A stretch of DNA of 64,000 bases from Rhizobium sp. SG_E_25_P2. GTDB lineage: Bacteria; Pseudomonadota; Alphaproteobacteria; Rhizobiales; Rhizobiaceae. The notes beneath the pieces were generated by a model. The model had not been told where the DNA came from, did not search any database, and saw only the letters and a program-made list of their open reading frames with translations. This document shows positions 1 through 64,000 of the stretch, one piece after another; position 1 is the first letter of the stretch, and every line of letters starts with the position of its first letter. The position numbers were made by a program, and so were the translations under genes. The DNA is taken from positions 62,001 through 126,000 of the forward strand of contig NZ_JARXVM010000009.1 of the NCBI RefSeq assembly GCF_029892285.1. The letters run 5' to 3'.

Positions 1-741
1 CTTGACGAATTTCAGCGGCGCGGCGATCAGGATCGCGCCCTTCGGCGGCAACTGGTCGAGGTGGCAAAGGCTGGCGAGACCGTAACGGCCGGCCTTGTGC
101 ATGAGGTTATGGGCGGGGAAGGGCGGGTTCATACCGCCTGCGGAGCCGGCGTCGGTGCCGATGGTTTCCTGCCCCCAGCCCATGATGTTTTTGGAGACGA
201 GATATTCGATCGCTTCGGCTGTCGGTCCCGGCGAATGCGGGCCGTTCTCGTCGGCGTTCAGGAAGGTTTCGGTGGAGCCGTTGCGCTTGTACCAGTCGGT
301 GCGCATCACCACCCAGCTATTGGCTTCGATCTCGCCATGCTCGGCTTCCCAGGCCTTGATGCTGTCGATCGTCAGCAGATAATCAGGGTTCTCAGCGGAT
401 TCCTTCGAGCGGTCGATGACATTGACCGGGCCGACGAAAGCCTGCGGCGGAATGGTGTCGGTGGTGTTGCCCGGCAGATCCTTGCCGGTGATCCAATGCG
501 AGGGGGCGTCGAAATGGGTGCCGGTATGCTCGCCGAGCTCCAGCCAGTTCCAGGCCCAGAAGGGACCGTTCTCGTCATACTGCGAAATTTCATGCACTTT
601 GACGCTCGGCGTGTTCTTGCCGAACTGCGGCGGCAGATAGAGCACCGGCGTGTTGGGACCGAGCGGCGCGGTCAGGTCGACGACCTGAACGGAACCGGAA
701 AGAAGCGCTTTCGCGACATCGGCGAGAATGGTGGCTGACAT
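1..741 (-). CDS. Cyclase-family metal-dependent hydrolase (kynurenine formamidase-like), 3' end cut by window edge
   Basis: The minus-strand frame opens with ATG at 741, just after an AGAGGAA ribosome-binding site, and runs off the left edge without a stop, so the C-terminus is missing. About 247 codons are visible. Residues 70-83 read GEHTGTHFDAPSHW, the HxGTHxDxxxH metal-binding signature of the cyclase family (His72, His76, Asp78, His82), which includes kynurenine formamidases and isatin hydrolases. The protein has no signal peptide and is probably cytosolic. It is divergent from the FAD oxidoreductase at 1029 and shares its upstream region. The family is certain. The substrate is not, because this family is often annotated only as cyclase and no kynurenine-pathway genes lie nearby. 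Confidence 0.85.
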   Translation of the reverse strand, partial: MSATILADVAKALLSGSVQVVDLTAPLGPNTPVLYLPPQFGKNTPSVKVHEISQYDENGPFWAWNWLELGEHTGTHFDAPSHWITGKDLPGNTTDTIPPQAFVGPVNVIDRSKESAENPDYLLTIDSIKAWEAEHGEIEANSWVVMRTDWYKRNGSTETFLNADENGPHSPGPTAEAIEYLVSKNIMGWGQETIGTDAGSAGGMNPPFPAHNLMHKAGRYGLASLCHLDQLPPKGAILIAAPLKFVK

Positions 742-929
742 GATCTGTTCCCTCTTTGCCAGGGTCTCGCTGCGGCCTGTTTCAAGCGCCGCAGCTGCCC
801 GATAACCTCGACGCTAAGTCAGCAAATATGAAATTGCAAGTATCGGCCACGCTCTTCGTCAAGCCTGCATTCATGCGAACTCGGTCGTTCATCTCTCTGA
901 AAACGCTCGTAAAACGGAAGATTGCATGG

Positions 930-956
930 TTTGAACTAAAACCTTTAGGCTTCAAA
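930..956. promoter_or_regulatory. Dyad TTTGAA-N15-TTCAAA in divergent promoter region
   Basis: Six-base arms at 930-935 and 951-956 lie in an AT-rich part of the gap between the cyclase-family gene and the FAD oxidoreductase. The position suits an operator for the MarR regulator encoded at 2684, but that is inference. Arms this short can occur by chance. Confidence 0.25.
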
Positions 957-1028
957 TATTTTTTGCTTGCCGCGTCGTCTTCAAGATGTATGCATATGAG
1001 GCTATCGACAAAAACGGGGAACGAGACA

Positions 1029-2600
1029 ATGAACTACGACGCCGTCGTCATCGGCGCTGGCCATAATGGTCTGGCGGCCGCCGTGGAACTGGCTTCGCGC
1101 GGCTGGAAAGTCGCTGTCGTCGAGGCGAAGGATGAGGCCGGCGGCGCGGTGAAAACGCGCGAAGTCACGCTTCCTGGCTTCCGGCACGATCTCTGCGCCA
1201 TGAACCTGTCGATGTTCGCGGGCTCCGCTTTCTTCAACAAGAATAAGGACGCGCTTTTCGCCCATGGTCTCGGCTTTGCTCCTGCTAGCGATTGTTTCGC
1301 CAGCGTGTTTCGCGACGGAACCTGGTTGGGCGTCAGTACCGATCTCGACGCGACGGCTGGGCGGATCGCCGGCTTTTCGGAACGCGACGCCGCCGCCTGG
1401 CGTGCGATGTTTGCGGAATTCGGGGCGGACGCGCCGCATATTTTTGGCCTGCTCGGGTCGCCGATGCCGTCCTTCGCCGCAGCGAAAGTGGCCTGGAAGG
1501 CCTGGCGCGCGCGGGGAACCGCCTGGCTCTACGAGACGGTCAAGCTGCTCCTGTCGTCGCCGCGCGATTTCCTTGACGCCCGCTTTGAAAATCCCAAGGT
1601 CAAGGCGATGATGGCGGCTTGGGGGCTGCATCTCGACTTTTCGCCGGATGTCGCGGGTGGGGCGCTCTTTCCTTATCTTGAAAGCATGGCCAACCAGGCC
1701 TTCGGCATGGTGATCGGCCAGGGCGGCGCCGATACGATCATCAAGGCGATGTCAGGTCTTCTGAAGGCCAAGGGCGGTGAGATTATTTTGGGGGCGCCGG
1801 TGGCGTCGGTGGAGACCGCTGCGGGTGCAGCGACCGGCGTACGGCTGGCTGACGGGCGCGTTCTCAACGCTAAAAGGGCAGTGATCGCCAATGCGCATCC
1901 GCAATTGGTGTTCGGCAAGCTTCTGAAACCGGAACCATCCCGCGCCGAGTTCGATGGCAAGATCGCCAAGTTTCGCGCCGGTCCGGGAACAATGATGATC
2001 CATTTGGCGCTCGACGGCCTGCCGGATTGGGCTGCGGGGGAGGCGCTGAAGCGCTTCGCCTATGTTCATCTGGCTCCAGATCTCGAAATGATGTCGCGGG
2101 TCTATGCGGAAGCTGTCGATGGTCTCTTGCCGGTTGAACCCGCGCTGGTGGTCGGTCAGCCGACCGCGATCGATCCCACCCGCGCTCCTGATGGCAAGCA
2201 TGTGCTCTGGGTTCAGGTCCGCGTGTTGCCGGCTGACATCCGTGGCGACGCGGCGGGGGAAATCAACGGGACAGACTGGGACGCCATCAAGGAGATCTAT
2301 GCGGACCGCGTGATCTCTCTTCTGGAGCGTTACGCTCCGGGCATCAAGGCCAAGATTCTTGGTCGATCCGTCTTCTCGCCTGTCGATCTCGAACGGGAAA
2401 ATCCCAATCTCATTGGCGGGGACAATTTGTCTGGTTCCCACCATCTTGATCAGAACTTCCTTTTTCGACCGGTTGCTGGCTATTCGCGCTACAAGACGCC
2501 GGTCAAGAACCTTTATATCTGCGGCGCTTCCACCTGGCCGGGCGCCGGCACAGGCGCGGGTTCGGGCTTCATGCTGGCCTCAATGCTGGCGGGGACGTGA
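1029..2600 (+). CDS. FAD-dependent oxidoreductase, PYROXD2/phytoene desaturase-like
   Basis: A 523-residue flavoprotein. The N-terminus YDAVVIGAGHNGLAAA (residues 3-18) is a dinucleotide-binding GxGxxG fold, followed by the VVEAKDEAGG loop that binds the ADP ribose. The C-terminus has the second FAD contact, YICGASTWPGAGTGAGSGF, typical of the CrtI/PYROXD2 group. The open frame extends upstream to 756, but the GxGxxG motif should lie within about 10 residues of the start, so ATG 1029 is chosen; the extra 91 residues look non-coding. The substrate is unknown. There are no carotenoid genes around it, so carotenoid desaturation is unlikely, and related proteins are usually annotated simply as NAD(P)/FAD-dependent oxidoreductase. 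A MarR regulator follows 83 bases downstream. Confidence 0.85.
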   Translation: MNYDAVVIGAGHNGLAAAVELASRGWKVAVVEAKDEAGGAVKTREVTLPGFRHDLCAMNLSMFAGSAFFNKNKDALFAHGLGFAPASDCFASVFRDGTWLGVSTDLDATAGRIAGFSERDAAAWRAMFAEFGADAPHIFGLLGSPMPSFAAAKVAWKAWRARGTAWLYETVKLLLSSPRDFLDARFENPKVKAMMAAWGLHLDFSPDVAGGALFPYLESMANQAFGMVIGQGGADTIIKAMSGLLKAKGGEIILGAPVASVETAAGAATGVRLADGRVLNAKRAVIANAHPQLVFGKLLKPEPSRAEFDGKIAKFRAGPGTMMIHLALDGLPDWAAGEALKRFAYVHLAPDLEMMSRVYAEAVDGLLPVEPALVVGQPTAIDPTRAPDGKHVLWVQVRVLPADIRGDAAGEINGTDWDAIKEIYADRVISLLERYAPGIKAKILGRSVFSPVDLERENPNLIGGDNLSGSHHLDQNFLFRPVAGYSRYKTPVKNLYICGASTWPGAGTGAGSGFMLASMLAGT

Positions 2601-2683
2601 GTTTCGCCGCCGAAGATTGAATATCGCGCGATTTCGAGGCATGAAGCGGGATCGATAGAGGCGAGAGGCATAGGGACAGGCTA

Positions 2684-3172
2684 GTGACGGCGGACCAGGA
2701 TAGCGGGATTGAAGCCGCGGAGAGTGCAAAGCAGGAATTGCGGGTCTGGCTGCGGATGCTGTCGACGACCAAACTCGTGACTCAGGAAATCCGTCGCCGC
2801 CTGCGCGCTGAATTCGGCGCGACCCTGCCGCAGTTCGATCTTCTGGCGCAGCTCTATCGCGAGCCTGAAGGCCTGCGGCTCGGAGAGATCTCCAAGCGCA
2901 CCATGGTGACCAACGGCAATATCACTGGTCTCGTCGAGCGATTGGAAACCGATGGGCTTCTGGTGCGGGAAACGCCGGGCGACGACCGTCGCGTGACCGT
3001 GGCGCGGTTGACCGAACAGGGGCGGAAAACCTTCGCGGAAATGGCGCGGGTGCATGAAACCTGGCTCGGCGAGATGATGGCGGATGTCGACAAAGACGTT
3101 TTCGCCACACTCAACCACAGCATTGATCAATTGCAGGCCTCCGTTCGGAACCATCTGTCGGGCACGGACTGA
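2684..3172 (+). CDS. MarR-family transcriptional regulator
   Basis: A 162-residue winged-helix protein starting with GTG at 2684 (AGGGACAGG upstream). The recognition-helix region reads ISKRTMVTNGNITGLVERLE (about residues 70-89), and the wing DGLLVRETPGDDRRVTVARLTEQG (about 90-113) has the DxRxxxxxLT signature of the MarR family. Such proteins usually repress catabolic or efflux genes and are released by small phenolic ligands. The gene follows the FAD oxidoreductase on the same strand, which it may control. It converges on the TetR gene ending at 3201. Confidence 0.88.
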   Translation: MTADQDSGIEAAESAKQELRVWLRMLSTTKLVTQEIRRRLRAEFGATLPQFDLLAQLYREPEGLRLGEISKRTMVTNGNITGLVERLETDGLLVRETPGDDRRVTVARLTEQGRKTFAEMARVHETWLGEMMADVDKDVFATLNHSIDQLQASVRNHLSGTD

Positions 3173-3200
3173 GCTCTTTACGATGTGAAGGCAGCGCCCA

Positions 3201-3851
3201 TCACGCCTCTTTGGTCGCCAACTGCTCTTCCCGTCGTCGGTGACGTGAAAAGAAGCGATCGAGTTCCGATTGCCTGGGCGTCACGCCGCCGAAGATGGTC
3301 ACATATTCCGGTATCCGCAGAAATCTGGTTTCCAGATCTTCACGCGTCTGCATGGATATGTAGCCAATCTGCACGAGATAGAGCGTGCGCGCATGCACGT
3401 CAGCCGAGACGGCGTCGAAACCGTGTTGCTGAAACATCCGGCAGAGCGCATCCAATCGTGTCTGATCGGCCGATTGCACTTCTCTCAGGATGTCCTCCGA
3501 TTGCAGCGACCAGCTCCGCATGGCGAATTCGAATTGTGAATCAAACAACGTGGTGTCGAGCCAGCAATCGAACACGTTCAACACGGCCTCGGCGATCGTT
3601 TCTGAATAGGCGTCCGTCTGCTTCACCAGATTGCCGGTGTTCTTGTCGCGCCAGCGCGAGACGAGCGCCGCCAGCAGTTCCTCGCGATCTTTGAAGAACC
3701 AGTAGAAGCTGGTGCGGGAAAGATTGAGGCGTTTGGCGAGCGGCAGGATCTTCACTGCATCGACCCCGCCTTCGAGCAACGCCTCATATGCGGCTTCCAG
3801 CCATCCGTCTATCGATCCGCGCCACCCGCTTTCGGGAGATGTTTGTTCCAT
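3201..3851 (-). CDS. TetR/AcrR-family transcriptional regulator
   Basis: A 216-residue protein from ATG 3851 (MEQTSPESGW). In-frame ATGs at 3872 and 3878 are also possible, but 3851 has the better upstream GGGA. The N-terminal helix-turn-helix runs through about residues 10-55, with the recognition segment AKRLNLSRTSFYWFFKDREELL, typical of the TetR fold (SxxxFYxxFxxKxxL). The C-terminal ligand-binding half is variable. It lies downstream of the SDR on the same strand with a 149-base gap and could belong to the ALDH-SDR transcript or have its own promoter. The ligand is unknown. Confidence 0.85.
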   Translation of the reverse strand: MEQTSPESGWRGSIDGWLEAAYEALLEGGVDAVKILPLAKRLNLSRTSFYWFFKDREELLAALVSRWRDKNTGNLVKQTDAYSETIAEAVLNVFDCWLDTTLFDSQFEFAMRSWSLQSEDILREVQSADQTRLDALCRMFQQHGFDAVSADVHARTLYLVQIGYISMQTREDLETRFLRIPEYVTIFGGVTPRQSELDRFFSRHRRREEQLATKEA

Positions 3852-4000
3852 GGATGATTCCCAGCAATCCATCTTCATTACGACGGCTTGACTGAAATTT
3901 CGACATTGCTGCTCAGAAATCGATAACGGCGTGAGACCTGAAGAAATGGGCGTATCCGGAATTGGACGCGGCGGCGGGCGCCGCCGCATCCTACGAAAAA

Positions 4001-4768
4001 TCAGACATAGGCTGCGGCTAGGCCGCCATCGATGGGCAGATTGATCCCAGCGACCCAACGGGCGTCGTCCGAGCATAGAAACAGGACGGGGCCCGCGATC
4101 TCATCGGCCAGCGCCGGGCGCTTCATCTTGCCGGCGTCTTCCTGCACGCGGTCCTGTCCGAGCATGGCGACGAAGTCGCCGAGGATCGGCGTGAAGACGG
4201 GACCCGGGGCTACTGAATTCATCCGGATATCGCGCTCCAGGAAAAGCTGATGGCCGCGCGCCATCGTCCAGACAATGAGGGCTTCCTTGAAATACTGATA
4301 GCAGGTTTCCTGCAGGACGGGATTGGCCTCCAACCAAGCATGTCCCGCCGCAAAACTGTCTGTCGATGCAAGAGTCTTGTGAATATCCACCCGCTTTGGC
4401 CATTCCGCGCCGAGGATCGAGGCGAAATTGACGATTGCGGCGCCTTTCGGCATGCGGTCGAGCAACGCTTCGGTCAGGTGTCTGAGGCCGAGATAGTTCA
4501 CGCGCGCCACAAGGTCCTTGTCCGCCGTGCCCGGCACGCCTGCGGCATTCACCAATGCGTCGATTTTGGCCGGGAACTGCGAAAGCGCCGCGTCGATCGC
4601 CTCGGGCGAGCCGAGGTCGAGCTTGATGAAGCCGTCGAGCGTCAGCATGGCGTCGTTGCGGTCAACGCCGATGACGGTGGCGCCGCTGAAACGCGCCAGA
4701 CGGGCGACTTCGCCGCCAATGCCTGAGGAGACGCCGGTGATGACAATGGTTTTTCCTGCGAGGTTCAT
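4001..4768 (-). CDS. Short-chain dehydrogenase, coniferyl-alcohol dehydrogenase/3-alpha-HSD-like subfamily
   Basis: A 255-residue SDR from ATG 4768 (AGGA upstream; the in-frame ATG at 4789 has no ribosome-binding site). TGVSSGIG at residues 11-18 is the NAD(P)-binding TGxxxGxG motif, NAAG (74-77) the structural motif, Ser117 the catalytic serine and Tyr157-x3-Lys161 the catalytic pair. Serine and tyrosine are about 40 residues apart instead of the usual 13. This long insertion characterises the coniferyl-alcohol dehydrogenase and 3-alpha-hydroxysteroid dehydrogenase subfamily and is also present in the SDR at 40347. It follows the ALDH at 4850 by 81 bases, suggesting alcohol to aldehyde to acid oxidation. 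The exact alcohol is not determinable. Confidence 0.85.
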   Translation of the reverse strand: MNLAGKTIVITGVSSGIGGEVARLARFSGATVIGVDRNDAMLTLDGFIKLDLGSPEAIDAALSQFPAKIDALVNAAGVPGTADKDLVARVNYLGLRHLTEALLDRMPKGAAIVNFASILGAEWPKRVDIHKTLASTDSFAAGHAWLEANPVLQETCYQYFKEALIVWTMARGHQLFLERDIRMNSVAPGPVFTPILGDFVAMLGQDRVQEDAGKMKRPALADEIAGPVLFLCSDDARWVAGINLPIDGGLAAAYV

Positions 4769-4849
4769 GATGGATTTTCCTATGGTCATGGGGTGCTGCG
4801 CCTGCCCGCTTCTGCGGACAGGGCTGAAGAAGGGTGAAGGATCATCGCC

Positions 4850-6322
4850 TCAGAAGGGGTAGGGCGTCGCTTGCTGCTTGACCGACACCCATTGCCACTG
4901 GGTGAATTCCTCGATGTCGGCAGGGCCGCCCACTCGTGTGCCGTTGCCCGATTTTCCACGGCCGCCGAAGGGCGCGTAAGGCCCGCCATTCACCGTCTGG
5001 TCGTTGATGTGCAACTGGCCAACATTGAGCTGGTCGCCGAGCGCCATGGCGCGGCCAAGATTGGTCGAGATGACGCCTGCGGCAAGGCCGTAGTCAGACC
5101 GGTTGGCGAGTTCTACCGCCTCGTCATCGGTCTTGAAGGAGGCGATGCAGGCGACCGGACCGAAGATTTCCTCTTCGAAAGCCTGCATTCCCGGCTTTAC
5201 GCCTGACAGAACGGTCGCGGCGTAGAAGCGACCGTCATGGGTTCCTCCGGCGAGAAGGCGGGCGCCTTTGGCGACGGCGTCGTCGACGATCGCTTGGATC
5301 GCCTTGACCTGTCCATCCGAAATGATCGGGCCGAGCGCGACCCGGTTGGTCGAAGGATCGCCTACGGGCAAATGCTGCGCCTTGACGACGAGACGTTCCG
5401 TGAGAGCTGTTTCGATCTTCTCATCAGCCAGGATCAGGCCGGTGGCCATGCAGATCTGGCCCTGATGCAGGAAGGCGCCCCAGGCGGCGTTCGAGGCGGC
5501 GATGTCCAGATCGGCGTCGTCGAGAATGATGAGAGCATTCTTGCCGCCGAGTTCGAGCTGGACGCGCTTGAGGTTGCGGCCGCAGACTTCGCCGACTTTG
5601 GCGCCGCCGCGCGCCGATCCGGTGAACGACACCATGGCGATGTTGGGGTCGCTGCAGATTGCTTCGCCGGCTTCAGCGCCGCCTGGCAGGATATGCAACA
5701 CGCCGTCCGGCAGGCCTGCTTCCTCGAAGATGCGGGCGATGATGACCCCGCCCGAGATCGGCGTGCGCGGATCGGGCTTGTGAACGACCGTATTGCCCAG
5801 CGCGATGGCGGCGGCAATGGAGCGGACGGACAAAACGAGCGGAAAATTGAACGGCGAGATGACGCCGACCACGCCATGCGGCACGCGCCGCGCATAATTC
5901 GTGCGATCGTCCATACCCGGCAGGAACATGCCGGTCGGCTGCATGGCCAGTGACGCGGCGTGACGGATGAACAGGGCCCCGTGTTCGATCTCGATCATCG
6001 CCTTGGCGTGAATCGAGCCGGTTTCCTGCATGATCCAGGTTGCGAGTTCCGCGCCGTTCTGTTCGAGGAGATCGGCGGCGCGGTTCATTATCTTGGCGCG
6101 TTCGGCCGGCAGCGTCTTGGCCCAAGCCTTCTGCGCCGCACGCGCCAGTTCGGCGGCTTGCGCCACATCTGCCGCGCCACAGTGACCCACGGAGGCAATG
6201 AGATTGCCGTTGGCCGGATCGTTGACTGCCAGCGCGCCATCCGTGCTTTCGCGCCAGCCCGAAATATAGGCGCGTCCGGTCCAGCGGGCAGTGTCGATGA
6301 AGTTGGTGGTGTGAATGTTCAT
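4850..6322 (-). CDS. NAD(P)-dependent aldehyde dehydrogenase, benzaldehyde/aromatic-aldehyde type
   Basis: A 490-residue ALDH from ATG 6322 (AGGA upstream). Visible are the oxyanion region ISPFNFP (155-161), the cofactor motif FTGSARGG, the general base Glu257 in LELGGKN and the catalytic Cys291 in GQICMATG. The C-terminus ends TPYPF. The overall pattern resembles XylC-like benzaldehyde dehydrogenases. It is first gene of a minus-strand unit with the SDR at 4001, so together they could turn an aromatic alcohol into its acid. A strong sigma-54 promoter match lies 147-161 bases upstream of the start, and the divergent neighbour is a DmpR/XylR-type activator. That indicates induction by an aromatic compound. 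Confidence 0.9.
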   Translation of the reverse strand: MNIHTTNFIDTARWTGRAYISGWRESTDGALAVNDPANGNLIASVGHCGAADVAQAAELARAAQKAWAKTLPAERAKIMNRAADLLEQNGAELATWIMQETGSIHAKAMIEIEHGALFIRHAASLAMQPTGMFLPGMDDRTNYARRVPHGVVGVISPFNFPLVLSVRSIAAAIALGNTVVHKPDPRTPISGGVIIARIFEEAGLPDGVLHILPGGAEAGEAICSDPNIAMVSFTGSARGGAKVGEVCGRNLKRVQLELGGKNALIILDDADLDIAASNAAWGAFLHQGQICMATGLILADEKIETALTERLVVKAQHLPVGDPSTNRVALGPIISDGQVKAIQAIVDDAVAKGARLLAGGTHDGRFYAATVLSGVKPGMQAFEEEIFGPVACIASFKTDDEAVELANRSDYGLAAGVISTNLGRAMALGDQLNVGQLHINDQTVNGGPYAPFGGRGKSGNGTRVGGPADIEEFTQWQWVSVKQQATPYPF

Positions 6323-6468
6323 TGTCCTGGGCCTCCTGCCCCAAAGGTTGAGAAGGTTGCAGGCATGGCTTCGCCGTCGTGGAAATGGCTATTATTTGCC
6401 TCTCGCCGGTCGAGCTTTATCCGTGCAGTCCTCCATGTCGCCTCCTCAAGCGACTTGTTTTGTATGTC

Positions 6469-6483
6469 GCAAGCATCGTGCCA
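6469..6483 (-). promoter_or_regulatory. Sigma-54 (-24/-12) promoter of the ALDH-SDR operon
   Basis: On the minus strand the bases read TGGCACGATGCTTGC. This is an exact match to the conserved positions of the RpoN promoter consensus (TGGCACG-N4-TTGC), with the GG and GC elements correctly spaced. Transcription should start near 6458, leaving a leader of about 135 bases before the ALDH ATG at 6322. The neighbouring gene encodes a sigma-54 activator, so the match is well supported by context. Confidence 0.88.
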
Positions 6484-6593
6484 ATTTCGGCGGCGTTTGG
6501 AGAAGTTCCCGAATTCCTCGGCCACGGCTTTGGAAAAATAGCGTTTTCTCAATTGTCGAGGTTTCTGAATAATCTCGGTCGCTCCATTGCGCG

Positions 6594-6611
6594 ATTCATC
6601 AAATGATGAAT
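6594..6611. promoter_or_regulatory. Candidate upstream activator sequence (palindrome) for the sigma-54 activator
   Basis: ATTCATCA-AA-TGATGAAT is a perfect 8+8 base inverted repeat with a two-base centre. It is about 120 bases upstream of the -24/-12 promoter at 6469-6483, the usual place for an enhancer-like activator site, and 36 bases upstream of the activator's own start codon. It could therefore serve both activation of the ALDH operon and autoregulation. Binding is inferred. Confidence 0.6.
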
Positions 6612-6646
6612 AACTGAAGAAAAATTGTCTATTTGAGGAAAATGTC

Positions 6647-8425
6647 ATGCCGATCAGAGATCTTCCGCATCTGGTGACTTTGGCTGACGTCGCGCGGGCA
6701 GCGGGCGGCGGTCTGTCGAAGGGCGCGTTTCGCGAACTCGATACCGGCGCATCTCCGACATTGGCGGAACTGAGCGAGGCATTGCGGTTTGCGCTTGGCG
6801 ACGGTCGAATCTGGCTGAATGACCAGCGCATGGTGCTGATGCAAAGCCAGGTGCTTGGACGGCTCCGGCAGGAAATCATCGACGCCTTTGGCATCGAAGT
6901 CGCCAAGGGCATCTTCATGCGGGTTGGCTATATGCAGGGCGTGCGCGATGCGGAGCTGATTCAGAAGCGGTTCCCGAACAAGGATCTCACCCATGCGCTG
7001 GCGGCGGGGCCGCGCGTCCATACGCTTGAGGGCTTCGTCAAGGTCGTGACGAAACAGTTCGAATTCGACAGCCAAAAGGGGCGCTATTTCGGGGAATTCT
7101 ACTGGCATGATTCCTCTGAGGCCGCCGAGCATCTGGCTCATCATGGTCTGGCGAGCGAGCCGGTCTGCTGGATGCAGACGGGTTATCCCAGCGGCTATAC
7201 CAGCACGCTGTTCGGCCGGCCGGTCATTTTCCGCGAGATCGAATGCAGCGCCATGGGGGCCGAACGCTGCTATGTGGTGGGTCAGAACGCCGAGGAGTGG
7301 GGCGACGCCGCGCCCGAGCGCGCCTATCTGGGTCTTGAATGGCCCCGACGAGCCAGTGGCCGACGCAGCGCGTCGCGCGCCGCCAGCCGTTCTGATGCTC
7401 CGCGTGAGGCCGCAACCGCAGGCGGAGACGCCGTGGTTGGCGTGTCGGCTAGCTTTTTGCGCGCCAGATTGATGGTCGAGAAAGTCGCCGACACCGAGGC
7501 CACCGTGCTTCTGGTGGGTGAATCCGGGGTCGGCAAGGAGCTTTTTTCGCAGCAACTGCATCGGCTGAGCCGACGGGCGGATGGAGCTTTCGTGGCCCTC
7601 AATTGTGCGGCAATCCCCGATACCCTTGTCGAATCCGAATTGTTCGGCGTGGAGAAGGGCGCATTCACCGGCGCGTCCGCCTCGCGTCCCGGATATTTCG
7701 AGCGCGCCAATGGCGGCACGTTGTTTCTCGATGAGATCGCCTCACTGGCTTATGCCGCGCAGGGAAAGTTGCTGCGGGCGCTCCAGGAGCGGACGATCGA
7801 GCGGGTGGGCGGCTCCAAGACTGTTCCCGTGGATGTCCGGGTCATCGCGGCGTCCAATGTCGACCTTGCCGAAGAGGTGCGGGCCGGGCGGTTTCGTCAG
7901 GACCTCTATTACCGGCTCTGCGTGTTTCCAATCTCGATCCCGCCGCTTCGTGAGAGGCGAGATGATATCCCTCTTCTGGTCGATCATTTTCTCAGGCGGT
8001 TTTGTGATCTGCATCGGCGCGATGTCGTCGGCCTGACCCGCCGGGCCATGGACTCGCTGCTGGGTTACAGTTTTCCGGGCAATATCCGGGAATTGCAGAA
8101 CTTGATCGAACGCGGCGTCATTTTCGCCGATCAGGGCGGCTGGATCGATATGCCGCATTTGTTCACTGCAGGCGAAAGCGTCCAGTCCTTCCAGCCGTCA
8201 CTGACGCCCGATGGCCGCCTGTCGATTGCGCCTGAGGCTTCGGGCGAGCAAGTCTCCCTGTCGACCGGCTCTCTGCGCACGGCGGGGGATCTCGCAGGCG
8301 CCGAGGCGGCACTCTATCGCCGTGCTCTCGAGCAGGCTGCCGGCAACATCTCCGGCGCGGCGCGTTTGCTGGGGCTGTCGCGCGCCAAGCTTGAATACCG
8401 CCTCAGGAAACATGGCTTGATATAG
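6647..8425 (+). CDS. Sigma-54-dependent activator, DmpR/XylR type (XylR_N, V4R, AAA+, Fis-like HTH)
   Basis: A 592-residue regulator with GAGGA eight bases before its ATG. Residues ~8-110 match the aromatic-sensing XylR_N domain. Residues ~140-215 match a V4R domain with cysteines at 174, 200 and 208. A low-complexity linker spans ~235-262. The AAA+ ATPase has Walker A GESGVGKE (291-298), the sigma-54-contacting GAFTGA loop (339-344) and Walker B LFLDEI (359-364). A Fis-type helix-turn-helix lies at about 550-592 ([20 protein letters not shown]). Family members bind phenols, toluenes or related aromatics and activate RpoN promoters. The effector here is unknown. The divergent ALDH-SDR pair with its -24/-12 promoter is the obvious target. 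Confidence 0.93.
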
Positions 8426-8427
8426 GC

Positions 8428-8435
8428 TGTATACA
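8428..8435. promoter_or_regulatory. TGTATACA, upstream copy of a probable VanR operator
   Basis: A perfect 8-base palindrome that matches the FadR/FCD-type GntR core (GT-N-AC pattern). An identical copy lies 72 bases further on, within the vanA promoter. It sits just after the stop codon of the sigma-54 activator. Confidence 0.55.
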
Positions 8436-8490
8436 TAAAATGATGAACTCGTCGTAGAGTCGCGAAAATAGGACAATATTCGCATTGTTC

Positions 8491-8519
8491 TTGACAGTTT
8501 GTATACATTGCGGTTTGCT
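8491..8519 (+). promoter_or_regulatory. vanA promoter with embedded TGTATACA operator
   Basis: TTGACA at 8491-8496 is a perfect -35 box. After a 17-base spacer, TTTGCT (8514-8519) is a weak -10 candidate. The spacer contains the palindrome TGTATACA at 8500-8507, where a bound repressor would block RNA polymerase. A strong ribosome-binding site (AGGAGG, 8531-8536) and the vanA ATG follow. VanR, two genes on, belongs to the regulator class that recognises such sites. Confidence 0.6.
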
Positions 8520-8543
8520 GTGGGCGATAGAGGAGGATCTGTC

Positions 8544-9602
8544 ATGTCCAAACCCACATTCCCGCTGAATGCATGGTATGCTGCGGCCTATGATGTCGAG
8601 TTGAAGCGCGCCTTGCTGCCGCGCACGATCTGCAACAAGCCGGTGGTGCTATATCGCAAGGAGGATGGCTCGCCGGTGGCGCTTGCGGATGCCTGTTGGC
8701 ACCGCCTCGTGCCTTTGTCGCTTGGCCGGCTGGAAGGCGACAATGTCATCTGCGGATATCATGGCCTGGAATTCGACGACACTGGCCGTTGTGTCTACAT
8801 GCCGTCCCAGGACACCATCAATCCGTCCGCATGCGTGAAATCCTATCCGATCGCCGAGAAGCACCGCTTCATCTGGATCTGGCCCGGCGATCCGGCTTTG
8901 GCGGATCCGGCGCTCATTCCCGATATGCATTGGAACAAAGATCCGGCTTGGGCCGCTGACGGCAAACTGATCGAGGTGAAATGCGACTACCGGCTTGTGG
9001 TCGACAATCTGATGGATCTCACGCATGAGACCTTCGTGCATGGCTCGTCGATCGGCAATCGCGCCGTGGCCGAAGCGCCGTTCGAGGCCAGCCATTCTGA
9101 TCGCTTCGCCTATATCACCCGCTGGATGGAAGATATTGATCCGCCGCCCTTCTGGCGCAAACAGTATGGACGGCCCGGTAAGGTCGATCGCTGGCAGATC
9201 ATCCGTTTCGAGGCGCCCTGCACCGTCACCATCGATGTCGGCGTCGCCGAAACGGGAACGGGAGCCAAGCAGGGCGACCGGTCCAAGGGCGTGAACGGTT
9301 ATGTGCTCAACACCATCACGCCCTCCACCGACAAGACCTGTCTGTATTTCTGGGCTTTCGCCCGCAATTACGATCTCGGCAATCAGGCGCGAACGCATGA
9401 ATTGCGCGAAGGTGTCGCGGGCGTTTTTCGCGAAGACGAAGCGGTGCTCGAAGCGCAACAGGCGGCTATCGACGCCAATCCCGATCATCAGTTCTACAAT
9501 CTCAACATCGACGCGGGTTCGATGTGGGCGAGAAAGTTGATCGATCGGATGATCGACCGGGAAAGCCCTGCCTTCTCGCCGCGCGTCGTTGCGGCGGAGT
9601 AA
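8544..9602 (+). CDS. vanA: Vanillate O-demethylase oxygenase subunit (Rieske monooxygenase)
   Basis: A 352-residue Rieske oxygenase from ATG 8544 (AGGAGG eight bases upstream). Cys51, His53, Cys70 and His73 (CWH ... CGYH) form the [2Fe-2S] Rieske site. DNLMDLTHETFVHGSS supplies the histidine ligands of the mononuclear iron (His161, His166) and the bridging aspartate. Length and motifs fit VanA, which O-demethylates vanillate to protocatechuate and formaldehyde with electrons from VanB, encoded at 10386. Related enzymes act on syringate or methoxybenzoates, so vanillate is the likely but unproven substrate. No protocatechuate ring-cleavage genes are in the window. Confidence 0.9.
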   Translation: MSKPTFPLNAWYAAAYDVELKRALLPRTICNKPVVLYRKEDGSPVALADACWHRLVPLSLGRLEGDNVICGYHGLEFDDTGRCVYMPSQDTINPSACVKSYPIAEKHRFIWIWPGDPALADPALIPDMHWNKDPAWAADGKLIEVKCDYRLVVDNLMDLTHETFVHGSSIGNRAVAEAPFEASHSDRFAYITRWMEDIDPPPFWRKQYGRPGKVDRWQIIRFEAPCTVTIDVGVAETGTGAKQGDRSKGVNGYVLNTITPSTDKTCLYFWAFARNYDLGNQARTHELREGVAGVFREDEAVLEAQQAAIDANPDHQFYNLNIDAGSMWARKLIDRMIDRESPAFSPRVVAAE

Positions 9603-9605
9603 GCC

Positions 9606-10349
9606 ATGTCTGACTATCGGGAACAGGCTCCGAAGCAACAGACGGCGAAGGCGCTCATCGGGCTGCGCGATCTGGTGTTGACCGGTCAGGTGGAACCCGG
9701 CGAGCGACTGTCGGAGGTCGCGCTGGCCGAGCGGCTGAATGTCTCACGCACGCCACTGCGCGCGGCGCTTCAGCGCATGGAGCAGGAGGGGTTGATCACG
9801 CTCATCCCCTCCGGCGGTTATGCGGTACGGTCTTTCAGCCGCCAGGATGTCATCGATGCGATCGAGTTGCGCGGCGTACTTGAAGGAACAGCCGCGCGCC
9901 TGGCGGCCGAGCGCGGGGCTGCCCCGCAGGCGATCGTCAGGATCAGCGCCATCGTGGATCAGCTTGATATCGTGATGCAGAGCGAGCCGCAGTCGATGGA
10001 TTTCGAGCGGTATGAAGCGCTGAATGGCGAGTTTCATCGCCTGCTGTGGCGGCTGGCCGGCAGTGATGTGCTCCAGCGGGAAATCGAGCGGATGACCAGT
10101 CTGCCATTCGCCAGCCCCAACGCGTTCGTGAACACCGACGTCGATGCGCCGGCCTTCAATCGAACGCTTGTGGTCGCCCAAGCGCAACACCGAGCGATCG
10201 TTTCGGCCATCCGTTTGCGCGAGGGTGGGCGCGCCGAGGCCCTGGCCCGCGAGCATGCCCGTCTGGCGCGGCAAAATCTCGATTTCGTGTTGGAGGAGCA
10301 GCCGGAATTGCGCCGAAAAGTGGCGGCGCTCGCTTTGATGGCGGGCTGA
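9606..10349 (+). CDS. vanR: GntR-family (FCD) regulator of the vanillate genes
   Basis: A 247-residue regulator starting three bases after vanA. The N-terminal winged helix (about residues 12-75) contains LSEVALAERLNVSRTPLRAALQRMEQEG, the GntR signature. The C-terminal FCD ligand domain (about 90-230) is all-helical with the expected acidic and histidine residues for metal or ligand binding. FCD-type VanR proteins repress vanAB and are released by vanillate. Lying between the oxygenase and reductase genes, it is probably co-transcribed and autoregulated through the TGTATACA sites upstream of vanA. Confidence 0.85.
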   Translation: MSDYREQAPKQQTAKALIGLRDLVLTGQVEPGERLSEVALAERLNVSRTPLRAALQRMEQEGLITLIPSGGYAVRSFSRQDVIDAIELRGVLEGTAARLAAERGAAPQAIVRISAIVDQLDIVMQSEPQSMDFERYEALNGEFHRLLWRLAGSDVLQREIERMTSLPFASPNAFVNTDVDAPAFNRTLVVAQAQHRAIVSAIRLREGGRAEALAREHARLARQNLDFVLEEQPELRRKVAALALMAG

Positions 10350-10385
10350 AACGAAGGCTGCCAATCAGATTAAGGGAGGAAATCC

Positions 10386-11363
10386 ATGCGTTCCAAACTG
10401 GAATGGCGCCCCGCGCGCGTCATCGCTATTGAAAACCCGGCGGAGGATGTGCGGGCCGTGACGTTTGCGGTCGACGGGCTGCGCTCGGTCTTCGATCCGG
10501 GCTCGCACACCAATGTCAAGGTCGTGATCCGAGGACAAATCGCGATCCGGACCTACACCGTTCTGCCAAGCGCGCCGGGCCACCTCAAAATCGCCGTGAA
10601 GCTTCATCCGAACAGCCGTGGCGGCTCGGCCTATATCTGGTCGCTTGCCGACGGAGATGCGGTCGAGGTGACCGAGCCGGAGAACAGGTTCGAACTGTCC
10701 TGGCGCGCGTCCCGCTACCTGTTGATCGCCGGCGGCATCGGCATCACGCCAATTTACGGCATGGCGAAGGCGCTTTGCGCGCGCAATCAGTCAGTTCGGT
10801 TGATCTATGGCGCAAAGAGCCGTTCGCAAATGGCGTTTGTGGATGAACTTCAAGGCTTGCTTGGGGATCGGCTTGAAACTTTCATCCAGGACGATGGGCG
10901 CAATTTCGATCTCGCCGCCGAATTTGCGGCGCTCCCCGCCGATGGCGAAGCCTATATCTGCGGCCCGCACGGCTTGTTGGAGGCGGCGCGCAATCTCTGG
11001 CGGGCAAGCGGACGCTCGATGAGCAGGCTGCGCTTCGAAGTATTCGGCGATAGCGGACGGTTCGCCGAGCAAGCTTTTTCTGTGAACGTTGCCGCTTACG
11101 ACAGGACGATCGAGGTGCGCGCCGACCAAACCATGCTCGATGCGTTGACGGAGGCGGGCATTTCCATGATTTATGACTGTCGGCGAGGAGAATGCGGCCT
11201 TTGCGCAGTCGATGTCCTCGACTGTTCCTCCGCCGTCGATCACCGCGATGTTTTCTTTTCCCAGGAGGAGCGGCATGAGGGCGCGAAAATGTGCGCCTGT
11301 GTGTCCCGTGCGGCGGGTGGCTCCATCACCATTGGCACCGGCTACAGGCCCGGAGCCATATAG
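10386..11363 (+). CDS. vanB: Vanillate O-demethylase reductase subunit
   Basis: A 325-residue class IA oxygenase reductase with AGGGAGG before its ATG. The order is an FMN-binding/ferredoxin-reductase domain (RTYTVLP, about residues 55-61), an NAD-binding domain (AGGIGITPIYGM, 115-126) and a C-terminal plant-type ferredoxin with Cys265, Cys270, Cys273 and Cys303 holding the [2Fe-2S] cluster. It passes electrons from NADH to VanA. The 36-base gap after vanR suggests one vanA-vanR-vanB transcript. Confidence 0.9.
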   Translation: MRSKLEWRPARVIAIENPAEDVRAVTFAVDGLRSVFDPGSHTNVKVVIRGQIAIRTYTVLPSAPGHLKIAVKLHPNSRGGSAYIWSLADGDAVEVTEPENRFELSWRASRYLLIAGGIGITPIYGMAKALCARNQSVRLIYGAKSRSQMAFVDELQGLLGDRLETFIQDDGRNFDLAAEFAALPADGEAYICGPHGLLEAARNLWRASGRSMSRLRFEVFGDSGRFAEQAFSVNVAAYDRTIEVRADQTMLDALTEAGISMIYDCRRGECGLCAVDVLDCSSAVDHRDVFFSQEERHEGAKMCACVSRAAGGSITIGTGYRPGAI

Positions 11364-11436
11364 CTCTGGATAAATGCGGTTGATCCTGGGCCGGGTAGGT
11401 CGGCTTTCCGCTGTCGGAAAGGTTAGTTTCGCCCTG

Positions 11437-11477
11437 AATGTACACCTATGTCACTATAATTGACTCGGGTGTACATT
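11437..11477. promoter_or_regulatory. Inverted repeat AATGTACACC-N21-GGTGTACATT upstream of the demethylase
   Basis: Perfect 10-base arms at 11437-11446 and 11468-11477, with 21 bases between them. Each arm contains the palindromic core TGTACA, so the element may be two binding sites for a dimeric regulator (FCD/GntR-type cores are similar). The right arm lies inside the promoter spacer of the following gene. Confidence 0.6.
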
Positions 11478-11489
11478 TCTGTCTAGATT
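11460..11489 (+). promoter_or_regulatory. Promoter of the N-methylproline demethylase-like gene
   Basis: TTGACT (11460-11465) and TAGATT (11484-11489) are separated by 18 bases and lie 28 bases before the ATG at 11518. The right arm of the inverted repeat at 11468-11477 occupies the spacer, a layout typical of repression. Confidence 0.5.
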
Positions 11490-11517
11490 GCGGCGATAGC
11501 GAAAATGGAGCCGCGCC

Positions 11518-13554
11518 ATGTCCAACGATCCCCTGCTTCAACCCTACCAGCTCAAGCATCTCACGCTGAGAAACCGGATTATTGTGACCTCGCACGAGCC
11601 AGCTTATCCCGAGGACGGCATGCCGAAGGAGCGTTACCGCGCCTATACGGTGGAGCGCGCCCGCGGCGGCGTGGCGCTGACGATGACGGCGGGATCGGCG
11701 GCCGTGTCGAAGGACAGCCCGCCGGTTTTCAACAATCTCCTCGCCTATAAGGACGAGATCGTGCCCTGGGTGCGGGAGATGACGGACGCGGTTCACGAGG
11801 CGGGCTCCGCAATCATGATTCAGCTCACTCATCTCGGTCGTCGAACGCGCTGGGACAAGGGAGACTGGCTGCCGGTCGTGGCGCCGTCGCATCTGCGTGA
11901 GCCGGCACACCGCGCTTATCCGAAGAAGATCGAGGATTGGGATATCGAGCGGATCATCAAGGATTTCGCCGATGCGGCCGAGCGCATGCAGGCAGGCGGC
12001 ATGGATGGCGTCGAGCTGGAAGCCTATGGCCATCTGATCGACCAGTTCGCATCCCCGATCACCAACGAATTGGATAGCCCCTATGGCGGGTCGCTCGAAA
12101 ATCGGATGAAGTTCTGTCTGGACGTGTTTGCCGCCATTCGAAAACGGGTCGGCGAAAAATTCATTCTCGGTGTCCGCTACACCGCCGACGAACAGCTGAA
12201 GGGTGGGACGGGCAAGGCCGAAGGCCTGGAAATTTCCCGACGCTTGCGCGATAGCGGCCTGATTGATTATCTCAACGTGGTGCGCGGCCATATCGACACC
12301 GATCCCGGCTTGACCGATCTCATTCCGATCCAAGGCATGGCCAATTCGCCGCATCTGGATTTTGCAGGCGAAATTCGCGCCGCCACGAATTTCCCGACCT
12401 TCCACGCCGCCAAGATCCCGGATGTAGCGACCGCCCGCCACGCCATCGCCGCCGGCAAGGTCGATATGGTCGGCATGACCCGCGCCCATATGACCGACCC
12501 GCATATCGTCCGGAAGATCATGGAAAAGCGGGAGGAGGATATCCGCCCCTGCGTCGGCGCCAATTACTGTCTCGACCGCATCTATCAGGGCGGAGCAGCC
12601 TATTGCATCCACAATGCCGCGACCGGACGGGAACTCACCATGCCGCACGCCATCCCCAAGGCGGAGGCGAAGCGCAAGCTGGTGATCGTCGGCGCGGGCC
12701 CCGCCGGTCTCGAAGCCGCCCGCGTGGCTGGCGAACGCGGCCATGAGGTCGTGGTGCTGGAAGCCGCCAACGAGGCGGGCGGACAGATCCGCCTGACAGC
12801 GCAGAGCCCGCGGCGCCGGGAGATGATGAGCATTATCGCCTGGCGTCTGGCGCAATGCGAGAAACTCGGCGTCACCATCCGCTACAATATCTGGGCGGAT
12901 GCGGAGACAATTCTGTCTGAAAATCCCGATGTCGTCATCGTCGCCACCGGCGGCTTGCCGCACACTGACGTGCTCGCGGAGGGCAACGATCTCGTCGTGT
13001 CCTCCTGGGATATCATCTCCGGCGATGTCAAGCCCGGCACGAATGTGCTCGTCTTCGACGACGCCGGCGATCACGCAGCGTTGCAGGCGGCGGAAATCCT
13101 TGCCAATTCCGGCGCCAAGGTCGAGATCATGACGCCTGACCGGTCTTTCTCGCCGGAGGTGATGGCCATGAATCTCGTGCCCTATATGCGCTCGTTGCAG
13201 AACAAGGACGTGACGTTCACGGTGACTTATCGTGTGGAATCGGTCGAGCGCGAGGGCAATGGCCTCGCCGCCCATGTCGGCAGCGATTATGGCGGCGTCT
13301 CCAAGACGCGTCTTGTCGATCAGGTCGTGGTCAACAATGGTACGATTCCGCTCGACGATCTCTATTTTGAGCTCAAGCCCCTGTCGGTGAATGGCGGCGA
13401 GGTGGCCTATGACGATCTGATCGAAGGACTGCCGCAGACTGTCGCCCGCAATCCCGATGGTCGCTTTCAACTGTTTAGGATTGGCGACGCGGTATCGGCG
13501 CGCAACACCCATGCCGCCATCTATGACGCCCTGCGACTGGTGAAAAATATTTGA
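11518..13554 (+). CDS. OYE-type FMN/Fe-S/FAD oxidoreductase, N-methylproline demethylase-like
   Basis: A 678-residue enzyme of the trimethylamine dehydrogenase/2,4-dienoyl-CoA reductase class. Residues 1-~375 form the FMN-binding TIM barrel (QLTHLGRR 102-109; [14 protein letters not shown] 164-177). Cys345, Cys351 and Cys363 follow as Fe-S ligands. A C-terminal two-dinucleotide-fold region starts with [13 protein letters not shown] (389-401). The overall sequence closely resembles proteins annotated as N-methylproline demethylase, which act in stachydrine (proline betaine) breakdown; that link is recalled, not searched. The usual CxxCxxC motif is CVGANYC here, so one cluster cysteine is alanine (Ala348). 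It has its own regulated promoter, and an EamA transporter follows. Confidence 0.8.
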
Positions 13555-13600
13555 TGGGCGAGGGGGTGTCGCATGCGGGCTCGAGGCTGACGGTGGATCG

Positions 13601-14530
13601 GTGTCTGACCCATCCATGACAGACTTTCGACCGCGCAATGGCGACACTCCTGCTTCACCGAAGAGTTCGGTTGCGGCCTATGGTCTGATCGGGCTTGAGA
13701 TCGCCATGCTCCTTTCCTGGAGCGCAGGTTTTGTTGGAACGCGTTTCGCCAGCGATCATGCGCCGATCTTTCTCATCCTCATGTGGCGTAGTCTGGTCTC
13801 CGGCCTGGTGCTCCTGCCGATAGCTCTGCTGTTCGGCCCGAAGATCCGCTTTCGCGACGCGTTGGAGCAGGCTGGCATCGGCGGCTTTGCGATGGCCGGC
13901 TATCTCGCGGGTTTCGGCCTGGCGATCGGGCTCGGCGTTCCGACGGCCCTCGTTGCGCTGATCACCGACATGCTGCCGCTGGCGGTGGCCGTCCTTTCCT
14001 GGCCGCTTCTCGGACAGGCGTTGAATGGCAAGCAATGGTTCGGCACATTCCTGGGCATGGCCGGGGTTGTGCTCGCCTCCGTGGAAACCCTGTCGCTCGG
14101 CTCGGTCCAGCCATGGGCTTATTTTTTGCCGGTGATCGGAACACTGGCTCTTGCCGCCTCGACTCTGCTCCAGCGCCGGTTCCGATCGCGGGACATGCCA
14201 GTGTATCAAAGTCTCTGCATCCAGTGCCTGGCCGCGGCGGCCGTCTTTTCGATTTTCGCCTATCGCGATGGCGGAGTTGCGCCGGTAATGGCGATGGAAT
14301 TCATCGGCGGCGTATTGTGGTTGGTGGTGGTGGCGACGTTTGGCGCCTGGACGCTCTATTATGTCGCCTTGAAGAAGTCCTCGCCGGCGCGGGTCACCGC
14401 GGTCCTCTACGCCAGCCCGCCGGTGACGATGATCTGGGCCTGGGCGATGTTCGGCGAACCGATGTCCTGGATGATGGTGGCGGGTCTGGTCGTCTCGCTG
14501 GTTGGCATCGTCATCGTCGCCCGAAACTGA
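13601..14530 (+). CDS. EamA/DMT-superfamily transporter
   Basis: A 309-residue inner-membrane protein with about ten hydrophobic segments in two EamA repeats (about residues 25-160 and 170-308). Start is GTG 13601; ATG 13616, five codons in, is equally plausible. Members of this superfamily export or import small metabolites. It follows the demethylase by 46 bases on the same strand and may share its transcript. A strong hairpin terminator follows the stop. The substrate cannot be told from sequence. Confidence 0.85.
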   Translation: MSDPSMTDFRPRNGDTPASPKSSVAAYGLIGLEIAMLLSWSAGFVGTRFASDHAPIFLILMWRSLVSGLVLLPIALLFGPKIRFRDALEQAGIGGFAMAGYLAGFGLAIGLGVPTALVALITDMLPLAVAVLSWPLLGQALNGKQWFGTFLGMAGVVLASVETLSLGSVQPWAYFLPVIGTLALAASTLLQRRFRSRDMPVYQSLCIQCLAAAAVFSIFAYRDGGVAPVMAMEFIGGVLWLVVVATFGAWTLYYVALKKSSPARVTAVLYASPPVTMIWAWAMFGEPMSWMMVAGLVVSLVGIVIVARN

Positions 14531-14560
14531 GCGTCATAAAGAGATGGGCGCAAAATGAGT

Positions 14561-14590
14561 GCGGCCCCTGCTGAGGGGCCGCGTTGTTTT
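14561..14590. terminator. Bidirectional rho-independent terminator
   Basis: Perfect 8-base stem GCGGCCCC/GGGGCCGC with a six-base loop (14569-14574), followed by GTTGTTTT on the plus strand and by ACTCATTTTG on the minus strand. It lies between the convergent EamA gene and RND pump gene, so it can end both transcripts. Confidence 0.85.
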
Positions 14591-14597
14591 CAGGGCG

Positions 14598-17500
14598 TCA
14601 GGCCGGGTGAGCCTCTATGGAGGGTGCGCCTTCAGCCTTTTCTTCCTTTGCCGCATCATTGCCATCGGGCCGTTTGATGCGGAACCAGACGATGTAAAGC
14701 GCCGGCAGGAACAGCAGCGTCAACACGGTGCCGACGATGATGCCGCCCATCATAGCGTAGGCCATGGGTCCCCAGAAAATTTCCCTCGAAATCGGGATCA
14801 GCGCGAGGCTGGCGGCGGCGGCGGTCAGCATGATCGGCCGCATGCGATGCTCGGTCGCCTCAATCACCGCGTTCCATGGCGCTAGGCCTTCTTTGATCAG
14901 GGTCTCGATTTGAACGACCAGGATCACCGAGTTGCGGATAAGGATGCCGATCAGGGCAAGCACGCCGAGGATCGCCACGAAACCGAGCGGCGCGCCGCTG
15001 GGCAACAGCGCTGCGACGACGCCGATCAGGCCGAGCGGAGCCACGATGACGACCATGAACAGGCGCTGGAAGCTCTGCAACTGGAACATCAGGATCGTCG
15101 CCATGGTCAGCAGCATCAGCGGGGTCACCGCAGCGATCGGCGCCTGGCTCTTGGCGCTGCTTTCCACCGAACCGCCCACTTCGACCTTGTAGCCGACAGG
15201 TAATTTCGCGGCATAGGCCTTGATCTGTGGCTCAAGCTTTTGGTCGATGGTCGCGGGTTGCGTGGAGTCGTTGATCGCCGCCTTCACCGTAATCGTCGGC
15301 ATGCGGTCGCGGCGCCAGATAATCGGCTGCTCCATTTCATATCGGAAATTGGCGATGGAGGCGAGCGGAATAGACTGACCGTCCCCACCCGAAAGCTGCA
15401 GGTTTCGCAGTGTCTCGATCGACTGTCGTTCGTCCTTGACCGCGCGCCCGACCACGTCGATCAGGTAGATGCTGTCACGGATCTGGGTAATGGTCGATCC
15501 GCCGGTCATGTTGTTGAGCGCAGTCGCGATATCAGAGGACGTCACGCCAAGCTGGCGAGCCTTGTCCTGCAGGATCTCGACCTTCACCGTGCGAGCCGGC
15601 TCCATCCAGTCGTAAACCACACGGCCGAGACGAGAGTCGCCGCCAAGGATCGCGCCGATGTCGCGGGCATAAATGCGAACCTTTTCCGGGTCCGCGCCAG
15701 AAACGCGATACTGGATCGGGCGCCCCACGGGCGGGCCGAGGTCAAGCAGTTTCACGAACACGTCGGAGCCCGGATATTCCTGTTCCGCAGCTTTGCTCAG
15801 GCTGATTTTCAGGCGATCGCGCGCTTCGATATCCTTCGCGACGATGACCATTTCCCCGAAATTCGAGGTGTTGGGTTGAACGTCGAAAGACAGGATGAAG
15901 CGTTTTGCGCCCTGGCCGACATAGGACGTCCAGTGATCGATATCCGGGTTCCCTGCAAGATGTTTCTCTTCGAAACTGACCATTTCCGCCTTGGTCTGCG
16001 CAAGCGTGCTGTTTTGCCGCGCGGTCCAGTCGATCACCAGTTCGGGGCGGTCGGAGGAGGGGAAGAACTGCTGCTGCACGAAACCCATTCCATAGACCGA
16101 CACGCCGAAAGCGATCGCTGTCAACGCAATGGTGACCTTGGGCCAACTGACGCACAGATTGAGAAGGCTAGCGAAGGCGCGGGCGACCCGTCCCTTCTCC
16201 TCATGGTGCTTTTTCATCGTCTTGGGCAGCATTAGCACGCCGAGCAGAGGCGTAAACAACACGGCCACGATCCAGGATACGACTAGGGATACGGCGATGA
16301 CCACGAACAGCGTGAAGGTGAATTCGCCCGCCGCGCTATTGTTGAGGCCGACCGGGATGAAGCTTGCAACTGTGACAAGTGTTCCGGTCAGCATTGGAAA
16401 CGCCGTGGATGTGTAGACGGCCGTGGCTGCTTTTTGCAGCGTTTCTCCAGACTCAAGCTTGTACACCATCATTTCGATGGCGATCATCGCATCGTCGACC
16501 AGCAGGCCGAGCGCGATGATGAGGGCCCCGAGGGAAATGCGCTGTAGCGAAATGCCGGCATATTCCATGAACACGAAGGTAATGGCGAGAACGAGCGGGA
16601 TAGAGACGGCCACGACGAGGCCGGCGCGCATGCCAAGGCTCAGAAAGCTGACGACCAGGACGATCACGATGGCCTCGAACAGCGCCTTGGTGAAACCGCC
16701 GACCGCTTCGTCCACGACTTCCGCCTGAGCGGCGACGTGATGGACGCCGATGCCCAACGGCAGATCCTCAATGACCCGTTCCATGGTCTTGTTCAGAGCT
16801 TCGCCGAAATCCAGCAGATTAGCGCCGGCCTTCATGCCGATGGCGAGGCCGATCGCCGGTTTGCCATTGACGCGGAACAGCGGATCTTCAGGATCGGAAT
16901 AACTGCGGGTGATCTTGGCGACGTCGCTCAACCGGAAAAACCGGTCATTGACGCGCAGATTGATGTTGCGCAGGCTATCTTCAGAGGCGAAGCCGCCCGA
17001 GACGCGCAGATTGATTTGCTCGCTCGTCGTGCGCAAGGTGCCAGAGGCGACCACCGCGTTCTGGTTCTGCAGCGTGGTCAGTATCTGGTTCTGGGTTACT
17101 CCGAGAGCGGCCATCTGGCGAGTGGAGAATTCCAGATACACAACTTCGTCCTGGGCGCCGATCAGCTCTACTTTGCCGACATTCGGAACCGACAGGATTT
17201 CGGTTCGGGCGGCTTCGAGATAGTCGCGCAACTGCCTCTGTGTGAGGCCATCGGAGGTGAAGGCGTAGATATTGCCGAAAACATCTCCGAAACTATCGAC
17301 GAAGGTCGGGCCTTGCACGCCGGACGGCAGTTGTGGCGCGACGTCGGCGATCATGTTGCGAACTTTGACCCAGGTCGGCTTCACATCCGATGCCTTGGTC
17401 GTATCGAGCAGGTTTACATAGATCGTTGCCTGACCTGGCGCATTGACGCTCTTGGTGTAGTCCAGGTTGTCCAGTTCCTGGAGCTTCTTCTCGATCCGGT

Positions 17501-17705
17501 CGGTGACTTGGCCCGTCATTTCCTCGATCGATGCGCCGGGCCAGCTGGCCTGGATCAGCATGGTCTTGATGCTGAAATCAGGATCTTCCTCGCGGCCGAG
17601 ATTGATATAGGACAAAACGCCGGCCACCGCAGCCAGGATCATGAAATACCAGACCAGGGATTTGTGCGCGAGCGCCCATTCGGACAAATTGAATTTTGAG
17701 GTCAT
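14598..17705 (-). CDS. RND efflux transporter permease (AcrB-like)
   Basis: A 1035-residue inner-membrane pump with the RND layout: a first membrane helix near residues 15-35, a large periplasmic loop, a helix bundle, a second large loop and a final helix bundle. GLLVDDAMIAIE carries the paired aspartates of TM4 needed for proton relay, equivalent to Asp407/408 of AcrB. It exports drugs or other toxic compounds with the two adaptors encoded just upstream. The start overlaps the preceding stop (TGATG), so translation is coupled. No outer-membrane channel gene is adjacent, so a TolC-like protein must come from elsewhere. Confidence 0.93.
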   Translation of the reverse strand: MTSKFNLSEWALAHKSLVWYFMILAAVAGVLSYINLGREEDPDFSIKTMLIQASWPGASIEEMTGQVTDRIEKKLQELDNLDYTKSVNAPGQATIYVNLLDTTKASDVKPTWVKVRNMIADVAPQLPSGVQGPTFVDSFGDVFGNIYAFTSDGLTQRQLRDYLEAARTEILSVPNVGKVELIGAQDEVVYLEFSTRQMAALGVTQNQILTTLQNQNAVVASGTLRTTSEQINLRVSGGFASEDSLRNINLRVNDRFFRLSDVAKITRSYSDPEDPLFRVNGKPAIGLAIGMKAGANLLDFGEALNKTMERVIEDLPLGIGVHHVAAQAEVVDEAVGGFTKALFEAIVIVLVVSFLSLGMRAGLVVAVSIPLVLAITFVFMEYAGISLQRISLGALIIALGLLVDDAMIAIEMMVYKLESGETLQKAATAVYTSTAFPMLTGTLVTVASFIPVGLNNSAAGEFTFTLFVVIAVSLVVSWIVAVLFTPLLGVLMLPKTMKKHHEEKGRVARAFASLLNLCVSWPKVTIALTAIAFGVSVYGMGFVQQQFFPSSDRPELVIDWTARQNSTLAQTKAEMVSFEEKHLAGNPDIDHWTSYVGQGAKRFILSFDVQPNTSNFGEMVIVAKDIEARDRLKISLSKAAEQEYPGSDVFVKLLDLGPPVGRPIQYRVSGADPEKVRIYARDIGAILGGDSRLGRVVYDWMEPARTVKVEILQDKARQLGVTSSDIATALNNMTGGSTITQIRDSIYLIDVVGRAVKDERQSIETLRNLQLSGGDGQSIPLASIANFRYEMEQPIIWRRDRMPTITVKAAINDSTQPATIDQKLEPQIKAYAAKLPVGYKVEVGGSVESSAKSQAPIAAVTPLMLLTMATILMFQLQSFQRLFMVVIVAPLGLIGVVAALLPSGAPLGFVAILGVLALIGILIRNSVILVVQIETLIKEGLAPWNAVIEATEHRMRPIMLTAAAASLALIPISREIFWGPMAYAMMGGIIVGTVLTLLFLPALYIVWFRIKRPDGNDAAKEEKAEGAPSIEAHPA

Positions 17706-18778
17706 CAGGGCGTCTCACCGTCAATGCGAACTGTTTGATCGTTGGAAAGCGAGTTCACGCCGGCTGTGACGACGCGTTCTCCGGGTTTGACGCCAGACAG
17801 GATGTGAGCGCCGCCACCGACTGCGGTCTCGATCGTGACCGGCCGTGTCGAGACCTTCTTGGTCTCCTGATCGACAATCCAGACGAAATGGCTTGCGCCT
17901 TCGCCGCCGATGGCGCTTTGCGGCAGCCAAACCTCGTCGCGGACTGGCTGTTCCGGCGTGGCCGTGACAGTGCTTCCAAGTCGAAAGGTTTCGGGGGGGG
18001 CGTCGAGTGCGATCTTGGTGCGCAACGAGCGCGTCGCCGCATCGGCCTGAGGCGCGGCTTCGCGAACTTTGCCCTTCACTTTTATCGTTGGATTGGCCTG
18101 TAGCGTGACGACAAAGGGTGTTCCGATCGCCGTCAGCGCGTCATAGCTGTCTAGAATGTCGACAACGGCGTCGCGGGCGCCGAGGCCAGCAATGGTGACG
18201 ATCGTCTGGCCAGCGGACACGACCTGGCCGACTTCGCCCGAAACGGCAGAGACGACCCCATCGGTCTCCGAGGTCAGTTTGGCATAGCTCAACTGCTCCA
18301 GAGCCTTGGTTAGGCTTGCTTGCAACTGCTGCACCGAGGCCTCGGCGGCCTCGCGGGACTGCACCGATTCCTCGACGCTCTCCTTCGTGGCTGCGTTGGT
18401 GGCCAGGAGCTTCTTCTGCCGCTCTTCCGTCACTTTGGCGAGGTCCAGCTTGGCTTTCGCCGAGGCGACGTCCGCCTTGGCCTTGTCGACCGCGAGGCGA
18501 AGACTGGAATTGTCCAGCGTCGCCAGCACTTCGCCCTTGTGTACCAGATCGCCGACATTCACATTGCGGGCGGTGATGCGTCCCAGGACCCGAAAGCCGA
18601 GATCGGCGCTATAGGCTGCCTCCACCGTACCCGTAAATCCGACGGCTTCCGTGCGCTTTGCTTCAGCGATCGTGGTGAGAACCGGCCGGATCGGCGTTTC
18701 GGCGGCTTCCGGAGCCTCATTACAGGCCGCCAGCGCCACCGCCATCAGGACAAGTGGTGGAAAAAAGGTAAGCTTCAT
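17705..18778 (-). CDS. RND periplasmic adaptor (HlyD/MFP family), lipoprotein, second copy
   Basis: A 357-residue adaptor from ATG 18778. Its N-terminus has a lipoprotein signal with lipobox LAAC (Cys at about residue 19). A lipoyl/beta-barrel segment (about 45-80), a helical hairpin rich in Ala/Lys/Glu (about 85-150) and the membrane-proximal beta domains follow. The open frame extends upstream, but that would bury the signal peptide. The start overlaps the end of the upstream adaptor by four bases (ATGA). It links the RND pump to an outer-membrane channel. Confidence 0.9.
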   Translation of the reverse strand: MKLTFFPPLVLMAVALAACNEAPEAAETPIRPVLTTIAEAKRTEAVGFTGTVEAAYSADLGFRVLGRITARNVNVGDLVHKGEVLATLDNSSLRLAVDKAKADVASAKAKLDLAKVTEERQKKLLATNAATKESVEESVQSREAAEASVQQLQASLTKALEQLSYAKLTSETDGVVSAVSGEVGQVVSAGQTIVTIAGLGARDAVVDILDSYDALTAIGTPFVVTLQANPTIKVKGKVREAAPQADAATRSLRTKIALDAPPETFRLGSTVTATPEQPVRDEVWLPQSAIGGEGASHFVWIVDQETKKVSTRPVTIETAVGGGAHILSGVKPGERVVTAGVNSLSNDQTVRIDGETP

Positions 18779-19902
18779 TGGACGGCCTCGCCGGTAATTG
18801 CGACTTTCTCTTCGTTTCTCAGAAACTGGCCGCCATCGACGACAAAGATGTCGCCGGGCTTCAACCCTTTTGCGAGCACCACTTGTGTCGCGTCGTAACG
18901 TTCTACGGAAACGGTCTTGAGTGTTGTCTGCATGGATGTGGGATCGACGACCCAGACCGCCGGCTGGCCGTCGAGAGAATAGAGCGATTGCCACGGGATT
19001 TTCACGCGCTCATAGGTCGCGAAACGAACATGAGCCACAATTGTCGATCCAAGCGTCATTTCAGGCGGCGGATTTTCAATGCTCAGCTTGACCCGCACCG
19101 TTCCGAGCGTCCGATCGAGCGCCGGGCTCACTTCTCGGATGTTCGCTTTTGCTCTGATCGAAGGACGAGACAGGAGTGAGATCTCGATGGTTGGCGCAAC
19201 GTCGCGCGCGCTCAACACATTTTCCTGGACGTTGAAAACGGCGTCCAACGCGCCATCTTGCGCAAGTGTGAAGGCGGTCGAAGAGGGCTGAACGACCTGA
19301 CCGGTTTCTATGTTGCGAGCAGTGATCGCGCCATCAGCGTCTGCGCGGAGAACGGTTTGCCCGAGCGCCTCTTCCGCCGTCGCCAGAGAGGCCTTCGCCG
19401 CAGCGAGATCGTTTTCCGCAGACTGGAATTCCTGCACTGCGCTGTCGAGTTGCTGGCGCGACAGAGCGCCCGTGGCGGTGAGCGCCTCGCGGCGCTTCAA
19501 GACCGATTGGGCGATGCGTAGGCTTGCTTCCTGGGAATCGACGGAGGCGCGGGCGGATGCGACATCGGCGCGTTGCTCGGTGTCGTCCAGCGTCGCGAGA
19601 ATCTGCCCTGTCTTGACGTGATCGCCGACGCCGACATAGCGGGCATTCACCTGGCCGCTCACCTTGAAGGAAAGTTCGCTTTCGATACGCGGCTTTATTT
19701 CGCCCGTTCCCGAGCCCTCCTCGGCATCTTGCGTCATCGCGGCTTTTTGCACCGCGACTTGCGAGATCGTTGGACCCTCTGCCTTTTTTTGCGAATCGCA
19801 GGCAGCTAACCCGATCAGGCAAAGTCCGAGGAGTAAGGGAAGCGCACGCGCCCGATTTCCGAAATTTATGCAGTTATCTGGCTCAGCAGCGCTATCCAGC
19901 AT
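18775..19902 (-). CDS. RND periplasmic adaptor (HlyD/MFP family), lipoprotein, first copy
   Basis: A 375-residue adaptor, first gene of the efflux operon, from ATG 19902 (GGAAAG three bases upstream). Residues ~20-35 form a lipoprotein signal ending LIGLAAC. The body has the usual lipoyl motif GDHVKTGQILATLDD, a long helical hairpin and beta domains. It differs clearly from the second adaptor. Two adaptors with one pump suggest a hetero-oligomeric adaptor ring, as known for some Vibrio and Pseudomonas pumps (family knowledge). A TetR gene is divergent. Confidence 0.9.
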   Translation of the reverse strand: MLDSAAEPDNCINFGNRARALPLLLGLCLIGLAACDSQKKAEGPTISQVAVQKAAMTQDAEEGSGTGEIKPRIESELSFKVSGQVNARYVGVGDHVKTGQILATLDDTEQRADVASARASVDSQEASLRIAQSVLKRREALTATGALSRQQLDSAVQEFQSAENDLAAAKASLATAEEALGQTVLRADADGAITARNIETGQVVQPSSTAFTLAQDGALDAVFNVQENVLSARDVAPTIEISLLSRPSIRAKANIREVSPALDRTLGTVRVKLSIENPPPEMTLGSTIVAHVRFATYERVKIPWQSLYSLDGQPAVWVVDPTSMQTTLKTVSVERYDATQVVLAKGLKPGDIFVVDGGQFLRNEEKVAITGEAVQ

Positions 19903-19930
19903 GTTCTTTCCCTATGAAACGATCGAATTT

Positions 19931-19950
19931 TATTCATCGGCTGTTGAATA
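19931..19950. promoter_or_regulatory. TATTCA-N8-TGAATA dyad, candidate TetR operator
   Basis: Six-base arms at 19931-19936 and 19945-19950 lie between the divergent efflux operon and its TetR regulator. This is where a local repressor normally binds. Only the arms are symmetric. Confidence 0.4.
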
Positions 19951-19998
19951 TATGCGGGGGAATGGCTATTTTTGTCAAGTCTCCAGGAGGGGCTAATT

Positions 19999-20646
19999 TT
20001 GATCGATGGTAATAAGGGACAGGAGCGAGGGCGGGGTCGGCCTCGACGCGGTGAAGGCCATGACCGCGCCGCGCTGTTGGCGGTCGCGCTCGCCTGTTTT
20101 GCGGAAAACGGCTTCAAAAACACTTCGCTCAGGATGATCGCCGCGACGGCCGGGGTGGATGTCGCGTTGATCTCCTACCATTACGGCTCGAAGCTCGGGC
20201 TTTGGACCGATGTCGTCACCAGTGTCGCAGACGATTCACTGGAGCGGCTCACGTCATTCCTGCGCGATTGCGCAGGCTTGGACGACCGCGAGCGACTCTC
20301 CCGGATTGCGGCGCGGATCGTCGAGATGATCAGCGAGCGGCCGCAATTCGCCCAGTTGATGGTCGGCGAGATGATCGCAGCCGACGATACGACGAGAAGC
20401 GACATTCTCGAAACTCGGCTGGTCGCCCCCATGCTGGGTGTGCTTTTGCCCGCGCTCCGGTCAATTCATCGCGACGGCGAAGAGCCCGTTTTGGACGAGG
20501 TGCTGATGGTGGTCGCCTCTTTCGCGATGGCTGGGCTCGTGGTGTCGACACGGCCGTTCCTGACACGGCTCACGCCCGTGGCGCGGGCCGACGGCGGCTG
20601 GCAGGACGCCGTCAGCGCTTTGTTGGCGAGGATACTCAAAGCCTAG
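19999..20646 (+). CDS. TetR-family regulator of the efflux operon
   Basis: A 215-residue protein. I chose TTG 19999, eight bases after a strong AGGAGG (19985-19990); the open frame begins at another TTG at 19972 without a ribosome-binding site. A basic N-terminal tail (RGRGRPRRGEGHD) precedes the TetR helix-turn-helix (about 20-65) with ENGFKNTSLRMIAATAGVDVALISYHYGSK. The C-terminal part resembles TetR_C domains of CerR/AcrR type. It is divergent from the RND genes and probably represses them until an exported compound binds. Confidence 0.88.
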   Translation: MIDGNKGQERGRGRPRRGEGHDRAALLAVALACFAENGFKNTSLRMIAATAGVDVALISYHYGSKLGLWTDVVTSVADDSLERLTSFLRDCAGLDDRERLSRIAARIVEMISERPQFAQLMVGEMIAADDTTRSDILETRLVAPMLGVLLPALRSIHRDGEEPVLDEVLMVVASFAMAGLVVSTRPFLTRLTPVARADGGWQDAVSALLARILKA

Positions 20647-20797
20647 GGAGCGAGCCGGCGTGAAGAGCCGCATCTGATTTTCACTGCTGTTTTCATCTGC
20701 TGCAAAGGCCTGATTTCACCGTGTTTCGCCCGATAGGCCAACGCCTTGGCCCCGAGGCGCGGTTGCGCCCGATCGGATCGATGTTGCAATTTCTCCT

Positions 20798-20817
20798 GGA
20801 GCCAATAGTCTGGCTCC
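20798..20817. other. Short hairpin in the leader region of the oligopeptide operon
   Basis: GGAGCCA-N6-TGGCTCC is a perfect 7-base stem 44 bases upstream of the binding-protein start. No T-run follows, so it is not a terminator. It may be chance or a leader structure. The rest of the gap 20647-20860 shows nothing recognisable. Confidence 0.3.
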
Positions 20818-20860
20818 GCGTCAGAGGGGAAACTGGCGGTTAAAAAAGAAAGGTGCTGCA

Positions 20861-22462
20861 ATGAGCGTCCATCCCTATTTCAAGTCCATCAATCGTCTTC
20901 TGCTCGGAGGCGCGCTGGCCATGTCGCTGGCGCTGCCAGCCTTGGCCGAAACCGTGATCCGTCGCGGCAATGGCGGCGAGCCGCAATCGCTCGACCAGGC
21001 GCAGATATCGATCGACATCGAAGGCTTTATCATTCGCGACCTGTCCGAAGGTCTCACGGTGTATGACGCCAAGGGCAAAGTGTCGCCGGGCGCCGCCGAA
21101 AGCTGGACCGTATCCGATGACGGCAAGGTCTACACATTCAAGATCCGTGACGCGGCCAAGTGGTCCGACGGCTCGCCGGTGACCGCCGCCGATTTCGTCT
21201 ATTCGATGACGCGCCTGCTCGATCCGGCGACTGCCGCCGGCTACGCCAACATTCTCTACCCGATCAAGAGCGCCGAAGCCTTCAATCAAAAGAAGGCCAA
21301 GGCTGAGGATCTCGGTCTCAAGGCCGTCGGCGAGAAATCGCTTGAAATCACGCTTGAGCGGCCGACGCCCTATTTCCTGCAGTTGATGACCCATTACACC
21401 GCGCTGCCGGTCAACAAAGCGAGCATCGAAAAGGACGGCAAGGATTTCACCAAGCCGGGCAAGATGGTCACCAACGGCGCCTATATGCTGACGGAATATG
21501 TCGCCAACGACCATATCACCGCCGTCAAGAACCCCAATTACTGGGATGCGGCGAATGTGAAGATCGACAAAGTCATCTACAATCCGTCCGAAGACCAAGC
21601 CGCCACCGAGCGCATGTTCGAAAACGGCGAACTTGACATGGCCTATAATTACCAGGCCGATCAGCGCGATTTTCTGACCAAGAAGCTCGGCGCGGATCAG
21701 GTGTTCGCGAGCCCGGCGCTCTCGACCTATTATTACGCTTTCGACAGCCGTCATGAGCCTTTCAGCGATGTCCGCGTGCGCAAGGCGCTGTCCATGGCGA
21801 TCGACCGCGATTTCCTCGCCGAGAAGATTTTTGGCGGCGCGCAGCTGCCGGCCTACAACCTCGTTCCCGAGGGTATGGAAGGCTACACCTCGCCTAAGTT
21901 CGACATTGCCGACATGGATCAGCTCGATCGTGAGGATGCGGCCAAGGCGCTTCTCAAGGAAGCCGGCTATGGCGAAGGCGGCAAGCCGCTCAAGATCGAT
22001 ATCCGCTACAACACCAATGAGAACCACAAGAAAGTGGCGATCGCCGTGGCCGACATGTGGAAGGCGGTCGGCGCGACCGTGACGACGCAGAATCTCGACG
22101 TCAAGGCGCATTATGCTTACCTGCAGGAAGGCGGCCAGTTCGACGTCGCCCGCGCCGCCTGGGCGGCCGACTATGCCGACCCGGAAAACTTCCTCAATCT
22201 GCTCGTTTCCACCAACAAGGCCTTCAACTATGGCCATTGGACCAACGCCAAATTCGACGCCCTGATGAAAGCCTCCTATGAGGAGCGGGATCAGGCGAAA
22301 CGCATGCAGATCATGCAGGAAGCCGAAGCCTTGGCGCTGAACGACTATCCCATCACCCCGATGATGAACTATGCCAGCCTCTGGCTCGTCAGCCGCAAGG
22401 TGAAGGGCTTTGAGGAAAACACCGTCAACGAGCATCTGACCAAATATCTCTCGATCGAGTGA
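20861..22462 (+). CDS. oppA: Oligopeptide-type ABC transporter substrate-binding protein (SBP_bac_5, OppA-like)
   Basis: A 533-residue periplasmic protein. Residues 1-29 form a Sec signal peptide (RLLLGGALAMSLALPALAE). The mature part has the SBP_bac_5 pattern: GGEPQSLDQA at the N-terminus, KWSDGSPVTAADFVYS (about 105-120), NPNYWDA, and VRKALSMAIDRD in the C-terminal lobe. It delivers peptides, or other ligands used by this family such as opines or heavy-metal chelates, to the permease encoded downstream. AAAGGTG precedes the ATG. First gene of a four-gene importer operon. Confidence 0.9.
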   Translation: MSVHPYFKSINRLLLGGALAMSLALPALAETVIRRGNGGEPQSLDQAQISIDIEGFIIRDLSEGLTVYDAKGKVSPGAAESWTVSDDGKVYTFKIRDAAKWSDGSPVTAADFVYSMTRLLDPATAAGYANILYPIKSAEAFNQKKAKAEDLGLKAVGEKSLEITLERPTPYFLQLMTHYTALPVNKASIEKDGKDFTKPGKMVTNGAYMLTEYVANDHITAVKNPNYWDAANVKIDKVIYNPSEDQAATERMFENGELDMAYNYQADQRDFLTKKLGADQVFASPALSTYYYAFDSRHEPFSDVRVRKALSMAIDRDFLAEKIFGGAQLPAYNLVPEGMEGYTSPKFDIADMDQLDREDAAKALLKEAGYGEGGKPLKIDIRYNTNENHKKVAIAVADMWKAVGATVTTQNLDVKAHYAYLQEGGQFDVARAAWAADYADPENFLNLLVSTNKAFNYGHWTNAKFDALMKASYEERDQAKRMQIMQEAEALALNDYPITPMMNYASLWLVSRKVKGFEENTVNEHLTKYLSIE

Positions 22463-22517
22463 TCCCGACCGGGCTCGCGTACGCGGACCGTTTTCGGAAC
22501 ACGGGCGCGGCCCAGAC

Positions 22518-22544
22518 GCCGCCGTCTTCACGACGGCGGCTTTT
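22518..22544 (+). terminator. Intra-operon attenuator hairpin between oppA and oppB
   Basis: GCCGCCGTC (22518-22526) pairs perfectly with GACGGCGGC (22532-22540) around a five-base loop and is followed by TTTT. The element lies in the 109-base gap between binding-protein and permease genes. A partial terminator there would keep the binding protein in excess, a familiar arrangement in ABC importer operons. Confidence 0.65.
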
Positions 22545-22571
22545 GGCCATTTCGAAATCGAGGAGGCGCCC

Positions 22572-23495
22572 ATGTTGCGTTTCGTGTTGTTGCGGCTGAT
22601 GTCCGCATTGCCGACGGTGTTTATCGTCGTGACCCTGTCTTTCTTCATGATCCGGATCGCGCCAGGCGGTCCCTTCAATCTCGAACGTCCGCTTGAGCCG
22701 CAGGTGCTCGCCAATCTCAAGGCGGTCTATCATCTCGACCAACCGCTTTGGACGCAGTATTTCTACTATCTCGGCAATGTGCTGCGCGGGGATTTCGGCC
22801 CGAGCTTCATCTACAAGGATTACTCTGTCGCCGAACTCATCCTTCAGGCGCTGCCCTATTCGATGATCCTCGGCGCCTGGGCGCTGGTGATCGCCGTGGT
22901 TGGCGGTGTGATCATGGGCGTCTACGCCGCGCTTCGCCAAAATAGCTGGCCCGATTATGCGCTGATGGCGTTTTCTGCGCTTGGCAACACCGTGCCGAAT
23001 TTCGTCATCGGCCCGATCCTGACCTTGATTTTCGCCGTCGGGTTGCAGCTCGTGCCGACAGGCAGTTGGGGGGATGGCGGCTTCCGCAATCTCATTCTGC
23101 CGGTGATCGTGCTGGCTCTGCCGCAGCTCGCGGTGTTTGCCCGCCTGACCCGCGGTTCGATGATCGAGGCGCTTCGCGCAGACCATGTCCGCACCGCCCG
23201 CGCCTATGGGCTGCCCGCGTCGAGCGTGGTCGGACGCCATGCGCTGAGAGCCGGCCTCATGCCGGTGATTTCTTATCTCGGGCCGACGGCGGCCTCGGTG
23301 CTGACAGGCTCGATCATTGTCGAAACACTGTTTTCGCTGCCGGGCGTTGGCCGTTACTTCGTGCTCGGCGCTCTCAATCGGGACTATACGCTGGTGATGG
23401 GCACGGTGGTGCTGATCTCGGTGTTCATTGTCGTTCTCAATCTGCTGGTGGATGTCATCTATGCATTCATCGATCCGAGGGTGCGCTATGAGTGA
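22572..23495 (+). CDS. oppB: Oligopeptide ABC transporter permease, OppB-like
   Basis: A 307-residue inner-membrane permease with GAGGAGG before its ATG. It has the N-terminal helix and the PGGPF motif typical of OppB/DppB, six membrane segments in all, and the EAA loop (EALRADHVRTARAYGLPASSVVGRHALR, about residues 195-222) that contacts the ATPase. The end overlaps oppC by eight bases. Confidence 0.92.
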   Translation: MLRFVLLRLMSALPTVFIVVTLSFFMIRIAPGGPFNLERPLEPQVLANLKAVYHLDQPLWTQYFYYLGNVLRGDFGPSFIYKDYSVAELILQALPYSMILGAWALVIAVVGGVIMGVYAALRQNSWPDYALMAFSALGNTVPNFVIGPILTLIFAVGLQLVPTGSWGDGGFRNLILPVIVLALPQLAVFARLTRGSMIEALRADHVRTARAYGLPASSVVGRHALRAGLMPVISYLGPTAASVLTGSIIVETLFSLPGVGRYFVLGALNRDYTLVMGTVVLISVFIVVLNLLVDVIYAFIDPRVRYE

Positions 23496-24630
23496 CGCGA
23501 TCCATCCGACAACCCCCGCTCTCGAAAGTCCTGACTCCGGCGCGGGCCGCAGCCTGACGCGGTTGGCGCTTGTTCGGCTCAGCCGCAACAAAGCCGCCGT
23601 CGCCAGTATTTTCGCCCTCGCATTGGTCGCCTTGATCTGCTTCCTTGGCCCGCTGTTCAATCCGCATGGCTATGCCGACATCTATCCGAGCTATGTCGCC
23701 GTGCCGCCAAGCCTTGAGCAATATCCGCACAGGGACACGATGGAGCCGGTGATGAACGCGGCGATCGAACGCGGACGTGCGCAAATGGAGAGTTTTGACG
23801 TCGACGGTTCGACCTATACGGTGCGGGTCAAAGCCGAGAAACCGATCGATCCGCGTATCGTGCGCTATCTCGATCGTCCTGACGAATTCGATGGCGCCGA
23901 GATTACCGAGACCGGCGCCGACGGGCTGACCGCCACGGTCAAGGGACGCATAAACGGCCAGTACTTTCTGCTCGGCACCGATCGCAACGGCCGCGACATG
24001 CTGGCGCGCATCATGGTCGGCGGACAGATCTCCTTGATGGTGGGTATTCTCGCCACGCTCGTCTCGCTGGTGATCGGCGTGGTCTATGGCGCGATTTCCG
24101 GCTATCTGGGCGGCCGCGTCGACAATATCATGATGCGGCTTGTCGAGATCCTTTATTCGCTGCCCTTCATCTTCTTCGTCATCATGCTGGTGGTGTTCTT
24201 CGGCCGCCATATCGCGCTGATTTTCATCGCCATCGGCGCGATCAACTGGCTGGATATGGCGCGGATCGTGCGCGGACAAACGCTTGCCATCAAACGCCGA
24301 GAATTCGTCGGCGCTGCGGTGGCCATGGGCCTGACGGATGGCCAGATCATCCGCCGGCACATCATCCCCAACACGATCGGTCCGGTGGTAGTGTTCGTGA
24401 CGCTGCTCGTGCCGCAGGTCATTCTGCTCGAAAGCTTCCTATCTTTCCTCGGACTGGGCGTGCAGGAGCCGCTGACCAGCTGGGGCGTGTTGATTGCAGA
24501 GGGCGCGAGCTCCATCGAGGCGGCGTCCTGGCTGCTTCTCTATCCGTCGCTGTTTTTCGTCGTGACGCTGGTGTCGTTGAACTTCATCGGCGACGGCTTG
24601 CGCGACGCATTCGATCCGAAGGACCGTTGA
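23488..24630 (+). CDS. oppC: Oligopeptide ABC transporter permease, OppC-like
   Basis: A 380-residue permease starting at ATG 23488 inside the end of oppB. After a first membrane helix (about residues 37-58) it has a large hydrophilic, probably periplasmic insertion (about 60-160), longer than in standard DppC. The LGTDRNGRDMLARIMVG motif and the membrane core follow. The EAA loop is RREFVGAAVAMGLTDGQIIRRHIIPN. It pairs with OppB to form the channel. Confidence 0.92.
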   Translation: MSDAIHPTTPALESPDSGAGRSLTRLALVRLSRNKAAVASIFALALVALICFLGPLFNPHGYADIYPSYVAVPPSLEQYPHRDTMEPVMNAAIERGRAQMESFDVDGSTYTVRVKAEKPIDPRIVRYLDRPDEFDGAEITETGADGLTATVKGRINGQYFLLGTDRNGRDMLARIMVGGQISLMVGILATLVSLVIGVVYGAISGYLGGRVDNIMMRLVEILYSLPFIFFVIMLVVFFGRHIALIFIAIGAINWLDMARIVRGQTLAIKRREFVGAAVAMGLTDGQIIRRHIIPNTIGPVVVFVTLLVPQVILLESFLSFLGLGVQEPLTSWGVLIAEGASSIEAASWLLLYPSLFFVVTLVSLNFIGDGLRDAFDPKDR

Positions 24631-24632
24631 CC

Positions 24633-26225
<1,593 letters not shown>

Positions 26226-26327
26226 TTTTGGATTTCCGGGCGGCGCGTGATCGCGGCCTGGCTGTCCGTCATTGCCTCATATCGGCAAACGCTTGACAAG
26301 CGAATGCTGCCCTTCCACTGATACGGC

Positions 26328-29300
26328 ATGGGGGCACGTGGATTTACGATACCGGCACTATTGGGCGGGGCGCTGATCAGCGCGTCCAGCCTCACTGTGC
26401 TTGCCGATCCCCTCCCCAGGCCGCCGCCCGCAGCAGGCGCCGTCATCGCTCGCAAGAGCGGCGAGGAAGTCCGGTTTATCGACGCCTCGCAATGGCGGTT
26501 CGTGGATGTCAAACAGGACCTCCTGGCCGGCGACGTGTTGCGCACCAATGCCGTGGGCCAACTTGCGATCCTGTTTTCCGACCGCACGCAGATCCGGCTT
26601 GGCCGCAATTCCTCGCTGGTGGTCAAGAAGCTCGCTGCGTCGGACGCTGAAGAGACGGTGTTCGAACTGCAATCGGGCTCGATCTGGGCGCGGGCCGAGC
26701 GCGGCGGCTCAAGCGTGAAAGTCGAGACCCCAGCGGCCACCGCCGCGATCCGCGGCACGGACTGGACGATGACGGTTGCGGGAGCTCGCACCGCGCTGCG
26801 CGTGCTCGACGGCCGCGTGTCGCTCAGCAATCCCCAGGGCTCGGTCGATGTGTCGCAGGGCCAGGCGGCTGCGGCGACGGTTGGCCAGGCGCCGGAGATG
26901 CTGGCGATCGTCGATTCCGACGACCGCGAGCAGATGCTGTTCTATCTGCCGCGTCGCGAACCTTTCGAACGAATGTCGCCCACATTCGGTCGGCCTGTGG
27001 AGGTCCGTCGCACGATCATCGCTATCTCCGAGAAAGACGCCGCCGCGCGCAGCGCCGAAGAGTGGGTCTCCCTGGTCGAGGGACAGTTGCGGCTCGACGG
27101 CGTTCTGGCGGCGGAGCAGACGCTGGCCCATCTCGACGACAGCAAATTCAGCCGCAGCCAGCGCGCCCGTCTGACGTTGGTCAAGGCGATCATCGCCGGT
27201 TTCAAGAGTGATTATAAGACCTCCGCCCGCCTGTTCGCGGAGGCGAAGCCCGGGCTCGACAAACGCCGGCAGGGGATAGCGCTTTATGGCGGCTACTACG
27301 CCCGCACGCTCGCCGATCCAAACCATGTCGAGCCGCTGCCGACTTCCGTGGATGGTCCTGAAGCGGCGTTCTTGCGCGCGTATGCTCTGGGGTTTCTGAA
27401 GGATCTCAGGGCGACGATAGCGGAATTTAAGAGCGCGGAAAACCGCTTCCCCGAGGATCCCGTATTGCCGGCCTATCGCGCTTGGATCGCGCTGCTTCTT
27501 AACGACCGTGGCCAGGCCAAGGAAGCGATTGCGCGCGCGCTGGCGCTTGATCCTGACGAACCGGTGGCGATGGAGGTTTCGTCACACTTCAAATCCGGCA
27601 TTGAGGGCGATCTGAAAGGAGCCCTTGCCTCCGTGGAACGCGCGGTTCAGATCGAGCCGGGGGCTGATTCCGGCTGGAATGAAGTTGGCAATATTCAATC
27701 GGAATTGGGTGGCGCGCGGGAAGCAGAGGCCGCTTTTCGCAAAGCGATTTTTCTCGATCCGTTCGATGCCGTCAGCCATACTAATCTCGCGATATTCTAT
27801 CTCGATCTCGATAGGGTCAACGATGCGAAGCCCCTGATCGACAAAGCATTGTCGCTGGATCCGGGTTTCTCGCCGGCGCTGGTTGCCCGTGGCCGATATT
27901 TTCTGCAGACCGGCAAAACGGATATCGGCGTCGAGGATCTGTTCGCTGGGTCAGTGACGGATCCCGGCTATGCTCAGGCCCAGCTGGGGCTCGCTGCGGC
28001 TCAGTATCAGAAAGGCGACCGCGTTGCCGCCGATCAGGCGCTCGACAACGCCGAGCGGCTCGACGGCAATGATCCTGTGGTGTCCGCCGTGCGGGCGCGC
28101 ATGGCGCTCGACGACTATGATTCCGTCAACGCCATTCGGTATGCACGCGACTATGTTCGCCTGTCTCGTGCGCGAGGCGGCTATTACGGGGCTCTCGGGG
28201 CCAATCAGGAGTCTGGCTCGACCCTCAACGGCGCCTTCCGCTTTCAGGGTCTCAATGCCTGGGCTGAGTATTATTCGGACGCCGTTTTTGATGCCTTCTC
28301 GGGTTCGGCATTGATCGATCAGGCGTTACGCGGCAGTCCGCCCGGCTATTTCACCAATTATTCCTATGGCGTCGACATCGTCCAGAACGCCACAACCAGC
28401 CGCTCCGCTTCCGCGCTGTTTCAGGGATTGCTCTTGGAGCCGCATATGGTGTCCGGCCCCACGATGCATCCGCAATTGTTTCGGGCGCCTTTCGTCGAGA
28501 CCACAATTGGCGGCGGGGTGGTGGTATCGGGTTCGGATGTGGGGCCTTTGGTCAATGCCGAGGTGCAGGCGTTTTCAAATTCCGGCGTCCCGCTCAGCAT
28601 TTACGCCAATGTCGACTGGGAACGTGCGACTGATGAGCGGACCGTTGACGCGTCAGGCGACATCACGTCGACCAACGAAATCGCGAATGGTCTGGTCTAC
28701 ATCACGGCCAGTCCGACACCCTACGATCGGGTGATCGGCTTTTTCAATCGCTCCACGGAAAATGATGATTTTCTGCAGACATTGCGAAGCGTTCCGCCCG
28801 GCGAATCTGACATCGACGGCGACGGCGACGTCATCGCTGCCGGTCTCGGCTGGAGCCACACGCTCGCCTATCACGACGTCGTCAATGCGGCTCTGTTTTA
28901 CACTAAGGCCAAGAGCGATGTACTGCAAACGGTCAATTTCTTTCCCACTCCCGGCGCTCCCGTTCCTTTTTTGGTCAGCATCGAGGATGTCGATCATCAA
29001 GCCGCGCTCGCTTCCCTCGGGCGTACGGTCGAGACAGGCGACGTCACCTGGCGGTACGGCGTGGAAGCCGGCTGGCAGTGGCAGAATAGCCAATATGCTT
29101 ATGTGCGAGCAGGAAGCCCTGCCATCATAACCGGTTCGTCCGTCATCGGCGACAAGATGATTGGCCGCGCCTATCTCGACGCCTTGCACGACTTTGCGCC
29201 CGGCTGGAAGGCAGAATATGGCTTCACGGCGTCGATGTCAGGCGGGGGAGAGGATGGCGCTCGAAGGCTTGATCCCCGCGCGGGTTTTGCCTGGGAGCCG

Positions 29301-29975
29301 GTCAATGGCCAATGGCTTCGTCTCGGCTATCTCGGAGAAAGTTCCGAATTCACGACGCCGACTCTATCGCCAATTGGCGTTGTTGGATTGCAGGCTGCAC
29401 AGGTTCCGGTGGATTCGAATGGCGGCGTCGATACGCTCGCGGCACGATGGGATGCGGAATGGACGCGAAGCGTTTTCACCGCTGTCGAATATCAGCATCA
29501 GGAGATCGACGATTTTTTCGCGCTGGTCCCAAGCCAGAATTTCGGCATTTCCGTCTCGCAAGGTTCATCTGACCGCTTGAGCGCAACCGGCAATCTGGCG
29601 TTAGGCGGCGGGCTCGGCCTGTCCGCCACCGCAGTCCGGACGTGGTCGGAAAACCAGGATCCGCTTTCGCGCAACGTAGGCGACCGCATGCCGTTTATGC
29701 CCTCCTGGGCCGGGCAGGTCGCGGCAACCTGGGTCAATGAAAACAATCTTCGTCTGACTGTGGCGGGCAATTATCTCGGCAAGCGTATCGACGGCGCGGG
29801 CGTTAAACTTGACGATGTCTGGACGCTCGACGCCGGGCTGACCTGGGAGCCATTCGGCAAGCGTTATTCGCTTGAGCTCACGGCCTACAATATTCTCGAC
29901 GCCGATTTCGAGATTTCCGATGGGGTTCCCGGTTGGGGTCCCTCCTTCCGCGGCATGTTCAAGGCCCGTTTCTGA
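26328..29975 (+). CDS. Secreted FecR-TPR-outer-membrane beta-barrel fusion protein
   Basis: A 1215-residue exported protein. Residues 1-26 form a signal peptide. About 38-180 is a FecR-type domain, with core SGSIWARAERGGSSVKVETP and TAAIRGTDW (116-146). About 380-610 contains TPR repeats, with conserved DP turns such as ALALDPDEP, AIFLDPFDA and ALSLDPGFS. About 640-1215 alternates hydrophobic and polar residues as an outer-membrane barrel does and ends in phenylalanine (FKARF), the usual barrel-assembly signal. It is followed without a gap by a CHASE2 adenylate cyclase. The function is unknown. Context suggests an outer-membrane sensor or scaffold acting with the cyclase. The ATG at 26328 has no obvious ribosome-binding site, but the signal peptide supports it. 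Confidence 0.82.
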   Translation: MGARGFTIPALLGGALISASSLTVLADPLPRPPPAAGAVIARKSGEEVRFIDASQWRFVDVKQDLLAGDVLRTNAVGQLAILFSDRTQIRLGRNSSLVVKKLAASDAEETVFELQSGSIWARAERGGSSVKVETPAATAAIRGTDWTMTVAGARTALRVLDGRVSLSNPQGSVDVSQGQAAAATVGQAPEMLAIVDSDDREQMLFYLPRREPFERMSPTFGRPVEVRRTIIAISEKDAAARSAEEWVSLVEGQLRLDGVLAAEQTLAHLDDSKFSRSQRARLTLVKAIIAGFKSDYKTSARLFAEAKPGLDKRRQGIALYGGYYARTLADPNHVEPLPTSVDGPEAAFLRAYALGFLKDLRATIAEFKSAENRFPEDPVLPAYRAWIALLLNDRGQAKEAIARALALDPDEPVAMEVSSHFKSGIEGDLKGALASVERAVQIEPGADSGWNEVGNIQSELGGAREAEAAFRKAIFLDPFDAVSHTNLAIFYLDLDRVNDAKPLIDKALSLDPGFSPALVARGRYFLQTGKTDIGVEDLFAGSVTDPGYAQAQLGLAAAQYQKGDRVAADQALDNAERLDGNDPVVSAVRARMALDDYDSVNAIRYARDYVRLSRARGGYYGALGANQESGSTLNGAFRFQGLNAWAEYYSDAVFDAFSGSALIDQALRGSPPGYFTNYSYGVDIVQNATTSRSASALFQGLLLEPHMVSGPTMHPQLFRAPFVETTIGGGVVVSGSDVGPLVNAEVQAFSNSGVPLSIYANVDWERATDERTVDASGDITSTNEIANGLVYITASPTPYDRVIGFFNRSTENDDFLQTLRSVPPGESDIDGDGDVIAAGLGWSHTLAYHDVVNAALFYTKAKSDVLQTVNFFPTPGAPVPFLVSIEDVDHQAALASLGRTVETGDVTWRYGVEAGWQWQNSQYAYVRAGSPAIITGSSVIGDKMIGRAYLDALHDFAPGWKAEYGFTASMSGGGEDGARRLDPRAGFAWEPVNGQWLRLGYLGESSEFTTPTLSPIGVVGLQAAQVPVDSNGGVDTLAARWDAEWTRSVFTAVEYQHQEIDDFFALVPSQNFGISVSQGSSDRLSATGNLALGGGLGLSATAVRTWSENQDPLSRNVGDRMPFMPSWAGQVAATWVNENNLRLTVAGNYLGKRIDGAGVKLDDVWTLDAGLTWEPFGKRYSLELTAYNILDADFEISDGVPGWGPSFRGMFKARF

Positions 29976-31948
29976 TGATGGCACTCGCCAAGCTCTGGCG
30001 GCGATGGCGCGGCTTCGTTGGTCGACGCGGCCAGATCGTCATCCTTTCGACGCTGCTCTTTCTCGCCGTTGCCGGCCTGGCGCGGCTGCCTTTCTGGGCG
30101 CTCGTGGATTATCGGGCCTTTGACTATCTTTCGACCGTCGGCGCGCCGCCGCTGCCGGAAGATGCGCCGCTTGTGGTGGCGATCGACGAGCCGTCGCTTG
30201 CCGACATCAATCAACGCTGGCCCTGGCCGCGCAGCCTGCACGGCCGTCTCATCAAGGCGCTACGGACTGCTGGCGCGAAGGCGATTGGCTTCGATATCGT
30301 GTTTTCCGAGCCCTCAACCGAGGCGGAAGATCAGGCCTTGAAGCAGGCGCTCGGCTCAGACGTTGTGCTGGCCGCCGATGAATCGCTCGTCACCGCAGAT
30401 CAGGCCGATCAGTTGATCCGCGCCATGCCGCTGCAGATGTTTTCCGACACAGGCGCCGCGGGGGGCATCGCCTCTGTCACTCTCGGCCGGGACGGCGTGT
30501 TGCGCGAGGCGCCGGCCTATCCCGACGGTTTCGCCGCCATGTTGGCGAAAGCCGCAGGCGAGGCCTTCGATCCGCCAGAGCCGGGCCGGTTGATCCAGGT
30601 GTTTGGAGGGCCACGCAGCTACCAGACGATCTCTTATTACCAGGCGCTTGATCCCGACAATTTTCTACCGCCCGGCCTGATCCGCGGCCGCGTCGTGGTT
30701 GTGGGTCTCAGTCTGCAGAACGCCCCGACGCTCGACAGCGGCGGCGCCGACGCGTTCGCCACGGCGCATACGGTGCATGACGGGCGGCTGACGGCGGGTG
30801 CGGAAATCCAGGCGACGATTTTCGACAATCTCCGTTATTCCCTCGCGGTCCGTGACGGCTCGGACGCCCTGCGGCTGGGGCTGCTGCTGTTCGTGGCGAT
30901 CGCCTCGGCTTTGATCGTCTCGACAAATTCCGGCTGGCAGGGGTTTGGCGTCGGGCTGGCCCTGATCACCGCCGTCTTCGTTGCGACCTGGTTCATGCTG
31001 CGCTTCGGTCGGCTGTTCATCTCGCCCATGCCGTCACTGGCGGCCTTCGTCGCCATCCATGCCGGCCAGGCGATGATCGATTACGCGCAGGAACGAAAGT
31101 CGCGCCAGCGCATCACCAAGGCCTTTGCGCAATATCTCGCCCCGGAACTGGTGCATCAGCTGGCCCGCGACCCCTCTCGCTTGAGGTTGGGCGGCGAAAA
31201 ACGCGAGCTCTCCATCCTGTTCTGCGACGTGCGCGGCTTCACCACCATTGCCGAGCAGCTCAAGGATGATCCCGAGCAACTGACCACGCTGATCAACCGC
31301 CTGCTCACGCCGCTTTCGGACATAGTGCTGGCGCGCAGCGGAACGATTGACAAATATATCGGCGATTGCCTGATGGCGTTCTGGAATGCGCCGCTGGAAT
31401 CGCCCGACCACGCTTTTCTCTCGGTCTCGGCGGCGCTCGACATGCTGGACGCCATGGATGCGCTCAATCATACGCTTGAGGCGGACGCGCGCGCGCATGG
31501 CAGGCGCCATTTCCCGCTGCGCATCGGCGTCGGGGTCAATACGGGCGATTGCGTCGTGGGAAATATGGGCTCAATGGCGCGCTTCGACTATTCGGTGCTG
31601 GGCGACGCGGTCAATCTCGCCTCCCGCCTCGAAGGCGCGTCCAAGCTTTACGATGTGCCGCTGCTGATCGGTCCGGAGACGGCTCGCATCATCGGCGACA
31701 GGCTCGCCGTGTTTGAACTCGATCGGATCGTCGTCAAAGGCAAGACCGAGGAAGCGCCGGTGTTCACGGTTCTGCGCACCGCCTCGCCGGATGTTCTGGC
31801 TCGCCACCGGGCGCTTCTCGACGCCTATTACGGCGGCGATCTAGCCTTGGCTCAGCAATGCGCCGCGACGCTTGCCGAGGATAACCCGGCGCTCGCGGGC
31901 TATTATGCGCGGTTCGATGTGATCGCAGGAGAGGGGCGCGCGCTATAG
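29975..31948 (+). CDS. CHASE2-domain class III adenylate cyclase
   Basis: A 657-residue membrane enzyme starting at ATG 29975, overlapping the previous stop (TGATG). It has one N-terminal membrane helix (about 21-43), an extracytoplasmic CHASE2 sensor (about 45-290), further membrane helices (about 299-316, 323-341 and 350-366) and a cytoplasmic cyclase domain (about 408-600). Metal-binding Asp418 and Asp464, Lys460 for base recognition, and the transition-state pair Asn547/Arg551 are present. The second base-specifying position is Ser540, the class IIIb pattern of adenylate cyclases. It should make cAMP in response to a periplasmic signal, possibly relayed by its coupled FecR-TPR-barrel partner. 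Confidence 0.92.
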   Translation: MMALAKLWRRWRGFVGRRGQIVILSTLLFLAVAGLARLPFWALVDYRAFDYLSTVGAPPLPEDAPLVVAIDEPSLADINQRWPWPRSLHGRLIKALRTAGAKAIGFDIVFSEPSTEAEDQALKQALGSDVVLAADESLVTADQADQLIRAMPLQMFSDTGAAGGIASVTLGRDGVLREAPAYPDGFAAMLAKAAGEAFDPPEPGRLIQVFGGPRSYQTISYYQALDPDNFLPPGLIRGRVVVVGLSLQNAPTLDSGGADAFATAHTVHDGRLTAGAEIQATIFDNLRYSLAVRDGSDALRLGLLLFVAIASALIVSTNSGWQGFGVGLALITAVFVATWFMLRFGRLFISPMPSLAAFVAIHAGQAMIDYAQERKSRQRITKAFAQYLAPELVHQLARDPSRLRLGGEKRELSILFCDVRGFTTIAEQLKDDPEQLTTLINRLLTPLSDIVLARSGTIDKYIGDCLMAFWNAPLESPDHAFLSVSAALDMLDAMDALNHTLEADARAHGRRHFPLRIGVGVNTGDCVVGNMGSMARFDYSVLGDAVNLASRLEGASKLYDVPLLIGPETARIIGDRLAVFELDRIVVKGKTEEAPVFTVLRTASPDVLARHRALLDAYYGGDLALAQQCAATLAEDNPALAGYYARFDVIAGEGRAL

Positions 31949-32467
31949 CGTCCGGATGCGCTGAAGCACGTTCTCCACGATTTCTTCGACCGACCAAGTC
32001 CCATCCACCCGGACATGCCGTTCGGGCGCCTGCGGTTGCTCCAACGTCGCAAACTGGCTGTCGACGAGGCTTGCCGGCATGAAATGCCCCGGACGGTGCG
32101 ACACGCGCTCAAACGAGGTTTCGCGGCTGATGTCGAGGAAGACGAAGATCAGCTCAGGCGCATGGTCGCGCAACGCATCGCGATACTTCTTCTTGAGCGC
32201 TGAACAGGTGGTGACGGTCGAGCGACCCTTGGCAAGGTTGCCATCCAGAGCCCGCCCGATGCTTTCGAGCCAGCCGGCGCGATCGTCGTCGGTCAGCGGT
32301 TCGCCCCTGGACATTTTTTCGACATTTTCCGCCGGATGCAGGGCGTCGCCTTCAATGAAATCGGCGTCGAGAGCTTCCGCCAGCGCCTCGGCGATCGTGG
32401 TTTTGCCGCAGCCGGACACGCCCATGACATTGATGGCGATGGGCTTGCTCGCATCGCTTTGGGTCAT
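31943..32467 (-). CDS. gntK: Gluconokinase
   Basis: A 174-residue P-loop kinase. Walker A GVSGCGKTT (residues 16-24), EGDALHP (about 39-45) for gluconate binding, DDDRAGWL and TCSALKKKYRD are hallmarks of thermoresistant gluconokinase, which phosphorylates gluconate to 6-phosphogluconate. It is convergent with the cyclase and overlaps its 3' end by six bases, so it is probably not functionally linked. No other gluconate genes are nearby. Confidence 0.93.
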   Translation of the reverse strand: MTQSDASKPIAINVMGVSGCGKTTIAEALAEALDADFIEGDALHPAENVEKMSRGEPLTDDDRAGWLESIGRALDGNLAKGRSTVTTCSALKKKYRDALRDHAPELIFVFLDISRETSFERVSHRPGHFMPASLVDSQFATLEQPQAPERHVRVDGTWSVEEIVENVLQRIRTL

Positions 32468-32651
32468 ATGTCGTCTCTCCCTGTCGCCTCAGCTGCTTGG
32501 TCATCGCCCAGATGAAATGTGTCGCCCGGCAAGGCGTTCCCAATAGCACGCTCCGAAACACGAATGAAACGGCGCCCATCGATTTACTCCGAAGCCGAAT
32601 CGGGAAATCTTTCGCGGCTGCGAAAGACAATGCGCCTCCAAGGGAACCAAA

Positions 32652-33599
32652 ATGAAAAAGACCACGCATCAGCCCGTCGACGCCGCCGAAGTGCCGCGTT
32701 TTGCCGGACACGCCACCTTCATGCGCCTGCCGGCCGTTCCCACCGCCGAAGGGCTCGATATCGCGCTGGTCGGCATTCCCTGGGACGGTGGCACGACCAA
32801 CCGGGCAGGCGCGCGCCATGGACCGCGCGAAATGCGCAATCAGTCGAGCCTGATGCGGCGCATCCATCACGTCTCCAAGATCGCGCCCTTCGACCTCGCC
32901 AATGTGGCGGATGTCGGCGACGTCTCTGTTAATCCGATTGATCTGATGGACGGGCTGAAGCGCATCGAGGACGGCATCGCCTCGATCGTGGCGGCCGGGG
33001 CCATTCCACTTGCGGCGGGCGGCGATCACCTGACAACGCTACCGTCTCTGCGCGCCGTGGCGAGAAGCCGTCCGATTGGAATGATCCATTTCGACGCCCA
33101 TTCCGACACCAACGACACCTATTTCGGCGGCAACCGCTTCACCCATGGCACGCCCTTCCGCCGCGCCATCGAAGAAGGTCTGCTCGACCCCAAGCGCATC
33201 GTGCAGATTGGCATTCGCGGATCCAATTACGAGCTTCACGAACATGGCTGGGCGCTCGAACAGGGCATCCGCATCATCTATATGGAGGAATTCGTCCGCC
33301 GCGGCGTCGAGGATGTGATGGCCGAGGCGCGCGACATCGTCGGCGCCCAGCCGATTTACGTCACCTTCGATATCGATTGCATCGATCCCTCACAGGCCCC
33401 CGGCACTGGCACGCCTGAGATTGGCGGCTTCACCACCCGCGAGGCGCAGGCAATGGTGCGTCTGCTAGAGGGCCTCGACATTGTCGGCGCTGACGTTGTC
33501 GAAGTTGCGCCGCCCTTCGATATCGGCGGCATGACCGCGCTTGCCGGCGCGACCATGATGTTTGAACTGCTCTGCGTGATCGCCGCGAAGTTTCGTTGA
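32652..33599 (+). CDS. Agmatinase-family ureohydrolase
   Basis: A 315-residue manganese enzyme of the arginase/agmatinase fold, with AAGGGAAC before its ATG. The metal ligands are all present: His126 in GGDH, Asp148/His150/Asp152 in FDAHSD, and Asp240/Asp242 in FDIDCID. It hydrolyses a guanidino compound to an amine and urea. Agmatine is the default substrate, but guanidinobutyrate and guanidinopropionate hydrolases share these motifs. It converges on putA with only 12 bases between the stops, and lies next to proline catabolism, consistent with arginine-family degradation. Confidence 0.85.
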   Translation: MKKTTHQPVDAAEVPRFAGHATFMRLPAVPTAEGLDIALVGIPWDGGTTNRAGARHGPREMRNQSSLMRRIHHVSKIAPFDLANVADVGDVSVNPIDLMDGLKRIEDGIASIVAAGAIPLAAGGDHLTTLPSLRAVARSRPIGMIHFDAHSDTNDTYFGGNRFTHGTPFRRAIEEGLLDPKRIVQIGIRGSNYELHEHGWALEQGIRIIYMEEFVRRGVEDVMAEARDIVGAQPIYVTFDIDCIDPSQAPGTGTPEIGGFTTREAQAMVRLLEGLDIVGADVVEVAPPFDIGGMTALAGATMMFELLCVIAAKFR

Positions 33600-33611
33600 G
33601 ATCCGGAAACG

Positions 33612-36600
33612 TCAGCCGATGGTCATCAGGCTGGCGTTTCCGCCTGCGGCAGCGGTGTTGATCGAGGTCGAGACCTCTTCGAGCAGCCAGTTCAGGCAAT
33701 AGGCGTCGGCATCGCTGGCGACAGCCTCGCTCGTCGCCGCCTGGATCAGCACCAGCGGGCCGGGGAGATCGGCGATGCGGCGGCTCACTTCGGTGATCCT
33801 GCCGGCGTCGCCTTCCACCAGCGCGCCCGAGAAGGGGCCGGCTGCAGCCCAGTTGCTCGCCCAGACGAGACGGCCGGACAGGCTCTGCGGCAGATCCTTG
33901 AGATGGTCGCCAAGCCCGGCGTCCTTGTCGACGACGGCCGTGTTTCCGGTCGCAAGTGCCGCCGCCAACTGGCGGAATAGCCCTTGTTTCGTGAGCGGCG
34001 CAAGCATGATGCGGCCGCGCGGGTGCAGTGCATAGAGGTTCCGTTCTCCGACCGGGCCGTCGAGTTCGGTCTCAAAACCAAGCGCCGAACGGCTGCCGAG
34101 CGTGCGGGCGAACTCCGCTTCGTCTTCATGCCCCTGCGCGTCGAGCCAGGAGGCGAAGTCGCGCAGCGCCGCATCGCTATGGGCCGAACTGATCTGCGGC
34201 GGCGCCGGCGCTTTCTCCACCAAACGGCCGAGATAGAGCGGGCCGCCTGCTTTGGGCCCTGTTCCCGACAGGCCGCGACCGCCGAAGGGCTGCACGCCGA
34301 CCACCGCGCCGATGACATTGCGGTTGACATAGATGTTGCCGACGCGAACGCGGCTCGTCACATGCGCGATGGTTTCGTCAAGCCGCGTGTGCAGGCCGAA
34401 GGTCAGGCCGTAGCCAGTGGCGTTGATGGCGTCGAGCAGTCGGTCGAGATCCTTGCGACGGTAACGGATGACATGCAGGACCGGGCCGAACACTTCGCGC
34501 TTCAGGTCGGCGATCGATTTGATTTCGATGATCGTGGGGGCGACGAACGTCCCCTTTTCCGTATCGGCTCCGAGCGGAAGCCGCTCGACCTTGCAGCCGA
34601 GCGCGGTCATGCGCTCGACATGCGCCTCGATAATTGACTTGGCCTTGGCGTTGATGACGGGGCCAATATCGACAGCGAGCCTGTCGGTGGAGCCGATGCT
34701 GAGTTCGTTCAACGCGCCTTTCAGCATGGTCAGCGTGCGGTCGGCGATATCGTCCTGCAGGCAGAGCACGCGCAACGCCGAGCAGCGCTGGCCGGCGCTG
34801 TCGAAGGCGGAGGCTATGACATCGGCCACCACCTGTTCGGCAAGCGCTGAGGAATCGACGATCATCGCATTCTGGCCGCCGGTTTCGGCGATCAGCGGGA
34901 TCGGGCGGCCCGATTTTGACAGCCGTCCGGCAAGGTTGGACTGAATGAGGCGGGCGACTTCGGTCGAGCCGGTGAACATCACACCAGCCGTCTCGGCCGC
35001 GGCGATCAGCGCGCCGCCCAGTTCGCCGCCGCCGGGTGCGAGTTGCAGGGCAGAGACGGGGACGCCCGCTTCATGCAAAATCTTGACGCTTTCGGCGGCG
35101 ATCAACGGCGTGTCCGGCGCGGGCTTGGCGACGACGGGATTGCCCGCGACGAGGGCTGCCGCCACCTGGCCGGTGAAGATCGCCAGCGGGAAGTTCCAGG
35201 GGCTGATGCAGACGATCGGGCCGAGCGGCAGATGCGCAGGCCCAAGCGTGCGACGCGCCTGATCGGCGTAATAGCGCAGGAAGTCGATCGCCTCGCGCAC
35301 TTCGCCGATGGCGTTGGGCGCGGATTTGCCGGCTTCGCGCATGATGACTCCCATCAGCGTTTCGATCCGCGCCTGCATGAGGTCGGCGGCACGGTCCAGG
35401 CATGCTGCGCGTTCTGCGGGCGCCGTGGCGGCGCAGTCCGCCGCTCCCAGCGCCGCGGCCGCCATCACTGCACCTGCATCCTCGGCTCCGAGTTCGGTGA
35501 CATGGCCGACGACGTCGGCATGGTTGGCGGGATTGAGCACCAGCCGCGTCGTGCCCCGCGTTTCAACGCCCGCCAGCATCGGTTCCGCGAGCCAGCCGGT
35601 CGAAACGGTCGCCTTAAGGGACGCCGACAGCTGTTCCAGCGTCGTTTCATTCGAGAGGTCGAGACCAGCTGAATTGCGACGCGCGCCGAAGAGGTCTGCG
35701 GGCGCGGCGATCTTATCATGCTGGCTGCCGACCACGGGCATGGCGCGGACGATGTCGACGGGATCTGCGATCAGCTCGTCGATCGAGACATTCGGATCAG
35801 CGATGCGGTTCACGAAGGAGGAGTTGGCGCCGTTTTCCAGCAGGCGCCGGACGAGATAGGCGAGCAGCGTCTCATGCGTGCCGACAGGGGCATAGATGCG
35901 GCAGGGACGGTCGAGCTTGTCGGCGCCGACGACTTCCTCATAGAGCGGTTCGCCCATGCCATGCAGGCACTGGAACTCATATTTTCCGACATGGAAATCC
36001 GGCCCGGCCATATGGAGTATGGTCGAGAGCGTCTGCGCGTTATGGGTTGCGAATTGCGGGAAGATCACGTCAGTCGCCGCCAGAAGCTTGCGGGCGCAGG
36101 CGATATAGGAGACGTCGGTATAGATCTTGCGGGTGAAAACCGGAAAGCCATCCAGCCCGTCGAGTTGTGCGCGTTTGATCTCGGCGTCCCAGTAAGCGCC
36201 CTTGACCAGACGCACCATGATGCGGCGACGCGAACGGCGGGCGAGATCAATGATATAATCAAGCACATAGGGGCAGCGCTTGCCATAGGCCTGCACCACG
36301 AAGCCCATTCCGTTCCAGCCCGACAGCGCCTCGTCGAGGCACAATTCTTCCAGCAGATCGAGCGAGAGCTCCAAGCGATCGGCTTCCTCGGCGTCGATGT
36401 TGAGGCCGATGTCGTAGCGCTTGGCGAGTGCGGCAAGCGCCTTCACCTTGCCGAGCAACTCGCCCATCACCCGCGCCGCCTGGGCGCGGGAATAACGCGG
36501 ATGCAATGCCGACAGCTTGATGGAAATGCCCGGGCCTTCATAGACGCCGCGGCCAGCGGCGGCCTTGCCGATGGCATGGATGGCGTTTTCATAATCGCGA

Positions 36601-37307
36601 TAATAGCGGTCGGCGTCGGCGGCTGTGGTGGCCGCTTCGCCGAGCATGTCATAGGAATAGCGGAAGCCGCGCTCTTCCAGCGGCCGGGCGCGACGGAGCG
36701 CTTCGTCGATGGTTTCGCCGGTGACGAATTGCTCGCCCATCAGCCGCATGGCCATGTCTACGCCGCGACGCACCACCGGCTCGCCACAGCGGGCGATCAG
36801 CCGGGTCAACGCCGCCGACAGCGAATGGTCATTGACGGTGGAGGCCAGTTTGCCTGTCACGACCAGTCCCCAGGTCGCAGCGTTGACGAACAGCGAGCGG
36901 CCGCCGCCCATATGCGACTTCCAATCGCCTTCGGCGATCTTGTCGCGGATCAGCGCGTCGCGGGTGGCGGTGTCGGGAATACGCAGCAGCGCTTCGGCGA
37001 GACACATCAGCGCGACGCCTTCCTGGCTCGACAGCGAATATTCCTGCACCAATCCTTCGACGCCGGTTCCCTTATGCTTGGCGCGGAGCGCCGTGATCAG
37101 GCTGCGGGCGGTGGCCTGCGCCTGGGCGCTCGTCGACGAAGAAAGCGTTGCAGCATCCAGCAGCGGCGGCAGGCATTCCGTCTCAGGCCGTCTGTAAGCC
37201 GCCGTGATCGCGTGACGCAACGCCGATTGCGCCCGGACCTGCGGCGCGAAATCGCTGAACGGCGTCGGTTCGGATTGAAGTGCGGGCGAAGCGGCGGTCT
37301 GGGACAT
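33612..37307 (-). CDS. putA: Bifunctional proline dehydrogenase / P5C dehydrogenase
   Basis: A 1231-residue enzyme from ATG 37307 (AGAGGTG upstream). The N-terminal half is the FAD-dependent proline dehydrogenase barrel (GISIKLSALHPRY; VRLVKGAYWD; EFQCLHGMGEPLY). The second half is glutamate-semialdehyde dehydrogenase, with PWNFPLAIF, the cofactor motif MFTGSTEVA, the base in AETGGQNA and the nucleophile in SAGQRCSALR. A C-terminal domain ends in NTAAAGGNASLMTIG. It oxidises proline to glutamate with substrate channelling. The N-terminus has no ribbon-helix-helix region, so unlike E. coli PutA it should not be its own repressor. The divergent Lrp-type gene fills that role. Confidence 0.96.
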   Translation of the reverse strand: MSQTAASPALQSEPTPFSDFAPQVRAQSALRHAITAAYRRPETECLPPLLDAATLSSSTSAQAQATARSLITALRAKHKGTGVEGLVQEYSLSSQEGVALMCLAEALLRIPDTATRDALIRDKIAEGDWKSHMGGGRSLFVNAATWGLVVTGKLASTVNDHSLSAALTRLIARCGEPVVRRGVDMAMRLMGEQFVTGETIDEALRRARPLEERGFRYSYDMLGEAATTAADADRYYRDYENAIHAIGKAAAGRGVYEGPGISIKLSALHPRYSRAQAARVMGELLGKVKALAALAKRYDIGLNIDAEEADRLELSLDLLEELCLDEALSGWNGMGFVVQAYGKRCPYVLDYIIDLARRSRRRIMVRLVKGAYWDAEIKRAQLDGLDGFPVFTRKIYTDVSYIACARKLLAATDVIFPQFATHNAQTLSTILHMAGPDFHVGKYEFQCLHGMGEPLYEEVVGADKLDRPCRIYAPVGTHETLLAYLVRRLLENGANSSFVNRIADPNVSIDELIADPVDIVRAMPVVGSQHDKIAAPADLFGARRNSAGLDLSNETTLEQLSASLKATVSTGWLAEPMLAGVETRGTTRLVLNPANHADVVGHVTELGAEDAGAVMAAAALGAADCAATAPAERAACLDRAADLMQARIETLMGVIMREAGKSAPNAIGEVREAIDFLRYYADQARRTLGPAHLPLGPIVCISPWNFPLAIFTGQVAAALVAGNPVVAKPAPDTPLIAAESVKILHEAGVPVSALQLAPGGGELGGALIAAAETAGVMFTGSTEVARLIQSNLAGRLSKSGRPIPLIAETGGQNAMIVDSSALAEQVVADVIASAFDSAGQRCSALRVLCLQDDIADRTLTMLKGALNELSIGSTDRLAVDIGPVINAKAKSIIEAHVERMTALGCKVERLPLGADTEKGTFVAPTIIEIKSIADLKREVFGPVLHVIRYRRKDLDRLLDAINATGYGLTFGLHTRLDETIAHVTSRVRVGNIYVNRNVIGAVVGVQPFGGRGLSGTGPKAGGPLYLGRLVEKAPAPPQISSAHSDAALRDFASWLDAQGHEDEAEFARTLGSRSALGFETELDGPVGERNLYALHPRGRIMLAPLTKQGLFRQLAAALATGNTAVVDKDAGLGDHLKDLPQSLSGRLVWASNWAAAGPFSGALVEGDAGRITEVSRRIADLPGPLVLIQAATSEAVASDADAYCLNWLLEEVSTSINTAAAGGNASLMTIG

Positions 37308-37431
37308 GGATCACCTCTTTGGGGGCTCAAGGGCGCAAAACCGGGCGGATGCACGGGTTTTCTCGACGAGGATCATAGCGCCTTTCATGCGGAATTGCTT
37401 GACTAAAAATATGCTGGAAAATAAACGTATC

Positions 37432-37446
37432 GACTAAAGTGTAGTC
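37432..37446. promoter_or_regulatory. GACTA-N5-TAGTC dyad in the putA/putR intergenic region
   Basis: Arms at 37432-37436 and 37442-37446 lie 18 bases before the Lrp-type gene in an AT-rich divergent promoter region. A related TGACTAAAAATA stretch lies about 30 bases upstream. It is a candidate PutR binding site. Confidence 0.4.
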
Positions 37447-37463
37447 ATTAATCAGGCAAAGAG

Positions 37464-37934
37464 ATGAGAAAAGCCGTCACGGATGGTGATTTAGACCAAT
37501 TCGATCTCAGGATCCTGGATGTGCTCGCCGAGGATGGCCGCATTTCCGTGACCGATCTCGCCTCGAGGGTCGGCCTATCGAAAACGCCCTGCCAGATCCG
37601 CATGCGTCGGTTGATCGACGATGGCTATATCGACGGCTTTAAGGCGGTGCTCAATCCGATCAAGATAGGCCTCGATCACGTCGCCTTCGCCGAGGTGAAA
37701 CTGACCGACACCCGTGAAGAGGCTCTGTCCAGTTTCAACGCCGCCGTAAAGCGGATCAAGGAGGTGGAGGAATGCCACATGATCGCCGGGCGTTTCGATT
37801 ATCTCCTGAAAATTCGTACGCCGAGCATTCACCGATACCGCCAGGTTCTTGGCGAAAAGATCTCCAGCCTGCCCTTCGTCGCCAGCACCTCGACCAATGT
37901 GGTGATGGAATCGGTCAAGGAAAACTGGGGTTGA
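37464..37934 (+). CDS. putR: Lrp/AsnC-family regulator of proline catabolism
   Basis: A 156-residue protein. The N-terminal helix-turn-helix (about residues 8-60) contains FDLRILDVLAEDGRISVTDLASRVGLSKTPCQIRMRRLIDDGYI, the AsnC/Lrp signature. The C-terminal RAM domain (about 68-150) includes EVEECHMIAGRFDYLLKI. In alphaproteobacteria, PutR proteins of this type activate putA in response to proline, and this gene is divergent from putA, which supports the name. A LysR gene starts one base after its stop. Confidence 0.88.
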   Translation: MRKAVTDGDLDQFDLRILDVLAEDGRISVTDLASRVGLSKTPCQIRMRRLIDDGYIDGFKAVLNPIKIGLDHVAFAEVKLTDTREEALSSFNAAVKRIKEVEECHMIAGRFDYLLKIRTPSIHRYRQVLGEKISSLPFVASTSTNVVMESVKENWG

Positions 37935-37935
37935 G

Positions 37936-38835
37936 ATGATGCAGAGCCCCCGGCGTTTCCTTCCTGCCCTTCACTATCTCTCGGCCTTCGAAGCGGCGGC
38001 GCGCACCGGCAGTGTTACGGCGGCGGCCCGTGAATTGTCGCTGACCCAGAGCGCGGTCAGCCGGCAGATTAGAGCGCTCGAGGAGCAATTGGGCGTCGAA
38101 CTCTTTCACCGTGAGAAGCAGACGATCCGGCTCACTGCCGGCGGCGAGGCCTATGCCCGGGACATCCGAGATGCTTTGAGGCTGATCAGCACCGCCTCGC
38201 TCAATCTACGCGCCAATCCCTTTGGTGGGACATTGAACCTCGCCGTGCTGCCCACATTTGGCGCGCGCTGGCTCGCGCCGCGATTGCCAAAATTTCTGGA
38301 GGCGCATCCCGGCGTCAGCTTCAATCTGGTGACCCGGCTGAGTTATTTCGATTTTCGTCTCGACCCCGTCGATGCCGCGATCCATTTCGGAGGACCGGAA
38401 TGGCAGGGCGGCGAGATGGAAATGCTGCGCGGCGAAACCGTGTCGCCGGTGTGCAGCCCGGATCTTAAGTCTCGTTATGATTTCCGCGACGCGGCATCAG
38501 TGCGGGACGCGCCGCTCCTGCATCTGACCACCCGTCCCGATGCCTGGGAGCGGTGGCTTCGGCATCACGGCGCAGCTGATGACAGCGTTCGAGGCATGTT
38601 GTTCGATCAGTTTTCCACCATCGGCGAGGCGGCGATGGCCGGGATGGGCGTGGCGCTGTTGCCGGACTTTCTCATTGAAAACGAATTGGCGTCGGGGAGG
38701 CTGGTCAAAGTCATCGACCTGCCGATGAGAAGCGACGGCGCCTATTATCTCGTCTGGCCGAGCGAGCGCGCTTCTTATCCGCCCTTGCAGGCTTTTCGAG
38801 AATGGCTGCTTTTGGAGACCGCCAATGAGAGATGA
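37936..38835 (+). CDS. LysR-family regulator (GcvA-like)
   Basis: A 299-residue regulator beginning one base after putR, hence probably co-transcribed. The N-terminal winged helix (LPALHYLSAFEAAARTGSVTAAARELSLTQSAVSRQIRALEEQLG, about residues 9-53) is followed by a LysR substrate-binding domain (about 93-295). It resembles GcvA-type members. The target is unclear: putA, the ureohydrolase or a distant gene. It converges on the ALDH ending at 38874. Confidence 0.88.
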   Translation: MMQSPRRFLPALHYLSAFEAAARTGSVTAAARELSLTQSAVSRQIRALEEQLGVELFHREKQTIRLTAGGEAYARDIRDALRLISTASLNLRANPFGGTLNLAVLPTFGARWLAPRLPKFLEAHPGVSFNLVTRLSYFDFRLDPVDAAIHFGGPEWQGGEMEMLRGETVSPVCSPDLKSRYDFRDAASVRDAPLLHLTTRPDAWERWLRHHGAADDSVRGMLFDQFSTIGEAAMAGMGVALLPDFLIENELASGRLVKVIDLPMRSDGAYYLVWPSERASYPPLQAFREWLLLETANER

Positions 38836-38860
38836 CGGCGCGGTCGCCCGCGCCGCCGTT
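38836..38860. terminator. GC-rich hairpin between convergent lysR and ALDH genes
   Basis: CGGCGCGG-TCGC-CCGCGCCG is a perfect 8-base stem beginning immediately after the LysR stop codon, followed by CCGTTATTG. The T-content of the tail is low, so termination may be only partial. Confidence 0.55.
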
Positions 38861-38873
38861 ATTGCGCGATCGA

Positions 38874-40322
38874 TCAGAACGGATAGTGCTGATGCGGATC
38901 TTCGATGGTGATCCAGCGGAGATCGGTGAATTCCGCGATCGCCGCCTTGCCGCCGAAGCGGCCGTAGCCAGAATCCTTGACGCCGCCGAACGGCATCTGG
39001 GCTTCGTCGCCAACCGTCGGGCCGTTGATATGGCAAATGCCGGACTGGATGCGTTGAGCCACCGACATCGCGCGCTGGATGTCGCGGCTGAAGATGGCGG
39101 CGGACAGACCATATTCCGTGTCGTTGGCCACGCGGATGGCTTCTTCTTCATCCTTGACGCGGACAACGGGCTTGACCGGGCCGAAGCTTTCTTCGTCATA
39201 GCTGCGCATGCCCGGCTTGACGCCGTCCAGCAGGGTCGCCTCGACCACGCTGCCGGTCACCTTACCGCCAGCCACAAGGTTTGCACCCTTGTTGATGGCG
39301 TCGGCGATGAAGTCTTCCATCTTCTTGGCGGCTTCGGGATTGACGAGCGAACCCAGCACCACATGACCGCGTGGGTCGCCAGAGGGCAGGCCAGACGCCT
39401 TGGCGGCGAGTTTGGCGACGAATTCGTCGGCCACCGCCTCATGCACGATCAACCGCTCGGTGGACATGCAGATCTGGCCCATATTCATGTAGCAGCCGAA
39501 GGCGGCGGCGTTGACAGCCGCGTCGATATCGGCGTCATCGAGCACGATCAGCGGGGCTTTGCCGCCGAGTTCCAGCAGCGCCGGCTTCAGATGACGACCG
39601 CAGAGTTCGCCGATGATCTTGCCGACCTTGGTGGAGCCGGTGAAGTTCACGCGGCGGACTTCCGGCGCGGTGATGAGCGCCTCGACCACCTGTGCGGCGT
39701 CTTTCGGCGCATTGGTGATGACGTTGATCACGCCATCCGGCAGCCCGGCCTCGACCAGCACCTGGCCGATCAGCACATGCATGCCCGGGCAGGCTTCGGA
39801 CGCCTTGAGGATGACGGTGTTGCCGCAGGCGATCGCCATGGCCACCGCGCGGGTGCCGAGAATGATGGGCGCATTCCAGGGCGCGATGCCGACGCAGACG
39901 CCCGCCGCCTGACGCACGCCCATAGACAGCGTTCCCGGCTTGTTCGAAGGAATGATTTCGCCCTGGATCTGGGTGGTCATCGCTGCAGCTTCGCGCAGGA
40001 TGTTGGCGGCGAGCATGGTGTTGAAGCCGCCCCATGGCGCGGTGCCGCCGGTTTCGGTGATCATCAGCTGGATGAAGTCGCCTGCCTTGCTGTCCATGAT
40101 GTCGGCCGCTTTGAGGAGAAGCGTGCGGCGCTGGCCGGGGCCGGTCTGCGACCAGGCCGGAAAGGCGGCCTGTGCTGCGGCCACCGCAGCCTTCACATCC
40201 TCGACCGTGCAGGCCGGGGCGCGGGTGGCGATTTCGCCGGTAAAGGGATCCATCCGGTCGAAGGTCGCGCCGGATTCGGAGCCGACCTTCTTGCCGCCGA
40301 TGATCTGTTGAATTTCAATCAT
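38874..40322 (-). CDS. Aldehyde dehydrogenase, vanillin/salicylaldehyde dehydrogenase-like (last gene of aromatic operon)
   Basis: A 482-residue ALDH from ATG 40322 (AAAGGA six bases upstream; an in-frame GTG lies 18 bases earlier). Glu251 in LELGGKAP and Cys285 in GQICMSTE are the catalytic residues. APWNAPIILG replaces the more common PWNFP, and the C-terminus ends HQHYPF. These features match the vanillin/salicylaldehyde dehydrogenase group of aromatic-aldehyde oxidisers and are shared with the ALDH at 45918. It follows an SDR by 24 bases at the end of the Liv-transporter operon, suggesting oxidation of an imported aromatic. Confidence 0.88.
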   Translation of the reverse strand: MIEIQQIIGGKKVGSESGATFDRMDPFTGEIATRAPACTVEDVKAAVAAAQAAFPAWSQTGPGQRRTLLLKAADIMDSKAGDFIQLMITETGGTAPWGGFNTMLAANILREAAAMTTQIQGEIIPSNKPGTLSMGVRQAAGVCVGIAPWNAPIILGTRAVAMAIACGNTVILKASEACPGMHVLIGQVLVEAGLPDGVINVITNAPKDAAQVVEALITAPEVRRVNFTGSTKVGKIIGELCGRHLKPALLELGGKAPLIVLDDADIDAAVNAAAFGCYMNMGQICMSTERLIVHEAVADEFVAKLAAKASGLPSGDPRGHVVLGSLVNPEAAKKMEDFIADAINKGANLVAGGKVTGSVVEATLLDGVKPGMRSYDEESFGPVKPVVRVKDEEEAIRVANDTEYGLSAAIFSRDIQRAMSVAQRIQSGICHINGPTVGDEAQMPFGGVKDSGYGRFGGKAAIAEFTDLRWITIEDPHQHYPF

Positions 40323-40346
40323 GTTCAGTCCTTTCTTCACGTAAAC

Positions 40347-41132
40347 TTAGAAGCCGAGAACGTCGGCGTTGATGGAAGCTTCAAGGCCGCCGTCATTGGC
40401 GATGTTGGCGCCGTTGATCCAGCGCGCGGCGTCGGAGGCCATGAACAGCACCACGGGCGCAATGTCGGATGCATTGCCGGCGCGCCCGACGCGGTCGATG
40501 TCGGAATTGACTTTCGCGTCTCCCAGCACCGAACGGAATTCCTTGAGAATTTGCGTTTCGACCGGGCCGGGGCTGACGGCGTTGACGCGAATGCCGCGCG
40601 ACTTGAACAGCGGCTGATGCGCCGCCATCATCGTCCAGAGCAGAAGCAATTCCTTGGAGAGCGGATAGCCTTCCTCATTGTTGACGCCGTTTGCGGCAAT
40701 TACTGCGGCGATGTCGGGAAAGCCTTCTACGCCGACCATCGCCTTGGCGCGGGCGAGATTGGCGCGCCATCCATAGCCGGCTATGGAGGCAACGTTGACG
40801 ACAGAGCCGCCTTCACGGATTTTGGGCGCAATGGCTTCGCTGAAGGCGCGCAGTCCATAAAAATTGATCGCCAGCGTTCTTTCGGCGCCGATCACGCCCG
40901 ACACGCCCGCAACATTGAGCACGGCGTCGACGCGTTGGGGCATGCGGTCTACGACGGCTGCAATACCGGCGGGATTCGATAGATCGCCGGCGATGAAATT
41001 TGCCTGCGGCGCGGCGGGCTCCCGAATATCGACGCCGATGACGTCAGCGCCTTGGGCAATCGCGAGTTCGGCGGTTCTGGCTCCGATGCCGGACGAGGCG
41101 CCGGTCACGACGATGGTCTTGCCGAGAAGCAT
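40347..41132 (-). CDS. Short-chain dehydrogenase, coniferyl-alcohol dehydrogenase-like, second copy
   Basis: A 261-residue SDR from ATG 41132, eight bases after GGAG (a GTG at 41141 is also in frame). TGASSGIG is at residues 10-17, Ser116 and Tyr156-x3-Lys160 are catalytic, and the serine-tyrosine distance is about 40 residues. The same insertion is in the SDR at 4001, so both belong to the coniferyl-alcohol dehydrogenase/3-alpha-HSD subfamily. It starts five bases after the livM stop, within the same operon, and precedes an aromatic-type ALDH. Confidence 0.87.
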   Translation of the reverse strand: MLLGKTIVVTGASSGIGARTAELAIAQGADVIGVDIREPAAPQANFIAGDLSNPAGIAAVVDRMPQRVDAVLNVAGVSGVIGAERTLAINFYGLRAFSEAIAPKIREGGSVVNVASIAGYGWRANLARAKAMVGVEGFPDIAAVIAANGVNNEEGYPLSKELLLLWTMMAAHQPLFKSRGIRVNAVSPGPVETQILKEFRSVLGDAKVNSDIDRVGRAGNASDIAPVVLFMASDAARWINGANIANDGGLEASINADVLGF

Positions 41133-41137
41133 GGTGT

Positions 41138-42184
41138 TCACTCCCTTTCTCTCAGTCTTTTTTGCAGATGTTGCGGTAGTTTGAGCCGGTAGCCCACCGG
41201 CATCAGCGACAGTCCGGTGCGCTGTTCAATCGCCCCCCAGATGCCCTTGGGGGCAAACAGCGAAAACAGCAGGGCGGCGAGCCCCAACCCGATCAGGTAC
41301 CAGACGCCGAAGGCGCCAAACCAGGTTTCGATGATGAAGAAGATGATCGCCCCGAGGATCGCGCCTTCGAAGGTTCCGATGCCGCCGACCAGCACCATGA
41401 AGATCATGTAGGCGGTCCATTGCACCGAGAAATAAGTTTTGGGCTGGAAGCTGGTGGCGCTGGCGAGCCAGAGCGCGCCAGCGGCGCCAATGCCGAGCGC
41501 GGCGAGCACGAAAATCAATCTTTTGGCGCCGTCGACATTGACTCCAAGAGCGCGAGCTGCGTCCTCATTGTCGCGGATCGCCTGGATGGCGGCTCCGGTG
41601 CGGCTGCGAAGCAGAGCGAAGAGCGCGCCCAGAATCGCCGTCATCGCAACAAGCGCCAGCCAGTAGATGATCGCGCGGCGAGGGCCGGCGTCATAGGCGT
41701 TGAGCGAGATCAGCGAGGTGCCGGTTTCACCCTGGATGAGACTGTCGAGATTGACCAGCATATGGGTCAGCGCCGAGACGACCCACATGCCGATGGCGAA
41801 TTCGCCGCCCTTGAGCCTGAGCATGACGAGCGATAGAGGATAGGAAACGCCGGCGACGATTACGGTTGCGATGCCCATGGATACGAACGGGTCGAGGCCC
41901 TGATCGGCGATGCGCACGGTGAAATAGGCGCCCAGGCCGAAAAACACCTGTTGACCCACCGACACCAATCCGCCGAAGCCGGCCAGAGCGTTCCACATTG
42001 CCGCCAGGATCACATAGATGAAGAGGGTGGTCATGCGGTCGATCAGGCCCGGTCCCATCGCCGCAGGGGCTAGAGCGAGCAGAACAAGGATTGCTGCGAC
42101 CGACCAGGCCGCGCGGCGTGACGCAGGCGTCCAACGTTCGACCGACGCTGCGGTCGGCAGGGAATCTGTTGCGGAGCGGCTCAT
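41138..42184 (-). CDS. livM: Branched-chain-type ABC transporter permease (LivM family)
   Basis: A 348-residue inner-membrane protein with about nine hydrophobic segments and the LivM core (WNALAGFGGLVSVGQQVFFGLGAYF, about residues 64-88). The start overlaps livH by four bases (ATGA). In this HAAT class, leucine-type names cover importers of many ligands including aromatic acids. The flanking ALDH and SDR genes make an aromatic substrate likely. Confidence 0.88.
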   Translation of the reverse strand: MSRSATDSLPTAASVERWTPASRRAAWSVAAILVLLALAPAAMGPGLIDRMTTLFIYVILAAMWNALAGFGGLVSVGQQVFFGLGAYFTVRIADQGLDPFVSMGIATVIVAGVSYPLSLVMLRLKGGEFAIGMWVVSALTHMLVNLDSLIQGETGTSLISLNAYDAGPRRAIIYWLALVAMTAILGALFALLRSRTGAAIQAIRDNEDAARALGVNVDGAKRLIFVLAALGIGAAGALWLASATSFQPKTYFSVQWTAYMIFMVLVGGIGTFEGAILGAIIFFIIETWFGAFGVWYLIGLGLAALLFSLFAPKGIWGAIEQRTGLSLMPVGYRLKLPQHLQKRLRERE

Positions 42185-43077
42185 GCGGCGCGTCCTTTCG
42201 CGAGAAGTTTGGCCGGAAGCAATGCGAGTTCAGGCAGGAACAGCCTGCCGAGCAGCACGACGAGGAAGGTGACGTGACCGGCGATCAGGAAGCCGAGCGG
42301 ATGGATGGAGGCGCCGAGCGACTGGGCGATTCCCAGCACGATGCCGCCGATCAGCGTGCCCCAAAGCGAGCCCGCGCCGCCGATAACGGAGGCCTCGAAG
42401 GCGAATAGCAGTTGCGGCGCGCCGGAATAGGGGTCGAAGGTGGCGCGCATGCCCAGAAACATTCCGGCGATGGCCACCGTCATCATCGCAATCGCTGCCG
42501 CCGCCGCATTGACCTTGGCGGCGTCGATGCCGACGAGCCCGGCGGTGTCAGGATCTTCAGCCGTTGCGCGGATCGCGCGGCCGAGCCGGGTGTAGCTGAG
42601 CATCAGTTGCAGCCCTGCCAGCAGAGCAACAGCGGTGAGGAAGATATAGACAGGCAATTTGCCGACATAGAGCCCGCCCGGCAGCTCCCAGCTCTCCCAG
42701 GACAGATCGCCGATGGCGTTGGCGAGCGAGCGGGTGTCTGCGCCGAATTGCTCGAACAGCGCATTGTCGATGACCATGGCGAGGCCGAAGGTCGACAGGA
42801 TCGGCAGGAGTTGTCCAGCCCGCGCCGAACGGTCGAGAATGAGGCGCTGGATCAGCCAGCCGGCCACGGCCATCACGGCCATGGCGATGATGAAGCAGAG
42901 CCAGAGCGGCAGCCCGGCCTTCTCGGTCAGAACAAACAACAGATAGGCGCAGGCGACCGCTAGGCTGCCATGGGCCAGATTGATGATCCGCATGACAGAG
43001 AACATGAAGGAGAGGCCGCAGGCGATCAGCGCGTAATAGCCGCCGAGCAGAAGGCCTTGGATGAGCTGGTTGATCAT
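42181..43077 (-). CDS. livH: Branched-chain-type ABC transporter permease (LivH family)
   Basis: A 298-residue permease with about eight membrane helices. GLLLGGYYALIACGLSFMFSVMRIINLAHG at the N-terminus is the LivH signature. GRAIRATAEDPDTAGLVGIDAAKVN is the cytoplasmic loop that docks the ATPase. It overlaps livF and livM by four bases on either side (ATGA), showing translational coupling. Confidence 0.9.
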   Translation of the reverse strand: MINQLIQGLLLGGYYALIACGLSFMFSVMRIINLAHGSLAVACAYLLFVLTEKAGLPLWLCFIIAMAVMAVAGWLIQRLILDRSARAGQLLPILSTFGLAMVIDNALFEQFGADTRSLANAIGDLSWESWELPGGLYVGKLPVYIFLTAVALLAGLQLMLSYTRLGRAIRATAEDPDTAGLVGIDAAKVNAAAAAIAMMTVAIAGMFLGMRATFDPYSGAPQLLFAFEASVIGGAGSLWGTLIGGIVLGIAQSLGASIHPLGFLIAGHVTFLVVLLGRLFLPELALLPAKLLAKGRAA

Positions 43078-43802
43078 GCGTGTATCTCCTTGCCCTGCGC
43101 GCGGCCGAGACCGAAATAGGCGTCGGTCACCTGGTCCCGCGTCAGCGATGCTGCGGGGCCTTCGAGAACCACGCGACCCTCCAGCATGCAGAGCAGGCGA
43201 TCGGCGACGCGCATGGCGCGCGTCAGGTCCTGTTCGACCAGGATAATGGTGGTTCCCGACTTCATCAGGCCATCGAGCGATGCGTAGACCCGATCGACGA
43301 TCAGTGGCGACAGGCCGAGAGACACTTCGTCGAGAATGAGGATATCGGGATTGCTCATCAGGGCGCGGCCGATGGCGGTCGCCTGCTGCTCGCCGCCTGA
43401 AAGATGCCCGGTCTTGGAATGCAGCCGCTTCTGAAGATTTGGAAAGATTTCCAGCACGCGCTCGACCGACCAGTCGCCCTTGCGACCGGCTTCCGCGCCG
43501 AGCAGGAGATTTTCCCGCACGGTCATCGAGGCGAACATTCGTCTGCCCTCCGGCACGAGCGCGATGCCGGCGCGGACCCGTTTATGGGAGGGAAGGGCGG
43601 TGACATCATCGCCGTTCAACAGGATCTTGCCGCCGGCTGCGGCATGGCCTCCCGCAAGCGTTCTGAGCAACGTCGTTTTTCCTGCGCCATTTGCGCCGAC
43701 AAGCGCCAGCGTCTCGCCCTTGGAGACGGAAAAGGACACGCCGCGGACTGCTTCCAACAGGCCATGGCGGGCCGTGAGGTTCTGGATCTCAAGAATGCTC
43801 AT
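43074..43802 (-). CDS. livF: Branched-chain-type ABC transporter ATPase (LivF family)
   Basis: A 242-residue ATPase with Walker A GANGAGKTT, Q-loop region GIALVPEGRRMFASMTVREN (the LivF-specific EGRRMF motif), signature LSGGEQQ and Walker B ILILDEVSLGL. The last aspartate-glutamate pair supplies hydrolysis. It partners with the LivG-type ATPase upstream, whose end it overlaps by four bases. Confidence 0.92.
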   Translation of the reverse strand: MSILEIQNLTARHGLLEAVRGVSFSVSKGETLALVGANGAGKTTLLRTLAGGHAAAGGKILLNGDDVTALPSHKRVRAGIALVPEGRRMFASMTVRENLLLGAEAGRKGDWSVERVLEIFPNLQKRLHSKTGHLSGGEQQATAIGRALMSNPDILILDEVSLGLSPLIVDRVYASLDGLMKSGTTIILVEQDLTRAMRVADRLLCMLEGRVVLEGPAASLTRDQVTDAYFGLGRAQGKEIHA

Positions 43803-44551
43803 GCGGGGCCTCCGCCGAGATAGGCCTTGACGACTTCGGGATGCGACATCACCGCTTTGGGCTCGCCATCGGCGATGATGCGGCCGGCGTCCATGCAGAT
43901 CAGCCGATCGACCACCTGCAGCAGTACATGGACGATATGCTCGATCCAGACGATGCCGACGCCGCGGCCCTTCAGCCCCTGGATCGTGTGGACAAGCTCC
44001 TGCGCTTCTGAATCGGTAAGGCCGCCGCCGATCTCGTCGAGCAGAATCACTTTGGGATGGGTGGCGAGCGACCGGGCGAGCTCGAGCCGCTTGCGGTCAA
44101 GCAGGCCGAGCGTCTCAGCCTTGCGGTTTGCGACGGGCAGCATGCCGCAGACGTCAAGTGACTGGATGACCCGGTCATAGGCTTCATCGCGGTTTCTCAC
44201 GTCGGAATGAGACGCCGCGACATAGACATTTTCGAAGGTCGTCATGCCGAGAAACGGTTTCGGAACCTGATGCGTGCGCACCACGCCCAACCGGCAGCGC
44301 TCCGCAGCAGATCGGCGCGTCACGTTCTGGCCGGCGAATTCCACGCTGCCAGCGCTTGGCGGAAAAGCGCCCGCAAGCGTTGCAAGCAACGTGGTCTTGC
44401 CGGCCCCATTGGGACCGACAATGCCGACTGCCTCGGTCATTCCCATCGAGAAATCGACATTTTCCAGAACGCTCAGCGAGCCGAAACGCTTGTAGATGCC
44501 TTTTCCCGAGAACCGGCCCGCGCCGGTTCCTGTCTCTTCCGCATATAGCAT
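43799..44551 (-). CDS. livG: Branched-chain-type ABC transporter ATPase (LivG family)
   Basis: A 250-residue ATPase with Walker A GPNGAGKTT and Walker B VILLDEIGGGLTDSEAQELV. The signature motif is replaced by LGLLDRKRLELARSLA; a non-canonical signature is common in LivG-type proteins, where LivF carries the canonical LSGGE. It starts 15 bases after the binding-protein gene and overlaps livF by four bases. Confidence 0.9.
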   Translation of the reverse strand: MLYAEETGTGAGRFSGKGIYKRFGSLSVLENVDFSMGMTEAVGIVGPNGAGKTTLLATLAGAFPPSAGSVEFAGQNVTRRSAAERCRLGVVRTHQVPKPFLGMTTFENVYVAASHSDVRNRDEAYDRVIQSLDVCGMLPVANRKAETLGLLDRKRLELARSLATHPKVILLDEIGGGLTDSEAQELVHTIQGLKGRGVGIVWIEHIVHVLLQVVDRLICMDAGRIIADGEPKAVMSHPEVVKAYLGGGPA

Positions 44552-44566
44552 GTCGCCTCGCGCGCC

Positions 44567-45868
44567 TCAGCCGTTATAGGGCAGGAGCTTGGCTCCCACC
44601 GGCACGTTCGGATCAGTGGCGTTTTCGGTCACCACGTAATCCAGCGGGAATTTCGAGCCTTCCGGCGCCTTGACCCATTGTGTTCCGATAATCGGACCGG
44701 GCGACACATTCGGCACCGGGCCGGATGTGAAGTCGACCTTGCCGGCGATCGTCACCGTGTTCAGCGTCGACAGCGTCTTGACCACCGCATCCTTGCTCTT
44801 GGGATCGGCGGATTTCTTCAGCGTATCGAAGCCGGCATCGAGCAGCGACAGCGTCGCGCCGAGCTGTTGCGTCCACTGCTTGCCAGACTCCGCCTCGTAA
44901 CCGTCCGCCAATTCCTGGCCGGAGACGCCCGTCACGCTGGACTTGTAGGGAAAAGCCTTGTGCCAATAGGCGGCGCTGCCGAGATTGACGCCCAACTGCC
45001 CCAGCGCCTCGACGCCTGAGGGGAATAGGCCTGTCTTGGCCACCTGGATGATCTTCACCTGGCGATGCAAGCCCTGCTGGGCCGCCTGGCGCCAGAAGGT
45101 GGCGAAATCCGGCGGGATCGGGAAAGTGTTGATGATTTCGACGCCTTCCTGCTTGAACAGTGCGATCTGGCTGGAGAAATCGGTGGTGCCGGTCTCGTAA
45201 GCGCCGGGATCGATAATGGTGAAGCCGTCCTTCTCGAGCAGCGGCGCGAGATTGGCGCGAATAGCGTTGCCATCGGCGTCGTTGGGATACATCACGCCGA
45301 CCTTCTTGTTGGTCTCGATCAGATTCCATTGCGACACATAGGTCTTGTGGAACTCGCCGACGCCGAAGCCGAAATGATAGGTCCATTTGAACGGCGAGGG
45401 CTGTCCCGGCTTGGCGCCGCGGCCGAAATACCAGGCTTCCCAGGGCATGACGGTGGAGAGGCAGGGCACACCCGCCGCTTCGCAGGCGTCGGACACCGGG
45501 TTGATGGTCTCAGGGGTCGAGACGGCCAGCATCAGGTCAATGCCCTGATTGTTGATCAGGTCCTTGGCCAGCTGGCCGGCGCGTGACGGATCGGACTGGG
45601 TGTCCTGGTCGAGGATTTCCACCTGATACGTCTTGCCGCCGATCTCCAACCCATTGGCGAGCGACTTGCGCACGAGGTCGAGCACGTAGCCGTCGGTTTC
45701 GCCGAAGCCGGCGAGCGGACCCGTGCGCGGGCTGATGAAGCCGACCTTGATGACGTCGGCTGCGAATGCAGGGCGCGCGCCCATGGCCGTAGCAGCGACA
45801 AGCGCGCCAGCGCCCGCCATCAGTTCGCGGCGCGTTACGCCAGTAATAGTCTTGTCATGAACCGTCAT
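44567..45868 (-). CDS. Periplasmic binding protein of the Liv-type importer (Peripla_BP_6)
   Basis: A 433-residue protein from ATG 45868, four bases after GGAGGTGG (the ATG at 45883 would place that site inside the gene). The N-terminus TRRELMAGAGALVAATAMGARPAFA resembles a twin-arginine export signal. The mature protein begins ADVIKVGFISPRTGPLAGFG, the type-I ligand-binding fold used by HAAT importers. Sequence gives no ligand. The flanking aldehyde dehydrogenases favour an aromatic or lignin-derived compound over an amino acid. Confidence 0.88.
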   Translation of the reverse strand: MTVHDKTITGVTRRELMAGAGALVAATAMGARPAFAADVIKVGFISPRTGPLAGFGETDGYVLDLVRKSLANGLEIGGKTYQVEILDQDTQSDPSRAGQLAKDLINNQGIDLMLAVSTPETINPVSDACEAAGVPCLSTVMPWEAWYFGRGAKPGQPSPFKWTYHFGFGVGEFHKTYVSQWNLIETNKKVGVMYPNDADGNAIRANLAPLLEKDGFTIIDPGAYETGTTDFSSQIALFKQEGVEIINTFPIPPDFATFWRQAAQQGLHRQVKIIQVAKTGLFPSGVEALGQLGVNLGSAAYWHKAFPYKSSVTGVSGQELADGYEAESGKQWTQQLGATLSLLDAGFDTLKKSADPKSKDAVVKTLSTLNTVTIAGKVDFTSGPVPNVSPGPIIGTQWVKAPEGSKFPLDYVVTENATDPNVPVGAKLLPYNG

Positions 45869-45917
45869 TTTTCCACCTCCCATGTGGATTTCGTTTCCAA
45901 ATTTCCGCGCCTAACCG

Positions 45918-47441
45918 TCAAATCGGATAGTGGCGCGGCCCCTCCGCGATGGTGACCCATCGCAATTCCGTAAATTCATCCAGTGCCGCCTGTCCTCCAA
46001 AGCGGCCATAACCCGACGCTTTCACGCCGCCGAACGGCATGTGAGGTTCGTCCTCGACCGTCGCTGAATTGATATGACAGATGCCGGATTCGATGCGTTG
46101 CGCCACCTGCAGCGCGCGTCCGACATCGCGTCCAAACACAGCGCCCGACAGGCCGTAGTCGCAATCATTGGCCACCGAGATTGCTTCCTCCACGTCCTCG
46201 ACGCGGATGATCGAGGCGACCGGCCCGAAGCTCTCTTCATGATAAAGCCGCATCGGTCGCGTCACCTGGTCAACGACGGTCGCGTCCATGAAGGCGTCGC
46301 GCGCGTCGCCGCCGGCGCGAAGCACCGCTCCTTTGCTCACTGCATCGTCGATCATCGCACGAACGCGGCGCGTGGAATCGGCGGCGATCAGCGCTCCGAG
46401 AGGCAGGTGGCCGCGAGCCGGATCCCCAGCCCTCAGCGTTTTCGCTTTGGCGGTGAAACGTTCGACAAAGGCGTCCGCAATGCTGTCGACCACGATAATC
46501 CGCTCTGTCGACATGCAGATCTGTCCCTGATTGTAAAATGCGCCGAAGGCCGCAGCGCGAACGGCTTCATCGAGATCTGCGTCATCGAGTACGATGAAGG
46601 GCGCCTTGCCGCCGAGCTCCAGCAGGCTGCGCTTGAGATATTTCGCCGACATCATAGCGATCGTGCGGCCCACGCGCGTGGAACCGGTGAAATTGACGCG
46701 CCGGATGACCGGGTGCCCGATCAGAGCCTCCACCACGACGGAAGCGTCCGCCGGCGCATTGCTGATCACATTGACGACGCCGGGGGGAAAGCCCGCCTCG
46801 GTCATTACGTCGCCAATCAATCGATGGCTGGCCGGGCATAACTCCGAGGATTTGAGGATTACCGTATTTCCACAAGCGATCGCCATGGCGATCGAACGGA
46901 CGCCGAGCAGCAAAGGGGCATTCCAGGGCGCCATCGCCAGACAGACGCCCGCCGGCTGCCGCAAGGCAAAGGAGGTCATGCCGGTCTTGTCGGTCGGAAG
47001 CACCGCACCGCTGATCATGGTGGTCATTGCGGCTGCGTCCAGCAGGATTTCAGCCCCGAAATCGACATTTTCGTCGCACCAGTGGCGGGTCGCGCCAATC
47101 TCCGCCATCATTCGCTCGGCGGCGGCCTCGCGCTTGTTTCGCAAGATCTCCGCAGCTTTTGTCAGCAATGAACGGCGTGCGGCGGGAGAGGTTGCGGACC
47201 ATTGCGGAAAGGCGGCTGCGGCGGCAAGCGCAGTTGTCTGCGCGTCTTCGATCGTGGCTGCCGATGCAATCGTTGCCGGATCGCCAGACACTGGGCCGAT
47301 CCGTTCGTAAACGGCGCCATTCTGCGCGGCCATCGACTGGCCGTTGATCAGCAGATTCGTTTGGAATGGCGCGAAGGAGCGACGGCGGTCTGATGTCCGC
47401 CCTGTCAAATCCCTTTCCGTCGCTATCGGCTTTGTGCCCAT
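45918..47441 (-). CDS. Aldehyde dehydrogenase, vanillin/salicylaldehyde dehydrogenase-like (first gene of aromatic operon)
   Basis: A 507-residue ALDH from ATG 47441 (GGGAGGAGG upstream). Glu275 in LELGGKAP and Cys309 in GQICMSTE are catalytic; APWNAPLLLG and the HYPI ending mark it as a close relative of the ALDH at 38874. It begins the operon ALDH-SBP-livG-livF-livH-livM-SDR-ALDH (gap to the binding protein 49 bases). Having two related ALDHs at the two ends of one operon suggests two successive or alternative aldehyde substrates. The first ~28 residues extend beyond the usual family start. Confidence 0.88.
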   Translation of the reverse strand: MGTKPIATERDLTGRTSDRRRSFAPFQTNLLINGQSMAAQNGAVYERIGPVSGDPATIASAATIEDAQTTALAAAAAFPQWSATSPAARRSLLTKAAEILRNKREAAAERMMAEIGATRHWCDENVDFGAEILLDAAAMTTMISGAVLPTDKTGMTSFALRQPAGVCLAMAPWNAPLLLGVRSIAMAIACGNTVILKSSELCPASHRLIGDVMTEAGFPPGVVNVISNAPADASVVVEALIGHPVIRRVNFTGSTRVGRTIAMMSAKYLKRSLLELGGKAPFIVLDDADLDEAVRAAAFGAFYNQGQICMSTERIIVVDSIADAFVERFTAKAKTLRAGDPARGHLPLGALIAADSTRRVRAMIDDAVSKGAVLRAGGDARDAFMDATVVDQVTRPMRLYHEESFGPVASIIRVEDVEEAISVANDCDYGLSGAVFGRDVGRALQVAQRIESGICHINSATVEDEPHMPFGGVKASGYGRFGGQAALDEFTELRWVTIAEGPRHYPI

Positions 47442-47906
47442 TGACGCCTCCTCCCAAAGGCAGCCGCAACACTAGCGGCGAGGGAGGATTAAAGAATGTG
47501 AAAAAATGGGTGATACATGTTGTAAACAGGTCATCTCGTGTCACGAAGCATCCTTCTCCCGGCTCAAGGCGCGGCAAAAGCTCACTTCGAGTGTGGAGCA
47601 ATTGATCTCTCTGGCGAAACTGCGTGAGATGGAGGCTTGTGCGAGGCTTGCGTCGTGGGCAGCCGCATCCCGGCGCCAGCCCAAAAAAATCTTGACGCGA
47701 CTCATCGTCTGTCGCACCGTTGTTACGGAGTTTGGCGAAGAATGCTTGTTTCGCCGTAATTGACATCGCTTCCTGTTAGTTTCGTCCTTGCGCGTATTTC
47801 AAATCGGCGAGAATCGTGGAAGGGATGCGTCAAAGGTTGACGCACCGTTAAGAGCCGGCATGACGCCGGGCTTGCGGGGACAATACCATTACTTACGGAG
47901 ATTTGG
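47442..47906. other. Divergent intergenic region between the aromatic operon and repABC
   Basis: No convincing gene in 465 bases. It must hold the promoter of the minus-strand aromatic operon (AT-rich part around 47490-47540) and that of repA. A GGCGAA-N10-TTCGCC inverted repeat lies at 47734-47755 and a 19-base palindrome at 47826-47844. TTGACA occurs at 47760-47765 without a good -10 box. Confidence 0.6.
47826..47844. promoter_or_regulatory. TGCGTCAA-AGG-TTGACGCA palindrome upstream of repA
   Basis: Perfect 8-base arms around a three-base centre, 62 bases before the repA start. Its right arm contains TTGACG, which could serve as a -35 box, so a bound RepA/RepB could repress the promoter. 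It could instead be a partition site, though it does not match the parS pattern I recall for repABC plasmids (GTT-N10-AAC). Its role is inferred. Confidence 0.5.
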
Positions 47907-49151
47907 ATGGCTATCCCGTCCAGCATGAACGTCGACAAAGCAGCAGGCCGGTCCGCCGACGAGACAATCGCGCTCGACGCGCAGGCGTTGTCGGCGCAGT
48001 TAAAGGCGATGCGCGAACGTCTGTTTGCGCCCGCGTCTCAAAAGACCCTGAGGTCGTTCACCTCCGGCGAGGCCGCGCGGTTGGTCGGCGTCTCTGATGG
48101 TTATCTGCGGCAGTTGACGCTGGCCGGCGAAGGACCTCAGCCGCAGATTGGCTCGGCCGGGCGGCGTTACTATTCCCTCGCCGACATCGACGCGCTCCGG
48201 CGATTCCTGGCCGATCAGGCGCTCGCCAAGGGCAATGAGGCCAAGGCGCGCACCTATCTCAAATGGCGCGACCCGGCGCGGAACGAGCATTTGCAGGTGA
48301 TTTCGGTCACCAATTTCAAAGGCGGTTCCGGCAAGACCACCTCGGCGGTGCATCTTGCTCAATATCTTGCCATGATGGGACATCGCGTGCTCGCGGTCGA
48401 TCTCGACCCCCAGGCGTCGCTCTCGGCGCTGTTCGGCTATCAGCCTGAACTCGATTTGAGCGGCAACGACACGATTTACGGCGCCATCCGCTACGACGAC
48501 GAAGTGCGGCCGTTGCGGGAAATCATCCGCAAGACTTATTTTCATGGGCTCGATCTGGTGCCCGGCAATCTCGAATTGCAGGAATTCGAGCACCAGACGC
48601 CGCGAGCGCTGTCGACGCGGAAGCCGGGCGATGAAAACAGCCTGTTCTTCGCCCGGGTCCAGCAGGCGCTGGAAACGGTGGCGGACGATTATGACGTGGT
48701 GGTTCTCGATTGCCCGCCGCAACTTGGCTATCTCACTCTGTCGTCACTCTGCGCCTCGACATCGGTTATCGTCACCGTGCATCCGCAGATGCTCGATGTC
48801 GCCTCGATGAGCCAGTTTCTGTTCATGACGGCTGATCTGCTCGCCGTGGTGCGCGAAGCCGGCGGTTCGCTGAACTTCGATTTTCTCCGCTATCTCGTGA
48901 CGCGTTTCGAGCCGCATGACGGGCCGCAGACCCAGATCGTCGGCTTCCTCCGCTCGCTGTTCGGCGATCGGGTGTTGACCGCGCCGATGTTGAAGTCGAC
49001 GGCGGTCTCCGACGCCGGCCTCACCAAGCAGACGCTTTACGAAGTGGGACGCGAGAATTTCAGCCGCGGAACCTATGATCGTGCGATGGAGTCCCTCGAC
49101 GCCGTCAACGCCGAGATCGAAAAGCTCATTCACACGGCATGGGGACGCTGA
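47907..49151 (+). CDS. repA: Plasmid partitioning ATPase RepA (ParA family)
   Basis: A 414-residue protein with GGAG before its ATG. The N-terminal region (about residues 48-100) is the helix-turn-helix FTSGEAARLVGVSDGYLRQLTLAGEGPQP that binds the operator. The ParA ATPase follows, with deviant Walker A KGGSGKTTSAVHLAQYLA (about 138-155), DLDPQASLSALFGYQ and DCPPQLGYLTLSS. It drives segregation of the replicon with RepB and represses the repABC operon. Length and order match repABC cassettes of Rhizobiales. Confidence 0.96.
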   Translation: MAIPSSMNVDKAAGRSADETIALDAQALSAQLKAMRERLFAPASQKTLRSFTSGEAARLVGVSDGYLRQLTLAGEGPQPQIGSAGRRYYSLADIDALRRFLADQALAKGNEAKARTYLKWRDPARNEHLQVISVTNFKGGSGKTTSAVHLAQYLAMMGHRVLAVDLDPQASLSALFGYQPELDLSGNDTIYGAIRYDDEVRPLREIIRKTYFHGLDLVPGNLELQEFEHQTPRALSTRKPGDENSLFFARVQQALETVADDYDVVVLDCPPQLGYLTLSSLCASTSVIVTVHPQMLDVASMSQFLFMTADLLAVVREAGGSLNFDFLRYLVTRFEPHDGPQTQIVGFLRSLFGDRVLTAPMLKSTAVSDAGLTKQTLYEVGRENFSRGTYDRAMESLDAVNAEIEKLIHTAWGR

Positions 49152-49153
49152 AA

Positions 49154-50218
49154 ATGGCGGGGCGTGATCGCAAGAATTCGCTGAAAGCGCTGTTCGGTGA
49201 CGCGGCCATCCCTTCGGGCGACGTGACCAATCTCACCGTGGCCATCACTCCCGAAGGCGCGCCCCAGACGCCTGTCGCCGAACCGTCCGCGCCGCCGCCG
49301 CGCGCCGCTTCCGGCGCGATCAAGGCCATGGGTCTGTCGCTCACCAATATCACCCGGGAAGCGGAGGAAGCTCGCGTCCTGCGCCAGGCTTTGGAGGAGG
49401 GCGAACGCATCGTATCGCTCGACACCGATAAGCTGTCGGGCTCTTTCATCAGTGATCGCCTCAGCGAGGAAGAGCGCGACGACCCCGATTTTCTGCAATT
49501 GGTCGACAGCATTCGCGAAAGCGGCCAGCAGCAGCCGATCCTGGTGCGTCCGCATCCGGAAAAGCAGGGCCATTTCCAAGTTGCCTATGGTCATCGTCGC
49601 TTGCGCGCCGTGCATCGCCTCGGCCTCAAGGTCAAGGCGGTCATTCGCAATCTCTCCGACAACGAATTGGTGCTGGCGCAAGGCAAGGAAAACGCCGAGC
49701 GGCGCAATCTCTCTTTCATCGAACGCGCTTTGTTCGCCAAGGCGCTGATTTCGCGCGGGTTCGAACGCAAGATCGCCTGCGATGCGCTCGCGGTGCAGAA
49801 AAGCGAATTGTCCCGTCTCCTGCAGGTGGCCGACAGTGTGCCCGACGCGCTGATCCGGGCCATTGGTCCCGCCCCGAAGATCGGCCGCGAGCGCTGGATG
49901 GCGCTGGGTCAATTGTTCGACGACGACGGCGCCAAAAACAAAGCGGAGTCGGAAATCGCATCGGAGCGCTTTAAATCGTCGGCGAGCGATGAACGGTTCC
50001 AGATGCTGTTCGAACGCCTGTCGAGAAAGGCCCGTTCGGATAAAGCCGCCCCGGAAGCACTGATGGCGCCTGATGGCAAGGTGTTCGCGCGCGTGAACCG
50101 CCAGGGCAAGACTGTAAAAATAGAATTCGCCGCCGATGCGGATCAGGCCTTTATCGAGGTCGCGATCGAACGGATGGCGGAGGACTATGCGCGATTCACC
50201 GCAAAGGCGGGGTCGTGA
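49154..50218 (+). CDS. repB: Plasmid partitioning protein RepB (ParB family)
   Basis: A 354-residue centromere-binding protein. ATG 49154, three bases after repA, gives the usual basic start MAGRDRKNSLKALFG; ATG 49139 is also in frame and overlaps repA. The ParB nuclease-like domain contains QQQPILVRPHPE and AYGHRRLRA (about residues 115-145), with ENAERRNLSFIERA after it. A KorB-like helix-turn-helix region (about 195-225) follows. It loads on parS sites and works with RepA. Confidence 0.95.
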   Translation: MAGRDRKNSLKALFGDAAIPSGDVTNLTVAITPEGAPQTPVAEPSAPPPRAASGAIKAMGLSLTNITREAEEARVLRQALEEGERIVSLDTDKLSGSFISDRLSEEERDDPDFLQLVDSIRESGQQQPILVRPHPEKQGHFQVAYGHRRLRAVHRLGLKVKAVIRNLSDNELVLAQGKENAERRNLSFIERALFAKALISRGFERKIACDALAVQKSELSRLLQVADSVPDALIRAIGPAPKIGRERWMALGQLFDDDGAKNKAESEIASERFKSSASDERFQMLFERLSRKARSDKAAPEALMAPDGKVFARVNRQGKTVKIEFAADADQAFIEVAIERMAEDYARFTAKAGS

Positions 50219-50220
50219 CG

Positions 50221-50251
50221 ACAGGTCGCGGGGGCTGGACACAGCCCCTGT
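50221..50251. other. Hairpin directly after repB
   Basis: ACAGG ... GGGGCTG-GACA-CAGCCCC ... with CCTGT closing the structure: an inner 7-base stem (50231-50237 with 50242-50248) plus outer ACAGG/CCTGT pairing. It starts two bases after the repB stop. No T-run follows, so it is not a standard terminator; it may affect read-through into repC. Confidence 0.4.
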
Positions 50252-50289
50252 GGCGGCGTTGACATAAGAGAAAGGGAACATCGAGACAA

Positions 50290-50340
50290 GAAAAAAGGCC
50301 CCAAAACGTTGCCATTTCGGAAGCCCTCTTTGATGTAGCA
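50290..50340 (-). ncRNA. repABC countertranscribed (antisense) RNA
   Basis: The repB-repC gap carries the conserved block found in repABC plasmids. On the minus strand, TTGACT (50374-50369) and TTCTCT (50351-50346), spaced by 17 bases, form a promoter. An imperfect hairpin then ends at six Ts (complement of 50291-50296). The product, about 50 bases, pairs with the repC leader, limits RepC synthesis and sets copy number and incompatibility. Exact ends are estimates. Confidence 0.78.
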
Positions 50341-50572
50341 CTCCAAGAGAATCACTTCCCGAGATCAAAGTCAAGAGTCGGCCGCGTTTTTCGTGCGCCG
50401 CAAAGTTCATTCGTTGCTTCCTGCGGAGCCTTTCGCAGACGACGAACCCTTTGTTGCGACTTGAATTTCATGGCTTGACGCGCTTCGCAGGCATGCTTGC
50501 GGGCAATGATGACCTGTGTCCCGTCGAAATGCCGTTTCAGGCCCGCTTGTCTTCTTGATCAGGGGACTGGAC

Positions 50573-51766
50573 ATGATCGAACGACCTGGAACGACGCCTT
50601 TCGGCGGCGGCAAGATGTCTGCGCGCCTTTTCAAGCGCCAGATCGACGTGACGGAGCGCCAGCAAGCGCTGCAAGGCGGCGAGGGCGGCAACGAAACAGG
50701 CCGCGCCGACAAGTGGCGGCTGCTCAGGGCGCTGACCGAGGCCAAGTCGCATTACGGGCTGAACGATCGGGCGATCGCCCTTCTCGATGCGCTGGCGAGT
50801 TTCGCTGCCGAACGTGAACTCGATGGCGCCAAGCCGATCATCGTTTTCCCGTCTAATCGCGAATTGTCTTTGCGGGCGCGAGGCATGTCGCCTGCCACCA
50901 TTCGACGGCATGTTGCGGCGCTCGTGGAGGCTGGGCTCATCTTCCGACGCGACAGCGCCAATGGCAAACGCTACTGCCGCCGAGGCGATCATGGCGCCGT
51001 CGAAGAGGCGTTCGGTTTCGATCTTTCGCCTTTAGCGCTCAAAGCCGACGAAATCTTCGACTTGGCGGAACAGGCCCGCGAAGTCGAGAAACTGCAGCGG
51101 TCTCTCAGAACTGAAATCACGCTGCATCAACGCGACATCGCCAAGATCGTTGAGATCGCTCTTGAGGAGGGACGCGTAGGCGACTGGCTCGATTTCTCCG
51201 CCCAACTCGCCACTATTCGCTCGAAGGCTGCGCGCAAAGCCGATACGGAATTGCTCCGGCAAACGAGGACCGAGCTCAACCTATTGAGAAGCAAGGTAGA
51301 AAACACCTATCTAAAGGCCTTGTCTGAAGAAGAAATGAGCGCCAATGACTCTCAAATTGAGCGCCATAATCAGAATTCAAATACAGATAAGATTATTGAA
51401 TCTAACGGCAATGAAATAGAAAAGAGCGAAGCGCCTCAGCGCAAGGCGATGGTCAGCCTGGCGCGATTGCAGAAGATTTGCCCGCAAATATTGGACTATG
51501 CCCGCGAGGGCGTAAGAGGCTGGAGCGATCTCATCAAAACAGCGGATCTCGTCCGCTCGATGTTGGGCGTATCACCGGATGCGTGGCGTAAAGCGCGCGC
51601 AGCCATGGGCGAAGAGGCGGCCGCCGTTGTTATTGCCGTGATGCTGGAAAGGGCGGAAGAGATCAAATCGCCTGGCGGCTACCTGCGCAATCTCACGGCC
51701 AAAGCGGAAGCCGGCGCCTTCAGCATCCTGCCGATGCTTCAGGCGCTCGAAAGAAAGGTCAAATAG
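50573..51766 (+). CDS. repC: Replication initiator RepC
   Basis: A 397-residue initiator from ATG 50573 (AGGGGA upstream), beginning IERPGTTPFGGG like other RepC proteins; the open frame extends to 50516 but lacks a ribosome-binding site there. Residues ~45-170 carry the winged-helix DNA-binding region (PSNRELSLRARGMSPATIRRHVAALVEAGLIFRRDS). A C-terminal domain follows an AT-rich, low-complexity stretch around residues 237-285. RepC is the only protein needed for replication initiation, and the origin normally lies inside its own gene. It converges on the hutH-like gene with 14 bases between the stops. Confidence 0.95.
   Translation: MIERPGTTPFGGGKMSARLFKRQIDVTERQQALQGGEGGNETGRADKWRLLRALTEAKSHYGLNDRAIALLDALASFAAERELDGAKPIIVFPSNRELSLRARGMSPATIRRHVAALVEAGLIFRRDSANGKRYCRRGDHGAVEEAFGFDLSPLALKADEIFDLAEQAREVEKLQRSLRTEITLHQRDIAKIVEIALEEGRVGDWLDFSAQLATIRSKAARKADTELLRQTRTELNLLRSKVENTYLKALSEEEMSANDSQIERHNQNSNTDKIIESNGNEIEKSEAPQRKAMVSLARLQKICPQILDYAREGVRGWSDLIKTADLVRSMLGVSPDAWRKARAAMGEEAAAVVIAVMLERAEEIKSPGGYLRNLTAKAEAGAFSILPMLQALERKVK
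51281..51430. other. AT-rich segment inside repC, probable origin of replication (oriV)
   Basis: About 150 bases within repC are markedly richer in A and T than their surroundings, including AATCAGAATTCAAATACAG. In studied repABC plasmids the origin is an AT-rich stretch in the middle of repC, which fits. The function is inferred from that precedent and from base composition. Confidence 0.65.
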
Positions 51767-51780
51767 GGCTCGGTCCTGCT

Positions 51781-53274
51781 TTATCGGAATTCAGACCAGT
51801 CGGAGGCGTGCAGCATGACCCGCAGCGCCTCGATGTCCGGGTTCAGAGGCCGGTCGTCAGCGTAAAATGAAGCTTGGCGGCGGGCGGCCTTGTAAAGTTT
51901 CTCGGTGGTAGGTGCCCGCTGGCCCTCCCCCGCCACGAAATCCTGGGCCTGCGCTGCGGCCATCAGCTCGATGGCGAAGATATATTCGGCATTGTCCAGG
52001 GCAGCGAGAAGTTTGTTGACTGCCGGCGTCGGGTTGGCCAGGAAATCCTCCTGCAGCGCAGAGGTGACGCCGCCATCCACGGAGGCAGGCATAGCCAGCC
52101 GGCGGTTTTCATTGGCGAGGCCGGCGGCCGTATATTGCGCGATCATGAAGCCGGAATGGGCGCCGGCATCCTTTGCGAGAAAGGCGGGCAGACCGCTGAC
52201 CAGGGGACTGACCAGTCTGTCGAGGCGGCGTTCGCTCATGATCGACAGTTGCGCGAGCGCAATGGCGAGACTGTCCATGGCCTGGGCGAGATGCGGGGCC
52301 ACCGCATGCGCCTCCGACTGGACATGAGGCTGGTCGGGCGTTCCCGAGACGAAGGGATTGTCGGTAACCGAGGCCAGTTCCTGATTGACGGTCACCGCAG
52401 CGGCGGCAAAGACATCGCGCGCCGCGCCATGCACATGCGGTATGGCCCTGAGGCTGAGAGCGTCCTGGGTGCGACGACCTTTTGCTGCGGCAATTAAGCC
52501 ACTGCCGGAGATATAGGTCTCGATCTTCCGGGCGACCTCCAGACTTCCGGGTGAGGGGCGCATCGATACAGCGAATTCAGAGAGCGCGTCGACCTGCGCG
52601 CCGGCGGCTTCAAGCGTCAATGTTGCAATCGCGTCCGCCCAGTCCAAAAGACGCGCCATGCGAGAAACGGCCAGACTGGAAAGACCGGTGGCGCAAGCCG
52701 AACCGTTGACGAGGCTCAGGCCTTCCTTGGCTCTGAGAGTGAGAGGCGCAAGGCCAATTTTTTCCAGCGCAGCCTTTCCATCAAGGATCTCGCCATTCAG
52801 TTCGGCCTTTCCCTCGCCGATCAGCAATAAAGCAATTGCGGCATTGTGGGTGAGATAACCGACCGAACCGCGAGACGGCGTCACCGGCGTGAGGCCGGTT
52901 TCGAGAAATTTCAGATAGTAGCGGATGATGTCGGGTCGGACGCCGGAATGGCCATGGGCGAAATTGTTGATCTGGGCGGCGATGATTGCGCGTACTTCCG
53001 GTCTCGGCAATGCCGGGCCGACGCCGGCTGAATGACTGAGCAGGATGTGACGCGACAGCGCCGCCTGTTGTTGGCGGCTGACGACGCGATCGGCAAGAGC
53101 GCCAACGCCGGTCGTGATCCCATAAGCGCGCACTCCGCTCTCGACAATCGCCTCGACGACGGCGCTCGCCTGTTCAATCCGGGCCCAGACATTTGGCGCG
53201 AGTTCGAGGTTTTCACCATAAGCGATGCGGGCGACATCCGGCCAGGTCAGCGTGTCTTTGAGAAGAACGGTCAT
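51781..53274 (-). CDS. Histidine ammonia-lyase-like protein lacking the Ala-Ser-Gly triad
   Basis: A 497-residue member of the HAL/PAL fold from ATG 53274, overlapping hutC by four bases (ATGA). The conserved tyrosine motif YGITTGVG (51-58) and LASVTDNPFVSG are present. Where HutH has [14 protein letters not shown], this protein reads GSVGYLTHNAAIA (136-148). The Ala-Ser-Gly triad that cyclises into the MIO electrophile is therefore replaced by Tyr-Leu-Thr, and the protein should not be an ordinary ammonia-lyase. The complete hutH is at 56768. A regulatory, binding or non-MIO catalytic role in the hut system is possible. Confidence 0.8.
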   Translation of the reverse strand: MTVLLKDTLTWPDVARIAYGENLELAPNVWARIEQASAVVEAIVESGVRAYGITTGVGALADRVVSRQQQAALSRHILLSHSAGVGPALPRPEVRAIIAAQINNFAHGHSGVRPDIIRYYLKFLETGLTPVTPSRGSVGYLTHNAAIALLLIGEGKAELNGEILDGKAALEKIGLAPLTLRAKEGLSLVNGSACATGLSSLAVSRMARLLDWADAIATLTLEAAGAQVDALSEFAVSMRPSPGSLEVARKIETYISGSGLIAAAKGRRTQDALSLRAIPHVHGAARDVFAAAAVTVNQELASVTDNPFVSGTPDQPHVQSEAHAVAPHLAQAMDSLAIALAQLSIMSERRLDRLVSPLVSGLPAFLAKDAGAHSGFMIAQYTAAGLANENRRLAMPASVDGGVTSALQEDFLANPTPAVNKLLAALDNAEYIFAIELMAAAQAQDFVAGEGQRAPTTEKLYKAARRQASFYADDRPLNPDIEALRVMLHASDWSEFR

Positions 53275-54011
53275 TTCGATGCTCCGGATAGGGTCTGGGC
53301 GGGCGGCGTGAAGCGGGCGACGAGGGTATGCCGATCGCCGGGATAGGTGAATTTCACATGGGTGACGGGACCCGCGCCGCTCCATGTGCGACGCTCGACC
53401 GCGAGGCAGGCGGCGCTTTTGTCGATGTCGAGCCTGGCGGCGACGTCAGCGCTCGCGGAGATCGCGGTGATGCGATGCTCGGCGGCGCTCCAGGGGACTT
53501 CCTTCAACAGCCACGGGCCTGGCGCGTTCTGGGAGAAGTCCGGTTTGGCGGCCTCGGGCACCGTATCGAGATTGATGATCCGTTCTTCGAGACAGAAGGG
53601 GCGGTTTGCCGCGAAATGAAGGCAGACGATGTCAGCCACCCGCGCCCCTGCGGTCAGTTCGAGACGCTTGCGGTCATCAGCCGTCGCCTTGCGGGTTACG
53701 AAGCTGGCGATCTCGTAGCTATAGGCGAGATTGAGGCTCTGAACCTCCGCCTTGATATCATGAATTTCGAGGATGGCGGACTGGGCCTTGGGAAAGGCGA
53801 CAAAACTGCCCGACTTCTTTCGCCGTTCGATCAGGCCGGAATTGGCAAGCTGAGTCATGACCTTGTTCACGGTCATCCGCGAACAGCCGTAGTGTTCGGC
53901 GAGATCCACTTCGAAGGGGATGCGATGACCCGGCGGCCATTGTCCCGAGACGATGCGGGTTTCGATGTCGCTCAGAATTTTCTGATGCAAGGATTCCTTG
54001 CTTGTTTCCAT
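53271..54011 (-). CDS. hutC: Histidine utilisation repressor HutC (GntR family)
   Basis: A 246-residue regulator. The N-terminal winged helix (about residues 8-72) reads IVSGQWPPGHRIPFEVDLAEHYGCSRMTVNKVMTQLANSGLI, and the C-terminal UTRA domain (about 92-235) binds urocanate in known HutC proteins. It represses the hut genes until urocanate accumulates. It is the middle gene of hutF-hutC-hutH-like. A fitting palindrome lies in the hutF/hutI promoter region at 55487. Confidence 0.92.
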   Translation of the reverse strand: METSKESLHQKILSDIETRIVSGQWPPGHRIPFEVDLAEHYGCSRMTVNKVMTQLANSGLIERRKKSGSFVAFPKAQSAILEIHDIKAEVQSLNLAYSYEIASFVTRKATADDRKRLELTAGARVADIVCLHFAANRPFCLEERIINLDTVPEAAKPDFSQNAPGPWLLKEVPWSAAEHRITAISASADVAARLDIDKSAACLAVERRTWSGAGPVTHVKFTYPGDRHTLVARFTPPAQTLSGASK

Positions 54012-54071
54012 GGATCCGCCTCGTGTCCTGTTCCGGGCCGCGCTTACACCGGCTATTGATCGCCGGAAAGA

Positions 54072-55418
54072 TCAGGCGGAAAGAAGTCTCGCCATCGCCG
54101 CATGAAAACGGCGGCTGATGGCGTCCCGCTGAAGATGGCGGCCGCCTTCGACGCGTTTGACGCCAGCGGTCCAGACCGCATCGACGCTGAGGCGGCCGGC
54201 GAAGATCCAGTGATCGAGGATCTGGTCGTTGGTGAGATGAGGCGTTTCCGACAAATCGAGACTGACGAAGTCGGCCGTGTCGCCGACCTTGAGCGATACG
54301 CCCGCGCCGAGCGCCTTCGATCCGCCAGCCAGCGCGCCATCGAACAGCCGCCGACCGGTCGAGCCGCCTGCCGGCGCAACGACATTGCGGGCGCGCAGCG
54401 ACAGACGCTGGGAATATTCGAGTGTCCGGAGTTCTTCAGAAACGGAAATTAGAACATTCGAATCTGATCCGACGCCGAACGCGCCGCCATGCTCCAGAAA
54501 AGCCGGCGCCGGGAAAACGCCGTCGCCGAGATTGGCTTCGGTGATCGGGCAGAGGCCGGCGATCGCGCCCGACCGCGCCATGGCTTCGGTTTCCGCCCCG
54601 GTCATGTGTGTGGCGTGGATCAGGCACCAGCGATTATCGACCGGCATGTTGGTGAGCAGCCATTCCACTGGTCGCGCGCCCGACCAGGCGACGCAGTCTT
54701 CGACTTCCTTCACCTGTTCTGAAATATGGATGTGAATGGGGCCATCTTCGGCGAGCGGAATGATTGCTTTCAACTCCTCCGGTGTCGCGGCGCGGAGGCT
54801 GTGCGGCGCGATGCCGAGGCGCGCGCCGGGGAGCTCTTTGATGCGAGACCGGCAGGCCTCCATCAATCTGGCATAGCTGTCGATCGAGTTGATGAAACGC
54901 CGCTGTCCGTCGATCGGGGCTTGGCCGCCAAAGCCGGAATGGGCGTAAAACACCGGTAGTAGCGTGAGATGAATGCCGGTCTCGCTGGAGGCCGCCATGA
55001 TGCGATTGGCGAGTTCGCCGATATCGGCATAGGCCGCGCCATCCTTGTCGTGATGGACATAGTGGAATTCGCCGACGCGGCCGAAGCCGGCTTCCAGCAT
55101 TTCCATGTACAGCTGCGCCGCCACGGCTTCCATGTCATCGGGCGTCATCGTCAGCGCGAATTTGTACATGATGCTGCGCCAGCTCCAGAAATTGTCGGCG
55201 CCCGGTCCGCGAAGTTCGGCCAGTCCCGCCATGGCGCGCTGAAACGCATGGCTATGGAGGTTTGGCATGGCGGGGATGAGCGCGTCACAGGTCTGATCGT
55301 CGGGCATCGCCGCAACTCCGGTTTCCAACTCCGCGATCCGTCCATCCGCAAGCGTCAAACGGACGTCCTTTTCCCAGCCGGAGGTGGTGAGGGCGGTCTT
55401 TGCGTGAAGTCGGGTCAT
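54072..55418 (-). CDS. hutF: Formimidoylglutamate deiminase
   Basis: A 448-residue zinc amidohydrolase. PNLHSHAFQRAMAGLAE (about residues 52-68) provides the first metal histidines. HIHISEQVKEVEDC and LIHATHM supply further ligands and GVGSDSNVLIS the catalytic aspartate. HutF deiminates N-formimidoyl-glutamate to N-formylglutamate, giving the five-step histidine pathway. An N-formylglutamate amidohydrolase (hutG) would then be required but is not in this window. It is divergent from hutI with 111 bases between the starts. Confidence 0.94.
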   Translation of the reverse strand: MTRLHAKTALTTSGWEKDVRLTLADGRIAELETGVAAMPDDQTCDALIPAMPNLHSHAFQRAMAGLAELRGPGADNFWSWRSIMYKFALTMTPDDMEAVAAQLYMEMLEAGFGRVGEFHYVHHDKDGAAYADIGELANRIMAASSETGIHLTLLPVFYAHSGFGGQAPIDGQRRFINSIDSYARLMEACRSRIKELPGARLGIAPHSLRAATPEELKAIIPLAEDGPIHIHISEQVKEVEDCVAWSGARPVEWLLTNMPVDNRWCLIHATHMTGAETEAMARSGAIAGLCPITEANLGDGVFPAPAFLEHGGAFGVGSDSNVLISVSEELRTLEYSQRLSLRARNVVAPAGGSTGRRLFDGALAGGSKALGAGVSLKVGDTADFVSLDLSETPHLTNDQILDHWIFAGRLSVDAVWTAGVKRVEGGRHLQRDAISRRFHAAMARLLSA

Positions 55419-55486
55419 CGGCGTCTTCTCCGTTTGTCTTGTCCTAGCTGAAGGCGCTTAAAAATTTCGCTTGCCTCTCGATTATT

Positions 55487-55498
55487 ATGTATATACAT
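55487..55498. promoter_or_regulatory. HutC operator ATGTATATACAT between hutF and hutI
   Basis: A perfect 12-base palindrome in the 111-base divergent region, 32 bases before the hutI start. HutC sites in other proteobacteria have a TGTATA-TACA core, and hutC is two genes away. One operator here could repress both arms of the regulon. Confidence 0.78.
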
Positions 55499-55529
55499 GA
55501 ATTAAAAAGATTGAAGCGGAATATCGAGC

Positions 55530-56771
55530 ATGGACCAGATTTTTTCGCGACCAAACGCGCTCTACAAAAACGCCCGCATCGCTACCATGGCGTTGTCCTG
55601 CAAGGGACTCGGGGCCATCGACAGAGGCGTGCTTCTCGTGCGGGATGGGCGGATCGCTTTTGTGGGCGAGGAAGGTGATCTTCCCTCCAGCGAAATGCTG
55701 ACCGACGCGGCTGTGTATGATCTCGAAGGCCGGTGGGTCACGCCCGGCCTTATCGATTGCCACACTCATATCGTCCATGGCGGCAACCGCGCCCGTGAAT
55801 TTGAAATGCGTCTTGCCGGCGCCAGCTATGAGGACATCGCCCGCGCCGGCGGCGGCATCGTCTCCACCGTCAGTCAGACCAATGCCCTGAGCGTCGAGCA
55901 ACTGGTCGAAGCCTCTTTGCCGCGGCTCGACACGTTGATCGGCGAAGGCGTCACGACGATCGAAGTAAAGTCCGGTTACGGGCTGACGATCGAAGGCGAA
56001 CTCAACATGCTCCGCGCGGCCCGTCGGCTCGGCGACATCAGGCCGGTGCGGGTGATCACCAGCTATCTGGCGGCACATGCAACTCCGGCAGCCTACAAAG
56101 GCCGCAACGCAGATTATATCGCCGACGTCGTGCTTCCGGGCATGGCTCAGGCCAAAGCCGAGGGGCTCGCAGACGCTGTAGACGGCTTTTGCGAAGGCAT
56201 CGCCTTTTCGGTCGCCGAGATTGACATTGTGTTTCGCCATGCGCGGGAACTCGGCCTGCCGATCAAGCTGCATGCCGAGCAGCTTTCGAACCTCGGCGGC
56301 GCCAAGCTCGCGGCATCCTATGACGCGCTTTCGGTGGATCATGTCGAATATCTCGATGATGAGGGTGTTGCCGCACTTCAGGCGTCGGGCACGGTCGCGG
56401 TGCTTCTGCCCGGCGCCTTCTACGCCATACACGAGACCCGCAAGCCGCCGGTTGCCGCGCTCCGCTCTGCCGGAGCGCCCATCGCCATCGCAACGGATTG
56501 CAATCCCGGCACTTCGCCGCTGACCTCGCTGCTTCTGACCATGAACATGTCGGCGACGCTGTTCGGGTTGACGGTGGAAGAATGCCTCATCGGCGCGACC
56601 CGCAACGCCGCCCGCGCTCTGGGGATCTCGGCTGAAACCGGATCTCTTGAAACCGGAAAATCCGCCGATTTCGCCGTCTGGAATGTCGAGACCCCAGCCG
56701 AACTCGTCTACCGCATCGGCTTCAACCCATTGCATCTGCATGTTTTTAAAGGCGAAAGGATCTCGCTTTGA
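55530..56771 (+). CDS. hutI: Imidazolonepropionase
   Basis: A 413-residue metal-dependent amidohydrolase. [22 protein letters not shown] (about residues 77-98) carries the metal-binding HxH and the HutI-specific substrate residues. LHAEQLSN and [10 protein letters not shown] supply further ligands, and ATDCNPG (about 322-328) the catalytic aspartate. It hydrolyses 4-imidazolone-5-propionate to N-formimidoyl-glutamate. Its end overlaps the hutH start by four bases. Confidence 0.95.
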
Positions 56772-58303
56772 CCATCACGCTCCATCCCGGCTCCGTGCCG
56801 CTCACTGACCTCGAAACGATTTTTTGGACTTCCGCACCGGCGAGGCTGGAACGCTCTTTCGATGCGGGGATTGACAAGGCCGCGCGTCGCATCGCCGAAA
56901 TCGCCGCCGGCAATGAGCCCGTTTACGGCGTCAATACCGGCTTCGGCAAACTCGCCTCGATCAAGATTGACAGCGCCGATCTCGCCACGCTGCAGCGCAA
57001 TCTCATCCTGTCGCATTGCTGCGGCGTCGGAGCGCCGCTCGCCGAAAACATTGTCCGGCTGATCATGGCCCTGAAACTGATCTCGCTTGGCCGCGGCGCT
57101 TCCGGCGTTCGTCTCGAGCTTGTCCGGCTGATCGAGGGCATGCTGGAAAAAGGTGTAACCCCGGTCATCCCGGAAAAAGGCTCGGTCGGCGCCTCCGGCG
57201 ATCTCGCCCCGCTCGCCCATATGGCGGCGGCGATGATCGGCGAGGGTGAAGCGTTCTTCGAGGGCGTGCGGATGCCGGCCGCTGACGCCTTGGCGAAAGC
57301 CGGTCTTCAACCGGTGGTCCTCTCGGCGAAAGAAGGCTTGGCGCTGATCAACGGCACGCAGACCTCGACGGCTCTTGCGCTGGCCGGATTGTTCCGCGCC
57401 CATCGCGCCGCGCGGTCGGCGTTGATTACTGGCGCTCTGTCGACCGACGCCGCCATGGGCTCCTCGGCGCCGTTCCACCCCGACATTCATACGCTGCGCG
57501 GCCACAAGGGGCAGATCGACGCGGCGACCGCGCTCCGTTCGTTGCTGGCCGGATCCGAAATCCGTGAAAGCCATCTCGATGGCGACGAACGGGTGCAGGA
57601 TCCCTATTGCATCCGCTGCCAGCCGCAGGTCGATGGCGCTTGCCTCGATCTGTTGCGCATGGCCGCCCGCACGCTCGAAATTGAAGCCAACGCCGTCACC
57701 GACAATCCGCTGGTGCTGTCAGACAATTCCGTCGTCTCTGGCGGGAATTTCCATGCCGAACCGGTGGCGTTTGCCGCCGACCAGATCGCGATCGCGATCT
57801 GCGAGATCGGCGCGATTGCCCAGCGGCGCATCGCGCTTCTTGTCGACCCCGCGCTATCTTACGGACTGCCGGCCTTCCTCGCCAAAAAGCCTGGCCTCAA
57901 TTCCGGCCTGATGATCGCCGAAGTCACCTCGGCTGCTTTAATGAGCGAAAACAAGCAGATGTCTCATCCCGCGTCGGTGGATTCGACCCCGACTTCGGCC
58001 AATCAGGAAGACCATGTCTCCATGGCCTGCCATGGCGCGCGCCGCCTGTTGCAGATGACCGATAATCTCAATGCCATTATCGGCATCGAAGCGCTGACAG
58101 CGGTGCAAGGCGTGGAATTCCGCGCGCCGCTGCGCACCAGTCCCGAACTCGAAAAGGCCATGGCCGCCGTCCGCGCGGTTGTGCGGACGCTCGAAGTCGA
58201 CCGTTACATGGCCGGTGATCTCGACGCCGCCTCCCGCCTTATTGCCGAGGGCGGGCTCACCGATAGCATCTCGCCCGGCCTCTTGCCGCGGCTCGAAAGC
58301 TGA
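56768..58303 (+). CDS. hutH: Histidine ammonia-lyase
   Basis: A 511-residue enzyme with the canonical [15 protein letters not shown] (139-152); Ala142-Ser143-Gly144 form the MIO group that eliminates ammonia from histidine to give urocanate. The catalytic tyrosine is in [11 protein letters not shown] (53-63). The start is TTG at 56768, overlapping the hutI stop (TTGA). The resulting N-terminus [11 protein letters not shown] agrees with other HutH proteins, and there is no better start nearby. It contrasts with the triad-less paralogue at 51781. Confidence 0.96.
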
Positions 58304-58334
58304 CATTTAAAAATCACGAACAGAGGGAACCGAC

Positions 58335-60011
58335 ATGACCGCCAATCCCCGCCACAATATCCGCGACGTCCGCGCCGCCACCGGCACTGAACTGACCGCC
58401 AAAAGCTGGATGACCGAAGCGCCCTTGCGCATGCTGATGAACAATCTCGATCCCGACGTCGCCGAGCGGCCGCATGATCTGGTGGTCTATGGCGGCATCG
58501 GTCGCGCCGCCCGCACTTGGGATGACTTCGACAAAATCGTCGCGACGCTCCGGGATCTGAACGAAGACGAGACGCTTCTGGTGCAGTCGGGGAAACCTGT
58601 GGGTGTGTTCCGCACGCATAAGGATGCGCCGCGCGTGCTGATCGCCAACTCCAATCTGGTGCCGCATTGGGCGACCTGGGACCATTTCAACGAACTCGAT
58701 AAGCGCGGCCTGGCCATGTATGGCCAGATGACGGCGGGGTCCTGGATCTATATCGGCACCCAAGGCATCGTCCAAGGCACGTACGAAACCTTCGTGGAGG
58801 CGGGCCGCCAGCATTACGACGGCAATCTGACGGGCAAGTGGATCCTGACCGGCGGCCTCGGCGGCATGGGCGGCGCACAGCCGCTCGCCGCCGTCATGGC
58901 CGGCGCCTGCTGCCTGGCGGTCGAATGCGATGAAACTCGCGTCGATTTCCGGCTCCGCACCCGCTATCTTGACGCCAAGGCGCACACGCTGGACGAGGCG
59001 CTCGCGCTGATCGACCAGTGGACCAAGGCGGGCGAGGCGAAATCCGTCGGCCTGATCGGCAACGCGGCAGACATTTTCCCCGAGCTCGGGCGTCGTGGCG
59101 TCCGGCCCGATATCGTCACCGACCAGACCTCCGCCCATGATCCGATCAACGGCTATCTTCCATCAGGCTGGACGGTTGCCGAATGGCGCGCCAAGCAGGA
59201 AAGCGATCCCAAATCGGTCGAAAAAGCCGCCCGCGCCTCGATGAAGGTGCATGTTCAGGCCATGGTCGACTTCTGGAACATGGGCGTGCCGACGCTGGAT
59301 TATGGCAACAATATCCGCCAGGTCGCCAAGGACGAGGGGCTTGAGAACGCCTTTGCTTTCCCCGGCTTCGTGCCGGCCTATATCCGTCCGCTGTTCTGCC
59401 GCGGCATCGGCCCGTTCCGCTGGGCCGCCCTGTCGGGCGATCCCGAGGACATCTACAAGACCGACGCCAAGGTCAAGGAACTGCTGCCGGACAACAAGCA
59501 TCTGCACAATTGGCTGGACATGGCGCGTGAGCGCATCGCCTTCCAGGGGCTGCCGGCGCGCATCTGCTGGGTGGGCTTGGGCGATCGCCACAAGCTCGGC
59601 CTCGCCTTCAACGAAATGGTGCGCAACGGGGAACTCAAAGCGCCCGTCGTCATCGGCCGGGATCACCTCGATTCCGGTTCAGTCGCCTCGCCGAATCGCG
59701 AAACCGAAGCGATGAAGGACGGTTCGGATGCCGTCTCAGATTGGCCGCTGCTCAATGCGCTCCTGAATTGCGCCTCGGGCGCGACCTGGGTGTCGCTGCA
59801 CCACGGCGGCGGCGTCGGCATGGGCTATTCCCAGCATTCGGGCATGGTGATCTGCGCCGACGGCACGGATGATGCGGCGCGCCGGCTGGAGCGTGTCCTC
59901 TGGAACGATCCGGCGACCGGCGTCATGCGTCATGCCGACGCCGGCTATGATATTGCGCTGGAATGCGCGGACGACAAGGGTCTGCGCCTGCCGGGCATCC
60001 TGGGCAACTGA
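58335..60011 (+). CDS. hutU: Urocanate hydratase
   Basis: A 558-residue enzyme with GAGGGAACC before its ATG. It contains [11 protein letters not shown] near the N-terminus, [26 protein letters not shown] (about residues 170-195) for the tightly bound NAD+, [14 protein letters not shown] and the C-terminal [17 protein letters not shown]. It converts urocanate to 4-imidazolone-5-propionate. Full length for the family (about 555). It is 31 bases after hutH and overlaps hutD by one base. Confidence 0.97.
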
Positions 60012-60559
60012 TGCGCATCCTACGGCGGGACGACTATCGGAAAATGCCGTGGAAGAACGGCAAGGGCGTGACCGAAGAGGTCGCGTCCTTTCCGGACGGC
60101 GCTGGTCTCGATGAATTCGGCTGGCGGCTGTCGATCGCGCATGTGGCGGAGGATGGCCCTTTTTCCGTCTTTCCCGGGATCGACCGGACCATAACGCTGC
60201 TCTCCGGCAAGGGCATGACGCTTGATCTGCCCGATGAAAGTGTCGAATTGCACGTCGCCGGCGCGCCGTTTTCTTTTTCTGGCGATCTTGAGATATCAAG
60301 CCGCAACCATGGCGGCCCAACGGTCGATTTCAACGTGATGACGCGCCGGGGGATTTTTTCTCACGCGGTTTCGCTACTCTCGCCAGGCAACGTGGAGGCG
60401 GCAAGCCTGACCTTTGTGTTGATCCTGGAGGGTGGACTGGATGTCGGAGACACGCAACTCGCGCCATTGGACGTGGTCTGTCTCGAATTGGGCGAAACCA
60501 TGGAGTTTAAAGGCGAGGGCGTGCTGCTGAGGATCGATATCACGCCGGCGGATGCGTGA
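60011..60559 (+). CDS. hutD: HutD-family protein
   Basis: A 182-residue cupin-like protein starting at ATG 60011 in a TGATG overlap with hutU. The N-terminus [24 protein letters not shown] is the diagnostic HutD start, followed by FGWRLSIAHVAEDGPFSVFPGIDRTITLLSGKGM. HutD is conserved in hut operons and is thought to limit or govern hut activity, possibly by binding a pathway intermediate; its exact role is unsettled. Last gene of the hutIHUD unit. Confidence 0.93.
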   Translation: MRILRRDDYRKMPWKNGKGVTEEVASFPDGAGLDEFGWRLSIAHVAEDGPFSVFPGIDRTITLLSGKGMTLDLPDESVELHVAGAPFSFSGDLEISSRNHGGPTVDFNVMTRRGIFSHAVSLLSPGNVEAASLTFVLILEGGLDVGDTQLAPLDVVCLELGETMEFKGEGVLLRIDITPADA

Positions 60560-60579
60560 TCCGCCGGGAGAACGACTGC

Positions 60580-60756
60580 TCAGTGGCCGTCCTGGTTCTT
60601 GTCGGTGCGGTCGCCTTTGCCTTTGACCGTCGAGGTCGTGGCGGCATCCGGCTGCTGACCGGCATAGGTTCCGCCGATCTGGCCGCCGCCGCTGGTGCGG
60701 TCAACCTGCTCATGCGCTTTTTGCTGCGCCTTTTCGATTTGTTCGCTGGTGGGCAT
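60580..60756 (-). CDS. Small hydrophilic hypothetical protein (58 residues)
   Basis: Minus-strand ATG at 60756 preceded by GGAAGGAGCGACG, a strong ribosome-binding site, and a TGA at 60580. The protein starts MPTSEQIEKAQQKAHEQVDR, which looks like a short helix, and ends in a Gly/Gln/Thr/Lys/Asp-rich, probably disordered tail (VKGKGDRTDKNQDGH). No signal peptide, membrane segment or cysteine. It follows the NUDIX gene on the same strand with an 85-base gap containing an inverted repeat, and converges on hutD. Function unknown. Confidence 0.65.
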   Translation of the reverse strand: MPTSEQIEKAQQKAHEQVDRTSGGGQIGGTYAGQQPDAATTSTVKGKGDRTDKNQDGH

Positions 60757-60807
60757 CGTCGCTCCTTCCGTCTCGGTTCAGCTATAAAAACAGAACGATT
60801 GGAAACG

Positions 60808-60838
60808 ACGGGTGTTCCTAAATGAACGGAACTCCCGT
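60808..60838. terminator. Inverted repeat between the NUDIX gene and the small protein gene
   Basis: ACGGG-T-GTTCC (60808-60818) pairs with GGAAC-T-CCCGT (60828-60838) around a nine-base loop, with one T-T mismatch. It lies just after the NUDIX stop on the minus strand and is followed there by CGTTTCC, so it may be a weak terminator. Confidence 0.4.
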
Positions 60839-60841
60839 TCT

Positions 60842-61291
60842 TCAGGCCAGCGAAGCGATGAGGCTTTTCAGTTCCGGCTCATCCACACGCCGGGCGGCTT
60901 CCAGGATCGGCACCCATTCGGCAATGCGCAGTCCGCTCTCGGAAAACATATCCACGCATTTCTCAACGACGATGCGGTGGACGGTCACGAGACACACCAC
61001 GCCCTCCTTCTGCTTGACATAGATATAGCGACCAAACGGCTTTTTCTGCACGGCGCCGGCTACGCCGGCTTCCTCAAAGGCTTCCCGCGCTGCGGCCTGG
61101 CCGCTGCTCTCTTTCTTCTCCACCGCGCCTTTCGGCAGAACCCAACGTTTGGTGTCGCGACTCGTCACCAACAGGATTTCAGTCCTGCCCCGGGCATCGG
61201 CGCGCAAGCACAGCGCGGCCGCTTGTTCGACAAGCCTGCCGGCGCGGATATCGCGTGTCCAAGCGGTGAGGGTGGAGAGGTAGCTTTGCAC
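60842..61291 (-). CDS. NUDIX hydrolase
   Basis: A 149-residue protein starting with GTG at 61291 (AAGGA five bases before). The NUDIX box, G-x5-E-x7-R-E-x2-E-E-x-G, is complete in GAVEKKESSGQAAAREAFEEAGV (about residues 55-77), preceded by RWVLPKG. The protein hydrolyses a nucleoside diphosphate linked to another group; candidates include diadenosine polyphosphates and diphosphoinositol-type substrates (the VLPKGxxE pattern). The substrate is not determinable. A perfect 20-base dyad lies just upstream. Confidence 0.9.
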   Translation of the reverse strand: MQSYLSTLTAWTRDIRAGRLVEQAAALCLRADARGRTEILLVTSRDTKRWVLPKGAVEKKESSGQAAAREAFEEAGVAGAVQKKPFGRYIYVKQKEGVVCLVTVHRIVVEKCVDMFSESGLRIAEWVPILEAARRVDEPELKSLIASLA

Positions 61292-61749
61292 TCGGATCCT
61301 TGCGCTATATGTCTATCCAATTAGACATTTAGAGCTTAGCGGTTCGACGCCGGGTCTCGCAACAGAATTCTGCCATTCATGCGCGATCAGAATGGCCGCG
61401 CCCGTTATTTTGCGCCGTCCGCCTGCCTCATCAAATCTGTTTGAAAAGTGAAAGTTGGTGCGGCCGCCCGCTCCTCCGCGCTTCACGCACGGGCGGCCGC
61501 TATCGCCTCCGCACAGTCTCGCTTTCGCCGTTTTCAAGCGCCGGCGCGAATTGTGGACAGTGGCGAGATGGTTAAGAAGTAGATAATGGATAATCTATCG
61601 CGTCTTTCAGGAATCGCAAGATGCATTAATCGCTTTCGCAACCGATAGCACGCGATCCAATTGGCGCCATGATCAAACCCGGAAACGTCTGCAGAACTGG
61701 CGTGTTTTCACAAGACGCAATTTCCCGAAGTTGACGGGCGCAGAAGTTC
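61292..61749. other. Gene-poor region with a long GC-rich inverted repeat
   Basis: No convincing gene in 458 bases; a 74-codon minus-strand frame (61313-61537) has no ribosome-binding site or family features. GCGGCCGCCCG (61460-61470) and CGGGCGGCCGC (61490-61500) are perfect 11-base arms around 19 bases. No T-run follows, so this is not a classic terminator. The part from 61560 to 61640 is AT-rich. Confidence 0.5.
61309..61328. promoter_or_regulatory. ATGTCTA-N6-TAGACAT inverted repeat at the NUDIX promoter
   Basis: Perfect 7-base arms at 61309-61315 and 61322-61328, ending 17 bases before the NUDIX GTG. TATAGC on the minus strand (61307-61302) next to it could be a -10 box. It looks like an operator; no regulator gene is adjacent. 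Confidence 0.5.
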
Positions 61750-63327
61750 TCAGCCGTAGATCGCATTCAATTCGGCGCGATGCCGTTTCATGGCCAGATA
61801 GGCGGAATAGTCGCGTTCGTGGAGACGGGAGGTCTCCGAATTGGGAGTGATGACCTGTCTTCCACGATCATAAGGCGCCGGTTGGTTGGCGAAATCTGGC
61901 GCCAGTTCTGCTGCACGCATAGCATGCATAGCGCAACCAAAAAGAACCGAATCTCTGTTTGCCTCGGTCACCACTGATTTACCCGTGACATTGGCGTAAA
62001 GCGTGGGAATGAGCGGATGGCTCACAAATCCACCCGCCATCAACAGCGTGTTGACCTCGTCGCTTCCGGGCATATTGGTAAGACTGTCGCGGATAGAGCA
62101 GGCCAGACCGACACAAGCGCGCCAGAACAATTTGCAGAGACCATCGAAACTCTCGTCCAACGTCAGCCCCGCCAGAGTTCCGGTCAATTCCGGGTCGGTG
62201 ACGGGAGAGCGCGCGCCATGAAAATCAGGCAGCACGGTCAAGGGAGCGCCATATGCCGGGCCTGCCGCTGCAAGCCTCTCCGAGATCGCATCCAGCAACG
62301 CCAGAGGTGACGGCGGCGATGCGCCTCGACCAGCGGGATGCAGGCGGATCAGATGATCGAGCAGCGCGCCGGACGCGGATTGGCCAGCTTCCATCAGCCA
62401 GAGATCCGGCAAGGCGACATCGCGAAAACCACCCCAACATCCGGCTTTGGTCCGAGCATTCTCATCGAAGCGGATGACGCAACTCGACGTGCCGGCAATG
62501 AGCGCGGCCTTCCGGTGGAAATCCGCGCCGCCAACGGAGGCGAAGACGCCGATCGCGCCCGCATAGGCGTCGATCAGGCCGGGGGCGACGAGGCAGCGTC
62601 GTGTGAGCCCGAGAGCGTCTGCCGCGCTCCCGCTCAGTGATCCGATGGCCGCGCCCAACGGCGTCGACATCTCGGGAATTCCAGATCTTGCCGCCAGGTC
62701 GGACAGCCCGATGCGGCGATAGAAATCGTCGGGGCGTGCGCCGGGCGCTATGGGCTCATAGCCCCATTTCGAGGCGAGCGACGAATGCGAACGCGCAGGG
62801 GAGCCGGTGGCTCGCCAGGTGAGATAATCGCAGAGATCGAAGATCTGGCCTGTTTTCGCCCATGTCTCCGGCAGATGTCGTTTGAGCCAAAGAAGTTTCG
62901 GCGCCTGCATTTCCGGCGAAAGCCGACCGCCAAAACGGCTGACGACAGGGTCGTCCGCAAGCGAGCACTCCGCCGCTTCGTTGCGGGCGCGGTGATCCAT
63001 CCAGAGCATGGTGTCGAAGGATCCGCTTTCCGAGGCGGAGATCGAGATCGGCGCGCCGTCTTTATCTCTCGTCACCAGTGAACAGGTGGCGTCGAAACCG
63101 ATCGCGGCGATGTCATCGGGGGAAAGACCGGCGGCCTGCCGCGCCTCTCGCACGGATCTGCAGACGGCGGCCCAGATCTCCTCGCTATCCTGCTCATATT
63201 GAAGCGGCTGCGGTCGATTGAGCCCGATGGGCGTCACCGCCCGCGCCAACTGCCGTCCGCTGAGATCGAAAACGCCGGCGCGCGCGCTGCCGGTGCCGAC
63301 ATCCACCGCGATGACATGTTCACCCAT
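61750..63327 (-). CDS. FGGY-family carbohydrate kinase, D-ribulokinase-like
   Basis: A 525-residue kinase from ATG 63327, which lies inside the end of the upstream HAD gene (8-base overlap), so the two are coupled. It starts with the phosphate-binding loop IAVDVGTGSARAGVFD (residues 5-20), has GFDATCSLV and WMDHRA in the first domain, GTSSCVIRF at the ATP site and MAGGFVSHPLIPTLYANVTGK near the C-terminus. The AVDVGTGSARAGVFD start and the length resemble D-ribulokinase/FGGY proteins of polyol catabolism rather than xylulokinase or glycerol kinase. The exact sugar is uncertain. Confidence 0.85.
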   Translation of the reverse strand: MGEHVIAVDVGTGSARAGVFDLSGRQLARAVTPIGLNRPQPLQYEQDSEEIWAAVCRSVREARQAAGLSPDDIAAIGFDATCSLVTRDKDGAPISISASESGSFDTMLWMDHRARNEAAECSLADDPVVSRFGGRLSPEMQAPKLLWLKRHLPETWAKTGQIFDLCDYLTWRATGSPARSHSSLASKWGYEPIAPGARPDDFYRRIGLSDLAARSGIPEMSTPLGAAIGSLSGSAADALGLTRRCLVAPGLIDAYAGAIGVFASVGGADFHRKAALIAGTSSCVIRFDENARTKAGCWGGFRDVALPDLWLMEAGQSASGALLDHLIRLHPAGRGASPPSPLALLDAISERLAAAGPAYGAPLTVLPDFHGARSPVTDPELTGTLAGLTLDESFDGLCKLFWRACVGLACSIRDSLTNMPGSDEVNTLLMAGGFVSHPLIPTLYANVTGKSVVTEANRDSVLFGCAMHAMRAAELAPDFANQPAPYDRGRQVITPNSETSRLHERDYSAYLAMKRHRAELNAIYG

Positions 63328-64000
63328 CAATGCCGTCTTTCGATCTCCTCGCCCGTTCGGCAAGGTGCAGCAAATCACCCATCGCGTCAAATTGTTGATC
63401 GGGTTTGAGAGCCTTGATGGCGGCGTGATAGTTTTCACTGCTCGCATGCGATCCGCCGGAAAAGGCGAATACGGTCATGCCAGCCGCGCGTGCGGCCTGA
63501 ACGCCAGCCGGGCTATCCTCGATCACGATGCTGCGCTCGGGCGGAAAGCCCAGCCGGGTCGCGGCATGGAGAAAGAGATCCGGCGCGGGTTTGCCGCGCG
63601 CCACCATAGTGGCGCTGAAAATGCGCGGCGAGAAACGACTGAAAAGCCCCGTCACATCGAGGCTCTTGGCTATGCGCTCGGGTTGGCTGGAGGAGGCGAC
63701 GCAATAGAAGAAGCCTGCTGAGGCAAGCGCGTCGAGCGTCTCGGCCATATTTGAAATCGGCTGCAATTCCTCCTCGAAACGCACGAATAGACGCTTGCGC
63801 ATGCGGTCCGGAAAATCCTCCGGCAACGCGACGCCGAATTCCTGCCGGATGAGGGCGGTCATGGACGACAGGCTGCGTCCGAGGAAACGATCCGAGATCG
63901 AATCGGCATCCAGAGTGACGCCTTCTTCGGCCAGCATGTCACGAAGAACATCCAGCGCGATTGGCTCGCTGTCGACGAGAACTCCGTCGCAATCAAAGAT
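63320..64000 (-). CDS. HAD-family sugar phosphatase/phosphoglucomutase-like, 5' end cut by window edge
   Basis: The frame stays open to the right edge, where the complement reads IFDCDGVLVDSEP, the HAD motif I with nucleophile and acid aspartates. Further in come the cap domain, VASSSQ (motif II), GKPAPD with the conserved lysine (motif III) and VIEDSPAGVQAA (motif IV). At least 227 residues are visible and only a few N-terminal residues are missing. An internal ATG at 63937 would lose motif I, so it is not the start. The enzyme probably acts on a phosphorylated sugar or polyol, in one transcript with the FGGY kinase. Confidence 0.9.
   Translation of the reverse strand: MFDCDGVLVDSEPIALDVLRDMLAEEGVTLDADSISDRFLGRSLSSMTALIRQEFGVALPEDFPDRMRKRLFVRFEEELQPISNMAETLDALASAGFFYCVASSSQPERIAKSLDVTGLFSRFSPRIFSATMVARGKPAPDLFLHAATRLGFPPERSIVIEDSPAGVQAARAAGMTVFAFSGGSHASSENYHAAIKALKPDQQFDAMGDLLHLAERARRSKDGIDG

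Follow-up and report, generated by a model that had tools for sequence, protein, structure and literature searches.

An NsrA–CyaK-type receptor–cyclase gene pair in Rhizobium sp. SG_E_25_P2, with a recurrent PycTM neighbour in related loci

We analysed a 64,000-nucleotide stretch of the genome of Rhizobium sp. SG_E_25_P2 (here called the window) and found that two overlapping genes within it very probably encode a transenvelope cAMP-signalling pair of the NsrA–CyaK type, in which a receptor would act through CHASE2 and cAMP on a Crp-family regulator. The receptor shares 47.5% identity over 97% with NsrA of Sinorhizobium meliloti 1021, and the cyclase 55.6% identity over 95% with CyaK of the same strain. 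The two S. meliloti genes are adjacent, in the same order as in the window, and another S. meliloti record gives them the names nsrA and cyaK. In S. meliloti, both NsrA and CyaK are reported to be needed for cAMP signalling in response to plant signal 1 or free ribosomal protein uL2 (PMC7529298). Because of these identities, the shared gene order and the reported S. meliloti role, the window pair is, judged by sequence, another member of an already known kind and is not itself new. The features of the locus are as follows.

26328–29975, + strand: nsrA-like gene, outer-membrane receptor with FecR, TPR and predicted 22-strand barrel (1215 aa)
26328–26405, + strand: probable signal peptide, residues 1–26 (by eye from the translation)
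26532–26819, + strand: FecR domain, residues 69–164 (Pfam PF04773, E 1.2e-15)
26958–28172, + strand: TPR or helical-repeat solenoid, approximately residues 211–615 (TPR Pfam families; model helices)
28173–28490, + strand: conserved linker with short helices, approximately residues 616–721 (alignment conservation, Pfam scan, models)
28491–29972, + strand: predicted 22-strand outer-membrane barrel, residues 722–1215, with C-terminal Phe (Phe from the alignment)
29973–29977, + strand: TGATG stop/start overlap of one base (junction sequence)
29975–31948, + strand: cyaK-like gene for a CHASE2 class III cyclase of 657 aa, with the ATG at 29975 taken as the start
30056–30868, + strand: CHASE2 sensor region, residues 28–298 (PF05226, E 7.4e-35)
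31202–31753, + strand: class III cyclase catalytic domain, residues 410–593 (PF00211, Guanylate_cyc, E 2.3e-21)

Both reading frames and the TGATG junction lie where the first-pass annotation had placed them, and the overlap suggests that the two genes are translationally coupled. Of the 80 best related loci, 72 keep the one-base overlap, as do 46 of 65 nsrA–cyclase pairs from an even sample of the family (the exact overlap is missing in the other 19); it is also found in Rhizobium BG4 and Methylocystis. A promoter scan found no promoter, and no Clr box was detected upstream of the nsrA-like gene or anywhere else in the window, and control of the pair by Clr from its own promoter was rejected on this ground; when about 400 bases were scanned in each of 68 relatives that carry a PycTM gene (see below), one contained a Clr box. 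Two families matched in a PHROGs search are of unknown function. Upstream of the nsrA-like gene, same-strand genes resemble, by eye, a peptide ABC uptake operon that ends 102 bp before it.

The linkage of the two genes is conserved across genomes, as had been anticipated. The cyclase adjoins an nsrA-like gene in all 80 of the best related loci, which, as the best 80 of 357, are biased towards close relatives (one of them, L038, is broken, and L045 and L088 are cut by contig ends). In the even family sample, which includes the window, the cyclase is adjacent in 65 of 72 loci and not adjacent in 7; these 72 are the 74 places found minus a fragment (G285) and the second piece of one gene in G209. 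Three genomes of this sample (G271, G350 and G254) lack any linked copy. Across a sample of 199 genomes from the order, again including the window, all nine copies scoring above 1000 bits have a linked cyclase. Some match to the NsrA profile occurs in 188 of these 199 genomes, and below those nine copies the listed matches are short and lie mostly over the TPR part. The pair is present in 69 of the 297 family genomes sampled and is found in Methylocystis too. No other neighbour family is shared more widely than by 33 of the 80 best loci.

We assessed the architecture of the receptor using Pfam and predicted structures. FecR, TPR and barrel are joined in one chain, as first read, with Pfam recognizing the FecR and TPR parts and AlphaFold2 the barrel. 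The FecR part is modelled as strands with low confidence. TPR families match at approximately residues 383–591, and the bounds of the solenoid were taken from helices 185–589 of the model, which correspond to receptor residues 211–615. Between the TPRs and the barrel lies a conserved stretch of about 100 residues that contains short helices. We found no Pfam match to a Plug domain (PF07715) in the window receptor, nor in 45 aligned members in an alignment that starts at window residue 618, and no STN signalling domain was found by Pfam in either.

The barrel proposed from sequence is clearly predicted here, although its start was set at about residue 640 and now falls at about 722. AlphaFold2 gives 22 long strands over residues 722–1214 (pLDDT 83.7, pTM 0.83), with connections that alternate between longer and short, as is usual for outer-membrane barrels. 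Pfam hints weakly at the same fold (OMP_b-brl_3, E 0.013, under its cut-off), and a profile search of the region against PDB sequences returned a single chance-level match (E 0.68). In a structural search with the model, all 50 of the PDB matches listed are TonB-dependent receptors by name. The best is FecA (E 3.9e-18; TM-score 0.56 by query length and 0.52 by target length), and TM-scores against known TonB-dependent receptors are moderate (0.5–0.6). The C-terminal Phe that had been noted is present in the window receptor and in 79 of the 80 related loci. Since FecA and further TonB-dependent receptors match the predicted barrel best and no plug is recognized, NsrA resembles a single-chain fusion of FecR with a FecA-type barrel that is wired to a cyclase.

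The putative outer surface of the barrel is acidic. In the window receptor, the outer hairpin caps contain 30 acidic and 12 basic residues, and over 45 sequences the mean net charge is −23 for the outer caps versus −7 for the shorter inner turns. The barrel region of the Methylocystis homologue is not net acidic (its last 520 residues include 54 acidic and 60 basic ones), and an acidic surface is therefore not universal.

The same architecture could belong to a protein that is mainly a transporter or porin, either an uptake barrel resembling TonB-dependent receptors or a TPR-porin of the type seen in exopolysaccharide exporters, with the cyclase reporting on the substrate or being placed there by operon convenience. 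The names of all 50 listed structural matches, which are uptake receptors, and the putative peptide uptake operon upstream would fit such a role. However, none of the 45 barrels has a Plug domain, neighbours outside the two-gene module are not widely shared (33/80 at most), a sensor cyclase is linked in all 80 best relatives, the similarity to a model of the polysaccharide porin PgaA is confined to the TPRs, and published work puts NsrA upstream of cAMP signalling. We therefore consider a primarily transporting role very unlikely. A polysaccharide-export porin with a PgaA-like TPR barrel was rejected as an identity for the receptor because the sequence match is limited to the TPRs and the barrel resembles that of TonB-dependent receptors.

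The second gene is, as first described, a CHASE2 cyclase with intact catalytic residues. D418, K460, D464, N547 and R551 are invariant in all 78 cyclases compared (the window and 77 of the 80 related loci; three with partial or broken frames were left out), and so is S540, the second base-recognition position, which the first-pass annotation had not listed. We take the lysine of CyaK to be of the purine type, and lysine combined with Ser or Thr to mark an adenylate-type class IIIb enzyme. From its sequence, the window enzyme is expected to make cyclic AMP.

Under the favoured NsrA–CyaK reading, NsrA would be held in the outer membrane by its 22-strand FecA-like barrel, and the acidic outer loops would bind a ligand at the cell surface; the candidate in S. 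meliloti is the basic protein uL2, and a ligand is presumed in the window organism. The periplasmic FecR and TPR parts would then hand the signal, perhaps by direct contact, to the CHASE2 region of the co-translated inner-membrane CyaK, which would produce cAMP on the cytoplasmic side, and transcription would then be altered by a Crp-family regulator. A candidate regulator adjoins a second FecR–CHASE2 pair of the genome, and for a Crp-type protein encoded in the genome the best PDB match is 7pza. This route from surface sensing to cAMP, proposed before the homology was recognized, is supported in part, in that such signalling, and its requirement for both proteins, is reported for the homologous S. 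meliloti pair (PMC7529298). The same source describes NsrA as also serving CyaD1/D2 (PMC7529298), and the pairing of NsrA with CyaK is therefore not strictly one-to-one.

The homology raises the alternative of a receptor specific to plant symbiosis that reads host signals during nodulation, since NsrA–CyaK is reported to act in the control of secondary Medicago infection. However, NodA gave no match in the window genome, in a search in which no control matched, and nifH gave three weak matches there, none over the cut-off. A further NodA search, covering 40 of the 80 carrier genomes, matched in 14, and the 26 NsrA carriers with no match include the two nearest relatives. The pair also occurs in Methylocystis. 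A symbiosis-specific receptor is thus highly improbable and, because so many carriers (26 of the 40 tested) gave no nodA match, the ligand of NsrA-type receptors is probably not a symbiosis-only signal.

A gene of the PycTM family of Pycsar effectors recurs beside nsrA. Among the 80 best related loci, 68 have it divergently upstream and 12 lack it; in the even sample it adjoins nsrA in 46 of the 72 loci (missing in 26, one of which, G282, starts at a contig end). Long overlapping frames caused five of these 46 genes to be labelled 'other', but they lie at the upstream end on the opposite strand and were counted with the divergent ones. PycTM is co-oriented upstream of nsrA in two genomes that belong to another family. 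Within the family, PycTM occurs in 52 of 69 genomes with the pair versus 17 of 228 without it (Fisher 2.5e-28, ignoring phylogeny). Full-text searches of the open-licence literature found no paper on this recurrent neighbour. No PycTM match was obtained in the window genome (controls matched in 2 of 14), and on this basis the window pair was rejected as a Pycsar member.

These patterns could mean that the pair is a surface-triggered cyclic-nucleotide system related to Pycsar, in which the CyaK product also gates PycTM and the window lineage has no effector. The recurrence of the neighbour in both sets of loci, its co-oriented form in another family and its co-occurrence with the pair speak for such a system. 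Nevertheless, PycTM is absent from the window genome and from the 12 and 26 loci given above, CyaK has the presumed purine-type Lys, the reported output is cAMP rather than cCMP or cUMP, and the co-occurrence is uncorrected for phylogeny. We regard this relationship as rather doubtful. A broader and unlikely reading is that in much of the family the receptor, the CHASE2 cyclase and PycTM would form a three-gene cell-damage alarm across the envelope, the receptor reading spilled basic proteins such as uL2; the alarm would have been recruited for symbiosis in S. meliloti and kept without the effector in the window lineage. If so, free uL2 would signal that cells had lysed, be they of plants, of microbes or killed by phage. 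The recurrent neighbour makes it directly testable whether anti-phage cyclic-nucleotide effectors are linked to a pathway of symbiosis signalling.

Compared with known systems, the pair shares with Pycsar (PycC with PycTM) the class III cyclase catalytic fold and, in many relatives, the PycTM neighbour, but its genome lacks the effector and matches to PycC are confined to the catalytic domain. With FecA–FecR–FecI ferric citrate signalling it shares a FecR domain and a predicted FecA-like 22-strand barrel. In the window, however, a single chain carries FecR, TPRs and the barrel in that order, with no Plug or STN found; the gene that follows is a cyclase rather than a sigma factor, and the gene that precedes is, by eye, an ABC ATPase. 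TonB-dependent receptors likewise have a 22-strand barrel, which in the window protein is a prediction, but with a Plug (PF07715) before it. Campylobacterota CHASE2 cyclase clusters, compared by description, include genes for FecR outer-membrane proteins, TPR proteins and phosphodiesterases (PMC9239204). FecR, TPR and CHASE2 cyclase are clustered there as in the window, but FecR and TPR proteins are described as products of separate genes, and a phosphodiesterase is present in addition; a literature search combining CHASE2, TonB-dependent receptor and adenylate cyclase gave nothing beyond this source. In the second FecR–CHASE2 pair of the window genome (L143, 6988–9335), the FecR gene also overlaps the cyclase gene, but encodes FecR only (169 aa, with neither TPR nor barrel), and in the cyclase the two positions for base recognition are occupied by Asp and Ala. 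The closest system is S. meliloti NsrA–CyaK (CyaK being SMb20776). The window differs from it in having no divergent PycTM neighbour, in a genome without PycTM or a NodA match, and in its flanks, whereas domain order, barrel region, gene order and stop/start overlap all match. The first-pass annotation had known of no characterised receptor with a fused barrel, but S. meliloti NsrA is one, its barrel portion being given as residues 600–1200 in the S7 legend (PMC7529298). The pair is now identified with an experimentally studied receptor–cyclase system, whose receptor is predicted to be a fusion of FecR with a 22-strand barrel like that of FecA.

The window holds the receptor-cyclase pair as two genes:

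26328-29975, + strand: gene 1, nsrA-like, 1215 residues
29975-31948, + strand: gene 2, cyaK-like, 657 residues

Gene 1 matches the Pfam family FecR (E 1.2e-15) and several TPR families, and gene 2 matches CHASE2 (E 7.4e-35), followed by a class III cyclase domain (E 2.3e-21). The TGATG at 29973-29977, read directly, gives the gene 1 stop and the gene 2 ATG one base in common. The domains and overlap described in the first-pass annotation are therefore present.

We used tblastn to compare gene 1 with plasmid records. Matches were found in 97 records, 67 of them from Sinorhizobium, and 84 cover at least 80% in one place. On pSymB of S. meliloti 1021, matches to gene 1 (47.5% identity over 97%) and gene 2 (55.6% over 95%) adjoin each other; in a second S. 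meliloti record these genes are labelled nsrA and cyaK and have one base in common. Excerpts of the S. meliloti work describe NsrA as an outer-membrane barrel protein. They report that Medicago signal 1 and the ribosomal protein uL2 in free form, that of E. coli included, evoke a response only if both NsrA and CyaK are present (PMC7529298; the requirement is cited in an excerpt of PMC13001267). Because the window pair matches these experimentally studied genes, it belongs to an already studied system, NsrA-CyaK. The earlier remark that no characterised example with a fused barrel was known is thus overturned by S. meliloti NsrA.

By sequence, the C-terminal half of gene 1 gives only sub-threshold barrel matches. 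We therefore rely on AlphaFold2 models built from 45 sequences (the window and 44 of 80 related loci), which cover residues 27-1215 (pLDDT 80.5, pTM 0.78) and 618-1215 (pLDDT 83.7, pTM 0.83). Both contain 22 long strands, spanning residues 722-1214 in the longer model, so that the C-terminal barrel proposed earlier stands as a prediction. Gaps of 1-22 residues follow odd strands and gaps of 2-5 follow even strands, the usual pattern of outer loops and inner turns in outer-membrane barrels. FecA is the top PDB structural match for each model, and all 50 matches listed apiece are TonB-dependent receptors by name; for the barrel model (618-1215) the TM-scores are moderate, about 0.5-0.6. In a Pfam scan of the 45 barrels, one passes for the TonB-dependent barrel family (E 8.5e-12), the window barrel does not match that family and none matches Plug. 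Between the TPRs and the barrel is one further feature:

28173-28490 (residues 616-721): conserved segment of about 100 residues, no Pfam match

This segment may replace a plug. Given the 22 strands, the TonB-dependent-receptor matches and the lack of a Plug match, the modelled protein resembles a single-chain fusion of FecR to a FecA-type barrel, the TPRs lying in the middle.

An excerpt of PMC7529298 suggests that NsrA uses acidic outer loops to bind basic uL2 electrostatically. In the window protein, 30 acidic and 12 basic residues fall in the predicted outer hairpin caps. Over the 45 sequences, mean net charge is -23 for the outer caps, which average 243 residues, and -7 for the inner turns, which average 153; a distant Methylocystis homologue has no acidic excess across the barrel region. 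The modelled caps are compatible with a basic protein ligand, without proving one.

The catalytic residues of gene 2 reported earlier as intact (Asp418, Lys460, Asp464, Asn547 and Arg551) are, together with S540 and D544, invariant in 78/78 cyclase sequences. A Lys and a Ser/Thr in the two positions that recognise the base mark a class IIIb adenylate cyclase. The PADLOC Pycsar cyclase models match the catalytic domain only, as would be expected of a class III cyclase.

A scan of the genome collection with a six-sequence alignment gave 357 relatives, and we retained the best 80; in one locus (L038) both genes are broken, and two (L045, L088) end within the cyclase. The cyclase lies downstream on the same strand in all 80 and the one-base overlap occurs in 72. 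No other neighbour family is shared by more than 33 of the 80 loci. Of 297 genomes sampled evenly across the family, 69 carry a gene 1 homologue at E 1e-100 or better; the cyclase is adjacent in 65 of 72 loci examined, window included, with the overlap in 46 of those 65. Linkage of the receptor and cyclase genes is thus conserved. Of the seven loci without an adjacent cyclase (L176, L204, L205, L212-L215), all except L176 are more divergent copies (<1160 bits). Two are in genomes that also hold a linked copy elsewhere (G339, G395). The remaining five belong to genomes without any linked copy: two in G271, two in G350 and one, truncated, in G254. At L213 and L215, the NsrA-like gene is followed, by eye, by a small membrane protein.

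Copies above 1000 bits occur in 9/199 genomes of the order sample, all nine with the cyclase, and in the phylum sample 8/398 genomes have a copy (E 1e-60 or better), each with the genes in the same order. Among same-genus genomes in the family-sample listing, 2/5 have NsrA. The closest copies among the best 80 of 357 are those of Rhizobium sp. G21 (89%, best segment) and FKL33 (85%). In G21 (L038 6995-12615) both genes are split into several frames, through either decay or assembly error. A further locus (L142, genome G098) has a 1096-residue FecR-TPR protein, weakly NsrA-like, in which Pfam recognises no barrel; it lies near a cyclase that matches the CyaK profile at 112 bits.

NodA was matched in 14 of 40 carrier genomes examined (from the best 80) and not in the other 26; in the window genome, searches gave no NodA match and no nifH over the cut-off. 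The pair is therefore not confined to nodulating bacteria.

Many relatives carry a small divergent gene of the Pycsar effector family PycTM upstream of nsrA. It was seen in S. meliloti, Rhizobium BG4, Neorhizobium galegae and Rhizobium SSA_523, and all three of these four neighbours that were run passed the Pfam PycTM cut-off. Three compared loci have it as follows:

L003 4220-4765, divergent: PycTM gene upstream of nsrA
L007 4225-4767, divergent: PycTM gene upstream of nsrA
L005 4229-4768, divergent: PycTM gene upstream of nsrA

The divergent upstream gene is present at 68 of the best 80 of 357 relatives (L010-L089), and PycTM lies beside nsrA in 46/72 even-sample loci. It adjoins 5/9 copies in the order sample, three divergently and two co-oriented upstream, the latter in two genomes of a different family (L138, L139). 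At the genome level, 52/69 NsrA genomes in the family sample have PycTM, compared with 17/228 others; none was found in the window genome. In a literature search that took in few subscription papers, we found none joining Pycsar, PycTM or DUF5706 to CHASE2, adenylate cyclase or rhizobial cAMP.

Upstream of gene 1, genes judged by eye to form a peptide ABC uptake operon (20861-26225, + strand) stop 102 bp short of nsrA; one terminator-like hairpin lies at 26206-26221. The window genome has a second FecR-CHASE2 pair:

L143 6988-9335 (G000:C1): 169-residue FecR gene overlapping a CHASE2 cyclase gene by 4 bases

Its FecR protein is FecR only, and its cyclase may form a different product, because Asp and Ala occupy the two base-recognition positions. 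A divergent Crp-family gene lies beside it (L143 6172-9335 overall), the best PDB match of which is 7pza, which we take to be S. meliloti Clr. In S. meliloti, clr (SMc02175), cyaD1 (SMc02176) and the FecR gene smc02177 are consecutively numbered (excerpt of PMC5498481). The L143 locus may, we infer, provide the cAMP reader.

In the best-supported scheme, a ligand would be met at the cell surface by the FecA-like barrel, a step suggested by homology; FecR and the TPRs would lie in the periplasm and signal onward, by a putative contact there, to CHASE2; and the cyclase would produce cAMP, which, again by homology, would act through a Crp regulator. The system itself was already known, and our analysis adds the structural likeness of its barrel, its spread beyond nodulators and its association with PycTM. 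The window pair resembles NsrA-CyaK of S. meliloti in being adjacent genes with a one-base overlap. With TonB-dependent receptors, the gene 1 barrel shares a predicted 22-strand FecA-like architecture, but it differs from them in having no recognisable Plug.
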